Both the position numbers and the translations under genes were made by a program. Below, one piece after another: positions 1 to 64,000 of a stretch of 64,000 nucleotides of DNA (its first letter is position 1; every line of letters starts with the position of its first letter). Source of the stretch: Imbricaverruca yamaguchii. Lineage: Eukaryota > Arthropoda > Thecostraca > Neoverrucidae. The notes under the pieces are model-generated. The model saw nothing but the letters and a program-made list of their open reading frames with translations, was not told the origin of the DNA and made no database searches. The DNA lies in the NCBI GenBank assembly GCA_034440575.1, contig JAOTOL010001563.1, forward strand, positions 580,001-644,000, written 5' to 3'.

Positions 1-1
1 C

Positions 2-290
2 AGTGGGTCGGTCACGGTCAAGGTGGAATACCAGGGCAGGCGAGTGATGCTCGCGGCGCTGGTTGTGCCAGACCGCCCGCTGGGTGTGGACGTGGTTCTG
101 GGGTATGTCGGGCATCACGGCCCTGGGTGGCATCAGCCTGCGGACACCGACAGACGTGCGGGTCTGTGCGGCGGCAGTTGAGGTCAACCGTCGGGACTTG
201 GCCGTGGATGCAGCGGACTTCACGGCGCGATTCGCCGCGCGGACGGGCGAATGGACCGTGGCATGGGTGTGGGCAGACGGGAACGGTCCC
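2..290 (+). pseudogene. Retroelement protease C-terminal end and linker (fragment)
   Basis: The first frame gives a beta-strand-rich stretch ending in GVDVVLG, which resembles the closing D-x-(I/V)-L-G motif of retroviral-type aspartic proteases. The frame then shifts by one base near 100 at a GGGG run and continues as a linker with SGITALGGISL. The catalytic Asp would lie before the window. A second frame change near 275 leads into the reverse transcriptase. Assignment to a protease rests on this motif and on position before the RT, so it is moderate. Confidence 0.55.
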
Positions 291-1175
291 GGAGCCTGCG
301 GAACCGAGTCGCGGAGTATGCGGTACCGCCGGCGGTTCGGCCGGCGTACGACGCTGAATTGGAGCTGTGGATCCGGGAGGGGTGGCTGCAGCCGTATGAC
401 GAGCGGGTGGATGGCCCGGTCCGTGGCCTGATCCCTCTGATGGCGGTCCGGCAGCCGAATCGGGACAGGGTGCGCCCTGTCTTGGACTACCGTGAGTTGA
501 ATGGCCACATTACCGCACACACCGCGGACGCGGACGTTTGTGCTGCCCAGCTTCGCCGCTGGCGACGGCACGGCGCTCACGTCGCGGTGGTGGACCTGCG
601 GAAGGCGTACCTTCAGCTCCGGTTGGACCGGCGGCTGTGGCCGTATCAGACGGTGGAGGTGCGAGGCCAGAGGTATTGCCTGACTCGCGTCGGCTTTGGG
701 CTGAACGTCGCGCCGCTCGTCATGAAGGCCGTGGTGCGGGCCGTCCTGCTCCAGGATGCCGCGGTGAACCGGGCGGTGCTGCCCTACGTGGACGATCTAC
801 TGGTAGACGAGGACATTGTCAGCGCAGACCACGTCGTGGAGCACTTCGCCCGGTACGGTCTGGTCTGTAAGCCGCCGGAGCGGGCGGCCGAGGGAGCGCG
901 ACTGCTCGGGCTGCGGGTGCGCGCGGAAGACGGAGAACTGTGCTGGCGCCGCGACAACCCGGTGGCCGCGCCCCCGGAGGTGCTGACACGTCGAGCGTTG
1001 TTCGCGTGGTGCGGCCACCTGGTGTCCCACCTGCCGGTGGTGGGGTGGCTGCGTCCGGCGGCCGCGTGGTTAAAGCGGCGCGTCAACGCCCTGACGACAG
1101 GCTGGGACGACCCGACAATGGACGCCGGGCTGCGCGAGCAGGTCGACTGTGTCGCGGTGCGGGTAAGGGGGGGCC
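290..1175 (+). pseudogene. Reverse transcriptase domain of Gypsy-like pol
   Basis: This domain would copy the element RNA into DNA inside virus-like particles. Visible motifs in order are PVLDYRELN (finger region), VVDLRKAYLQL with the first catalytic Asp at 593-595, the fold segment CLTRVGFGLNVAP, and the YVDD box at 785-796 that carries the other two catalytic Asp residues. The thumb region follows (LLGLRV). The Met codon at 251 is not a meaningful start because the domain is an internal part of a polyprotein. The frame is open across the domain and breaks near 1168-1174 in a run of seven G. Confidence 0.9.
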
Positions 1176-1640
1176 GACCCGGCACGAGGCCCCTGGCAGC
1201 TGAAGGGGGACAAGTTGGTGGTGTGGACGGACGCCAGTTCCCTTGCTGCCGGGGTCATCCTGGAGGATCCGGTCAGTGGCGCTGTGGAGGACGCGAGCTG
1301 GCTACGGCCGGAGTCGAAGGCGGCCATGCACATCAACATGGCCGAGCTGGACGCGGCGCTCAGCGGTGTCAACATGGCGGTTGCGTGGGGGATTACCACC
1401 ATCGACCTTCGTACCGACTCGGCCACGGTTCACAAGTGGATCGATGACGCCCTGAGCGGCCGCTCTCGCCTGCGGACTAAGGCGCACGGGGAGATGCTTA
1501 TCCGCCGGAGGATCGACGTCATTCGACAGCTAGTGGAGGAGTTTCGCCTGAAGATGACGGTCCGCCTGGTAAAATCCGCGGACAACCCGGCGGACGCACT
1601 CACCCGTGTGCCAAAAGAGTGGCTTCGACTGCCGGACTCA
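1176..1640 (+). pseudogene. RNase H domain of Gypsy-like pol
   Basis: The segment begins with VVWTDASSLAAG, the first catalytic Asp of retroelement RNase H (codon at 1230-1232). It continues with NMAELDAAL holding the catalytic Glu, then DLRTDSATV with the second Asp, and ends with SADNPADALTR, the usual last active-site Asp motif of Ty3/Gypsy RNase H. It would degrade the RNA strand of the RNA-DNA hybrid. It is in a different frame from the RT upstream, with the shift in the poly-G run just before it, and is continuous with the integrase downstream. Confidence 0.88.
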
Positions 1641-2964
1641 TCAACTGACGCGCCACCAGGCGCCGTCGCGGCAACCGTGGCCCCGCGACCAGACGCCGAC
1701 CCCGCCCGGATACGTGAGGTGCACGAGAACACCGGGCACCAGGGGGTCCGCCGGACGCTCTGGTATGTGCGTCGGAGCGAGGACGCGCGTGCCACCCGGT
1801 CAGCGGTGCGAGCGGTGATCCAGCAGTGCGATGTGTGCCAGTCCATCGACCCGGCACCTGCGCGCTGGCAGCGCGGGTCACTGAGCGTGCCGCTGACGTG
1901 GGAACGCCTAGCCATCGACGTTACCCACTACCGGGGCCGGTCGTACCTGACGGTGATCGACTGTGGGCCTTCCCGGTACGGGATGTGGCGGCTGCTGCGC
2001 CGTTCCGACGCAGCCGAGGTCACGGGCCAGCTGGAAACCATCTTCCTGGAACGGGGCGCGCCGGCTGAGTTGCTGTTGGACAACGCGACAGAATTCCGGG
2101 GGTCGTCGGATGGCTGCGTTCGCGGCGCGCTGGGGGGTCCGGCTGCGCTTTCGGGCCGTGTACGAGGCAGGAGGTAACGGCATTGTCGAGCGCCATCATC
2201 GGACAATTAAGGTGATGGCGGCCCGCCAGGACTGCACCATCGGTGAAGCGGTACACCGTTACAATGCTACGCCTGGCGACGGTGTACGACCCTCCAGCGC
2301 TCCGGCGGCCGGGCTCTTCAAGCGCGCTGGCCGGGACTTGCCGGTGGCCGCCGATGTGCAGGGGCCCAGCCGGACGATGCCCGTGGCGCACGACGGCTCT
2401 GAGCGTGCGCGCGCGATGCTCCAAGTCGGTGACACCGTGTGGATACGACGCCGAGGTCAGCCGACGCGGTGCACGGATGTGTCGCGGCGAGGTGTGGTGA
2501 CGCGGCTGCTCCCGACACCGCTGGTGGAGGTCGACGGTACCCCGTGGCACGTGCGGTGTGTCCGGCGGCGATTCGGGAGTGAGGACGCCGGACCAGACGG
2601 GAGCGCGAGCGAGTCTGGGGACTTTGACCCACCGGAGGAGGTGATGGAGCAGCCGCGTAAGGTGTCGCCCAGTGCGGGTGGGGCGGTAGAACCGGAGGCG
2701 GAGCGGCCGCCACCGACACCGCCGGATGCGTGGGCGGCGGCAGAAGTGAGTGCAGACCTCGCAGACGGCGCGGGCAGGGCGGAGGATTTTGAGGACGATG
2801 CGGTGTATGACCACCCGAGCGCTGAATGTGTGGTCACTGAGGACGCGCGGGATGGGCGAGCAGCGCCCCGGCGAAGTATGCGTGTGAGGCGGGCGCCAGT
2901 CGAATTGTATGGCTGCGGTGTACCAAGTGAATCGTGTATACCGGACGACGATGATGATTATTGA
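1641..2964 (+). pseudogene. Integrase and C-terminal tail of Gypsy-like pol (one frameshift)
   Basis: An HHCC zinc finger is visible: His residues in VHENTGH and Cys residues in QQCDVCQ. The core follows with its first Asp in AIDVTHY and the second in LLLDNATEF near 2079-2090. The frame then slips at a GGGGG run near 2097-2101. The third catalytic residue, the Glu in GNGIVERHHR at 2188-2190, is therefore in another frame. A C-terminal region with GDTVWIRR resembles the chromatin/DNA-binding tail of Gypsy integrases, then runs into an acidic, low-complexity end. The DDE triad is complete in sequence but not in one frame. Confidence 0.88.
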
Positions 2965-2984
2965 TAATCAGGTGGAGGTGTAGT

Positions 2985-3290
2985 GAGCTGGTGCTGGAGC
3001 TAGCCCTGCGCCACGCAGGGCCGCCGGCGCCGGTGGCGCCGGTGTCACGTGGCACTCGGCGCGTCACGTGGTCACGTGGTCACTGTCACGTGGTCACGGC
3101 CGTCGGCGGTTTCTGCAGCGCGGTCTGTGGTTGGGGCGGCTAGGTCGGCGGCGCGCGGGGGTGACTGCCGGCAGTTGGTCGAGGGGACGCGTGGCCGGTG
3201 CTCGTGGCTGGGTCGCCGGACACTGCCAATACACGTCCTACCCCGTGCTCGGCACTTACTTTCTAATCGGCAACTACAGTAGTGCCCGAT
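2985..3290 (+). other. Candidate 3' LTR or LTR remnant of the Gypsy-like element
   Basis: This GC-rich, non-coding stretch directly follows the pol stop and a short purine-rich run. It contains a local palindrome-like GCCGGCGCCGGTGGCGCCGG segment and clustered CACGTG motifs. Position is the main reason for calling it LTR-like; without the other LTR its limits cannot be set. Confidence 0.35.
3042..3100. promoter_or_regulatory. Cluster of E-box palindromes (CACGTG)
   Basis: Four TCACGTGG motifs lie within about 55 bases. CACGTG is the binding site of bHLH-zipper factors such as USF, MITF/TFE and Myc/Max. In a candidate LTR this could be an enhancer. Function is inferred from motif density only. 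Confidence 0.35.
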
Positions 3291-3360
3291 GTCAGGCTAT
3301 GGTGTACAGATTGTGTGTAGTGCCCTATGTCAGGCTATGGGATACAGATTGTGTAGTGCC
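3290..3360. repeat. Two-copy tandem repeat leading into the 46-bp array
   Basis: Two imperfect copies of a unit of roughly 40 bases (core ATGTCAGGCTATGG) precede the large array. The phrase GATGTC is shared with the larger unit, so this may be a degenerate edge of the same array. Confidence 0.6.
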
Positions 3361-4147
3361 CGATGTCCTTACATGTCACGCAGGTAGTACCGGCCAGGGT
3401 GACCCACGATGTCCTTACATGTCACGCAGGTAGTACCGGCCAGGGTGACCCACGATGTCCTTACATGTCACGCAGGTAGTACCGGCCAGGGTGACCCACG
3501 ATGTCCTCACATGTCACGCAGGTAGTACCGGCCAAGGTGACCCATGATGTCCTTACATGCCACGCAGGTAGTACCGGCCAGGGTGACCCACGATGTCCTT
3601 ACATGTCACGCAGGTAGTACCGGCCAGGGTGACCCACGATGTCCTTACATGCCACGCAGGTAGTACCGGCCAGGGTGACCCACGATGTCCTTACATGTCA
3701 CGCAGGTAGTAACGGCCAGGGTGACCCACGATGTCCTTACATGTCACGCAGGTAGTACCGGCCAGGGTGACCCACGATGTCCTCACATGTCACGCAGGTA
3801 GTACCGGCCAGGGTGACCCACGATGTCCTTACATGCCACGCAGGTAGTAACGGCCAGGGTGACCCACGATGTCCTCACATGTCACGCAGGTAGTACCGGT
3901 CAGGGTGACCCACGATGTCCTCACATGTCACGCAGGTAGTACCGGCCAGGGTGACCCACGATGTCCTTACATGTCACGCAGGTAGTAACGGCCAGGGTGA
4001 CCCACGATGTCCTTACATGTCACGCAGATAGCACCGGCCAGGGTGACCCACGATGTCCTTACATGTCACGCAGGTAGTACCGGCCAGGGTGACCCACGAT
4101 GTCCTTACATGTCACGCAGGTAGTACCGGCCAGGGTGACCCACGATG
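3359..4147 (-). repeat. 46-bp minisatellite made of an exon end plus its 5' splice site
   Basis: About 17 head-to-tail copies of a 46-bp unit run straight into the exchanger exon whose donor-side end is at 4109. On the minus strand each unit holds the last 40 bases of that exon, ending TACCTGCGTGACAT, followed by the donor GTAAGG; the next unit then restarts inside the exon sequence. The copy touching the exon is the exon end itself. Units differ by a few substitutions, for example TCC TTA versus TCC TCA on the plus strand. The intron therefore contains about 16 extra copies of a consensus-like donor with exon context. Confidence 0.95.
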
Positions 4148-4269
4148 TCTTCAATGCCCGCCATTATGTGATCCAGCGATCGCTCGTGGATTCGCTCGTT
4201 CATGGTGAGCTTGCGCTTGTTGGAGCGCTTGACGCCCAGCTTCTCCACCAGCGGCTTGATTGTCATGCC
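4109..4269 (-). CDS. NHE: Na+/H+ exchanger (SLC9A/NHE-type), exon 7 of those visible: last membrane-proximal segment
   Basis: This 161-bp exon encodes GMTIKPLVEKLGVKRS and then RIHERSLDHIMAGIEDIVGH. In animal exchangers the G-x-T-I-(K/R)-P-L-V motif marks the end of the membrane domain, and the following helix with L-D-H-x-x-x-G-I-E-D-I begins the cytoplasmic regulatory tail. The acceptor is GCCGCAG and the donor is CAT followed by GTAAGG. It starts in phase 0, matching the preceding exon that ends in FVQ, and ends in phase 2. The 3' end has been amplified into the adjoining 46-bp array. Reading past the true donor meets TAA at once, so a retained intron would truncate the protein. The next exon is outside the window. 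Confidence 0.92.
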
Positions 4270-5110
4270 CTGCGGCCATTCAATGGGACATGGTCACCCG
4301 AGGGCACTCAAGATCACTCAAGGACAGCGGTTCGATACGCAGTAGACGTGCGCATTTATCTGGCAAGGTCATGCGGCTGACATACGAAAAGGTCGTATCA
4401 GCCTCCAAAACATCCCAGCCCGGCGTCAGAATCTCGGAACTGCAGCACCACGGGCGTTATCATTTCAGGGGGCTGCCCGAGCACGTCCGGAGCGCACATT
4501 GCATCCGAGAGGGTCGGACGGCCAGGGTGGGTGGTGACCGACTGAGCGTCGACACATCTGTGACGCAGGAACGGCCGTGCAGACAGGGTCGCCGGACCGC
4601 CGACCCTGATTGGCCAGTGGTGCTACATGCCCCGGACACCTCCCCAGCGACACAGAGCCGCACCGGTGGCAACACCGGCCGCCAGGTGGAGATGTCTGAC
4701 GATGCCGGCCGCGTCGGTCGGAACGCCTCAGGACCGGAGCGGCGCGCTTGTCCGGATACAGCCAGGAGCCCAGGCAATTATCGATCTGGGCCTTAGGGCG
4801 CTCCGGCCAGTTCTGATCATTCGCGGCAATTATCGATCATTGTCTGGATGTTGAAGATCAGCCTATCCACACAGGCACAACATTTTACACCGTATTCACC
4901 AATGCAGTTAGTGTCTCCAAGTAGTACGTCCAATTTGGCTAAGCTCGGCTTTTGAATGTCGTGATATAAGTTTATGGCTCTTACAACAGCAGGATATTGG
5001 CTTGGACTATTTCATAGCTGGGTGGCAGAAATAAACATGGTATTTGAATTCTGGAACGAAGCGATGCATTTCCGCTGGTATTCACCTAGCTCAGCTGATG
5101 CCACATGACC
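4270..5110. other. Intron without recognised features
   Basis: The sequence is mostly unique, GC-rich to about 4800 and AT-richer after. A short duplication of GGCAATTATCGATC lies at about 4773 and 4823. I see no exon, RNA gene or transposon. Confidence 0.5.
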
Positions 5111-5111
5111 T

Positions 5112-5460
5112 TAACTAGCCGAACACGACCCGCGACCAGACCCTACGAAACTCGATCTGACCTGACCGATCCGATGTCACACAATACCGAACCAAGTCAA
5201 CCCTGACCCAAACCGACGCGACCACGTGACCTTCACCAGTCGAACACGACCAGACCAGACCCTACAAAACTCGATCTGACCAGACCCACCCAATGCCACC
5301 CAACACCAAACCAGGTCAACCCTGACCCGACGCGACACGACCTGACCAGATCCTACCAACCCGATTTGACCTAGCCCACCAGATCAAACCCAACACCCAA
5401 CCAGACAAAACCAGACCCGACTCGACACGACTCTTATAGACCGCACCTCACACCTTAATC
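5112..5460. repeat. Degenerate ~120-bp tandem repeat, about 2.5 copies
   Basis: Two copies beginning GAACACGACC, each with ACTCGATCTGACC and GTCAACCCTGACCC, are followed by a partial third. Internally they are built from short GACCAGACCC-like words, so this looks like an old, diverged array. Confidence 0.7.
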
Positions 5461-5469
5461 CGAAGCAAT

Positions 5470-7262
5470 GCGACCTCCTCCCCGACCCACCCAGCGCCAC
5501 GCCCACATGCCACCCTCAGTCAACGTTCCCGACCGGCCTCGCGCCAACCTCACTGACCCAACCCACGCCAACCTTACCCACCCACCTACGGCAACCTCAT
5601 CAGCCCATCCTCATCGACCAACCCTGTGCCGAAAACGCGCCAACCTCGCCGACCTGCCCACGTCAACTTTGCCTACCCACCTACGTCAACCTTATTAACC
5701 CATCCCATAACATCTTCATCGACCCACCCTGTGCCAATCTCTTTTCCGACCAATCCCGAGTCGACCTCTCCGACCCACCGCGCCAACTTCACCCACTCAT
5801 CTACGACAACCTCCTCGACACAACCCGCGACACCCCCACCGACACACCCCGCGCCACCCCCACCGACACAACCCGCGACACCCCCACCGACACGCCCCGC
5901 GCCACCCTCACCGACACACCCCGCGCCACCCCCGCCGTTCCACCCGCGCCACCCCCACCGACACACCCCGCGCCACCCCCACCGACACACTCCGCGCCAC
6001 CCCCACCGACACACCCGCGCCACCCCCACCGACACACCCCGCGCCACCCCCACCGACACACCCCCCCCACCGACACACCCGCGCCACCCCATCGACACAC
6101 CCCGCGCCACCCCCATCACACACCCCCACCCGCGCCACCCCCACCGACACACCCCGCGCCACCCCCCACCGACACACCCCGCGCCACCCCCACCGACACA
6201 CCCCGCGCCACCCCCACCGACACAACCCGCGACACCCCCACCGACACGCCCCGCGCCACCCTCACCGACACACCCCGCGCCACCCCCGCCGTTCCACCCG
6301 CGCCACCCCCCACCGACACAACCCCGCGCCACCCCCCCCGACACACCCCGCGCCACCCCCACCGACACACCCCGCGCCACCCCCACCGACACACCCCGCG
6401 CCACCCCCACCGACACACCCCGCGCCACCCCCACCGCACACCCCGCGCCACCCCCCCACACCCCCCACACACCCCGCGCCACCCCCACCGACACACCCCG
6501 CGCCACCCCCACCGACACACCCCGCGCCACCCCCATCGACACACCCCGCGCCACCCCCATCGACACACCCCGCGCCACCCCCCACCGACACACCCCGCGC
6601 CACCCCCACCGACACACCCCGCGCCACCCCCACCGACACACCCCGCGCCACCCCCACCGACACACCCCGCGCCACCCCCACCGACACACCCCGCGCCACC
6701 CCCATCGACACACCCCGCGCCACCCCCACCGACACACCCCGCGCCACCCCCACCGACACACCCCGCGCCACCCCACCGACACACCCCCGCCACCCCCCCC
6801 CGCCACCCCACCACACACCCCCGCCACCTCCACCCCCCGCCCCCCAACACCCCGCGCCACCCCCCCCGACCCACCCCGCGCCACCCCCACCGACACACCC
6901 GCGCCACCTCCACCGACACACCCCGCGCCACCTCCACCGACTCACCCCGCGCCACCCTCACCGACACACCCCGCGCCACCCCCGCCGTTCCACCCGCGCC
7001 ACCCCCACCGACACACCCCGCGCCACCCCCACCGACACACCCCGCGCCACCTCCACCGACACACCCCGCGCCACCCTCCCCGACCCCACCCCGCGCCACC
7101 CCCACCGACACACCCCGAGCCACCCCCACCGACACACCCCGCGCCACCCCCACCGACACACCCCGCGCCACCCCCACCGACACACCCCGCGCCACCCCCA
7201 CCGACACACCCCGCGCCACCCCCATCGACACACCCCGCGCCACCCCCACCGACCGACACGGC
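5470..7262 (-). repeat. 24-bp G-rich minisatellite starting at a 5' splice site, with older diverged units distally
   Basis: About 60 copies of a 24-bp unit (plus-strand core CGCGCCACCCCCACCGACAC) fill 5812-7258, nine bases from the exon end at 7271. On the transcript strand the units are very G-rich. The first intronic bases after the exon, GTTGGCGCGCCGTGTCGG, align with the unit GGTGGCGCGGGGTGTGTCGG. The more diverged units at 5470-5800 repeatedly show GCGCCAACCT, whose complement AGGTTGGCGC matches the AG/GTTGGCGC exon-intron junction. The array therefore appears to descend from that junction. Unit length is a multiple of three, so long meaningless open frames exist on both strands. Confidence 0.9.
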
Positions 7263-7270
7263 GCGCCAAC

Positions 7271-7473
7271 CTGCACGAAAACGGTGAAGTAGACCACCGT
7301 GATGGTGGTGGTGAGGAACATCTGCTGTTGCGGCACGTGGTGCGGATCGATGAGCAGCACGAGCGCGAACGCCACGGCGCCGCGCAGGCCGCCGTACATC
7401 ATGACGAACTTCTCCACGCCGGCGATCTGGTGCACGCGCAGCCGATTGGCCAGACCGGCCAGGATCAGCACAC
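7271..7473 (-). CDS. NHE: Na+/H+ exchanger (SLC9A/NHE-type), exon 6 of those visible
   Basis: This 203-bp exon encodes VLILAGLANRLRVHQIAGVE, then KFVMMYGGLRGAVAFALVLL, then MFLTTTITVVYFTVFVQ. The YGGLRGA(V/I)AF(A/S)L motif is among the best conserved parts of animal NHEs and lies in a late transmembrane helix whose Arg is needed for folding or activity. The last stretch is the final hydrophobic segment. Acceptor TACCGCAG and donor CAG/GTTGGC. Phase 1 in, phase 0 out, fitting both neighbours: the preceding exon ends AIG and the next begins GMTIKP. The donor is off consensus (GTTGGC) and abuts the 24-bp array. Confidence 0.96.
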
Positions 7474-9330
7474 CTGCGGTAGGCAGCCGGCTCCGTCGGT
7501 CAAACGGTCCCACCAGTGACGTTACGTGACGTCACTAGTCGACAGACACAGCAGGCACCAACGTCAACCACGGTGGTGTTTCGCCACAATTATTATGTCC
7601 ATCTTCACATCACATCAATTCCACCATCATGTCATATCAATTCCACCATCATGTCTCATCAACATAGCATCAAGCCACATCAATATAGCGTCACGCCACA
7701 TGAACATAGCATCATGTCACATAAATATAGCGTCGCACCACATCAATATCACATCACATTTCAATAAGCATAGCATCACCTTTTACCAATCCGCACCACA
7801 GCGCACTTATTGACCCCATAGCATATTACTCGTACAAATACTCACTTTGAATAAATACGCCAAGCCAATATTCACCACCTTCGTTAGACGCAAATGTTCA
7901 GTTCAAGGCAAGATCCACGTGTCCACCTGTGTGACCTCTGTGACCTCGTAGCAGGGTTTGGCATTGCCGTATTCTCTGAACAAACTGTTTCCAATGAAAC
8001 ACATGCCAAACACCTTCTATAATGCATGTAAAACCATCACTTTGAAGTCAGGTCACTGACCCAGGTGTGACCCCTGCGGTCCCTAATACCATGTGTGACA
8101 CTCTTGGTCTATGAGAAGAGCGCCTTAAAACCGGGCTCTTATCGGTCATGTTCTGCAATGCACGCAAAGCCACCATTTAGAGGCCAAGATGTGATCACTC
8201 TAACCCCTGACGCACTTAAGAATGTCACCATCGTGTTCTATGAGCGAACAGCTTTGAAACAACACCCATGTCAGCTATGCTTGTAGTCACACAAAATAAC
8301 ACTGTCAAGAGGTTAGGTCATTGCGAAATGTCATCTCTAACATTTCACCTCAATGGCCCAATATGGAGTCAGCTAAAGATAAGATCAACACTAACAGGTT
8401 GGCAATTAATGACACACTGCTCAGTGAAGAAAGAAAAATCAAAAGCGTTTTTCAAAAGGTCACCGAGGTCGATACACGGTCACGAGTTAGCACAACTAAA
8501 AGTTGAGCTAATTACGGCAATTTGTATCAAATGAGGTGTACGTTTGGTATGCTAACTGCCAACATTAAAAACATAAAAATTAATTTTCTAAACATATATA
8601 GTATACATTTTATGTACAAGAAGTACATATGCACTTCTTCAGTGACCCAAAAATTCCGACCACTTGCAACTAATGTCTGTTAAGACCCAGAAAGGGGCGC
8701 TGCATGACCAATGTAGTCGATGCGCCCTAAAGCCCTAATAACTAACTAAGACCCAGAAAGGCAAACCAAACATCAAAATCGTAATCTGGACCATCGATGA
8801 CCACACGAACCAATTTTCGTCAACACTGGGGCGGTTGTAGTGGGCATGCATTGGTGATTCTTCTTCGAATCGCCCATACACCTACGGATATTTACTGATA
8901 TGTCATATTTTGTGTACGCCTTCCTGCACTGTCTCCATTAACTTGTTTATATATTCACATTTATCGACATGAAGGTAGATTGTGGAATCGCACCGCTCCG
9001 GCTCTTCTTCACGATGTCCGCCATTTTTATATGCGGCCAAGTCGTCTCGTAAAATCCATTTCCATATATGTGATTTCGACCAAATGTAAAAGAATTAAAA
9101 ATGTTATGATGAATACATAATTCTTAATTACCTAATTACGAAGATAAACAATTCGCGAATATGCATTTATAATATTTCTAACTAACTATAGCTTATCCAC
9201 ACTTCCTGGATCACAGTTAGCCAGGCCGCGGCCACGACTCAGAGCATACCTCGCTCGGCCGGGAGGGGGGATGTGAAGGGAATGGGGGCGAATTCCGCCC
9301 ACAGAATCTGAGAAACTATGGAACCCACAG
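7474..9330. other. Intron, mostly unique sequence
   Basis: AT-richer DNA with no exon that I can support. A palindromic TGACGTCA (CRE-type) motif lies just upstream of the exon at about 7526-7535. The rest contains only short low-complexity stretches. Confidence 0.5.
7601..7775. repeat. Degenerate tandem repeat, unit about 21-22 bp
   Basis: CATCAATTCCACCATCATGT occurs twice in tandem, then drifts into units such as CACATCAATATAGCGTCA. About eight diverged copies are visible. Confidence 0.65.
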
Positions 9331-9429
9331 AGAAAATGCCTTCGGTTAGGCCATGAAAATTCTGAAAGTAGGAAGAAAATGTAAGGAGACTTACATTTTT
9401 CGGCACCAAAATTTATATATTTTCCTATC

Positions 9430-10075
9430 CGAACAGGCCGCCAGACATCCAGTCAGATCCTGGCCGTCTTACCCGTCCCGTACAAACACTTGCCCGGAAA
9501 GCGCCCGCGTGTGGCGTCGGCGCCTACATCAACAAGCCGCACATGCGAGTGGCGACGACGCCCAAGATCAAACGGCCCGACAAACAACACGGCGAGCGCA
9601 AATAACGACTCGGCACCTCCGCGAGGGTACCGGTGGTGCAAGCACCCCGGAAGAAGGGTCATCAACCCGTGAGGTCGCTGGCCCGGACGTGAAGACGTCG
9701 CCGCCCAAGCCAGAAGAATACTCCACGAATCAGAAAGCGCGAGCTCACCCCAAAGTCCTGGGAGTGGGTAGAGAAAAAAAAAGAGGCGGAGCAATTGCAA
9801 GTTCAAGAGAACAGAACAGAACAGGACGGACAGAAGGAGAAAGGAAGGAGAGACGCAGGGAGAAGGGTCTGGACCACGCGCGGCGCCTGAGGGCCGTCCA
9901 CCGGTGGCCAGATGGCTGAGTTTTCTGATGGAGGAGAGGAAGCACTCAGCCAAGGCCACTCGCCACTCACCATCGGAAATGTGAGTGCTAAACTTCTGGC
10001 GTGTCATCCTCTTTCCCACCGAACCAACCTAAATTCTCTCCCGCAGCTTCTGCGTTCTCACCAAATTCATTGCTG
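9430..10075. other. GC-rich segment with long open frames, identity unknown
   Basis: This GC-rich island lies in AT-rich intron and has open frames of 188 codons on both strands. The plus frame is rich in Arg, Lys, Glu and Thr and is interrupted in its alternative reading; the minus frame shows no domain I recognise. It may be the remains of a retroelement 5' region. I cannot support a gene call. Confidence 0.25.
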
Positions 10076-12180
10076 AGAGCGACCTGTCTCATGGGGGGGG
10101 GGGGACCAAATAGGATAAGTTTAGGATGGGGAGGAGGTGAACGGATTATTATTATTATTAGGGTTTTAGGGTGCGTCAACCCCAATTGGGTTATTTTGCG
10201 AGGTGGACGGAGATGTCGGAGATGACGTGAAGTATATGAGCGGTGTGTGCGCAATGCGATGCGATGCGGTGTATGTAAGGGCAAATATATTAGAGTAAGC
10301 ATATAAATTCTCTAAGTGGCATCAGCATAGACCGGTAGTGAAATTTCGACAGTAACGGACATGAGGAGCGGTAGAGCAAGGCCGTTTAAAATAAGATATA
10401 GTGCAGCAATGGATGACGTCAGAATTACGACCCTAACAAACGGTGCCCGCGTAGTAAATACCTCAGCGACCAGGCGCGAGGAGGGGAGGATATTTACGTC
10501 CAGAATTGAAATGGCGGCCGTGCCGCGGGTGATGAGGGGTGCGCGCGCTCTGACCGGGTCATCAACAGCCGACCCGTAGACGGAGATCGTACCATGTGCA
10601 CTTCTTGACAAGGTGTAATGATTTACACAATTATGCTTGGATATGTGCATGATATCAATTTGTACTATAAAGTACATTTATAAGCGAGGCAGCCGACTTG
10701 CGAGCCGTCCTCCTATGGACAAGAAAATTCCCGAGCGATGGTGGCGTATGTTGAAGCCAGTTAAATTGCCTAAAATATTATTACTGTTATATATATGACG
10801 CGCGTTTGGTTAAGGCCTGATTGCCAGAGGGTGCGATGAACGGACACTTCGGGGGTATTAGTTCACCTGCTCTGGATCTTTGACCGCAAAATCACGCTGA
10901 CCTCTGCGATCCAGAGGTGCAGGTGAGGTGGCGAACATGGTACGCATGTGGGAGGGGCCGGTAAAGGGGCCACCACAGTGCGTTCGCCGGAAGTCTGGCG
11001 CCGGACTCTAGGGTATTGGCAAAACACTGCCCGGTGGTTTGTCCACCCCGAACCCTGCACGTGGGCACGGTTGGTGCAGACAGTTCGAGGGGCATGATGG
11101 ACGGGTTTGGCATGCCGTAAGACCCCAAGGCCAAAACTCATAGGGCCGGCTAGGATATAAAGACGACCGGGTACGTGACCAACCTGGTAGGGATCCGTGC
11201 CCGCCCGTTGGTTACGTCAGACCTGGTCGCAAGTGTACGACGAATAAGGCCCGGCGCGGCATCGATCGAACTTAAGGTTAGGTGTGTCGGTCAAAGACAT
11301 CAGAGCACTTGTATCAGCCCTCGGAGTCAGTACGATGAGCCCCCTCGTTGCAGTTAAGACTTTGTCCAGGCGAGAAACGCTGCGAATAATGGCTAGGCCA
11401 GCCATGATTGGCAGGGAAAGGTTTACTTGTTCGGCCCGGTAATACCATCAAAATTAGAGCACTGATCTGTCGATCTATGTGTTTGTGTACCGCTGAAAGG
11501 GGGGGGGGGTCGGGAGCTAAATTTGGGGACCAAGCAATTAATGAATTGATAAGGAGAGCATGAATGGGGCGAGCGAATGCGAGGTGAATGAAGGGAATGA
11601 ACGTGAGTAGGTAGATGTAAGGATCAGCGGAAGCCGCTTGGGGCTCAACACAGGCACCTATTTCGTGCGGAACATTGTACAAAATTATACTAATACTAGC
11701 GTCCAAAAAGTCCCAACACGGACATGTCAGTTAAACCAATGGTGAATGTCATTATCATCAATTCTCTAATGCAACGTATTAATTATAATCTGGCTAAAGA
11801 CACTCACGTACCTATATGGTGTTCCCAAAACTTTGACCTCGCACATATATAAATTCGTGTTAGGGACGGCAACTCAAACCAACATCACGACGGTTGGGGT
11901 TTGGGGATGTGTGGTGGAATTGGCGGTGAAATACAACATAATACACCACTGACATAGGCACAATGAACAAAGGAGTGAGTTAGGTCAAGCCCCGAAAAAG
12001 TCTGTTCAAGTAGTTCAATCAGTTCCAGTTCCATTCGAGTTCAGGCTGCATCAAGAATAAATTGTTCAGATCCCCTTCACACACCCATACCACTCAGTCG
12101 AGTTTAAGTGAGGTTAGCAACAGATAAAACACGCTAGAGGCCACATTGTAACACACAGTTTAATACATTCATCTACACGA
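10076..12180. other. Intron without recognised genes
   Basis: It holds simple-sequence runs: poly-G at about 10085-10095 and 11500-11509, and (TTA)n at about 10147-10159. The remainder is unique-looking. No exon of the exchanger fits here, because the exons at 12.7 and 7.4 kb join without a gap. Confidence 0.5.
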
Positions 12181-12184
12181 ATAC

Positions 12185-12300
12185 ATTCCACACACCCACA
12201 CCCCCATACACCCATACACCCCCCATTTCACCCCACCCACACCACCCACTCACCGCACCCACCCCACCCACCACCCCCGATACCCCACCGACGGCAGAGC
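12185..12300. repeat. C-rich low-complexity tract
   Basis: Short CACACCC, CATACACCC and CCACCCACC words are repeated in tandem with much drift. Confidence 0.7.
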
Positions 12301-12631
12301 CGCCACCCCTACAAAAACAACCATAACTTTGAAGTCACAAAAATTAATGGCGTTACCATGAACACTTTCATCGTCACGGGTAACGTTACTCTTTACGATC
12401 TAGCGGCTCAAGCTGCTCTAATTGTCGTGGAAAATCAACTTTATCCCAACGGATCGGATACAAACTACCAACATCGTCCCTAACACATTTTGGTGGGATA
12501 CTGATCGACCTGCGTGTATCAGATTTCGACTGGGTCAGGAAATTCCAATTCATGTTATGATCAACTGTTACATGTTACGACAACCTGCTGTGTTATGCTA
12601 ACCATCGCATTGGGTAGCAATGACAACTCAC

Positions 12632-12849
12632 CGATGGCGCGGAAGAGGGAGCAGAAGAGCAGGGTGAAGAGCACGAAGTAGGTGTTCCACTCGTGATGGT
12701 TGTGCACGGTGGCCACACCCAGCAGCATGAATATGACCGTCTCGCTACTGGACGACAGCATCTTCATCATGTACTTGATAGTCGTGTGCGACTTGGCAGA
12801 CACATTGGAGATGACGTAGTTCTTCATCGTCAGGCCGCAAAAGGTGATT
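12632..12849 (-). CDS. NHE: Na+/H+ exchanger (SLC9A/NHE-type), exon 5 of those visible
   Basis: This 218-bp exon encodes [40 protein letters not shown] and [20 protein letters not shown], ending [12 protein letters not shown]. The MKNYV-x-x-N-x-S-x-K-S-x-T-T-x-K-Y stretch is the amphipathic loop and re-entrant region typical of SLC9A1-3/5-type proteins, and S-E-T-x-I-F-M-x-L-G-V is a strongly conserved membrane helix. Acceptor CTGCGCAG, donor ATCG/GTGAGT. It enters completing an Ala codon and leaves in phase 1, both matching the adjacent exons. Its ends are free of tandem arrays. Confidence 0.96.
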
Positions 12850-12896
12850 CTGCGCAGGGCGAACATGGGTTAGGGTTCTGGAGTTGGTCGACACTA

Positions 12897-13015
12897 GCGC
12901 TGATGTGTGACGCTGACGCCACACCCAATGTCCCGTCACATTCGTCACAATATCAGACCACTGACGCTGACGTTACACCCAATGTCCCATCACACTTGGT
13001 CACAATCTTACCGCT
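12897..13015. repeat. Two-copy tandem repeat in the short intron
   Basis: Two imperfect copies of a ~60-bp unit with TGACGCTGACG and ACACCCAATGTCCC lie inside the 541-bp intron between two exchanger exons. Confidence 0.7.
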
Positions 13016-13390
13016 GGTGCGCTCATAGCCGAACGCAATGACAATATTTTGTTTTCATTCGTTTACGCAATGATACACGAGCAAATACGTTTGATATGCG
13101 ATTTAAAAAAAAACTGCTCAACTAGTAGCGATAGGGGTGCTTAAATCACACTCCTGCTGGCGAAGTGAAGGTGGTAGAATATCTGGACTATGTATGGCAC
13201 TTGATGACATCGGCCTTTATTCGGCAAAGGCGGGACAAGTGTCTGGTATATTATGTTCCTGATATTCCTGATGCCCCTGGTGTCCTTGGTGTTCTTGGTG
13301 TCCGATGTCACTGGCGTTAGTAATCACTAGTGTCCATGGGACCAATGAGCGTCCGTGCCTGCCTCCGTTAGCCAATCAGCGTTCACTCAC

Positions 13391-13492
13391 GCCAGAATGC
13401 CGGACAGATGGAAAATCTCCGCGTTGAGGTAGGCCAGGTAGGACATGATGAACACGAACAGGGGCTCGATCACGCGGACGCTGCTGGTGAAC
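13391..13492 (-). CDS. NHE: Na+/H+ exchanger (SLC9A/NHE-type), exon 4 of those visible
   Basis: This 102-bp exon encodes [18 protein letters not shown] followed by [15 protein letters not shown]. The V-x-V-I-E-P-L-(F/I)-V-F-x-x-S-Y-L-(A/S)-Y-L-x-A-E motif is characteristic of animal plasma-membrane NHEs and holds a conserved Glu in a membrane helix. Acceptor TCAACAG; donor TGGC/GTGAGT. It completes an Arg codon from the previous exon and ends in phase 2. A CR1-like LINE in the same orientation ends only about 150 bases upstream of its acceptor. Confidence 0.95.
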
Positions 13493-13635
13493 CTGTTGAG
13501 AACGGTGACGTGAGACTGGCGTACAGACATGCATCCATAAATACACACTTGCAGACAGGCATTGGCAGACATACAGACTTCCTTGGATTTTCTTTCACCC
13601 CATTCAGTAAAATTATGGGTGCGGCTCTGAACCAT

Positions 13636-16440
13636 AAAAGACATAAAGACATAAAAGATTAGTGCAACTATGAGCCACAAGGGCCCTTCTTGGTTGCACT
13701 CTGTACACTGAACCAGTTGCCCACCAAATCTGTCAATCAACCCTCCCTGTAATACTGAAAAGCAAGCCCTCTATTCTTATAATGATTGTCAATGCTGTTT
13801 TTAAAGATGTTCAATGTGCTGCTACTGACGATGTTTTCTGGCAGCTGGTTCCAGTGTTCCACTACCATGTTGGTGAAGAAAGATTGCCTTAACCTTGTTC
13901 TGCTGTGGTTAATTTTAATTTTGAATTTATGACCTCTAATTGCATCATTTCTGTTAAATTCAAACATTTCCCCAAGGTATCCCCTCTCCAGACCATTGAC
14001 AAATTTAAAGACCTCGATGACATCTCCTCTCACCCTTCCATATCTAAGTGAAAATATATTCAATTTCTTCAATCTTTCCTCACATGCCAGGTTGCTTATG
14101 CCATTAACCATTTTTGTAGCCCTCTTTTGTACTCTCTCTAAAAGCCAACAATCTTTTTCATAGCTAGGAGACCAAGCTTGGATGCAGTATTCCAAATGGG
14201 CCTGACGTATGCACAGTAAAGCTTTCTGATCACTTCCTCAATTCTGTATGATACATTCCTATTTATTGCCCCGAGCATTCTCAGTGCCTTCTTCCTGGCT
14301 TTCTTGGTCTGTTCTGATGCCCCAAGTTTTGTGTTTAGAATAACACCTAAATCCTTCTCCTGTTGAGTCACTGATAGCACTTGGCCACATATGCTGCTGC
14401 TTCATATGCTGCTTACCTACATGCATGATTTTGCACTTATCAAAATTTGAATTTTATTTGCCATTCTTCGGACCACTTCACAAGTTCGTCTAAGTCTTTT
14501 TGCAGCGAGATATGCTCATCCTGACCTGTTCTTGCCCTAAAGACCTTCAAATCATCCGCAAATTTCAAAACTTTACTGCTTAGGCCACTTTCAATGTTAT
14601 TTACAAATATAATGAACAGTAATGGCCCTAGTACTGACCCCTGGGGGACTCCACTAAGAACATTTTGCCATGATGACTTTGTACCATTTAGCATCACTCT
14701 TTGCTGTCTATCTGAAAGCCACAACTCTATCCATTTTAAGATGCTACCTGCAATACCATGGGACTGAAGCTGTATCATTAACCTTGTCAAAGGCCTTACT
14801 AAAGTCAAGATATGCTACATCAACCTGATTTCCCTGATCAAATTGTTCTGTGGCGAAGTTAAAAAAGTCCAAGAGATTTGTGAGACACGATCGTCCTTTT
14901 CTAAACCCATGTTGAGTATTTTGAATCAATCTGCTACCTTCCAGATCACTAACTATTCTATCCTTGATAATTGATTCGAGTACCTTGCAGACTAGGGATG
15001 TGAGACTTATTGGCCTATAGTTTTCAACTTTCCCTCTTTCTCCTTTCTTGAAAATAGGAACTACATTTGCCCTTTTCCAATCGGTTGGAATTTCATTATG
15101 TGAAACTGATCTACAAAATATTATACTAAGTGGAAATGCCAGTTCCTTTTCAGTTTCCCGCAACACCCTAGCATAAATATCATCAGGTCCTGCTGCCTTA
15201 TTTGGCTTTATTTTCCTGATATGATTGTAAACAACATCACTATCAATGAAATCAACATCATTTGTCAGATCCCATGTAACTGAACTATGGTGTACGGTCG
15301 GCAGATTGGTCATATCTTCCAATGTAAACACTGATTTGAACTGCTTGCTCAGCTCCTCAACCATCTCACTATCCTCACCCAATGTAGTCCCGTTTACTTC
15401 CAGTGGACCAATTGTGCTAGAAACTTTACTCAGCTTGTAGAAACTAAATAACTTTTTACTGTCCCCATTCCAGTTTCTAGCTAAATCCAGTTCCTTTGCT
15501 CGCTTTGCTGCTCTGGTTTTTTGCTTCACAGTGTCTCTAGCTTTTCGATACGACTTTAGATTAACGACATTTGAGGCTTCTTTAAAAACTCTAAATGCAG
15601 TTTTCTTAGCCTTAATTGCTTTTGTCACGTCTGGTGTAAGCCATGCTGGCTTTCCTACCCTTCTTTTGCGTCTTTGCTTTTGGGGGACATGTCTAATCTG
15701 AGTTTCCTTTAAGTAAGATTTGAACTTTTCCCACATTTCACAGGCATTTAAATTGGAGAATTCTTCTTCCCATCTGATGGCACTTAAAGCCGCTCTCATG
15801 CCGTTAAAGTCTGCTCTGTTGAAATTTGGAACTTTTACCAAATTATCCTTGATAATTTCCCCTACATGTGCCTTGAATCTAACTATGTTATGGTCACTTT
15901 TTCCCAGAGTTTCGCCTACAGTCAAGTCTTGAACCAAGTCACTTAAATCCGAGAATACAAGGTCCAAGAATGAACCATGCCTGGTAGGTTCCGATACAAA
16001 CTGGTGTAAGAACAGGTCCTCTTCAAGGCATTTCCTAAACATTTTGCATGATGGGGAGCCAACACCAGCATTTTCATAACCTTTTAGATTAAAGTCACCG
16101 AGAATAAGGCACTTCCTCTTAAAGTTTCTACTGATTTCCTCACAAATCACCTTGTCAAGCTCCAGTTGCTGAGAATGTGGCAGGGTTCCTGATCGGTAGA
16201 AAGCTCCTATCCTAAGAGTATTGCTGTTGCCTTTTCCCACAGAGACATCAAGCCAAATGGACTCCACAGACACATTTTTATCCCCACCTGCTACTTTTTG
16301 AGAACTGAATAAGCTATTCATATAGAGCATTACACCACCCCCTTTCATTGCTGGACCCCTATTGCACGAAAACATATTGTATCCCTGGATCTCATACCAA
16401 GGAATTAAAGTGTCTGGTCAAGAAAGGTAAGTTTCTTGCT
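13636..16440 (-). mobile_element. CR1-like non-LTR retrotransposon (LINE), 5'-truncated, degenerate
   Basis: The element reads on the minus strand, in sense with the exchanger gene. Endonuclease motifs come first, then reverse transcriptase, then a C-terminal region with VLNTKLG and ERVQKRATKMV typical of CR1/L2-group LINEs. The 3' end carries repeated ATGTCTTT-like words, consistent with the short 3' terminal repeats of CR1 elements. A second copy of the 3' half lies at 59.0-60.4 kb. The 5' edge is approximate; no ORF1 is visible. Confidence 0.88.
13737..16375 (-). pseudogene. LINE ORF2 remnant: AP endonuclease and reverse transcriptase
   Basis: The endonuclease part contains CLILGDFNLKGY and GKSDHNIVRF, the catalytic Asn/Asp and the terminal Ser-Asp-His motif of APE-type endonucleases. 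The RT follows with ENYRPISLTSLVCKVLESII, QHGFRKGRSCLTNLL, VAYLDFSKAFDKV (first catalytic Asp), SGVPQGSVLGPLLF and the FADDLKVF box. The frame breaks near 14790 between AFDKV and the SHGIAG segment, again near 14440-14380, and near 14190-14140. The product would nick target DNA and prime reverse transcription, but this copy cannot make it. Confidence 0.9.
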
Positions 16441-16461
16441 TCTCTCGTGTACTGGCATGGT

Positions 16462-16530
16462 CGATATTCGGTGAAGAAGGGCCCTTGTGGCTCATAGTTG
16501 CCCTAATCTTTCATGTCTTTAAGATACTTA
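16462..16530 (+). repeat. Inverted copy of the LINE 3' terminus
   Basis: GAAGGGCCCTTGTGGCTCAT and the following TAATCTTTCATGTCTTTAAG repeat the 3' end of the adjacent LINE, but on the opposite strand. It is either a very short 5'-truncated copy or a SINE that shares the LINE tail. Confidence 0.75.
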
Positions 16531-16539
16531 TCATCTATG

Positions 16540-16665
16540 GCTGACAGTTGACTGGCATCATCTATGGCTGACAGTTGACTGGCATCATCTATGGCTGACA
16601 GTTGACTGGCATCATCTATGTCTGACAGTTGGCTGGCATCATCTATGGGTGACATCTATGACTGG
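16540..16665. repeat. 27-bp tandem repeat, about 4-5 copies
   Basis: The core CATCTATGGCTGACAGTTGA recurs with nearly perfect copies, then diverges at the right edge. Confidence 0.85.
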
Positions 16666-16669
16666 CACA

Positions 16670-18755
16670 CCGGAGGGCCGCGCACTGAAGGAGGATTCGA
16701 TGGATGGATTGGGCATCAATTCGAACCCTCCCGTGAGATTCCTGAAACTTCTCAAGCTAAAAGCAAAAAGTAGGAGGGTATAATACAGCTTTAGTGGCCT
16801 CACATCAGTAAAAATGTCATGACTAAGTCCAGGTCAATTCTTCAGGGTCAACTGAATTCGAGTTTGGTCCGCGCACTGCATTGCCGCACCATGGCACCGA
16901 CAAGACTTATGTGACCTGGGACACTCGGCGGCCGAACTTTGCACGCCCGCAGTTCCCATATTTAATAAAGGACTTAAATATTTTTTTTGCATAGGATCAT
17001 TTCATCGTTCTTTTAAGTCGCATTATTTCACACCTATAAATCATGAGATTTAGGTCCGTTCATAAGATATTGTATAAAAACAGGTGTGGGCGGATTCTGC
17101 TCCCGCTCGGTTGCTCGTGTTAACATGCTTCCAGAGGCCAAGCTGTTCCTTGGCCATGACAGAGTTCGTGTTCTGGACAAATAATGTATAACTTCCGAAG
17201 GCGTTCTATTGCTCACGACATTGACGTCGAGGAGCGGCGAAGAAATGGTTACCGTCCTGTTGTGAGATAAACGACCTTCTTAGCTGGAGTTTCTCCAGAA
17301 ATCTGGCTCCTGTGATCAGGCCACTCGTCGCCCTTTTGATTAATCTAGTACACGTGCGTGGGACCAGTGACCTTGGTTTTCTCTAGGCCTCCTTGTTGAA
17401 TTTGTTCAATGCGGCACTTTACTGGTCATTGAATCGACGTGTAGGAACAATTCCTTGTGTCAGCATTGTGCAGAAGAAGAAAAAGATGAAGGAAGGAAGA
17501 GACGAAGGAAGGAAGAGAGTCATTTCAGTCATTGTCTCTCTCATACGGAAAATCCGGGACTGAGCACGCCTATTGGTCCCGGCCAACGTTTGCGAGTGGC
17601 GTCAGGGTATTATAGTGCACCAAACATCATTGCTGAGGTCAATGTTGCTTCAAACAATCGAAACACGGGAAGAGCTGGACGTCAGCTGCTAAAATGTTTA
17701 ACGTGGATGCGTCATTTCCAAGGGATATCGTGGTAGGTCACTGGTCTATGACGTAAAATGGCGAAACATAGCGGGCAAATTTTTTTTTCTCGAAAACAAA
17801 TCGTGAGTAATCGGCAATTAATCTAACTTTCTGCCCCCAGGATATCAACGATGGGTGTAGTGGGATAATGGGCAACTCAAGTAACTGTCTCTGATATCTC
17901 CAAGGTTATTTTACATCGAAGACCTACCTTGACACCAGACGACCTTTGTGGAGTTAGTAGTTACATGGGTAACGTGAACCCTAAGACTGAAATAGACGTT
18001 TAATTTTGCCCATGAACACTACACAATAGTGCCTTTAGGCACTATTCATCAAAAGTACAATACCGGGTCAGCTCTTTAAGCTCGCTTATCATCTTACCTG
18101 TATGTCAGAACATAGAAAATCATACATGATCAGTATCTCTAGATATTGATAAACATTATGGTGCGCACACCCAGCGCATATCTGCTACTGCTGCTACACA
18201 GGCATACCGCTGCTACACAGGCATACTGCTGCTACACAAGCATACTGCTGCTACACAGGCAATAGGACTTCCACTACTGGTAAACAGGCAAGAAGATAGA
18301 ACACAAAGTTGGCATTTTGTGTGAAAATATTTGGTCCTAGAGGTAACACAGTGAACCAAAAAGTAAAAATCGGATATTCATCGAGACTGGTGACGTAGGA
18401 CGCCTGCTGACGTCACCTGCTGCTAGCCGTCTGCGTTTGGAACTGCTCTATGGATAATAGTGCCCATACCGACGAAGGTGGCCGCAATGTCGTATGAAAA
18501 CGATGGTTACTCATACCGGACTTCATCATATTGCGCCTCTTGGTGGCTCTTGTGTAGCATCATATTGCGGATTTTTTTGGCAATTGGCGTGCGAATAAAT
18601 GGGAGCTAGTGTGCCCAAATTGTGTGTACGCATGTCAACATTGTTTGTGAAACTATTGGTGCAGAGTTTGTCAGGTCACGTCAGGTCACTGACCCGTGAC
18701 GATTCTTCAGAAGCCTGTCCCGACGAATTTCGTAATATTTCTTGTTGTTCAAGTT
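16670..18755. other. Intron, mostly unique sequence
   Basis: No exon or RNA gene is supported. A small GCTGCTACACAGGCATAC repeat of about 21 bp (four copies) lies at about 18183-18262. Confidence 0.5.
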
Positions 18756-18761
18756 TGTACC

Positions 18762-18917
18762 TGGTTATTGGTTTTACCACACATCGACCGTTGAGTCATG
18801 TAGCGTCGCCAATCTCTCACGCCGATTGGTCGCGGGTGAAGAGTAGCGACAGGTGAGACTCAGACCCACAACCTTTCGATTGTGAGACGAGCAACTTACC
18901 CCTAGACTACTCGTCCC
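18762..18917 (-). mobile_element. tRNA-derived SINE, copy 1
   Basis: Read on the minus strand it begins GGGACGAGTAGTCTAGGGGT (A-box-like) and has GGTTGTGGGT then CTGAGTCTCACC at the B-box region, followed by a family-specific body and an AATAACC tail. The B box has a C-to-other change here. Flanks show only an imperfect target duplication (GTTTGTACC versus GTTTGAACC). Confidence 0.85.
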
Positions 18918-19050
18918 CATTGTTTGAACCTGAACTATGCATGATACCCTTATGAAATGAACATCACTGTCACACATGCAATCCAAAGTTCGAGTCGCAT
19001 GACCTTGCAGCATCGAAAGGGTTGGGATGCCCAGCTGAATAAAAAAGAAC

Positions 19051-21326
19051 ATGTTTCCGACGCGCAAGGACGTATTAGGGTATGTCGAAAAAGTGCATAG
19101 TAAAATACAGTTTCATAAGAAAGTGAGGACCACCGATAAGCTGCCCGCAATCAACAAGGTCGCAAATGCTTTGCGGGGTTTGTGGATCCGAGAAGGGATC
19201 CCGGCGTTGGGTCTATGGCGCATCCATGCCATGGTAACGGAGTGCCGGGACAAGTTTATGTCGTAAGAGGAAGCGATCTCAAAAAGATCAAAGAAAGGGA
19301 CTCCCAAGAACGATGTCAAGACAGCATCTCTGGAAGATAAGGCCAGGTGGTTTGAAGGTTTGTTTGATATCGCCCAATGCAGGTGCGCTGATATGCTGAA
19401 CTGCGAGTGCCCAGAGACTACAAAGTGCGCCTATGGAGATTGGGTTTTTGAACGACCAACGTGGACCACGGAAGATGTACTTGGGCACAGTCGACGTTCA
19501 GGAGACGAAACGAAGACGACACCGAGAACGTGTACGGACTCAGAGAAGGGCACAAACCGGGGACAACAGCGACCAGAGCCAGCCGCCACCGAAATCAACC
19601 ACTACTCGGACAACGACCGGCGGTCCTGTCGGAGGAGACTGTGCTACCCGTCTGGAGTCGCCGGAGCCGACAACAAATGGAGTCCTGGAGTCGTCCTCAG
19701 ATTCCGAAGATTCTGCCCCGAAGCCTGGTTGCTCATCAGCGCCGGACTCCGTTTCCATGGCATCAGCCAGCTCTTCCGAGTTAGAGAGCGAGGTCGCTCT
19801 GCCGTCATCGCAAAACAGAGACGACTTGACCAAAACAGCGTTGGCGGCAGACAGATATGGCGTATCCAACCGCGCCTGCGCAGCGCTTATTAACGCATTC
19901 CAGGTCGTTATTGGTCGTGTCGACAAGGACAATGTGGCAACAGTGGTGGATAGCAAAAAGATGTGGAGAGAACGTAACCGTGTTCAGAGTGAGACAGCTG
20001 TGGACTGTTAGAAAGACCTGATAATCAGTGACGTCACAGGGCTATATTTCGACGGAAGAAAGGATCACACGTACGTTAATTCGCTGTCGAAGGAGCGTCA
20101 GGAACATGTGGTAGTTGTGTATGAGCCGAACAGTCAGTACGTGGCTCATTTTACACCGGTGTCGGGAAAGTCAGAGCATTTGTGCTTGGAGTTGAGTGCA
20201 GTGGCGTGTGAGATCGATGCGGATGTGTGCGTGTTAGGATGTGATGGAACTAGCGTCAACACTGGGCAAAAAGGTGGTGTTTGTCGCCTATTTGAACTCA
20301 GTCGGAAACGGCCAGTGCATTGGTTTGTGTGCCAATTGCACGGAAACGAATTAAACCTCAGAGAGGTGTTCTCAAAATTAGCTGGCGCGACCACTGGACC
20401 CAGGTCATTTACTGGTCCCATTGGCAAGGCGGCAGGCGGGTCTGTAGAACTGCTACCAGTTGTAAAATTTCAGACAATTCAGGGTAATGTTCCAAAAATT
20501 CCGTCACATGTCCAGAAAGACCTCAGCTCAGACCACAAGCACTTATATGACCTGGCTTTTAGGGTGCAGACTGGCTCCATCTCCGCACGGATCGCCTCTG
20601 AAAAAAATCGGAACTTTGAATCACTCCAGGTGGCTGACCTTAGCAGCGAGGGTCTTACGGTTGCATGTATCAACCGAAGATCCCACAGACCACCTAAAAC
20701 AGTTGGTTGAGTTTCTGATGCTTCATTACACCCCCATGTGGTTATGTAGCAAACAAAACTGGCACTGCAAAAATGGCCCATCCAATCTAGTCGAAAGTGC
20801 AAAACTGCTCCAGGCTTTACGACCAGAATTGGCTGAGTTGGTGAAGCCTGTGATACAGCGCAATGGGTACTGGTCCCACCCAGAGGCGATCCTTGTGGCG
20901 ATGCTGGCCGACGAGGACCACGACAAACGCCAACTAGCTGTGGACCGCATTCAGGAGTGTCGCAATGTGCGGAACAGCTCCTCAGAAACTGGGGAGGCGA
21001 CAGTCCGCGCCTTTCGTATTCCCAAGATCAACATGGAGGAAGCATGTTATACGGAGTTGATTGATTGGGCCTCCGTGATGCAAACTGAGCCCCCGATGAC
21101 TATGCATCTGTCGGACCATGATATCGGCCTCATCGCTGATAATCCCCTGGAAGTACCGCAGTACCCAGTCCACACACAATCGGTCGAAAGAATGGTACAA
21201 TTAGTCAGAGAGGCCTCGACAATGGTAGTCGGCGCGGAGGCTCGCCATGGCTACATTATGAATACCCTGAAGCACTGCAAAACCCTGCCACTGTGGCGCA
21301 ATAAGAAGGACTTTAAATGTAAGTAG
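19051..21326 (+). pseudogene. Broken transposase-like gene of an unclassified family spread through invertebrate genomes
   Basis: Conserved blocks occur in order on the plus strand: an N-terminal segment (FPTRKDVLGYVEKVHSK, WIREGIPALGLWRI), a Cys-rich block GLFDIAQCRCADMLNCECPE, FLNDQRGPRKMYLGTVD, then LYFDGRKDHTY, YEPNSQYVAHFTPVSGK, VLGCDGTSVNTG, WFVCQLHGNELNLREVF, HSRWLTLAARVL, and the end block HTQSVERMVQLVREAS. I recall this block order from large families of hypothetical proteins in invertebrates that look transposon-borne; I cannot name a superfamily. In-frame stops lie at 19264 and 20009. Frame changes lie near 19430 and in an A-run near 20600. A low-complexity Ser/Thr/Pro insert at 19540-19800 is unusual. 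Confidence 0.7.
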
Positions 21327-22261
21327 GTAGCACACTGTTCAGTGGGAAGTAGATGCAAGTGAATGTGCACATTGCTCTAGTGACCAAATGTGTGCATTCG
21401 TTGCGTGGGTGGGCATTTGTCAGCAGGTATTTCAGCGCTCGAATTATACAATTTTCGATATTTGTGTAGATGACCGTACATGTTCCCTTTAGAGAATACA
21501 TATTTAAAGAACATACGAATATCAATGCGGTGAACTGTTCGTTTACCAGGTCATGTCGCGGGTGTCCTCCCCTCTCGAGGGTGAGTCCACGGTCCCACCG
21601 GACCGTGCGGGCCAGTGGAGACTCGCGACGGCAGTGCTGACACGCCACGCGAAGTCGGCTGCACTATCATAAATAAAGATAATATTGAGAAGCAGTGATC
21701 ACTATTAGTCGTAATTTTTTACGCCGATTCCAAAAATATGGCTATGCAACTTTATATTGGCCTTAGTTTCAAAGTTGACATTTTACCCGCTAGGTGGCAC
21801 AGGTGAGCACCCTGCCAACTCTTGAGGCCTGGGGCACACTTTGTTTATTATTTTTCCTCGAAATTTCAAGCATATTTGGAGTTTTAGACATAATGACAAA
21901 ATAATTTTGCTAACCGCAAGCAATTGTTTTTGCACAACACACCTTATTGTACAGGTTAGGTCCGGTCACGCGGGGTCACTGAAGTTTTGGTTTTCGGGCC
22001 CAAAGCATATAATTGAGGATCATGCGGGGAAATAATGACAATTTGGAATCAGCACCCAACACCGCCTCATGAAGAAGTTTTCACGACCTTTGGTAAACTG
22101 ACCTTCGACCTTTGCTGACCTGCAGTCAAAACTTCATCGAGGGCAATTTTGGGTGCTGCTTTTGGGTTCGATGTTCATGTTCATCACACAGGGCCGCAAG
22201 TAGATTTTGGACCCCAAACACCACAGCCCGATATTGATACTGCGTGACTTGATCTTACCTA
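21327..22261. other. Intron, unique sequence downstream of the transposase-like gene
   Basis: A GC-rich patch at about 21545-21650 may belong to the end of the transposon, but no terminal inverted repeats were found. The rest is AT-rich without recognised features. Confidence 0.4.
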
Positions 22262-22275
22262 CACAGGATCGCGTC

Positions 22276-22436
22276 GGTTGGTTATTGGTTTTACGACACA
22301 GCGGCCGTTAAGTCATGTTGCGTCGCCAATCTCTCACGCCGATTGGTCGAGGGCGAAGAGTAGCCACAGGCGAGACTCGAACCCACAACCTTTTTGTCTG
22401 TGAGACGAGCAACTTACCCCTAGATTACTCGTCCCC
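22276..22436 (-). mobile_element. tRNA-derived SINE, copy 2, with perfect target duplication
   Basis: It has the same A-box, B-box region (GGTTGTGGGTTCGAGTCTC) and body as the other copies, with a CCAACC tail at the left edge. A perfect 14-bp target site duplication CACAGGATCGCGTC flanks it at 22262-22275 and 22437-22450. This proves retroposition and fixes the element ends. Confidence 0.95.
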
Positions 22437-22450
22437 CACAGGATCGCGTC

Positions 22451-23600
22451 AATGGTGTAGGATCATGCGGCCATTAATTGTATGTGCCATATTCAGGTAT
22501 GCGAAGGTATAATTCATAGTTCGCCATCTGTTTCAGTACATACTTGAAAAAGTGCGAAATTCGAGCAAGTCAGCCGGGATATGCTCACAAAAAAATAGTC
22601 TCAAATAAATAGCCTGACCTGACATTGCCTGGCAACAAGCCTTACATCATAGGTTCTGCGGTGAATGCCCGCTGATCTGTATAGAGTTCTGTTGCATTTA
22701 TTCCGTTATTTTTGTAATATGTTGGATGAAAAACGGCAATCGTACCTACCTACTTACGAGCGGAGTCAAAATGTTTGATGTAGTGTTTTGATCATTACGA
22801 CTAGAACGCTACCAAAGTTAAAAACAAGAATTGTGTATCAAAAGACGAGCAATGTATGGCCCATAACCTTGAGAAAAAAAAATTCGGCAATGCAATTTTT
22901 TTTTTGTACCGAAAAGGTCAAGAAGGAGGGTTGCAACAACCTGCCCCTCCGGTCCCACATTGGTTAATACTGACATTAAGAAATCAAAACATACATTCTG
23001 TAACCAGCGAAGACAGCCATAATTTTGACAATTAGGACAGCCGCAGGCCAGTGCAGCGCATGGAAATTGTTCCAATCAGGTGTTCCCCCATTTCCCATCG
23101 CAAGCTGGCAGACGCGCTGACACTTCTTGACCCCTGCTCTAACGCAAGCTCGTCGCTCTGAAACTACTGTGGCGGTGCCCTTTGCCATTTTTAGCCTGAC
23201 CTCTAGTATACAATGATTTTGCTTCTTCGAGCTCAGTGCATCGATCATTGATTTTGCGTGAGCAAAATAGTTCTCCGAAACCACAAACACATGCAGAATG
23301 CACAGCAACGTATAGTAAGATGAAAAATCACAACACGAGCAAGGCAACCCAGAGCAATTAATGCGCGAGTTGTGCGCACCTGAATGATGAACACACTGAC
23401 ATGTCCCTCATTGCCGTAATGTCGCAAGTGAAGCATGGGTGCTTCGTCGCATAGGATGTACGTTTACCCCACTTCCTCACACAGACTGTCCAAACAAGCC
23501 AGCCATGCCACGTCAACAGCGTGAACACGGCGAACGCCAGTGCTTGACTGTGCACTCTCAGACCGTTTGACTGCGCACTCTCATACCGTTTGACTGCGCA
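22451..23600. other. Intron without recognised features
   Basis: AT-rich and apparently unique; short open frames here have no recognisable motif and no coding-like base composition. Confidence 0.5.
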
Positions 23601-23769
23601 CCCTCAGACCGCACGCGCTGGATGCCGATTGGAGCCGAATCAGCAGGGCACCATTTGCAGCCGAGACGGCAGGACCGACACATTCCACACGAGCCCGCAG
23701 CCTCCCCGCGTCGGTCAGCAGCTCTCAGCGCCGAACCAGCTGTGGTAGCCGGCCAGCCGGGGGATGGAG

Positions 23770-25510
23770 CCGCGAGGTCTGGCAGGGTGGTGAGGCGGCG
23801 GGGTCTGGCAGGGTGGTGAGGCGGCGGGGTCTGGCAGGGTGGTGAGGCGGCGGGGTCTGGCAGGGTGGTGAGGCGGCGGAGTCTGACAGGGTGGTGAGGC
23901 GGCGGAGTCTGGCAGGGTGGTGAGGCGGCGGAGTCTGGCAGGGTGGTGAGGCGGCGGAGTCTGGCAGGGTGGTGAGGCGGCGGGGTCTGGCAGGGTGGTG
24001 AGGCGGCGGGGTCTGGCAGGGTGGTGAGGTGGCGGAGTCTGGCAGGGTGGTGAGGTGGCGGGGTCTGGCAGGGTGGTGAGGCGGCGGGGTCTGGCAGGGT
24101 GGTGAGGCGGCGGAGTCTGGCAGGGTGGTGAGGCGGCGGAGTCTGGCAGGGTGGTGAGGTGGCGGAGTCTGGCAGGGTGGTGAGGCGGCGGGGTCTGGCA
24201 GGGTGGTGAGGCGGCGGAGTCTGGCAAGGGTGGTGAGGCGGCGGGGTCTGGCAGGGTGGTGAGGCGGCGGAGTCTGGCAGGGTGGTGAGGCGGCGGAGTC
24301 TGGCAGGGTGGTGAGGTGGCGGAGTCTGGCAGGGTGGTGAGGTGGCGGAGTCTGGCAGGGTGGTGAGGCGGCGGGGTCTGGCAGGGTGGTGAGGCGGCGG
24401 AGTCTGGCAGGGTGGTGAGGCGGCGGAGTCTGGCAGGGTGGTGAGGCGGCGGAGTCTGGCAGGGTGGTGAGGTGGCGGAGTCTGGCAGGGTGGTGAGGCG
24501 GCGGGGTCTGGCAGGGTGGTGAGGCGGCGGAGTCTGGCAGGGTGGTGAGGCGGCGGAGTCTGGCAGGGTGGTGAGGTGGCGGAGTCTGGCAGGGTGGTGA
24601 GGCGGCGGAGTCTGGCAGAGTGGTGAGGTGGCGGAGTCTGGCAGGGTGGTGAGGTGGCGGGGTCTGGCAGGGTGGTGAGGTGGCGGAGTCTGGCAGGGTG
24701 GTGAGGTGGCGGGGTCTGGCAGGGTGGTGAGGTGGCGGAGTCTGGCAGGGTGGTGAGGTGGCGGGGTCTGGCAGGGTGGTGAGGCGGCGGAGTCTGGCAG
24801 GGTGGTGAGGTGGCGGAGTCTGGCAGGGTGGTGAGGTGGCGGGGTCTGGCAGGGTGGTGAGGTGGCGGGGTCTGGCAGGGTGGTGAGGTGGCGGGGTCTG
24901 GCAGGGTGGTGAGGTGGCGGAGTCTGGCAGGGTGGTGAGGTGGCGGAGTCTGGCAGGGTGGTGAGGTGGCGGAGGCGGACAGGGTGGTGAGGTGGCGAAG
25001 TCTGGCAGGGTGGTGGAGTCTGCCAAGGTGGTGGAGTCTGGCAGGGTGGTGGGGTATGGCAGGGTGGTGGAGTCTGGCAGTGTCTGGCAGGGTAGTGAGG
25101 TGGCGGGGTCTGGCAGGGTGGTGAGGTGGCGGAGTGGCGGAGTCTGGCAGGGTGGTGGAGTCTGGCAGGGTCTGGCAGGGTAGTGAGGTGGCGGGGTCTG
25201 GCAGGCTGGTGAGGTGGCTGAGTCCGACATGGTGGTGGAGTCTGGCAGGGTGGCGGAGTCTGGCAGGGTGGCGGAGTCTGGCAGGGTGGCGGAGTCTGGC
25301 AAGGTCTGGCAGGGTGGTGAGGTGGTGGAGTCTGGCAGGGTGGTGAGGTGGTGGAGTCTGGCAGGGTGGTGGAGTCTGGCAGGGTCGTGGAGTCTGGCAG
25401 GGTGGTGGAGTCTGTCAGGGTGGTGGAGTCTGACAGGGTGGTGAAGTGGCGGAGTCTGGCAGGGTGGTGAAGTGGCGGAGTCTGGCAGGGTGGTGAAGTC
25501 CCGTCCAGGG
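23770..25510. repeat. 26-bp G-rich minisatellite, about 66 copies
   Basis: The unit core is GTCTGGCAGGGTGGTGAGG, alternating with GCGGCGG or GTGGCGG spacers. Units are almost identical from 23770 to 24980 and then decay into shorter units of about 15-16 bp (GGTGGAGTCTGGCAG) toward 25500. The plus strand is G-rich, the exchanger transcript strand C-rich. A period of 78 (three units) keeps long open frames that have no biological look. Confidence 0.95.
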
Positions 25511-25870
25511 TGTCGGTCCACCGTCGGCCGCTACCCTCGCCCAGGCAGAGTGAGAGGGACAGGCAGAGTGAGGTAGACAGGCAGGGTGGGGTGGGAGGAC
25601 GGACGAAAGGGAACTATAATTCCAAGCATTTTACAACAATGTTTAATAATTTTCATTTGCACTTCGAAGTGGTATATTAACTGAGGAAAAAAAATTGACT
25701 CCGCCAATGGCATTTGAACACTGTTGCGTGTAAACCAGGTATGTCCCCATGAACCCTCCCTGCCCGGCGGTTCTCGAGAACCCTCTCCACGTCATGTTTC
25801 CGGAACAGTGACCGAATGAATAGACGCAGAGACAAGGAACTCGAAGTGCCTTCTTATACATCTGATTTGT

Positions 25871-26035
25871 TGGTTGGTTGGTTATTGGTTTTACGACACA
25901 TCTACCGTTGAGTTATGTAGCGTCGCCAATCTCTCGCCCCGATTAGTCGCAGGCGAAGAGTAGCGACAGGTGAGACTCCAACCCACAACCTTTCGATTGT
26001 GAGACGAGCAACTTACCCCTAGGCTACTCGTCCCC
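25871..26035 (-). mobile_element. tRNA-derived SINE, copy 3, with perfect target duplication
   Basis: A full-length copy with a (CCAA)n tail on the minus strand. A perfect 14-bp duplication TACATCTGATTTGT flanks it at 25857-25870 and 26036-26049. The B-box region reads GGTTGTGGGTTGGAGTC, with one change from the TTCGAGTC consensus. Confidence 0.95.
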
Positions 26036-26049
26036 TACATCTGATTTGT

Positions 26050-26879
26050 ATATCTCGTACACATTTTAGACCGATCATCAAATGTGACTGACCCGAGATG
26101 GATCAAAAAGAGAACAATCTTCCAAAATTGTCCAAATGCTGTCATTCGGAGCAGCTGAAGCATATCAACGTCAAACTCTGGTTATGCTACCGTTCCATCG
26201 AGGCGAATAACGTGCTGCCTCGAACTTTGAAGCAAACTCAAAGTTACTGACCTCTGGTCAGGTAAATTTCCACGTTCATTTCCGTATCGAGCAAAGAACA
26301 TTGAATTGGAGTAGTGTTCGCTCCGAAGATGATAAAAAAAAATGAAATAAGCAATCTGGCTTAAAATGTGTTCCAAGGGTCCAAGACATTAGGTCATGGT
26401 CAAGCACCATACATATTCTACACGAGGTGATATTACACAAAACGTTGTTTATCAGGAAACCGAATCTAAAATCGGTTTCAGCACCGCCCATGTGGTGCGA
26501 CCTAACATTGGATGGCCAACCAATGAACTCATAACCTGATGTTGTGTGATCAGACTATTTTTTTTACATGTTTTGACCTTTCCATGAAATTACTTTCAAA
26601 GCAGTGTACTAGGCGAAGTCTCAAGTGATGGCTTCATAAATGCATGCAGTGTCCAGCGTGACCTAGGGTCCTGTCACGAGGCCAGAAGCTGATAAAAATT
26701 ATTCAGTATCATATTAATCATTCCTGGTACACTATGCTTTAAATGTGATGTACTACGCATATTCAAGTTTGTGCTTACTTGATCTGACCACATGACGTGA
26801 CTTGACCTCGCCTTAGGATTTTTTCAATATAAAGAAGATGGGCACATTTTGTTCGAACGTTTGTGATGGAAGCACCAAA
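26050..26879. other. Intron, AT-rich unique sequence
   Basis: No coding, RNA or repeat feature that I can support. Confidence 0.5.
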
Positions 26880-26881
26880 TA

Positions 26882-26913
<32 letters not shown>

Positions 26914-27138
26914 ATATCAATGTATATAAGGAAGCCATGCAAGATTCTGTGAAAAATTAATTATGGGTGTATAGTGAATTGATAAAATAATTATAAAAAT
27001 GCGAACTACCACCTCAGCTCAGGCACCGAGGTAAGATGAAGATTTGAGCAAGAAACATGGTCCGTTGCATATACCTTTGTACCTAATCAGTATTTTCGAG
27101 CATTCTGAAAACAGATAATAGTAAAGCATATTATCTTG

Positions 27139-27206
<68 letters not shown>

Positions 27207-27421
27207 GTATATAAGGCAGCCATGCAAGATTGCGAAAAATAAATTATGGGTGTATAGTGAATTGATAAAATAATTATAAAAATGCGAATTACCACCTCAG
27301 CTCAGGCACCGAGGTAAGATGGAGATTTGAGCTAGAAACATGGTCCGTTGCATATACCTTTGTACCTAATCAGCATTTTCGTGCATTCTGAATACAGATA
27401 ATAGTAAAGCATATTATCTTG

Positions 27422-27500
<79 letters not shown>

Positions 27501-27792
27501 TAGGTATATACCTTCGGCACAGTTCCGTTCATATTTCAGCGACTTGATCCGACGTTGATTTGGAACCTGCCACGCTTTTAGATAATACAATTTACTACTA
27601 TCTGTATTCAGGATGCTCAAAAATGCTGATTAGCTACAAAGGTATATGCAGCGGGCCATGATTCTAGCTGAAATCTTCATCTTACCTCGATGCCTGAGCT
27701 GAGGTGGCAGTTTGCATTTTTATAACTATTTTATCAATTCTCTATATGCCCATAATTCACTTTACACGGGATTTTGCATAACTTCCTGACGA
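26880..27792. repeat. AT-rich fold-back structure: two direct and one inverted copy of a ~220-bp unit with (TA)n tracts
   Basis: Copy 1 lies at about 26920-27143 and copy 2 at 27206-27424, both plus-oriented and about 95% alike by eye. Copy 3 at about 27583-27792 is inverted and more diverged. All share CACCTCAGCTCAGGCACCGA or its complement. Long (TA)n runs separate copies 1 and 2 and copies 2 and 3. Copies 2 and 3 could form a hairpin of over 200 bp. This fits a MITE or fold-back DNA transposon that inserts at TA. Confidence 0.85.
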
Positions 27793-28149
27793 AAACATGC
27801 CCAGATACATTTGAAAGACGCATTAAGGCAGGGTCATGACCGGATTTTGATCCGCCCCAGCACTATCATTCTGATAACTCAGAGTAGATTACTTTTTTAA
27901 AACGCTATCTGGCAACACGCTGAATGAAAGGTATGCCAATTTTCAATAGCGATAACATGAACAGTTCAGTTTCCAACAAAAATGTATCAAGGGACTAAAC
28001 TGCCCCCCTCCCAGCCGCACCGCGAAGGTAGTAGACATAAATGTGCTGGAAGCGATTCAATTTGCATCGCATACGCTGTATAAGTCAGCTTGGTGATGGA
28101 AATGCCCTGGGATTCAGCCCACGTCATGTAGTTCTGCCATATGACATTG

Positions 28150-28307
28150 GTGGTTATTGGCTTTACGATACGTCGACCGTTTAGTCATGTTGCGTCGCCA
28201 ATCTTTCGTGCCGATTGGTTGCGGACGAAGAGTAGCGACGGATGAGACTCGAACACAAAATATTTCGATTGTTGGACAGGCAACTTACCCCTAGACTCCT
28301 CGTCGCC
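28150..28307 (-). mobile_element. tRNA-derived SINE, copy 4, with target duplication
   Basis: A diverged copy of the same family. A 9-bp duplication TATGACATT flanks it at 28140-28148 and 28311-28319. It ends about 85 bases downstream of the donor of the exchanger exon at 28393, in sense with the gene. Confidence 0.9.
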
Positions 28308-28392
28308 CCGTATGACATTCACGTCAGCTGGTTCTGCATTGGTTTCATTCACCTTTCAGTTCGACAGTTGGGAATATGGCCATCTTCCTCAC

Positions 28393-28547
28393 CTGGTGAC
28401 GAATGCGGTCAAAAAGCCCCAGACGATGCCGACTACGGTGCCACCTAGCGCCACCAGCAAAAACTTGAGCAGTCCTGCGGCGATGTCCAGAGCCGTGATG
28501 TTGTCCTCCCCCATCTCCACGTACGCCTCGAACATGTGGTAGAGCAC
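28393..28547 (-). CDS. NHE: Na+/H+ exchanger (SLC9A/NHE-type), exon 3 of those visible
   Basis: This 155-bp exon encodes VLYHMFEAYVEMGEDNITAL, then DIAAGLLKFLLVALGGTVVG and IVWGFLTAFVTR. It completes the active-site helix begun in the previous exon (ending NDAVTV, followed here by VLYHMF). It adds the next membrane helix, whose G-G-T-x-x-G-x-x-x-G-x-x-x-(A/S)-F motif is conserved in the family. Acceptor CGCCGCAG, donor CACCAG/GTGAGG. Phase 0 in, phase 2 out. Neither end carries a tandem array. Confidence 0.96.
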
Positions 28548-29439
28548 CTGCGGCGCAGCAAGCAGACCGTCATACCACCAGAACCACCCAGTGGAAATAG
28601 GCTTCAGCGTCAATCGCACGCTGAAGAAGCGCCTGCGGAATCAACGGGAGGGAACGCGGGGTCATCGCTCTTTCTAGAAGTTTCAAGAACGTCTAAATCG
28701 GAGAAGAAACGTTAGATGTCTGCTAACAATGGCTCGCTTTGGTGACATGGTGAGTGAAATAATTCGGCTACCGCCACCTGTGACATTATGTACAGAATGT
28801 CTTGACGTGTGAAGAAAGCAAAAAAGCGACCGCTGTGAGAACAATAACGCGACTCAGTATGTCGGTGAGGTCACCGTCACATGCCATCCAGCATGACATA
28901 AAGCTCATCCTACCAGCACGAGGAAACACACAATATCTTCAAAATTAACATGCTTGCTTTTGTCGGTAAACAAAGCAATAATTGCAAAACAGGCATGTTA
29001 ACAGGCGGGAACTAGCTGTTCAAGTTGCAGCAGTAAAAGTCTAAAGCATGGCGTAGAACTACAGCACTGCTTGGAGCTGCTGGTCATGTAGCCGTTTTCA
29101 CTGAGCTACTTTTACTTAATTCATGGTTATTTTTAAAAGAAATCTGGTCCGAATTCTTGTTGGGGTGGACTTTTGTTCTTGTGGGTCCAATTGCTATGGA
29201 GAGCTTGTTTCGTGAACCCTGGCCCCGTCGTCGATCCATGCATTCCAGTTTAACGGCAGAATTTTCACAGAGAGTTTAACGTGCCGCCAATGCATCGGCA
29301 CGGCCGCCCCGGTAGCTTGCCCCTGGCCTGTTCAGGGCGGTTACTGGCGTTACTACTAAGCATTTCTACGATATGGCGGTATATGTATTTCTTGAAAGCA
29401 TATGATGAAATCATAGGTCGTTAATACATTTTAAGGAGG

Positions 29440-29745
29440 TTCAAATATTCATTTTTATTTAATATGAAATTCCATTTGATATTAATTTTCACACTGATAT
29501 TCAATTATATTTTAATATTCGATTTTATTTTGATATGTATTTCATTTTGATATTCAATTTATTTTGATATTTAATTAATTTTTATATTCAATTCATTTTG
29601 ATATATATTTCATTTTGATATTTATTTCATTTTGATGTTTATTTCATCTTGATATATATTCATCTCGATATTTAATTCATTTTGATATTATTTCATTGAT
29701 ATTTATTTCATTTTATGTGAATTTCATGTTTTCATTCTAAATTAA
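29440..29745. repeat. Degenerate AT-rich tandem repeat, unit about 18-20 bp
   Basis: TTTCATTTTGATATTTATTT-like words recur about 15 times with frequent insertions and substitutions. Confidence 0.8.
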
Positions 29746-30884
29746 CATTTTTGAAGTGCAGGAATGCGCACAATGATATCGGAAATAATCACCACCAAGG
29801 CGAGTATGGAATCAATAATGTTGCGAAAGAATGTCTTGAGGGAAATCACCAATGCTTTCTTTGCTTTTTCTCAATTAATGCAAATCGGAAGGAAAATGCG
29901 CTGCCGTACCTTAAAATGGCGCAGTATGGTCAAATTCGACGAATTCCGAGAGAAATGGAACATTATCTGTCCCATCAGTGATTGATGTCCCGTTGGAAAT
30001 ATGAATTTGTACAGGTTATTTAAGGCCTGAAGCAAACAGAGGCACGTTTGATAGGCAGAAGATTCCACGCAATTACTGCCATGAGCAATGTCCTAGGTCC
30101 TAGACATGTGCTGGTTAGGGAAAATCACCTCATTGCCATGAATTTGTGGCAAGTTCTACAGGTATGGGCTACGTACATGCTAGGTACCTACCTAAGCGCC
30201 TCAACCAATGGCTGTGCAGCATTGATTGTGCCACTTACTAGGTTGGCGACCAGATAGGCACTACATTGGATATGCACATCAATCATACTGGACATTAACT
30301 CTAGGTTGATATATGTCTGTTTGCTTTATATGCAATGGTTGTATTTCTGAAATATAAAATGTGTCTTCTAGTGCATAGAACCTGTTTATGCACTTAAACC
30401 CAAGCTTATTTGTGTAAATACCTGTATTGTTGAAGAGAGCAACACAAACTTCCGTGTGAAGATAGTATATATTTTTAATCTGATATTTTGAAGCTGATGT
30501 CATTTTTACCTTATTTGATTCCCAGGTGGTCCTGTTTCTTGCATGTTTCTTTTCACGCTCACATGCACTAAACTGACAAATGCTAAAAGACTGATCAATC
30601 TGCACATGTGGTCGGAAATGCAATTTTCATGTTTTGATGCTGCTAATGGAAAGAGTTCTCCACATTTCATACCAAATATTCTTATCTTTTTCTTCCTGGC
30701 TAAAATGTTGTATGTCGATGGTGAACATGCCATTTATTACTGCACCGATCAGGTTTTAAATATCCTGAATTTTTGAAAACTGATTGGATAATGGACGGAT
30801 ATTTATATCCGGTGATATGGATTCGGATTTGATTGGTTCGTACGGATACGAATTGGACCGGATTTGAAAATGTGATATGCTCTA

Positions 30885-30995
30885 TGCTCTAGAGGGTGCA
30901 CTCGAGCCTTCCCGGAGGGAAACCACCTTCCGAGGGGAGGGGGCATGTGCCCCTATTGCCCCTGCATCCGCCCCTGCATCCGCCCAGTGTTTTTG
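30885..30995. repeat. Fragment related to a GGCGGAT-ended MITE
   Basis: The right end holds CCCCTGCATCCGCCC twice, resembling the terminal motif of the element at 54.6 kb. The left end and target duplication are not clear. Confidence 0.45.
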
Positions 30996-31668
30996 CAGCT
31001 GAACGTGGTACCATATGGAAAACCACTGAATGATGCTTTTCTCTGGGGTTGATTAAATTATTAGCCGCAATGATTTGGATTGGCTGGCACACTTGAAGAA
31101 AACGCCTTGTGTTGGCGATCCAGATTTGGCCAATGGGTCAACCGAGTTTCTGAGAACTTCCCCCATTCATTTCTGAGATCTTCCCCCACTGATTTTCTTC
31201 CTGGTTCGTAAGTCTCTTGGTCGTAACTGACTTCATGTGTGCTAAATCTTGAACGTGTGCACATTTGTAAACTGATCGGAAGCCTGCAGATACAAGGTGA
31301 ATACATCGCGTGACAAACATTTTCCTTCATGAATCATCGTGTCATTGAACGAAACCAGCATCCTGGACAGCATATTTATAGGTGGAGATAATGGCTCGAC
31401 AGACGGATGAATGGCAAACACAAATAATATAGAACTTGCAAAGCCCATCTCGTGAACATACATAAAGATTAATGTTGCGGCGGAAAGGGCAATGTTGTCC
31501 CAGTAGCAGGACCGCAACATATACAAAGCTGCTGTGAGCCCACGACTGACGGGGGTCGTGATGGTTTTGCTCTGATTCTGCATAATGGTCCAACCATTCA
31601 GCAACTGCTGTCTCGAACGAATAGACTGGAATTTGCGCAATCTCAAGTGAGCAACAAAACGAGGAGTT

Positions 31669-31826
31669 GGTGATTGGTTTTACGGCACATCGACCATTGA
31701 GTCATGTAACGTCGCCAATCTTGCACACCGATTTGTCGCGGGCAAAAGGTAGCGACAGGTGAGACTCGAACCCACGACCCTTCGATTGTGAGACTGGCAG
31801 GTTATCCCCAGACCACCCGTTCCATG
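31669..31826 (-). mobile_element. tRNA-derived SINE, copy 5
   Basis: It has the family body and the B-box region GGTCGTGGGTTCGAGTCTC on the minus strand. The A-box end (GGTCTGGGGATAACCTGCC) is diverged, and I found no clear target duplication. Confidence 0.88.
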
Positions 31827-32470
31827 CCGGACGGATGTCTCTGTCGTCAGCCGGACATGTGGCACCGCGCCGGGTGCCCCGCGCACGGTGCAGTGCTGAC
31901 AGAAACTGCGCCCGCAAGATACCATCGTGTCGCGCTGTGCGGAACCATTGTTGTGAAAGTCGAACACCACACGGCTCCGCCAGTCTTGTGCCCGCCTCCG
32001 CTGTGGCCACGGCCGGCAGCACGACTCGGCCCCATTGTCTGGTCCGCGCGTGACGTCACAATTAGTCACACAGACAGTCCCGGCGGCGGCACCTGGCCGC
32101 CAATAACGCTGCCCTGTGTGCCGCCGATACTGGCACGCCGCCGCCCCACCACCTGCATCCGGTACACGTGAAGAACGACACCGCCCTCAGGGGCCGGCGA
32201 GAAGTCGGCTGGTGCCGCCTGCATCCGGCACACGTGAAGAACGGCACCGCCCTCGGGGTCCGGCGAGAAGTCGGCTGGTGGCGAGGTGGTGGGCTGAGCG
32301 TGTCTCCACGTCCGGGTGCTGTCACGACAGGGCACTGACGCGACATCGTGCGGCCAGCGGGCCGCAGTAGGCCGATATATCTCACCCGCTCCAGTACTGG
32401 CGTACAGCAGCACCCTTCAGATGAATCGGCTGGTGGGACAGACCGAGGAAAATGTCGCACCAGCAATACT
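31827..32470. other. GC-rich, CpG-rich intronic island
   Basis: A sharply GC-rich block with a TGACGTCA palindrome at about 32051. It lacks a domain-bearing open frame. It contains a two-copy 65-bp repeat at 32150-32283. It could be an old array edge or a promoter-like island; sequence alone does not decide. Confidence 0.3.
32150..32283. repeat. Two-copy ~65-bp tandem repeat
   Basis: Both copies have TGCATCCGG, ACACGTGAAGAACG, CACCGCCCTC and GGCGAGAAGTCGGCTGGTG, with few differences. Confidence 0.85.
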
Positions 32471-35400
32471 CCAGTCTGAATAACACGACGCCGTATTGCT
32501 CTGCTTACTTTCTGACCGGTGGAGCTTGTTTTCCATGTGAGCGAGTGTGTGCGTAATAATTATAATGGTTTGGCCAGAATGTGATTATTTAGCTCTTTTA
32601 GCCGGAACTGAACCATGCAATAACCAAGGGGTTGTGTATGCATGGCAGTCCTGGCCACAGCGACAAACAGCGACCGGAAAAGATACTAGCTCCGCGAGCC
32701 TTCGAAGTGGGGGAATTAACATTTCTTCGTTTGCCATTCACAATAGAAGTAGCACAAGATAATATTCTATAGAGATTTGCTCACTGACTAGGTGCCGGGT
32801 CCTAACAACTGATGCTAACATATGTTAATACTCGAGCTCACAACGTAAATAATAAGTATCCATGCCGTCATAAGCTATCAATGTAAATATTTTAGAAAAA
32901 TGGTTTTGTATCGATTAATCTTACTGAAACATACATTTCTTTGACATCATCTCGAGATAACTGAATAACTATTTCGAGATCTCGAGATAACTGCACCTTC
33001 GCACTCAAAATTTAGCCGATTGAGAATGTTTCCAGCGGAATGAAAATGACGCGTTTTCAGGTGATTGGGGAAGCACATTCTATACATTAAGCACGATCTG
33101 TTGAATAAAAATAATGTACGTTCGCTTTCAGGTCAGCTGAGTTGGCACCATTACATGCTGCCACCTGATATGATGCTGGGTGTGCGATTCTGACAAAATC
33201 CTCACGAGCGACTAGAGGCGCAGTCAGGGTGTTCTTAAGAGACGCTGACCAAAAATAAAGATGTATGGAACAGATCGTTTTAGGCGCGAAACAAGCCCAA
33301 AAGCCTCGCTTTGTGTGGTGAAAATTTTCAAAATTTCTTTTTTGATCTAATGTATTTTTGGTTGCTAAGGAGGAAGGCGCTGGGCTCGTCCCCCACCCCT
33401 GACTGCGCCTTCGCGAGGGACGGGTGATTCGGACTGCAATGCTAATTAACTCATTCGGTGCCGAGTCGAGTCGATCAAGTGAAGACCGGTTCATCCCGTT
33501 GCCGGAACAGGAAGAGGTCGACTTCGTTTGTACCAGCTAGATAACTAAATACTGATAAGCATGGTTCTTCAGACTCCAAATGAGTCCTCCTGACCAAGGT
33601 CTGGAAGGTTTCGACCCCTAGTTATTGGGTATTCAGCATACCTTAATCCCACGACAGCAGCATTTGCTAGTTTTGATCATTCAGCATTCGTTTCCTCCCC
33701 CGAGTTGTCAGATGCGTCCTCCACCGTTTGTATCTCATCTACATGTATAAACCGAGTAACAGGATCATCCTTTGCGGATGAAATATGAAATTACTGGCAA
33801 AACAATGAGCAATGATCAAAGTAGCAGATGCAGACCACAAAAAACATCCATTTTCCGGCCTTTTATCTAAGTTAGTCGGTCTAAAGAGGTGTTACTTTAT
33901 CGATTGGAGCCTACACAATCTCCGTGCCCGGAAGTCCCGCCGTTCTCATGGATCCGACTAAAATCCTATTCATACCCGATCTACTATGTCGAACAAGCTG
34001 ACATGAGGAAAAGTCGGAGTCGGGCGGAGAAGCGCCTTGGGGCACGGGGAGCCGGGCGGGTCCAAACACCAGATGATATGCTGTACATTACAAAGGTAGG
34101 TTGTGGCCAACCGTAAAACAACGGGAGGCGATGCGTCGTGAGAGAGAAGTTTGGTTGGTTCGTCGTCAGCTATAGGGCGCAGTCTTAAGGCGTTTTTGGG
34201 CACACCGAGAGGGAAGGTCCAGATAGTGTTGTGTAGTGCAGATAGTGATGTGGGTATTTTATTATGTTGGTATACGAATGTTTATTGTGCATCTCCTCCC
34301 ATTATTGACCACAAATCTATCATGTCTTTGTAAATATCTGCGTGTTGAACCCAGACTGTCCATAGTAGCCACTGCACGTCAAGGGTATATACCGTGAAAT
34401 AAATATATGAATGAACAAATATTGTCAGTTACATCTACCTGGGCGAAAATAACAGCGGTGCTCCCCACAGTATCTGGTGACTCATATCACCATAAATAAA
34501 GTCATATTTTTGGATTATTTATTACAAGACATACCGGGTACATTGAGCGATCATCTCGATGAACATTTGGGGAGCAAATTTGACATTTATGACGCAGCAG
34601 CAAATGCTTCATTTTTGTCGCGGTATTCGCATTGTTGTCAGCTGATTTCTCCACCATGCTCTACCGGCCATTCCAGTGGCAAGCTTCATCAAGCCTGACG
34701 TTTTTGATGATGCATAGCCTCACGTTTTTGTACTAGTATATATGTATGGTATATTATACTACTAGCAATTTATTTTACAATATATTACTAGTAGTATAAC
34801 ATATACTACTAGTAGTATACATTGCAGTAGTACATAAATACAGTGCGAGGGTGTACCTCGCAATGGATTCAGCACCTTCCTTCGGGATGTGATGCTGATT
34901 ATGTTGTCTATGCCAACATAATGGGGCACGATTGGAAAAGTTTGGAATTGTTGAGGAGTGTGTTATGCAATATCAGGTGAATTGTGCTAGATGGGCTGGG
35001 AATTATAGTTTCCTTGGAACTTGAGATAATGGATTGATTGGAGCGTGAGCATGTACTTTTTTAGTATCTTTTCTAGATAGGCTTAACCCAGATGGGCCAC
35101 TGTGGCCCTTATTAAGCCATATTAACACTTTATGCACTTTATGAACCTCCACTGAGTTCCTTCTGGTGGAGCCACGGTCTGTCTTGATCCGTCTGTTTCC
35201 CTGCCCTGCCGAACAAACCATGCGGCCGGTGGCAGACCCGGCCCACACGGCGGTGGGTCCGGCGTTCCCTCCGCGACACCTTCCGTTCTGACCGTCACCG
35301 CGCGGCAGGCGGGGTTCCACGAAGGGTGGCGGTCAGGTGAGCTTCCGCCACTGGGCGGCAGATCAATACACCGCCAGCCGCGAGGTATCAGGGGACAAGT

Positions 35401-35574
35401 CTCCGACAATAGCGGCACGACAGGAAGGTCCCGCAGACAACGGGTAAATCACCAGGCACGGCCGTGTCTGTCCCCAGTCACCATGCGCCAGCACATGAGC
35501 CGTACGGGCCGCCGAGAAAAACAGGCACCCAAAATCCGGCTACGAATTGTCGTGCCCCGACGGCAAGAAGTCCT
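32471..35574. other. Intron, mostly AT-rich unique sequence
   Basis: No exon or RNA gene is supported. A block at 35070-35110 (TCTAGATAGGCTTAACCC, then CACTGTGGCCCTTA) resembles another at 36905-36950. Both may be tails of a short interspersed element. Confidence 0.45.
34728..34826. repeat. TA-rich palindromic cluster
   Basis: ACTAGTAGTATA and its complement alternate several times, giving small inverted repeats that can form hairpins. Confidence 0.7.
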
Positions 35575-36098
35575 GTTAACCTTGCCCGTTTACCCCGTCC
35601 GTTTACCCCACCTTTCTACCCCGCCCGTTTACCCTACCTTTCTACCCCGCCCGTTTACCCCACCTGTCTACCCCGCCCGTTTACACCGCCCGTTTACCCA
35701 GCCCGTTTACCCAGCCCGTTTACCCCGCCCGTTTACCCAGCCCGTTTACCCCGCCGGTTTACCCCGTCGGTTTACCCAACCTGCTTACTCCGCCTGCTTA
35801 CCCCGCCCGTTTACCTCGCCTACTTACCCCGCCTACTTACCCCGCCTACTTACCCCGCCTACTTACCCCGCCTGCTTACCTCGCCCGTTTACCCCGCCGG
35901 TTTACCCCGCCCGTCTACCCCGCCCGCCTACCCCGCCGGTTTACCCCGCCGGTTTATCCCGCCCGTGTACCCCGCCCGTGTACCCCGCCCGTGTACCCCG
36001 CCTGTGTACCCCGCCAGTTTACCCCGCCAGTTTACCCCGCCAGTTTACCGGCGGGGTACACTGGCGGCCGTGTACCCCGCCAGTTTACCCCGCTGGCT
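35575..36098. repeat. 13-bp minisatellite, about 40 copies
   Basis: The unit core is TACCCCGCCCGTT with variants TACCCCGCCTACT, TACCCCGCCGGTT and TACCCCGCCAGTT grouped in blocks. The blocks indicate successive local expansions. A short inversion-like interruption, GGCGGGGTACACTGGCGGCC, lies at about 36050-36070. Confidence 0.92.
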
Positions 36099-36267
36099 GG
36101 AAGGATCGCTGCAGTATTCGGCGGCCGACAGACTTGCGCCCCTGTCCCGGGTCAGCAGCCAGCCTCGAGTCCTCGCAATTGGAGCCGGCGTGGATGGTAC
36201 ACCAAACGGTTTTCCAGTGATCATTAGAAGGTGGTGAAGCATTGGCACGATTGACGCGGCGTCCTTT

Positions 36268-36374
36268 GCGGACGTTTCGCTTGAAAAAAGCGAAACGTCA
36301 GCCATAACAGTCAGCCGAACATGTGCTGTTAGTACTGACCTTACCCAGAACGTCAGTACTAACAGCCGAACAAG
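36268..36374. repeat. Two adjacent perfect hairpins
   Basis: The first pairs GACGTTTCGCTT with AAGCGAAACGTC across a five-base loop. The second pairs GCTGTTAGTACTGAC with GTCAGTACTAACAGC across about 12 bases. Both are perfect inverted repeats and lie about 30 bases apart. Confidence 0.85.
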
Positions 36375-37047
36375 TATGCTATGCCTGTCGTGGCCCGAAA
36401 AGTCAGCCCGAACAGACAAAAAGGTCAGTGCTTTTTTTGGTAGCTCCCAGGCAAACATGATGAGGAACGCGCGAGTGTCGTATCGATTCCATTAAGATTG
36501 CAGAGCACGACATCGGTCGGTAGAGAAGCTCACGCCCCCAGCAGCAGCCAGCGTGCAGCCCAATCTTGCGGCGGACCTTCGGCAACGTGATTGGGAGTGT
36601 TCAAGTGGCTTTCTACTCGATTTTATTTGGTTCACGCCGAAGGGGCCAATGGCTGACGATACAAATCATTGAGTGGAAGGGAGGCAAGTGGATCGAACTA
36701 TCCCCAATACATCGCCAGACTAGTGCTAGTAGGTGTATTAGATCATGCTTATAACTGGGCAATTGTCAAAAGAACCGACCTTGGTACATGTGATGCTGAA
36801 GGGATGGCCACGGTAGCACATCAAGTTAGATTGTTCCTTTGCAACTAAAGATATAGCAGTGGTCAGAGAGCTCCAGTATCTCCTTAATTTTCTTTTAGTA
36901 TCTGCTCTTGATAGGCTTTTAATCCCGATGTGCTCCTGTGGCTCCAAGAAAGCTTTACAACTGTACGACTTCAAAAGTTAAAACTAAAAAATTAACATTG
37001 AATAAACGAACTTTTCTCCACACACCTTCCAGCGCTATGCGGATTTG

Positions 37048-37165
37048 AGTCTGGCTACCCATCAGTGACGGAACCAGTCGATGGTAGCCTGGTTACCAAT
37101 CAGTGACGGCACCAGTTCATGGTAGCCTGGTTACCAAACAGTGACCGCACCAATCGATGGCAGAA
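37048..37165. repeat. Three-copy ~44-bp tandem repeat
   Basis: ATCAGTGACGGAACCAGTCG, GATGGTAGCCTGGTTACC and variants are repeated three times, the last diverged. Confidence 0.8.
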
Positions 37166-37371
37166 GGCTGGCCACCGCCTTCTGCCGCCATCTCAGCGTT
37201 CACCGACAGCGGTAACCACGAACACCTGAAGTTGCCACACCACGTGCACGAAGCGGCATTACGAGGCCGGTCGCCCCAGATGTCTCTGTGACGTCAAGTC
37301 AGCGGTTATTGGTGCGAGAGTTTCGCCGCGGATACTGCGAGAGATATGACGTTGCGAGAGCTCCGCTGGCG

Positions 37372-38580
37372 ATACTTACCTGTCAGCTGGCGATACTCAC
37401 CACAGTGACTGCGTCAGCTGGCGATACTCACCACAGTGACTGCGTCAGCTGGCGATACTCACCACAGTGACTGCGTCAGCTGGCGATACTCACCACAGTG
37501 ACGGCGTCAGCTGGCGATACTCACCACAGTGACTGCGTCAGCTGGCGATACTCACCACAGTGACGCGTCAGCTGGCGATACTCACCACAGTGACGGCGTC
37601 AGCTGGCGATACTCACCACAGTGACTGAGTCAGCTGGCGATACTCACCACAGTGACGCGTCGCTGGCGATACTCACCACAGTGACTGCGTCAGCTGGCGA
37701 TACTCACCACAGTGACGGCGTCAGCTGGCGATACTCACCACAGTGACTGCGTCAGCTGGCGATACTCACCACAGTGACTGCGTCAGCTGGCGATACTCAC
37801 CACAGTGACTGCGTCAGCTGGCGATACTCACCACAGTGACGGCGTCAGCTGGCGATACTCACCACAGTGACTGCGTCAGCTGGCGATACTCACCACAGTG
37901 ACTGCGTCAGCTGGCGATACTCACCACAGTGACTGGCGTCAGCTGGCGATACTCACCACAGTGACTGCGTCAGCTGGCGATACTCACCACAGTGACTGAG
38001 TCAGCTGGCGATACTCACCACAGTGACTGCGTCAGCTGGCGATACTCACCACAGTGACGGCGTCAGCTGGCGATACTCACCACAGTGACTGCGTCAGCTG
38101 GCGATACTCACCACAGTGACGGCGTCAGCTGGCGATACTCACCACAGTGACTGCGTCAGCTGGCGATACTCACCACAGTGACTGCGTCAGCTGGCGATAC
38201 TCACCACAGTGACTGCGTCAGCTGGCGATACTCACCACAGTGACGGCGTCAGCTGGCGATACTCACCACAGTGACTGCGTCAGCTGGCGATACTCACCAC
38301 AGTGACTGCGTCAGCTGGCGATACTCACCACAGTGACGGCGTCAGCTGGCGATACTCACCACAGTGACTGCGTCAGCTGGCGATACTCACCACAGTGACT
38401 GCGTCAGCTGGCGATACTCACCACAGTGACTGGTAGCTGGACTCACCACAGTGACGGCGTCAGCTGGCGATACTCACCACAGTGACTGAGTCAGCTGGCG
38501 ATCTCACCACAGTGACTGAGTCAGCTGGCGATCTCACCACAGTGACGGCGTCAGCTGGCGATACTCACCACAGTGACGGC
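37372..38580 (-). repeat. 31-bp minisatellite made of an exon end plus its 5' splice site
   Basis: About 38 tandem copies run directly into the exchanger exon ending at 38569. On the minus strand each unit is the last 15 bases of that exon (GACGCCGTCACTGTG or the synonymous variant with GCA) followed by the first 16 intronic bases, GTGAGTATCGCCAGCT. The unit bordering the exon is the exon end itself. Nearly every unit therefore has a strong GTGAGT donor in its native exon context. Two units close to the exon have lost two bases and read GTGAGATCGCC. Reading past the true donor meets TGA within seven codons. Confidence 0.97.
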
Positions 38581-38765
38581 GTCGTTGAGGAGACTCTCGC
38601 CGAACACGACAATGTAAAGCATCTCGTTGACGTGAATCTCCTCGAACACGGCGAGTACGGCCACCGGGTCGACGGCAGAGATCAGCGAGGCGAACACGAA
38701 CGTGTTGAGCAGCGGCATCTCCACCCCGTACAGCCCGGTCAAACCGATCAGGTACAGGCCGCCCC
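38569..38765 (-). CDS. NHE: Na+/H+ exchanger (SLC9A/NHE-type), exon 2 of those visible: active-site exon
   Basis: This 197-bp exon encodes [40 protein letters not shown] and [16 protein letters not shown], ending [20 protein letters not shown] and [10 protein letters not shown] are the hallmark motifs of plasma-membrane NHEs; the Asn-Asp pair binds the exchanged Na+ or H+. The acceptor is CTCCGACAG, with a poor pyrimidine tract, and the donor is CTGTG/GTGAGT. Phase 1 in and 0 out, continuous with the exons at 62.1 and 28.5 kb. Uniquely, both ends have been amplified: the donor junction in the 31-bp array and the acceptor junction in the 37-bp array. Confidence 0.97.
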
Positions 38766-39085
38766 CTGTCGGAGTACAGATCGGTCAGGTACAGGCCGCC
38801 CCTGTCGGAGTACAAACCGATCAGGTACAGGCCGCCCCCTGTCGGAGTACAAACCGGTCAGGTACAGGCCGCCCCTGTCGGAGTACAAACCGATCAGGTA
38901 CAGGCCGCCCCCTGTCGGAGTACAGATCGGTCAGGGATAGGGCGCCACTCTCTGAGTACAGATCGGTCAGGGACGACCTTGTCAAGTACAAGATGACCCT
39001 GCTGTTGTATCCAATCGAGTACAACCCGGTCGGGTACAGTCGGCTTCTGTCGGAATGCAGTCGGGTCAGGCGTAGGTCGCCTCTT
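38727..39085 (-). repeat. ~37-bp minisatellite made of a 3' splice site plus the exon start
   Basis: About eight copies lie upstream of the exon on the transcript strand, good near the exon and decaying toward 39085. Each unit contains the acceptor CTCCGACAG followed by the first ~27 exon bases beginning GGGCGGCCTGTACCTG. Some copies have one G fewer than the real exon start. The copy touching the exon is its own 5' end. Confidence 0.93.
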
Positions 39086-39867
39086 TCGAAATGTCCGATG
39101 TTTACATTTTATCATGCGGCCATGTACTTCGGCCAATCCTAGCAGCGACTGCGATGCGTTTTTATTTAACTAGCTATGGCATTAATGAGCACTCACAAAA
39201 TGGCTTTAAACCCACCCCTGTCGTGGCACATGAAAAGCCGAATTATGCCGCCAATTTTGTTGCAAGTCCAGGATCGTCCGGGCCTATTGTGCCCACCAGA
39301 AGATCCGGGCGACTCTAAGGCTTCAGTATTTCAGTGAGCTGGGTGTGGCAGCCAACCCAGATTGGAAAGCACCTTGTCATTAGGTGAAAAACCGCACGCC
39401 GCTGATTACAATTTATGATCTGTGCCTATTAGTATCGGTTCTGTGCCTAGCGGTCTCGGTCCCGCGTCTACTGGTCTCGGTTATGTGGCACCGGACAGAC
39501 GTCGCTGCCAATAACAGAGACACGGTGCGGTGTGAAGTGAAACTGTGAGGAAGACGGCCAGCCATGCTTGACATGTTCACGCGACCGGAGAGAGGTAGAG
39601 TGGGGCGGCGGGGCGGAGCAGGGCAGCGGATATCCGGTCGGCTCGCGGCATGTCACGGCAGTGATGCAGACTTTGGGTCCGCCCGTCTAATAGCTGCTAC
39701 TCGCTGCGTCCCTGACTGTCCGACTGACTGTGGAAACCCACTTCTCTGCAGAGCCATTGAACTAACAGCACGAGCTATGTCACCTTCATATCCATACCTA
39801 TGTCTTATCTTACTATTGCCTTATTATATTTTCACTGCTCTTAAAGCAGTCATGGCGCTTGTAGGAG

Positions 39868-40033
39868 GCTAGACGAGACAGGATCAGACACCTTTGCAAA
39901 GCAACGCGACGCCAATAGGGGGCTGGACCCCACACGATCAGACACCCTTGCACAGCACCTCACGGCACCTACAGGGGGCTCGACGCCACAGGATCAGACA
40001 CCCTTACACATTAGCACACGGCGCCTGAAGGGA
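39868..40033. repeat. Three-copy ~57-bp tandem repeat
   Basis: AGGATCAGACACC or CGATCAGACACCCTTGCAC and a closing AGGGGGCT recur three times with moderate divergence. Confidence 0.8.
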
Positions 40034-40588
40034 CTAGCCGCCGCAGACAGCCCGCTGAACAGCCGGCAATCGTCGGAGGAATACCGTCAGCGGGAACGTC
40101 CAGCGTCGGCTGCCGGTGCTGCCGCCGGGGGTGTCGGTACCGTTAGTGACGTCACAGCGGTTGGCGATGAACACGGCGAGGGCGCGCGTCGCCCGTGTAT
40201 TATGTAATGGCGCGTAAGACGACTCGGAGCGCGGGCGCGCCAAGGGCGCCGCCGTCCGGCCGTTACCGAACGCACTGACGGAGAATGTGGCGCTGTTTAC
40301 GTTTGCGGCGCACCGCACGTCGGCTGCCGCCAGCCGACCCTGGCCCAGTTCAGAGCCGGCGGGCACGCCGCCCGCCACAGACAAGGGCGTCAGCCATACG
40401 GTGAGAAGGTGCGACGGCTGAGGCCGCGACCAGACGGAGAGGTCGACCCGTCTGGGACATGTGCTGGATGGCCACGTGTTGCGCTCGGGTCGACCCCCGT
40501 CTGGGACATGTGCTGGATGGCCACGTGTTGCGCTCGGGTCGGCGAATTGGTTATGGGCGAACCTGCCATCACCAGCCACAGCGGCGTC
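40034..40588. other. CpG-rich intronic island, possible promoter or old array edge
   Basis: Very GC- and CpG-rich, with a TGACGTCA palindrome at about 40147-40155 and a two-copy duplication (CTGGGACATGTGCTGGATGG at about 40461 and 40502). No domain-bearing frame is seen. A promoter role is only a possibility. Confidence 0.3.
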
Positions 40589-40589
40589 A

Positions 40590-42018
40590 CAGGCTCAACG
40601 GCACAGTCTGTCGACAGCGGCACAATCTGCCGACAGCTGTGACAGCGGCACAGTCGGCCGACAGCGGCACAGTCTGCCGACAGCGACACAGTCTGTGGAC
40701 AGCGACACGGTCTGCCGGCAGCGGCACAGTTGGCCGATAGCTGTGACAGTGGCACAGTCTAGCGACAGCAGTGACAGCGGCACAGTCTGCCGACAGCGGG
40801 ACAGTCTGCCGACAGCGGCGCAGTCTGTCGACAGTCGTGACAGCGGCACAGTCTGTCGACAGTCGTGACAGCGGCACAGTCTGCCGACAGCGGCACAGTC
40901 GGCCGACAGCGGCACAGTCTGCCGACAGCGGCACAGTCTGCCGACAGCGACACAGTCTGCCGACAGCTGTGACAGCGGCACAGTCTGCCGACAGCGGCAC
41001 AATCTGCCGACAGCGGCAGTCTGCCGACAGCTGTGACAGCGACACAGTCTGCCGACAGTGACACAGTCTGCCGACAGCGACACAGTCGGCCGACAGCGAC
41101 ACAGTGCCAACAGCGACACATGCCGACAGCGACACAGTCTGCCAACAGCGACACATTCTGCCAACAGCGGCACAGTCTGCCGACAGCGACATAGTCTGCC
41201 GACAGCGGCATAGTCTGCCGACAGCGGCATAGTCTGTGGACAGCGGCACAGTCTGCCGACAGCGACACAGTCTGCCGACAGCGGCACAGTCGGCCGACAG
41301 CGGCACAGTCTGCCGACAGCGGCACAGTCTGTGGACAGCGACACAGTCTGCCGACAGCGGCACAGTCTGTGGACAGCGGCACGGTCTGCCGGCAGCGGCA
41401 CAGTCGGCCGATAGCTGTGACAGCGGCACAGTCTGCCGACAGCGACACAGTCTGCCAACAGCGACACAGTCTGCCGACAGCGGCACAGTCTGTGGACAGC
41501 GACACAGTCTGCCGACAGCGGCACAGTCTGTGGACAGCGGCACGGTCTGCCGGCAGCGGCACAGTCGGCCGATAGCTGTGACAGCGGCACAGTCTGCCGA
41601 CAGCGACACAGTCTGCCAACAGCGACACAGTCTGCCGACAGCGGCACAGTCTGTGGACGCGGCACGGTCGCCGGGGAGTGCTGTGACAGCGGCACAGTCG
41701 GCCGACAGCGACACAGTCTGCCGACAGCGGCACAGTCTGTGGACAGCGGCACGGTCTGCCGGCAGCGGCACAGTCGGCCGATAGCTGTGACAGCGGCACA
41801 GTCTAGCGACAGCCGTGACAGCGGCACAGTCTGCCGACAGCGGGACAGTCTGCCGACAGCGGCGCAGTCTGTCGACGGTCGTGACAGCGGCACAGTCTGC
41901 CGACAGCGGCACAGTCTAGCGACAGCCGTGACAGTCTGCCGACAGCGGCGCAGTCTGTCGACAGTCGTAACAGCGGCACAGTCTGCCGACAGCGGCACAG
42001 TCTGCCGACGGCTGCGAC
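40590..42018. repeat. 19-bp minisatellite, about 75 copies, with higher-order structure
   Basis: The unit is CGGCACAGTCTGCCGACAG with variants CGACACAGTCTGCCAACAG and CACAGTCTGTGGACAG. Periodic insertions of CTGTGACAG every 5-10 units create a higher-order repeat; a block of about 180 bp is repeated near 41340-41520 and 41500-41680. Open frames on both strands follow from the stop-free unit. Confidence 0.95.
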
Positions 42019-42320
42019 AGTAGCACGTCGCTCCTCGTGGCCACTGCAGTGGCACATGCACGTCTCACTCGGTGGTATTTGGCGGCAGCAAGCAGCATCC
42101 ACTGGACGCTCGAAAACGGACGTGCTCAATGTAACTTGTTTTCTTGTTGAATTCCATAATGACTCATTGAATATTCTACAAAACGCTCCACCTGAGTTAC
42201 CACACTGGTAATCGCAAAGTTTCCCAGTCATACGCGATGCCCCCACAGACTGAGCCTGGTGACGCCCATGTCGGTGCGTCTCGGTGGGGACCTTTCTCAG
42301 GAGCACGTGACTGTTGGCCA
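42019..42320. other. Short unique segment between arrays
   Basis: About 300 bases of non-repetitive sequence with no recognised coding or RNA feature. Confidence 0.5.
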
Positions 42321-42512
42321 TGGTCCACCGAGCACATGTCCCTAGACTGGTCCCGCCGGCGGCATGGTCCACCAAGCACATGCCCCTGGACTGGTCCGGC
42401 CGGCGGCATGGTCCACCGAGCACATGCCCCTGGACTGGTCCGGCCGGCGGCATGGTCCACCGAGCACATGCCCCTGGACTGGTCCCGCCGGCGACATGGT
42501 CCACCAAGCGGC
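42321..42512. repeat. 44-bp tandem repeat, about 4.4 copies
   Basis: The unit starts TGGTCCACCGAGCACATGCC and ends CCGGCCGGCGGCA. Copies at 42321, 42365, 42409, 42453 and 42497 are over 90% alike by eye. Confidence 0.93.
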
Positions 42513-42604
42513 GGCGCTGCACACTGAGCAGTGTCCACCCGGATTTGGCAGACACGGCCGGTGAATACCCGGTGCTGAACACGCCACCAGGAGGCCTGCT
42601 CATA

Positions 42605-42716
42605 GCGACAGGCCGAGTCTCGCCTGTCGCCGCTCTTCGCCCGCGACCAATCGGCAGCAGAGACTCGCGACGCTACATGACTCAACGGTCGACGCGTCGC
42701 AAATCCAATAACCACC
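42605..42716 (+). mobile_element. tRNA-derived SINE, copy 6, 5'-truncated, opposite orientation
   Basis: Only the 3' part of the SINE body is present, from the B-box-like CGAGTCTCGCCTGTCGC through CATGACTCAACGGTCGAC to the AATAACC tail. Unlike the other five copies it reads on the plus strand. Confidence 0.85.
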
Positions 42717-42731
42717 GCAGCTGCAGGTGAC

Positions 42732-42796
42732 GTCTGCCGGCCTCCCGGCCTGCCGTACATGCCCTGCCGGCCTCCCGGCCTGCCGTACATGCCCTG
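42732..42796. repeat. Two-copy 30-bp tandem repeat
   Basis: GCCGGCCTCCCGGCCTGCCG followed by TACATGCCCT occurs twice in a row without change. Confidence 0.92.
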
Positions 42797-42811
42797 GCGA
42801 TGACCGGTCAC

Positions 42812-44022
42812 GACCGCGGACGTCCTGGTGGTGGCTGGCAGCTGGCCACGGCCGCAGACGTCCTGGTGGTGGCTGGCAGCTGGCCACGGCCGCAGACGTC
42901 CTGGTGGTGGCTGGCAGCTGGCTACGGCCGCAGACGTCCTGGTGGTGGCTGGCAGCTGGCCACGGCCGCAGACGTCCTGGTGGTGGCTGGCAGCTGGCTA
43001 CGGCCGCAGACGTCCTGGTGGTGGCTGGCATCTGGCCACGGCCGCAGACGTCCTGGTGGTGGCTGGCAGCTGGCTACAGCCGCAGACATCCTGGTGGTGG
43101 CTGGCAGCTGGCCACGGCCGCAGACGTCCTGGTGGTGGCTGGCAGCTGGCTACGTCCGCAGACGTCCTGATGGTGACCGGCAGCTGGCTACGTCCGCAGA
43201 CGTCCTGGTGGTGACTGGCAGCTGGCTACGTCCGCAGACGTCCTGGTGGTGGCTGGCAGCTGGCCACGGCCGCAGACGTCCTGGTGGTGGCTGGCAGCTG
43301 GCTACAGCCGCAGACGTCCTGGTGGTGGCTGGCAGCTGGCCACGGCCGCAGACGTCCTGGTGGTGGCTGGCAGCTGGCCACGGCCGCAGTCGTCCTGGTG
43401 GTTGCTGGCAGCTGGCTACGGCCGCAGACGTCCTGGTGGTGGCTGGCAGCTGGCCACGGCCACAGACATCCTGGTGGTGGCTGGCAGCTGGCTACGGCCG
43501 CAGACGTCCTGGTGGTGGCTGGCAGCTGGCTACGGCCGCAGACGTCCTGGTGGTGGCTGGCAGCTGGCTACGGCCGCAGATGTCCTGGTGGTGGATGGCA
43601 GCTGGCTACGGCCGCAGACGTCCTGGTGGTGGCTGGCAGCTGGCTACGGCCGCAGACGTCCTGGTGGTGGCTGGCAGCTGGCTACGGCCGCAGATGTCCT
43701 GGTGGTGGATGGCAGCTGGCTACGGCCGCAGACGTCCTGGTGGTGGCTGGCAGCTGGCTACGGCCGCAGACGTCCTGGTGGTGGCTGGCAGCTGGCTACG
43801 GCCGCAGATGTCCTGGTGGTGGATGGCAGCTGGCTACGGCCGCAGACGTCCTGGTGGTGGCTGGCAGCTGGCTACGGCCGCAGACATCCTGGTGGTGGCG
43901 GGCAGCTGGCCACGGCCGCAGATGTCCTGGTGGTGGATGGCAGCTGGCTACGGCCGCAGACGTCCTGGTGGTGGCGGGCAGCTGGCTACGGCCGCAGACG
44001 TCCTGGTGGTGGCTGGCAGATG
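42812..44022. repeat. 38-bp minisatellite, about 32 copies
   Basis: The unit contains GCAGACGTCCTGGTGGTGGC and TGGCAGCTGGCTACGGCC. Variants (GATGTCC with GGATGGC; CCACGGCC) recur every three units from about 43560 to 43960, a 114-bp higher-order repeat. The right edge decays to about 44140. Open frames on the plus strand encode only the periodic repeat. Confidence 0.95.
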
Positions 44023-44140
44023 ACCTGGACTACTACCGGCTATATATACTCTGACAGTGACTGGCAGACAACCGTAGACACCCTGCTAGCGACTGCTTGT
44101 CCATCGTAGATACCCTGATGGTGACTCGCAGACGACTGCA

Positions 44141-47100
44141 GATACTTTGTTGATACTCAGGCGGTGGCTGTTCGTCGACCGGCGGTGTTGTCGATCGCCA
44201 GCACGGCCCGCAATAAGTTCACAGCCCCTTCTACGTCTTCTACCGTGTTAGCTGTGTAAAGAGGAGGGACGTCACCTCCAAGCCATGTGTGTGCTACCTC
44301 CACCCAGACCCCAAAACCCTCCGCTCCCCTCCCCCAGTCGATGACCGTTCTTCGTCGTTTTTGCATTATTGGGGAGAGGGCGAGTCTGGTTTCCTCGGAT
44401 GGCGATGGAGAGGTCAGGTGAGAGAGGGGCGGGGCCATGCCAGGGTCGACTGTCGCCTATCACACGCTGTGTTCGTATTGTGGACATCTGTTCAGCTCCC
44501 ATCCTCTCCGCGGCATCGCACCGCTGAAACTCTGCCAGCGACGTGCTCGTATCGGTAGTAATCTTCTTAGCACTTTGCCATTGGTGTTTTGCTAATCACT
44601 TTTGTTTTGCTTTTGTGAGCATTCTCAACATTCAGATCTTCCATATCTAATTTGTTTAACATCCCTCAGGCGATCCAAGATCAGGGCAGGATGAAGGACG
44701 TAAAGTGGGCCAAGGCTATCGAGACACCATTATTGGTGAGGTATATGTTCCAGTTGTCATGGCCTGAACAGCATTAAAATTGTCTTCCTCAACCTAAATT
44801 ACCCAATGAAACCAAACTATGAATCACAGGCAGGATCAAGACAATCCAAGGTCATCGATGTTTGACCAACAGGAAGCATTACTTAGCATTACGTGTGCGG
44901 CGTGTAAATTAACCGTCCAATGGTTACCGTGTAACCGTGTCTGCATCGTGAATCAAGATATAAAATATATTGCAAAAGGCTATGTCTTTTTATCCAGCCA
45001 TTCTTATCTTGAAAATTATCTACAAATGAGGCCATTTCAGGGACCCCTACGCCAAAGGCTTTCCGGCTATGCCCGGCTCGTTTTCGTGCAAAGTTTGGTT
45101 TCCAAGTTGAGGGCGAATCTTTAACGACCTCTGCTCACCTACTTCTAGAGGGATGTGGAAATCTGACCGGAAAGGCATGAAAGGCTAACATGAAAGCTTA
45201 TGACAAAAACTTGAATTCAATGAGAGAAGTGGAACTACTCACCCTGGTAGAATATTTGGCCGTCGCAGGAACTATGCGAACTAAAACTGTTTAGAGATAC
45301 CTGTATGTTAGCTGAAATCTACAAGGACACATGACGTTATTAATGTGGGAGGCACAGCAACCCCATGTGCATCATTTCTACTCTAATGATATTAATATGT
45401 CATACTTTTGTAAGGTAAAAACTGCAATGCAGGGCTAACACTAGTGGTCAGAACGACCACATGTGGGTTCAATTTGCGCCATAGCTTGACGTTTTCACGA
45501 CACTGAAGTGGCTAGTGCGGTTGAACATTGCGAGCTGTGCTGCCATATCCGTGTGCTGTCGGCTGGGCTGTATAGTAATTGTTTGACGTCACAATAGAGC
45601 GACTTTAAGTTTTGTTCTGGTCTAATACGCAGTGCAATTACACAGCACGAACTGTGAGCAGGCATTATTGCCAGTCAAGTGTGCAATTTGTGGTTTGCTT
45701 CTACATCTACTGTGGTTGTCGCCAAGTTTGTCGAAGCCTGATTACACAAAGCCTGCATTCATGGAACTTGGCAATTTGTTCTCCGGCGTAGCGACGACTT
45801 GAATGGAAGAATGAAACATAGTGATACGATGCCATTGAAAATTGAGCCGGTTTCGGGAGTCCCCAGCTCAGCACAAGTCTAACTCGAGAATGGTGATGTA
45901 AAAAAATCGGCTAAGGAGGGCGCGGCCATGGAGGGCGTCCCCCTAAGCAATCAAAAATACACTAAAACAAACAATACATTTTGAGATTTCAGCAAAGCAA
46001 AACACTCAATTTTCGGAACGCTTCGCGTCACAACAGTCTACTTTCTTTCCTAACATTTGTTTTGTGTGTGTGTGTGTGGGGAGTTCGGGCCCCTTGGGAA
46101 AATCTTGGCTGCGGCACTGTTCATAGAGGTATAGGTTTATGTACTGAGCTACTTTCCGAAACTTCCTTCAGAACACATAGGCACAAGTACGCTTCATGGC
46201 ACGCAATAACACTGGTTGGTTAGTTGGGCCTACCGGCGCATACGCAATAACATTGCCTCTTAATGTTCAAAGTTGCATAGTCGTAAAGATTACGTCATGA
46301 GCTAGGAGTCCGGAACTTACATGTTTGTAATCGCTACTGAAGAAGACACATATGCTTGGTTCTGCACGTGGAAAGTACGCAGGAGTAAAAATAACGCTAT
46401 GGACCAGCCGAAATACTGTTGCAATACGCATGTTATTGCTGCTGAAATATAAATGTTTTATAAGTCACCCAATTGGACGAAAACGTGAATTTGCTTCCAC
46501 TTCGCAAAGAACTAACCAATCATCTGCAGGTATCACCTACAAATACAAAAATATGCCCTAGGCTTGAATCCCCTTAAAATGAAGCTAGAAACAGCAACAT
46601 AAGAAAGTTAGTCTGCGTTAGAATATACCCAGTTACAGCACAGCTCGCAACTTTATCGGCCCAATGTGTAGTCCAACTGTTCTACCCTGAAGGGTGGAAC
46701 AGTAACCAGGCAAAATCGATGCAATTCGACTCGGCGCAACGGCTCTCTTGGTTTGGCTTTCAAGGACCTTTGTATTGTCTTTCTTAATATTCGTCTGCCA
46801 TCATCGATGTCCCGCAGGGACGCGGACAATTTCCTCAAGAAAGCAAATAGTTAACTGTGAGTTGAAGTGTTGTTTAACAAGTTAATACTTGTATTGACTT
46901 TGGCAGTCCGGAGAGGGGCCCTTTCTCTCACCCATTCATATTTTTTGGTATATATTTTGAGGTACATATTTCCGAGGTAACACCTGAACTGTTCACGTTA
47001 TCGCTTTGCAAATTGACATACCTTCTATCACGCGTTCTGCACACATTGCGTGTAAAGCTCGCGTTCTCTTCAGATAGTGAAGCCAAGGCGGATCATTTCA

Positions 47101-48262
47101 GGTCTCGATCATGTGGTTTTATATGCGGTTGTTATGGGTACATACATTTAAATAGTTGTCACCAAACCACACAATATACAGTAAAAATTGAAACACGGGT
47201 GTTTGCACGAGTGCTCAATGGTCAGGGCAAAATTCATATGTGGTCTCACGTCAGGTCTCTGGGTGAAATTAAGATTTAAATATCTCTCTTCATTACTTTT
47301 TCCGAATAGGTTAGCTTTTCGCGCAATACATTTCCGTTGAAAGATTGGAATATTTGCAATTGGAAATGATATCTTCTCAAACTGTGCGAGGTGTCATGTT
47401 AATAACCGGTCAGGTCACTATTATATGACCCGAAACGTTCCAAAGCACTTCACTACACGTGCTCCAGCAAGGTTATACATTAAAATACGGGCAATTGAAA
47501 AGGAAATGTGGCAAACCCGGGCCATTTTGCACGCCAAGTTCATTTAGGGCAAGATCGTGGCCCGGCAATTCTAGTTGAAAAATATCGTTTTCTCGGATTT
47601 ACTTTGGAAAGTTTCCCTTCAAAGCCAGAATGCATGGATGAGTGAATGAAAATTGTCAAGGGGGGGGGGAGAAACATACCGCCTTGGTCTGGTGACACCC
47701 CCTACTCTTCCTGGATGCCATCTGTTTCCAAAATTGTTATACTCCACGGTTCACCACGTATTTCCAAATATATGACCTTTATGAATCGGCGAACTTGACC
47801 TTTGCACTCATCTGTGTTAGACTAAGTATTCAGTTTATGTATCACCAATACTGAAGCACGAAATCCATTTGCTGACGGCCAAAGTCAGAAAACTACGGCG
47901 ACGATCGGTAACTGACTGCACCCACACATTGACCTGCTTGACTTGACTCGACTTGGATGTTGAACCAAAGGAGATGGAGAGAAGTATTTCAAGTAGTTCT
48001 AAAAGTTTAACCACGTAGACCATGCCATTTGCCACATTTCTCCATCTTGCTCAGAACAAAGGCCATTTGGGGCATAAAATTGAACTCCCAGCACTAATAG
48101 GGGTAGAACATTTTACCGCACTGCAAATGAAGTAAGTAGTCATGAAGGTATTTTTCAGAGTAGTGAAGAAAAATCCATTCAACTCCATGTTATATTGTAC
48201 CATATTCAATTAAATTGCAAACCATTGCAGGCGAATTGGCATCTACAGGTTTCACAATTAGA
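44141..48262. other. Intron, about 4 kb of mostly unique AT-rich sequence
   Basis: This is the longest stretch in the eastern half without arrays or recognised transposons. Apart from a (GT)n run at about 46063-46077 and poly-G at about 47661, I see nothing. Open frames are short and lack motifs. Confidence 0.5.
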
Positions 48263-48271
48263 GACAGAGCT

Positions 48272-48445
48272 CAGAGGTCGTCCAGCACGACTGGAACGGT
48301 ACCGTCTCCACGTCCAGCACGATTGCAACGGTAACGTCCAGCACGACTACAACGGTGCCGTCTCCATGTCCAGCACGACTACAACGGTACCGTCTCCACG
48401 TCCAGCACGACTACAACGGTACCGTTTCCGCGTCCAGCACGTTTT
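48272..48445. repeat. ~33-bp minisatellite, about 5 copies
   Basis: CGTCCAGCACGACTACAACG with GTACCGTCTCCA recurs, with one shortened unit. Confidence 0.9.
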
Positions 48446-48854
48446 GCTCTTCATAATTCCCACTGATTAAATATTTGGAATTTGTAAGTCAGTAGATTAT
48501 GTTTGCATTGAGTTAGAAAAATTACGATATTGATGTCATTATCCTAAATTTTGTCGCATTATGATGTTATCTCCGCGCCAGCTCAGTTGACTATGTAGGC
48601 ATTGGTGTGATTACATTTCGCGTGTGTATATGTGTTCTTCCGCATCGTCTGTGCCAATATAAATGGCAGTCAGCATGTTGATAGGGACTGGCCGAAATAG
48701 ACACGGGCCATCCACGCCCAGTCACAGCCACAGACCCGCCGCGCATGCCCCCGGTTACGGGTGAACACAAGGCTGGCAATGGTTCTCCACCTCACCAACC
48801 GCTTCGGCACTTTCTCCTGGTCGAGAGCACGTGACATGACTCGAGGCCACCACC

Positions 48855-49030
48855 GAGAACACGCGGAAGAAATACGATCATGTGTTTAATCACCCGCCAT
48901 CTCCAGCTAACCGATTTATGGCTCCCCCGAGACCGTCCTCGGCTACATTCCGAAACAAACTCACCAAGTTCAACAGCTTTCTGGTGTACGACGGGAATGA
49001 TAAAGACCGACGGCATACAGCGCGGGAGGG
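48855..49030 (+). other. Exon-like open segment, unidentified
   Basis: One plus-strand frame reads YDHVFNHPPSPANRFMAPPR and TFRNKLTKFNSFLVYDGND, a protein-like composition unlike the surrounding repeat frames. No convincing acceptor and donor pair bounds it, and I recognise no family. It could be part of a nested gene, a decayed transposon, or chance. Confidence 0.25.
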
Positions 49031-49084
49031 GAGGGGCTGTGTGGAGCAGAGTACGGCGGTCTTGTGATCACGTGCTGCCGCTCC

Positions 49085-49375
49085 GTCACGTCACGCGTCA
49101 CAGCCTAACAGCAGGGCGTCACACCCCAATAACAGGGCGTCACATCCCAACAACAGGGTGTCACTCATACTACAGCAGGGCGTCACTCACGCTACAACAG
49201 GGCGTCACACCCCAACAACAGGGTATTACTCGTACAACAGCAGGGCGTCACTCGCACAACAGCAGGGCGTCACACCCCAACAGCAGGGCGTCACTCACAC
49301 TACAGCAGGGTGTCACTCACACTACAGCAGGGTGTCACTCGCACTACAGCCGGGTGTTACTCGCACTACAGCAAG
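49085..49375. repeat. ~20-22-bp minisatellite, about 13 copies
   Basis: CAGGGCGTCACACCCCAACA, CAGGGTGTCACTCACACTAC and similar units follow each other. The array runs directly into the 20-bp array to its right. Confidence 0.9.
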
Positions 49376-49377
49376 CC

Positions 49378-49698
49378 CCCGCCAGTGGGACGTGGCTCCC
49401 ACCAGTGAGACGTGACGTGACTCCCGCCAGTGAGACGTGACGTGACCCCCGCCAGTGGGACGTGACCCCCGCCAGTGGGACGTGACCCCCGCCAGTGGGA
49501 CGTGACCCCCGCCAGTGAGACGTGACCCCCGCCAGTGGGACGTGACCCCCGCCAGTGGGACGTGACCCCCGCCAGTGGGACGTGACCCCCGCCAGTGGGA
49601 CGTGACCCCCGCCAGTGGGACGTGACCCCCGCCAGGGGAACGTGGCTCCCGCCAGTGGGACGTGACCCCCGCCAGTGGGACGTGACTCCCGCCAGTGG
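49378..49698. repeat. 20-bp minisatellite, left part (split by a LINE)
   Basis: The unit GTGGGACGTGACCCCCGCCA is repeated about 15 times with little change. The array stops abruptly at the 3' end of the LINE and resumes on the far side. Confidence 0.95.
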
Positions 49699-51032
49699 TT
49701 GATTGATTGATTGATTATTTGGCTAAGAGCGCGTGGACTACTAAGGTCATTTTGCGCTCATAACTCTTGTAGCTAACGAAGTACAGTATCAAACTTCACG
49801 TCGTTCGTAGCCGTCAAAATGGTCCTATTGTGGTACAAAGTTTACATGTCATGTATATCAGCGAGGAGAATATATTGCGGAGAATGACACTGAAGATAAG
49901 AAGTCCATCAGTCGTCCCGACTGGACAATGCTCGAGTTGTCGGAGAGAATATCGCTAATGGAATCCACCTGGTCAGACCCAAAATGACGTCTACGCTCAT
50001 CAGCGTAATGAGGACACGATATCAAAACGTGGCGAACTGTTAGCGGTGCACAACATCTCGAGCACAGAGGATTGTCGCCACCGCATAGTAAATACCCATG
50101 CGTAGCATATGTATGCCCAATACGGAGACGGCATAATGTGACCTCTTCTTGTCGACGTTTACGACAGGACGAGCCCCATGGTCGTAGACGTTGTTTGATG
50201 GTTCGTAGTTTGTTCGCCGACGTCGCATCCCACATAGCCTGCCACTTGTCTAGGAGGAAGGTTTCGGTAGTGGTCAGTGGCGGGGAGTGGCAGTGCTCGA
50301 GAGCACGGTGCCTTTGCCGCTCGTTTCGCCGCAGCATCCGCCAATTCATTACCGGAAATGCCAACGTGGCTCGGAAGCCAACATAGTTCCAACTCGTCGT
50401 CCATGGCGTTCCAAATCGGTAAGACGGCTCACAATATCCCGCAGAAGGGCGTTTGATGGATAAAACGTGTTCAGGGCCATAAGACTACTTAAAGAGTCGG
50501 TGAAAATGACATGTCGATCACCCCCAGACACTTCGATATAACACAGAGCTTTCGTAATAGCGACAAGTTCCGACGAGTACACCAATGCGTACGTCGGGAG
50601 CGAAAACGAGCGGGAGACAGATCCACACACAAAAGCGCTGCCAACGCCGTCCTCTGTTCGAGAGCAGTCAGTATACGTGGCTATCCATCCCTGGAATGTT
50701 TCAATATGTTGAAGGGCCAGGGCACACAATTCTGCTGGAGGAATATCGGATTTTCTGATCTTCGCAAGGGATACATCCACCTCCGGTGTAATCATCTCCC
50801 ATGGAGGGGTCTCCATGTTCTGGACTGTACGAATTCCCCGAAGCTTAACTCGACTTTCCCGCAGGAGTCTTCGAATTCGAACACCGAATGGGGCGACACT
50901 CAGGTTTCGTTCCCCTGAAAAAATGGTCAATAGTCGACGCGAAAAGACGTGCGAAAAGGCCGGATGGTCGGGAAACTGGCGGAGCTTGCAGGCGTAGCGC
51001 ATTCCTAGCCTCTCTCTCTGCGCAGAGAGAGA
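49699..51032 (-). mobile_element. I-clade-like LINE, 5'-truncated, inserted inside the 20-bp array
   Basis: The element reads on the minus strand. Its 3' end carries a short simple repeat (ATTGATTG on the plus strand, 49699-49716) where it meets the array. It holds an RNase H domain and the C-terminal Cys/His region, while the endonuclease and RT are missing through 5' truncation. The same 20-bp unit flanks both sides, so the insertion is later than the array; the repetitive flanks hide any target duplication. A short AGAGAGAG inverted stretch at 51011-51032 marks the 5' junction. Confidence 0.88.
49858..51002 (-). pseudogene. LINE ORF2 C-terminal remnant: RNase H and Cys-rich region
   Basis: The first part reads YTDCSRTEDGVGSAFV (catalytic Asp), YSSELVAITKAL (Glu) and FTDSLSSLMALN (Asp). 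After a frame break near 50400 come LCWLPSHVGISGNELADAAA, holding the last catalytic His and Asp of RNase H. Then follow LCRLRIGHTYATHGYLLC and LCSRCCAPLTVRHVLISCPH, the C-x2-C, H and C pattern found at the end of I- and Jockey-group LINEs. RNase H in a LINE points to the I group. At least two frame changes make it inactive. Confidence 0.9.
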
Positions 51033-51760
51033 GTGGGACGTGACTCCCGCCAGTGGGACGTGACCCCCGCCAGTGAGACGTGACGTGACCCCCGCCAGTG
51101 GGACGTGACCCCCGCCAGTGGGACGTGACCCCCGCCAGTGGGACGTGACCCCGCCAGTGGGACGTGACCCCCGCCAGTGGGACGTGACCCCCGCCAGTGG
51201 GACGTGACCCCCGCCAGTGGGACGTGACCCCCGCCAGTGGGACGTGACCCCCGCCAGTGGGACGTGACCCCCGCCAGTGGGACGTGACTCCCGCCAGTGA
51301 GACGTGACCTCCGCCAGTGGGGCGTGACTCCCGCCAGTGGGACGTGACTCCAGCCAGTGGGACGTGACTCCAGCTAGTGAGACGTGACTCCCGCCAGTGG
51401 GACGCGACTCCAGCTAGTGAGACGTGACTCCCGCCAGTGGGACGCGACTCAGGCCAGTGGGACGCGATTCCCGCCGGTGGGACGTGACTCCAGCCAGTGG
51501 GACGTGACTCCAGCTAGTGAGACGTGACTCCCGCCAGTGGGACGCGACTCCAGCTAGTGAGACGTGACTCCCGCCAGTGGGACGCGACTCACGCCAGTGG
51601 GACGCGATTCCCGCCGGTGGGACGTGACTCCCGCCAATGGGACGTGACTCTCGCTAGTGGGACGTGACCCCCGCCAATGGGACGTGGCCCCCGCCAGTGG
51701 GACGTGACTCTCGCCAGTGGGACTTGAACCCCGCCAGTGGGACGTGACTCCTGTTAGTGT
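51033..51760. repeat. 20-bp minisatellite, right part
   Basis: It continues the same unit. Copies are near-identical to about 51290 and then diverge (GTGACTCCAGCTAGTGAGAC, GCGACTCACGCCAGTGG) toward 51760. Homogeneity is highest next to the LINE. Confidence 0.95.
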
Positions 51761-51815
51761 GCGATCCACCCCATAACTGCCGCTCGTCGCCAGGGGTTTG
51801 TCTTCCACCAGACCC

Positions 51816-52302
51816 GGGTGAGTCGCCAGATGCAGGTGAGTCGCCAGACGCAGGTGAGTCGCCAGATGCAGGTGAGTCGCCAGATGCAGGTGAGTCGCCA
51901 GACGCGGGTGAGTCGCCAGATGCAGGTGAGTCGCCACACCCGGGTGAGTCGCCAGATGCAGGTGAGTCGCCAGACGCGGGTGAGTCGCCAGATACAGGTG
52001 AGTCGCCACACCCGGGTGAGTCGCCAGATGCAGGTAAGTCGCCAGACGCGGGTGAGTCGCCAGATGCAGGTGAGTCGCCAGACCCGGGTGAGTCGCCAGA
52101 CGCGGGTGAGTCGCCAGATGGAGGTGAGTCGCCAGATGCAGGTGAGTCGCCAGATGCGGGTGAGTCGCCAGATGCAGGTGAGTCCCCAGATGCAGGTGAG
52201 TCGCCAGATGCAGGTGAGTCGCCAGACGTGGGTGAGTCGCCAGACGCGGGTGAGTCGTCAGACGCGGGTGAGTCGCCAGACCCGGGTGAGTCGCCAGCCG
52301 CT
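51816..52302 (+). repeat. 18-bp minisatellite in which every unit is a consensus 5' splice site
   Basis: About 27 copies of GTGAGTCGCCAGATGCAG, so that each junction reads CAG/GTGAGT or CGG/GTGAGT on the plus strand. This is complementary to the 5' end of U1 snRNA over eight to nine bases. The left flank (CCACCAGACCCGG before the first GTGAGT) would suit an exon end, but no gene is recognised there. The unit encodes GESPDA repeats in one frame. Confidence 0.93.
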
Positions 52303-52834
52303 GCCGTGGGCTGCGGCCCTGACGGCACTCCTATGCTATCGATGTGGGATGACCTCGCGAGCGCAGACTGTGCCGACGTCGACGGGCGTGTTGACCCATT
52401 TATCCGGCGGTGACCTGGCCTGCTCCACCAAGTCTGACCACGACGCAGCGCCAGAATACTACATAGGCATAAGTGGCCGAACATCGGAGTAGAAGCAGGA
52501 GCGCCGGGCACCTTTGGGGTTGGTTTTGTTTATTGGGTGGTTCTCGACGCACTTTATGCACGATCACGGCTAATGGCACCGCCACACCGTTTCGCCGGTG
52601 AGTAACGGGATTGGGAAATGTCCTGAGTGGTGCGAGTGTTGAACCCGGGACCTTGTTGGTGGGTGCCCGTACCCCAGCCACATAGCACCACTGGCCGAGG
52701 CTGCCGCCGTGTGTTGGTGGGTGCCCGTACCCCAACGACCAGTGGCGGTGGTGTCGGCGTCAGACGGCGAGATCGTTGGCCTAGTTCAGCTGGCGACCAC
52801 GCCCTGCTACCCCCTGCCCGGCGCGGCCAGACCA
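52303..52834. other. Unique segment between arrays
   Basis: A ~50-bp phrase with TTGGTGGGTGCCCGTACCCC occurs twice at about 52655-52740. No gene or RNA is recognised. Confidence 0.5.
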
Positions 52835-53985
52835 GTAGACAGTAGTCCGGGCAGACCAGTGGACAGTGGTCCGGCCAGACCAGTGGACAGTGGTCCGGGC
52901 AGACCGATGGACAGTGGTCCGGCCAGACCAGTGGACAGTGGTCCGGGCAGACCAGTGGACAGTGGTCCGGCCAGACCAGTGGACAGTAGTCCGGCCAGAC
53001 CGGTGGACAGTGGTCCGGGCAGACCAGTGAACAGTGGTCCGGGCGGACCAGTGGACGGTGGTCCGGGCAGACCAGTGGACAGTGGTCCGGGGAGACCAGT
53101 GGACAGTAGTCCGGCCAGACCAGTGGACAGTGGTCCGGCCAGACCAGTGGACAGTGGTCCGGCCAGACCAGTGGACAGTGGTCCGGGCAGACCGATGGAC
53201 AGTGGTCCGGCCAGACCAGTGGACAGTGGTCCGGGCAGACCAGTGGACAGTGATCCGGCCATACAAGTGGATAGTGGTCCGGGCAAACCAGTGGACAGTG
53301 GTCCGGCCAGACCAGTGGACAGTGGTTCGGGCGCGCCACGACACGGCCAGACCAGTGGACAGTGGTCCGGGCAGACCTGTGGACAGTGGTCCGGGCAGAC
53401 CAGTGGACAGTGGTCCGGGCAGACCAGTGGACAGTGGTCCGGCCAGACCAATGGACAGTGGTCCGGGCAGACCAGTGGACAGTGGCCCGGGCGGACCAGT
53501 GGACAGTGGTCCGGGCAGACCAGTGGACAGTGGTCCGGGCAGACCAGTGGACAGTGGTCCGGCCAGACCAGTGGACAGTAGTCCGGCCAGACCGGTGGAC
53601 AGTGGTCCGGGCAGACCAGTGAACAGTGGTCCGGGCGGACCAGTGGACGGTGGTCCGGGCAGACCAGTGGACAGTGGTCCGGCCAGACCAGTGGACAGTG
53701 GTCCGGGGAGACCAGTGGACAGTAGTCCGGCCAGACCAGTGGACAGTGGTCCGGGCAGACCTGTGGACAGTGGTCCGGGCAGACCAGTGGACAGTGGTCC
53801 GGGCAGACCAGTGAACAGTGGTCCGGGCGGACCAGTGGACGGTGGTCCGGGCAGACCAGTAGACAGTGGTCCGGCCAGACCAGTGGACAGTGGACAGTGG
53901 TCCGGCCAGACCAGTGGACAGTGGACAATGGTCCGGCCAGACCAGTGGACAGTGGTACCGGGCGCGCCCCGACCCTGCACCACCA
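52835..53985. repeat. 24-bp minisatellite, about 47 copies
   Basis: The unit contains GACCAGTGGACAGTGGTCCG with GGCA or GCCA spacers. Larger blocks repeat: the order of GGGC/GGCC variants around 52980-53100 recurs near 53570-53700. An interruption GCGCGCCACGACAC lies at about 53332. Open frames on both strands result from the stop-free 24-bp unit. Confidence 0.95.
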
Positions 53986-54588
53986 GTCTTCAGTGGGGGC
54001 CGTTTCGGATCTGATATGATCTGAGGACCTGGCAATTAATTGTGCATTCCTCCCTCGGGTATTTAAAGGCTTCCCGTCGTTCTTGTATGATAGGTACAAT
54101 TGTTTTTAGGTTTCGAATATGTATGTTATTTCCCCATATGAGCATGTAGCCTTTTCTTAAAGCGCACCAGAGGCGCATGCCGTTGACTACGCTGCGACTT
54201 GTCCATGTGCAGATGAAATGCATTGCAACTTTGGTGGTCTGCCAGTGCAATACAAAATGATATTCTTGAAGCCCATTATGCAGTCGAAGAAAAAGAATGA
54301 GATTTTCTGCTATCCTACAAAATTGCTGACGCAAAATTAAGTACATTCGTTTTGGTTTCATTTAAGTGCAGCATGAACATGTGCTGTGAGATGCTTTCCC
54401 TACAACCAGATAAAATCATGCCATGTGACATGTTCAGACACAGAGCGAACTTTCACTATCGCTCTCGCCCGTTCCGCCCGCTCCTTTGTCATCTATGGAG
54501 GAAGGTAATTTAGCTGAGAAGATCTGCAGTGCATATTTTCTACACGCTTAAACCTGGTCCTGCGCTTCCAAGCTACACGCGTGAAGTG

Positions 54589-54736
54589 CAGAGGCGGATG
54601 CAAGGGGCGGGACACCGGGGGCTTGTGTTCCCCCCCCTTATGGGAAGGAGACGACCCTCTGGGAAGTTTCGAGCACACGTCCACTAAAATATTTCAGCTA
54701 GAGGTGCCCTCATGGTAATTCCTGGATCCGCCCCTG
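54589..54736. mobile_element. Short MITE with GGCGGAT-type terminal inverted repeats
   Basis: The ends are CAGAGGCGGATGCAAGGG and, inverted, CAGGGGCGGATCCAGG, an imperfect terminal inverted repeat. Many animal non-autonomous DNA transposons end this way. Flanks GTGAAGTG and GTGAGGGT are a poor 8-bp duplication. The 148-bp element has no coding capacity. Confidence 0.7.
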
Positions 54737-54959
54737 GTGAGGGTGAGATGTGTGGACATGCCGACGCATGTCATGTCAAGCGGCGTCGGAAGTGAATGAC
54801 GTCACTTTCTGTCGTCCAATCGGTGACGACTGTCTAAACGACAAGATGTATGTTTAATTGGTGAAAAGATAACGAGACGAATCCTACAAAAGAAGGTGGG
54901 CTGCGTTCCAGTGTGCAGAGCCTGACTCACGCAATGGCCTGCTGAGTGTGCATGCATGT

Positions 54960-55092
54960 TTGTGTGGCTTTACGCCGCAACAGCTGAGGCTGCGTGGTGC
55001 TGCGTGCCTCTCACCCCGACAGGAAGGGCGACCACCCGGTACCTTTGGCATGCCAGACGCTTAGCTTAACCACTGAGCTACCGGGCCCTCGT
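54960..55092 (-). mobile_element. Second, different tRNA-like SINE or tRNA pseudogene
   Basis: On the minus strand GCCCGGTAGCTCAGTGGTTA is a good tRNA A-box and acceptor start. GGTACCGGGTGGTCGCCC stands where the B-box should be but is changed from GGTTCGANTCC. A body with CAGCCTCAGCTGTTGCGGCG follows. It is not related to the six-copy family. Confidence 0.65.
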
Positions 55093-55379
55093 GCACATCA
55101 CACGAGTGTAGCTGATGTAAACTATCCGAGGAGTAATCTTTTCCACTATCTACAATAGCACGGCGATATCTATTCCTTCGCGGCAAAAGGCGTGGTGGAT
55201 TTCTCAGACATACTTTGCACAAAGGAGCTGTCGATGAGAGCATGTGCTACAGACGTCGTTGCATTACCTCCGACTGGCACAAATAACTCTGTGCCGGTCG
55301 GAGGCAGGACGTAATACAGAGGTGCTTCTGAAGTTCTCGGGAGAACAGCTGACAGCAGTCATGTGTCTGTCGAACACCG

Positions 55380-55475
55380 CTGGCAGGTGGCGGCGGCTGC
55401 AGCGGTGGCGGCTGCAGCGGCGGCGGCTGCAGCGGCGGCTGCAGCGGCGGCGGCTGCAGCGGCGGCGGCGGCTGG
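55380..55475. repeat. GCGGCGGCTGCA-type trinucleotide-based repeat
   Basis: GCGGCGGCTGCAGC words of 9-12 bases repeat about nine times. In one frame they give an Ala run joined to the open segment to the right. Confidence 0.9.
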
Positions 55476-55478
55476 CGC

Positions 55479-55770
55479 TGTGGCTGTCCCAGGCTGCCGC
55501 AGCGGAACCAGCAGGTGTCCGCGGCCCTCAGTGACCAGCCGGGGTCCCCCGCCGATGTGTCAGGAGCAGGCAGCGAAGACACGTCGCACGAAAGGAACAC
55601 CACCCGCCGCGAGTTTTACGAGTCTGCCCAGTTCGCCGCCTTCACTGGCGTCGACGAGGATCTCGTCCGATGCTTGCACGCTTTCCTGCAAGCCATCGCC
55701 TGTCCATCTCCCACTGTGCTCGGCTGCGTTGTCCGCCTTCTGCTGGCGCACCCCCAAGCCCCAGGATGAG
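55479..55770 (+). other. Exon-like open segment, unidentified
   Basis: A plus-strand frame with high GC at third codon positions reads SALSD-like residues, NTTRREFYESAQFAAFTGVD, then DLVRCLHAFLQAIACPSPTV and RLLLAHPQAPG before TGA at the first unit of the 69-bp array. It looks like protein with amphipathic helices. An AG at CCAGCAG/GTGTCC could be an acceptor, but I see no donor. The frame continues into the array, where TGA and TGG alternate. No family is recognised. It lies opposite to the exchanger gene. Confidence 0.35.
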
Positions 55771-56662
55771 CTCCACAGGTGTCATCTGATGCCGGTGACA
55801 CTGCCTCAGCTGTACACGCCTGCCGAGCCCCAGGATGGGCTCCACAGGTGTCATCTGATGCCGGTGACACTGCCTCAGCTGTACACGCCTCCCGAGCCCC
55901 AGGATGAGCTCCACAGGTGTCATCTGATGCCGGTGACACTGCCTCAGCTGTACACGCCTCCCGAGCCCCAGGATGAGCTCCACAGGTGTCATCTGATGCC
56001 GGTGACACTTCCTCAGCTGTACACGCCTGCCGAGCCCCAGGATGAGCTCCACAGGTGTCATCTGATGCCGGTGACACTGCCTCAGCTGTACACGCCTGCC
56101 GAGCCCCGGGATGGGCCCCACAGGTGTCATCTGATGCCGGTGACACTGCCTCAGCTGTACACGCCTCCCGAGCCCCAGGATGAGCTCCACAGGGGTCATC
56201 TGATGCCGGTGACACTGCCTCAGCTGTACACGCCTGCCGAGCCCCAGGATGGGCTCCACAGGTGTCATCTGATGCCGGTGACACTGCCTCAGCTGTACAC
56301 GCCTGCCGAGCCCCAGGATGGGCTCCACAGGTGTCATCTGATGCCGGTGACACTGCCTCAGCTGTACACGCCTGCCAAGCCCCAGGATGGGCCCCACAGG
56401 TGTCATCTGATGCCGGTGACACTGCCTCAGCTGTACACGCCTGCCGAGCCCCAGGATGGGCTCCACAGGTGTCATCTGATGCCCGTGACACTGCCTCAGC
56501 TGTACACGCCTGCCGAGCCCCAGGATGGGCTCCACAGGTGTCATCTGATGCCCGTGACACTGCCTCAGCTGTACGCGCCTGCCGAGCCCCAGGACGAGCT
56601 CCACAGGTGTCATCTGATGCCGGTGACACCGCCTCAGCTGTACGCACCTGCCGTCGGGCATC
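55762..56662. repeat. 69-bp minisatellite, about 13 copies, in-frame (23 codons)
   Basis: Units begin CAGGATGGGCTCCACAGGTG and contain TGATGCCGGTGACACTGCC and CAGCTGTACACGCCTGCC. The length is a multiple of three, so several frames stay open on both strands. In the frame continuous with the upstream exon-like segment, each unit reads VSSDAGDTASAVHACRAPG and then either Trp (TGG) or stop (TGA) by a single base. Confidence 0.95.
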
Positions 56663-56739
56663 CGCCAGTCCTGACGTCAGAGGACGCAGCCGAGCGACCA
56701 ATTGGCAGGTGCGCAGGCTCCGGCTCCGACACACAGGGG

Positions 56740-57205
56740 AGACTACCGACTGCCACAGGGATAACTGACGACTGCCACAGGGGCGACTACCGACTGCCAC
56801 AGGGAGAACTGACGACTGCCACAGGGGCGACTACCGACTGCCACAGGGAGAACTGAAGACTGCCACAGGGACGACTGACGACTGCACACAAGAACGACTG
56901 CCGACTGCCACAGGGGCGACTTACGACTAACGACTGTCGCAGGGACGACTGAAGACTGCCCCAAGGATGACTGACGATTGTCACAGGGACGACTGCCGAC
57001 TGCCACAGGGACGACTGAAGACTGCCACAGGGATAACTGACGACTGCCACAGGGGCGACTACCGACTGCCACAGGGATAACTGACGACTGCCACAGGGGC
57101 GACTACCGACTGCCACAGGGACGACTGAAGACTGCCCCAAGGATGACTGACGATTGCCACAGGGACGACTGCCGCTTGCCACAGGGACGACTGACGACTA
57201 ACGAC
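56740..57205. repeat. ~18-19-bp minisatellite, about 25 copies, variable unit
   Basis: GACTGCCACAGGGACGACT and GACTACCGACTGCCACAGGG alternate in no fixed order. A block of about 150 bp, from about 56750 to 56900, recurs near 57040-57190. Confidence 0.9.
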
Positions 57206-57219
57206 TGTGCGATGACGAC

Positions 57220-58270
57220 CGGCCACCCTCTGCCGAGCAGCCACAGGCGAGGAAAGCCAACCCCCGACCAGTGAATACATCATTCGGCCGGTTGGTTTTC
57301 GTTATGTAACTGATGTTTAATCTCATTGTGAGCATTTATGTTTCTACTGAATGTTTTGGTGATTGAATATGTGGAAGTGCAGTATGAAAATAACTAAAAG
57401 TTTCAAATAATCAATGCCTGATCAGGTCGCTGAACCGATATTTGATTCATTAATGATAAATACTGCAGAGAACAAATGCGTTATTTTGAACAATTCAAGT
57501 AGAAGTGGGCAAATCGATCGGAGAGAGCATAATTTGAGGGAGTGGGTAAACAATTACGGATAAATTTAATCCTAGCACGACAAAAATAATCACCCATGGC
57601 CTCTGCCAGCTTATTACGCATCCCGGATGAAGTGTGCGAGGGATCTGTATGCAAATCTGATAGAAATATATTCTACGGAGGCGATAACCAGCCAGCGTCT
57701 AATTAATTCGGGGTATCTAATTAATTCGGGGTAACCTGTGCCCCCAGCTGAGCTCAAGTCTCCAGGTGCCGTCCGTGGAGCCGGCTCCACGCACGACATG
57801 TCAGTGGTCGACAGAGAGTAGGTTGCCATACCATGACGCATGCAGTGTGTGCAGCGGCCAGCGACTGCGGCTGCAGAACGGCAGTGGTATGCTTGCATAG
57901 CATGAAAAAAAACGTGTTGTCACATGGCAGCGTGTGCATGTGTGCTTGGTGTTTATCTTCATGCTGTGGTGTTACTTCCGAGCATCATGGAAGAGTTTGA
58001 CACGTGAAGGCCTACCACCAGTTATCCGATTTGCTGCTTCATCGTTGCGTTTGTCCTTTGCACACCGCCAGTGCGTACAGAGATTCTCCAACCCCCTCTG
58101 CCACCGACATCTCGTGATCCAGACGACAGCTCACACTCGGTGGTACCACCCTGACCTTGACCTCCGCAGCTGAGTTGTAATCCAAAGGCCGTGACGCCGG
58201 ACCGCAGCGGCGTCATTAGCACACAACCGCACCGGTACTGGTGGAGCCTTATGACCACATCGGCAACCCA
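57220..58270. other. Intron, unique sequence
   Basis: A tandem duplication of CTAATTAATTCGGGGTA lies at about 57699-57732. No gene or RNA is supported. Confidence 0.5.
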
Positions 58271-58277
58271 GACCAGA

Positions 58278-58925
58278 CAGCCCACACCTCACGTGTAACT
58301 GCACATGAAACCCGGACCAGGCAGCCCACACCTCACGTGTAACTGCACATGAAACCCGGACCAGGCAGCCCACACCTCACGTGTAACTGCACATGAAACC
58401 CGGACCAGGCAGCCCACACCTCACGTGTAACTGCACATGAAACCCGGACCAGGCAGCCCACACCTCACGTGTAACTGCACATGAAACCCGGACCAGGCAG
58501 CCCACACCTCACGTGTAACTGCACATGAAACCCGGACCAGGCAGCCCACACCTCACGTGTAACTGCACATGAAACCCGGACCAGGCAGCCCACACCTCAC
58601 GTGTAACTGCACATGAAACCCGGACCAGGCAGCCCACACCTCACGTGTAACTGCACATGAAACCCAGACCAGGCAGCCCACACCTCACGTGTAACTGCAC
58701 ATGAAACCCGGACCAGGCAGCCCACACCTCACGTGTAACTGCACATGAAACCCGGACCAGGCAGCCCACACCTCACGTGTAACTGCACATGAAACCCGGA
58801 CCAGGCAGCCCACACCTCACGTGTAACTGCACATGAAACCCGGACCAGGCAGCCCACACCTCACGTGTAACTGCACATGAAACCCGGACCAGGCAGCCCA
58901 CACCTCACGTGTAACTGCAAATGAA
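58278..58925. repeat. 44-bp minisatellite, about 14.5 nearly identical copies
   Basis: The unit includes GTAACTGCACATGAAACCCG and ACCAGGCAGCCCACACCTC. Only a few units differ, by one base (for example CCCAGACC). This is the most uniform array in the window, suggesting recent expansion or active homogenisation. Confidence 0.96.
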
Positions 58926-59044
58926 ACTGCAGCAGAATCTGTGCAATTGGCATCTTGTATTGCATGCTGATCGATGCGAGAGGTTATGTTAATGTTGAAG
59001 CAAACGCAGCAATGGTTTATTGCTCCAATCCCTCATACACCAAA

Positions 59045-60400
59045 TATAAGGACATAAAGACATAAAAGATTAGTGCAACTATGAGCCACAAGGATCCTTC
59101 TTGGTTGGACTCTGGGACACTCAATCAGTTGCCCACCAAATCCATCGGTCAGCCCTCCAGGGAATACTGAAAAGCAAGCCCTCCATTTGTATAACGATTG
59201 TCTATGCTGTTTTTAAAGATGGTCAATGTGCTCCTACTGACAATGGTTTCTGGGAGCTGGTTCCAGTGTTCCATTACCTTGGAGGTGAAGAAAGACTGTC
59301 TTAACCTATCCTGGTGCAACTAACTAATTTTGAATTGATGACCTCTGCATCATCTGTTAAATTCAAACATTTCCTGAGATATCCCTCCTCCAGACCATGG
59401 ACAACTTTAAAGACCTCCATGAAAATCTCCTCTCAGCCTTCTATATCAAAGTGAAAACATTCAATTTCTCCAATCTTCTCATATTCCAGGTTACTTATAC
59501 CACTATCCATTTGTGTGGCCTTTTTTACTCTCTCTCTAAAAGCCAACAATTTGTCATGACTAGGAGACCAAGTTTGGATGAAATATTCCGAATGTAGCCT
59601 GACATATGAAGAGTAAAGCTTCTTGATGACCTCCGCACTTCTACATGACGCATTCCTATTTATTTCCCCAAACATTCTCATTGTCTTCTTCCTGGCTTCA
59701 TTGGTCTGTTCTGATGCCCCAATTTTGTGTTTAGGACAACACCTACGTCCTTCTGTTGAGTCATGTTTAGTACTTGGCCACCTATCAAGTATGGAACCTT
59801 CATATGCTGCTTACCTACATGCATGATTTTGCACTTATCAAAATTAAATTTCATTTGCCATTCTCGGACCACTTCACAAGTTCGTCTAAGTCTTTCTGCA
59901 GCAATATATGTTCTTTGTGACCTGTTATTGCCCTGAAGGCCTTCAAATCATCCGCAAATTTCACAACCTTACTGCTGAGGCCACTTTCAGTATAATTCAC
60001 AAATATAATGAACAGTAGTGCCCCAGTACTGGCCCCTGAGGGACTCCACTAAGAACATATTGCTAATACTTTGTACCATTTAGCATCACTTTCTGCCGCG
60101 TATCTGAAAGCTACAACTCTATCCATTTTACAATGCTACCTGCAATACGACGGACTTGAAGCTGCATCATTAACCGTTTATGGGGTACCTTGTCAAAGGC
60201 CCAACTAGAGTCAAGATATGCTACATGAACCCTGATCAATGTCCCTAGTCAAATTATTTTGTAGCGAAGTTACAAAAGTCCAAGAGATTTGTGAGACACG
60301 ATCGCCCTTTTCTAAACCCATGTTGGATATATTGAATCAGTCTGTCCTTCCAGATAACAAACTGTTCTATCCTTTATAATTGATTCGAGTGCCTAGCAGA
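59045..60400 (-). mobile_element. Second CR1-like LINE fragment (3' half), heavily decayed
   Basis: The sequence is clearly similar to the LINE at 13.6-15 kb, same strand, from the shared 3' end (AAAGATTAGTGCAACTATGA on the plus strand) through the C-terminal region to the RT core. Fragments such as EKDLGVILNTKLG-type words are still visible as VGVVLNTKLG. Deletions and frame changes are more frequent than in the first copy. Its left edge again has GACATAAAGACATAAAAG, the 8-bp tail repeat. A (TA)n tract closes the right edge. Confidence 0.9.
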
Positions 60401-60429
60401 CCTTGCATATATATATATATATAAAGCAT

Positions 60430-62034
60430 GTATCCATATGGTTGTGCTTGAAGGGATGCGTCTGCATGTGCTCGCGCCACCAAATCAAAGACCAATCCGG
60501 CCTCCAAAAACTGGCGACACACCAAGAAGTGTCAATGTGTTCATTATGTTCATTATGTGTTCATTAGAAGTGTCCACGGATGCTGTGTTGAACCGATCTC
60601 CTCCCGTTCAGCCCCAATATTAGCCGCGGGCTCAGTGGAGTGTAACGGCGCAGGCGCGATTTAAAGACGACATTCGGCGTGCCTTCGGCCCAACAAACTT
60701 CCTAGCTGTGCAGGTCTGAAATCTCATATTGTGCCTGTCTCTGCATCGGGTGTAGGTACTCAGGACATGTGTCCCTGACGTACGTGGCGCCGCCGCCTGT
60801 AACTCCGCTATTGTGAGTCACACAGGCTGTGGAGCGTTAATACTGGAGCTCGTCTCCGGCCACGTACACGCAGACACGTGATGACACACGTGATCGCGTA
60901 AGTGGCGGTGTGTCGGACGCGGGGCAGCCAGACTACGACCTCAGCACAGGAGCTGACGTCAACTCTGCCGGCCGTTTCGTCACCGGAAAAGGCGGGCACC
61001 CAGGAGTCAGGCTCGACCACGTCTGAGGGCCACGAGCGCAGTGTTCCGACCGGCCCTCCCCTCCCCTCCTGCCAGCGTCAGGGTTATGGCTGGACTTATC
61101 ACACATGGCTGGAGGTGTCGAGGGCCTGGGAGAATTGACGCATGGTTGCATGATCATTACAGAAAAGACGCTCGTCATGATTACTGGCACGACGAGCGCC
61201 CTTTCCGTCCAGTACGTGTTCAACTTATGACCTTCACTCAATTTATATGCGAGTGCTTTTTGTTCAATTTCAATGCAAGTGTCGACGTGGGGTGAATGTC
61301 ACTGGCGAAACCAGCTGTCTGGTTTCGATTGGTCCCAGATATGTCGGTGTACGAGATAATTCATGGAACTAGGTTTAGTTAGGGGGAAAACCATTCAGGG
61401 GCCTTGCCTATGAGATCTCATGCCCAATTTGTTCAATTACGAAATCATTCTAATGCACGGATTAAAATGGAGGAGGGGGAAGGGTGTGAGATATATCAGG
61501 CAATAGCTGCAAATTGACCGCAACCCGCTTTTCAGAGAGAAAGTGCCCACACACAACTTAGAATGTGCCATCGCTGGTTTCAAACCTTAATGGAAGAACT
61601 GGGGGACATTAGCACTTCAGGTCCATGAAAACATCTGACTTTTCAAAAGAACAGTGAAACTTTGACTGGTCTCTATGAAATATGCCAGATTTTCTGGGAG
61701 ATTTCCAGTATTTTTCTCACTTGATCGGTTGGAGGACAGCTAGATTGGTCTCCACGACAACGTTCCAAGAGAAGTAGCTTTGTATGCGCCCGGTCCGCAC
61801 AGCTGTGCTAATAGCTCGATCGAGGGGAGCCAGCTGGAGTATCGATATTCCATCGGACGGCTGTGTGCTGTCGCCGTTTCAAAACATCCAGAGGCAACGC
61901 AATGCTACTATTAGGCCTGGGGAAGCGACAGGAGGTCGTCGATGGAGTTTCGACACAGAACACCGCCACAAGGCACATTCAGCCCGGCGGTCATCAAGGC
62001 CGTAATGTCACCGCTAGCAATACACTGCACTCAC
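60430..62034. other. Intron, mostly unique sequence
   Basis: A GC-rich patch at 60780-61110 and AT-rich DNA beyond have no recognisable exon. The exchanger exon follows at 62035. Confidence 0.5.
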
Positions 62035-62108
62035 CGATTGTGAAGGTATTGAAGAGTGTTCCCACCACAGCGAACAGCAGAATCGTTCCCAGGTTGTCAA
62101 AGAACATC
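62035..62108 (-). CDS. NHE: Na+/H+ exchanger (SLC9A/NHE-type), first visible exon
   Basis: This 74-bp exon encodes MFFDNLGTILLFAVVGTLFN then TFTI and the first base of a Gly codon. F-F-(D/E)-N-L-G-T-I-L-x-(Y/F)-A-V-V-G-T-L is a hallmark of animal NHEs, following the Y-F-M-P-x-R motif of the preceding (unseen) exon. Acceptor CCTTTCAG, donor ATCG/GTGAGT. The Met is internal, not a start. It is read in phase 2 and leaves in phase 1, matching the exon 23 kb downstream. The 23.3-kb intron after it holds most of the arrays. Confidence 0.94.
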
Positions 62109-62221
62109 CTGAAAGGTCACAGATGTTAGGTCAGCCAGTCAATAAAAACACAGGGTTCACAAGAATCATCGCTGTGTTATCCTTTCATGTAGCAAGTTAC
62201 AAGCTCGGTATCATGTGGTAT

Positions 62222-62520
62222 ATGCACGCGACAGTGACCTCAGTACATCAGTGGTAGCACCGTCTGGTGGTGACCTTAGTACATCAGTGGTAGCACCGTC
62301 TGGTGGTGACCTCAGTACATCAGTGGTAGCACCGTCTGGTGGTGATCTTAGTACATCAGTGGTAGCACCGTCTGGTGGTGACATCAGTACATCAGTAGCA
62401 GCACCATCTGGTGGTGACCTCAGTACATCAGTAGCAGCACCGTCTGGTGGTGACATCAGTACATCAGTAGCAGCACCGTCTGGTGGTGACCTCAGTACAC
62501 CAGTGACAGCGCCGCCTGGT
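62222..62520. repeat. 36-bp minisatellite, about 8 copies
   Basis: The unit contains CAGTACATCAGTGGTAGCAC and CGTCTGGTGGTGACC. It begins about 110 bases upstream of the exon acceptor at 62109 but, unlike the arrays at 4, 7 and 38 kb, shares no sequence with the exon. The 12-codon period leaves a 136-codon open frame on each strand. Confidence 0.93.
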
Positions 62521-62529
62521 GATGACCTC

Positions 62530-63480
62530 AACGAGCAATGGGAACGATCTGCAAGTGCATTGACAATCATTAAGGTGAATAGGCTTTCATTCCCAGGGTA
62601 TTGGGCGGCTTCATTGGGCAAGTAAATAAAAAAAAGAACAGGCTGCGGGCATCACAGCCAACGAAGTCAGAGCAACAGTCTTAATACCTCGCTACTTCTG
62701 ATTGAAATATTGGTTCTGTTGGGAAGTAGTGTGATTTGAACGTGATTTAAATTGTTTAACAGATAATGCACGGGGCAGAAGCAACTATACCGGATAATTG
62801 CTGCACTATACGGCTAGTTTTGCTGCTAAGGCAGTATAAGATGAATATCCTTGTCATCCCCGGGAACTACATCGCGATAATGTATGTGGTACTGAATTAA
62901 CAAAAAGACTCGACATTGCAGCACTAGACAAACACTCAGGAGTAATATGAACACAATGTCTGTAATTGCAAAAGCACTCTTGATATAAAATTTGCATAAT
63001 CACCTTCTTTATGAGAAACACACAAATTTAAACCAAAAATCGTTCAAATTGATCGTTTCAAGTCACTCTGCTCGTGCTCATTGCTTCTGCTTTGCTTCTG
63101 AAACTATTTTGACATATTATTATGTAACATATTATGACAGATTCAAACCATTTTCGGTGAATGTATATTTTGTGGCTAATATCTGTGCCATGGCCGTAAG
63201 CTTACGACTAGACCACCAACACTGACCACCAACACTGCAGTGTTGGTCTCTATCTCTGCCTTCGCGTTACAGTTATAAGAGAGTATCTTGGCGGCATGAT
63301 GTCCACCCCAGGAACACCTATACTTCTGGATTATATATGAAGATCAGCCACATTTTCGGCCGTGTGTGTCGGAAACTTACTGCCGCTTTTCATAGCTGGA
63401 CATTCCCTAAGCGATTGAAAGCTTCAACGGAGGACAAATAATCTTGTGACAATAGTTGCCGTGGCAGTGTGAAATATCTC
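62530..63480. other. Intron, AT-rich unique sequence
   Basis: No coding or RNA feature seen. A short duplication of CACCAACACTG occurs at about 63217-63236. Confidence 0.5.
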
Positions 63481-63626
63481 CTCTGTTGCAATGGTGACCG
63501 TGACAGTGTTCAACTTCTCCTCCCTCTCCTCCACCACGAACGCGGCGATGGTGGTGTTGGAGCTCTCCTTCGTGCCATGCTTTTCGCTAATGGGTGGCAA
63601 CGTTGGCAGGATGGTCTCGAGGGGGA
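63480..63626 (-). other. GC3-rich open segment, unidentified
   Basis: On the minus strand a frame reads ETILPTLPPISEKHGTKESS then NTTIAAFVVEEREEKLNTVT. Third positions are mostly G or C, as in the exchanger exons and unlike the AT-rich flanks. No good donor is seen. It is hydrophilic, so it cannot be the membrane segment that must directly precede the 62.1 kb exon. Confidence 0.25.
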
Positions 63627-64000
63627 GTGAACTTCAATAGGTAAATAGGAAAGGTGGAGGCAGGATGGCCTTGCATTGGCGCCGGACAACTTTCGATGAA
63701 ATTAAATTCGAGGAGCAATTCTGTTGGGCCTCCACCCATTAATTGGATCGCTTATGCTAACGAGCACCCTCCCGAAGTATCTATGACGGGGTCTGGAAGT
63801 TCAAGGACAATTTTGAGTTTAGATTCGGATAATTCGAGCAAATTTTAAACACTGAATTAGTGAAGCATGGAAGAAAGAATAGTATGGTCCTTGCACAGGG
63901 CTGTTTGTAACATATCGCGCGAGACTCGGGAAGAATTCGTACTAAAATGTGTTTCATTGTTTTAAAGATGAACTCATCATAGCTGACCTATGGCATGGCG
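63627..64000. other. Window end, AT-rich intron
   Basis: Nothing recognised. The preceding exchanger exon is not here. Confidence 0.5.

Follow-up and report, generated by a model that had tools for sequence, protein, structure and literature searches.

The closest described counterpart of the locus presented here is the human gene IFI6, in which the short unit of a tandem repeat reportedly keeps the reading frame and several donors are used. For this gene (gene 6-16), Turri et al. are said to have described in 1995 a minisatellite which gives rise to multiple splice donor sites. An SLC9A-type Na+/H+ exchanger gene, which we analysed in a window of 64,000 nucleotides from Imbricaverruca yamaguchii, shares with the reported IFI6 case that, at an exon-intron boundary, every unit of a tandem repeat carries an exon end together with its 5' splice site. 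It differs from IFI6 in its units of 31 and 46 bp and in the truncating effect of the alternatives tested, with none of the 39 alternative donors at the active-site exon (exon B) keeping the frame open, and furthermore in the presence of an acceptor array as well, so that three junctions of one gene are concerned.

In the 1980s splice sites were reportedly duplicated in tandem in experiments with globin genes. The likeness lies in identical tandem splice sites competing in cis; the exchanger case, however, is a natural one with 40 donors in a row, and both the donor and the acceptor of exon B are affected. Introns can also be gained when a segment that carries splice signals is duplicated in tandem. 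There, too, tandem duplication multiplies splice signals, but no new intron is evident in the exchanger gene and each of its arrays multiplies either only donors or only acceptors. Minisatellites within the first intron were described for earthworm metallothionein genes (PMC12783039) and resemble the present arrays as tandem repeats of minisatellite size inside a gene, but the passages on them make no mention of an exon end or a splice site within the units. A limited search, in the parts of the literature that it covered, returned no comparable case of junction arrays, by which we do not claim that none is in print. Compared with IFI6 as reported, the locus is distinguished by donor and acceptor arrays on one and the same exon, a further donor array within the gene and units unable to give in-frame variants.

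The exchanger gene and the junctions of its exons

The exchanger gene is encoded on the minus strand, where seven exons with GT-AG ends give a single open frame. A stretch of 64 residues beside the 31-bp array matched the Na+/H+ exchanger domain PF00999 (2.8e-15) and also human NHE3 and NHE1. Human NHE3 served as query for the exon search, and the exon borders were then set by the GT-AG ends. The query gave seven strong matches (E 5e-6 to 6e-20), all on the minus strand and arranged as in the protein, besides weak chance matches. In the alignment of the deduced product with human NHE3 (7x2u), which reached 434.5 bits, residues 1-369 of 370 were covered and there were two gaps of one residue each. 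The product carries the PF00999 domain with a 12-residue motif and is collinear with human NHE, which places it among the SLC9A proteins.

The first visible exon, exon A (62035..62108, minus strand as all others), is characterized by MFFDNLGTILLFAVVGTLFNTFTI; no earlier exon was found within the window. Exon B (38569..38765), the active-site exon of 197 bases, begins with GGLYLIGL on the protein level and is supported by the PF00999 match and by collinearity with NHE3 (7x2u). Exon C (28393..28547) begins with VLYH and continues the NDAVTV of exon B, in agreement with the NHE3 match and the open frame. Exons D (13391..13492), E (12632..12849), F (7271..7473) and G (4109..4269) are, like exon A, based on NHE3 match, open frame and collinearity, and exon G extends from GMTIKPLVEKLG to GHPGRYYLRD with a donor in phase 2. 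Judging from frame and homology, the six introns are ordinary GT-AG introns and the frame is kept at every join. A LINE-like open frame (14747-16417, minus strand) lies in the intron that separates exon C from exon D, with RVT_1 above and an endonuclease match below the curated cut-off. Pieces of a retroelement lie at 182-2174 on the plus strand, with DUF7047, Integrase_H2C2 and RVT_3 above and RVT_1 and rve below the curated cut-off.

Each of the 14 visible exon junctions was compared with its own flank (up to 2 kb) and scored against 200 shuffled queries. Three of them carry arrays of their own sequence, namely the donor of exon B, the acceptor of exon B and the donor of exon G. At the other 11 junctions the best match within the flank of up to 2 kb does not exceed the shuffled queries. 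With head-to-tail copies, units within the range of roughly 10-100 bp and variant repeats, the arrays are minisatellites.

Three arrays of exon ends and splice sites

The donor array of exon B (37365..38583, minus strand) is built of 31-bp units, each composed of 15 exon and 16 intron bases. The sequence-only reading, which had traced the repeat to an exon-intron boundary, is borne out by a flanking copy of the junction, which comprises 21 exact bases and scores 21 compared to a maximum of 14 in 200 shuffled queries; a chance similarity is thereby ruled out. TRF reports a period of 31 at 37382-38583 with 39.1 copies and 96% matches, in line with the about 38 tandem copies estimated before. The exon end GACGCCGTCACTGTG is located at 38583-38569; GTGAGTATCGCCAGCT comes after it, and the next copy adjoins. 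Thus, the true donor at 38568, directly behind the exon end at 38569, is the first member of the array, as had been supposed. The exon-like half of the unit agrees with the exon end. The exon end reads DAVTV followed by GTGAGT, and since DAVTV of exon B is continued by VLY of exon C collinearly with NHE3, the end of exon B is fixed at the protein level.

A search for GT(G/A)AG in 38640-37300 yielded 40 donors, 39 with GTGAG and one with GTAAG. Among the 39 GTGAG donors, the true one at 38568 included, 37 read GTGGTGAGT and two GTGGTGAGA. The single GTAAG donor, CAGGTAAGT at 37379, belongs to a partial unit where the sequence exits the array, and with CAG/GTAAGT (37374..37382) it is a consensus donor and the strongest among the 40 by U1 duplex. 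The dozens of identical donors that had been announced are therefore present in number, but they are only nearly identical, and the most distal one is stronger.

The codons repeated in each unit are those for the Asp from the Asn-Asp motif, taken as the essential residue, and for the four residues that follow. Over the 39 GTGAG copies the exon half occurs as GCC in 11 (the exon itself included), as GCA in 20, as TCA in four and in irregular form in another four. Both synonymous forms expected from the first reading were consequently found, but they are accompanied by the TCA form, which changes Ala to Ser, and by the irregular copies. As suggested before, unequal exchange might rewrite the end of exon B, and the splicing machinery would have to choose among the donors. 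The order of the unit types contains a repeated run of eight (P 0.05), too weak to indicate a higher-order structure. Past the array, the intron shows some similarity to exon B, which was set aside because it does not keep the 31-bp register and falls in a region with short repeats of its own.

Beyond the sequence-only reading, which knew one array with two synonymous exon ends, the non-synonymous TCA form, the distal donor nearer to the consensus and two further junction arrays were recognized. One of the latter, with units of 36/37 bp and five matching acceptors, occupies the acceptor side of exon B (38740..38971, minus strand). Its units consist of TACTCCGACAG and the first 26 (or 25) exon bases, GGGGCGGCCTGTACCTGATCGGTTTG, and their lengths alternate between 37 and 36, the shorter ones having one G fewer. 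The corresponding exon starts are 38765 (the true one), 38801, 38838, 38874 and 38911, and by eye degenerate copies continue upstream at about 38972-39085. The flanking copy of this acceptor junction is identical in 31 of 31 bases (score 31, maximum 11 in 200 shuffles). A CTGAY motif, presumably corresponding to the branch-point consensus, is located 20 nt upstream of the exon start in all five cases, that is at the true acceptor and at each of its four clear copies. Four of these five motifs lie in the exon part of the unit before, and the one of the outermost acceptor in a degenerate copy. Since the motif is supplied by the preceding unit, each acceptor unit looks like a 3' splice site with all its elements. 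However, CTRAY was detected within 50 nt at only three of the seven true acceptors of the gene and is absent at C, D, F and G, so that the motif need not be one which this organism uses.

The other array (3361..4149, minus strand) adjoins the donor of exon G and has units of 46 bp, consisting of the last 41 exon bases and GTAAG. Sixteen such units result, together with the real donor, in 17 donors (4108, 4062 ... 3372), 13 of them GTAAGG and four GTGAGG. The end of exon G equals the array consensus in 41 of 41 bases, the units themselves deviate from it by 0-3 bases, and the junction copy is again identical in 31 of 31 bases (score 31, maximum 12 in 200 shuffles).

Predicted consequences of the arrays for splicing

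In silico, only one of the 40 donors on the donor side of exon B keeps the frame open, and this is the exon's own. All 39 alternatives end at one common TGA; the first extra unit is translated as V-S-I-A-S-stop, whereby the TGA is the sixth codon and the predicted stop within seven codons is confirmed. On the acceptor side, 15 AGs lie between 39120 and exon B, and in combination with the normal donor only the last leaves the frame open, whereas the 14 alternatives lose the frame or run into a stop. If all 15 AGs are paired with all 40 donors, a single one of the 600 pairs is open, namely the proximal pair, and none of the 599 alternatives. Past the donor of exon G, read-through meets an in-frame TAA immediately at the start of the intron.

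The anatomy, which is that of the reported IFI6 case, could suggest that alternative donors of the arrays give rise to in-frame protein variants. In-frame isoforms were rejected, because the units of 31, 46 and 36/37 bp bring early stops: for exon B the idea is refuted at the sequence level by 0 of 39 alternative donors and 0 of 599 alternative pairs with an open frame, and at exon G the TAA stands directly after the donor. We regard the probability of this explanation as practically negligible.

The donors of exon B were further compared by their pairing with U1 and by folding; the donor weight matrix, the U1 end and the branch-point motif of the analysis were entered by hand. With the U1 end used, the distal donor at 37379 forms a duplex of -11.6 kcal/mol compared to -8.7 kcal/mol of the true donor, whose pairing equals that of 36 other donors of the array. 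In terms of predicted accessibility the true donor is the lowest of the 40 (9.7e-06) and the distal one the highest (0.029). The 17 donors at exon G range from 0.007 to 0.22, with the true donor at 0.095. An RNA structure which exposes only the true donor was therefore discarded, as the true donor ranks last among the 40 at exon B and takes a middle position at exon G. No local feature explains why the first donor of exon B should win, so that proximity would have to account for it. The way out at exon B is likely to be proximity, the true sites being those which bound the exon of 197 bases.

The same figures might be read in terms of regulated poison donors: the array would compete with the true donor, the TGA or TAA would truncate part of the transcripts, and array length together with the state of the splicing machinery would set the level of the exchanger. 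The common stop behind 39 of 39 alternative donors, the TAA at once past donor G, the 14 of 14 AGs that lose frame or stop, and a distal donor which matches the full consensus and ranks first in accessibility on folding are all compatible with such a role. An early stop in an intron is to be expected by chance, however, and arrays are scattered throughout the introns and not confined to junctions, which makes this regulation quite unlikely in our estimation.

Origin of the arrays and their significance

We consider it probable, at about 80%, that the minisatellites were born by small tandem duplications across splice junctions in minisatellite-rich sequence and that the exon-proximal copy is the working site. 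The founding duplications would have happened to span exon-intron junctions of the exchanger gene, each keeping a complete working junction on the exon side, and for this reason they could be tolerated. Slippage or unequal exchange would then have multiplied the unit towards the intron and added 38 further GTGAG donors at exon B, 16 further donors at exon G and four clear further acceptors at exon B. The exon-proximal copy would have remained the functional splice site, since the exon is shortest with it and the protein is truncated with all other choices tested, the remaining copies acting as decoys; exchange between array and exon may be continuing.

The copies themselves point to an origin from the junctions, with which they are identical over 21 exact bases at donor B and over 31 of 31 bases at acceptor B and at donor G. 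A direct repeat of 7 bp, GACATCG, is shared by the founding breakpoints at donor G, once within the exon and once in the intron, five bases from its start and directly behind the final GTAAG of the array, and would fit a duplication seeded by microhomology; at donor B no exact microhomology in register was seen by eye. The window as a whole is rich in tandem repeats: 79 TRF rows were obtained, the 52 retained cover 27% of it and many are minisatellites of 13-69 bp. Arrays with at least three copies and a period of at least 10 cover 23%, which indicates that tandem duplication is frequent here. One of them, an 18-bp array of about 27 copies (51817-52297, to about 52412), is open on the plus strand as a GESPDA repeat and on to a stop, and may represent a coding minisatellite of another gene. 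On that strand each typical unit contains a match to the donor consensus, CAGGTGAGT; this open GESPDA frame led us to reject it as a donor array.

The long repeats also raise the question of an assembly artefact, by which repeats were misassembled at the junctions. Arrays of about 0.8-1.2 kb are difficult for short reads, but the copies vary by substitutions and indels, three arrays with different periods would have to be explained, the open frame spans seven exons, and a wrong copy number would leave the finding standing. An artefact is thus very improbable.

Several observations stand against the origin by small duplications with a proximal working site. The used donor of exon B is neither the strongest nor the most accessible of its 40, and three junction arrays exceed the 0.13-0.38 expected from random founding. 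For the latter test 52 of the 79 TRF rows were kept, one per array, and the 49 with a period of at least 10 were used, the periods for the simulation being entered by hand. With founding at random places, those entirely within exons excepted, the number of arrays expected across one of the 14 junctions is 0.165 (for the 29 arrays of three or more copies) to 0.37 (for all 49), where three are seen. The chance of at least three amounts to 0.0006 to 0.006 by simulation, and a Poisson estimate for three sets of arrays gives 0.0003 to 0.007. This excess is suggestive only, because the window was picked for one of the arrays, two of them share exon B and copies of exon sequence ease recognition.

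The excess could mean that minisatellites in this lineage arise preferentially at splice junctions, owing to some property of the junction or of its transcription. Apart from the three of 14 junctions (post hoc P 0.0003-0.007), a fourth case at exon F might be added in its favour. Here a G-rich array of 24/48 bp and about 1.4 kb (5816..7253, minus strand), detected by TRF, starts 18 bp into the intron. The donor region of 20 exon and 18 intron bases matches it with a score of 13 (p 0.012 in 500 shuffles), but the 18 intron bases alone give p 0.18, and in the test of the junction against its flank 23 of 200 shuffles were equally good. The array after exon F is accordingly a possible fourth junction array and was left out of the count. 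The donor of exon F itself (CAG/GTTGGC, 7253-7271, minus strand) is weak by consensus.

Against preferred birthplaces it has to be held that one gene in one window was counted after the fact, that two of the three junction arrays belong to exon B, and that anchoring by an exon makes junction arrays easier to recognize. Moreover, among 22 non-junction arrays donor-like sites with p<0.1 were found in four on the gene strand and two on the other strand, with about two expected on each. We therefore hold such a preference to be unlikely. It would make donor and acceptor junctions alike hot spots and let exon edges evolve in concert with their arrays, the turnover of which could alter conserved coding sequence, in this gene that at the end of the active-site exon; to this wider picture we give the same low credence.

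The locus is a natural counterpart of the classic experiments reported with duplicated splice sites: 40 nearly alike donors stand in a row, the strongest is the farthest, and one leaves the protein whole. On the other side of exon B acceptors stand in a row, and the protein is left whole by the last one only. The exchanger locus would bear on the ranking of proximity, exon size and site strength. Junction arrays of this kind could mislead gene prediction, and they provide a route for the expansion of repeats into coding sequence.
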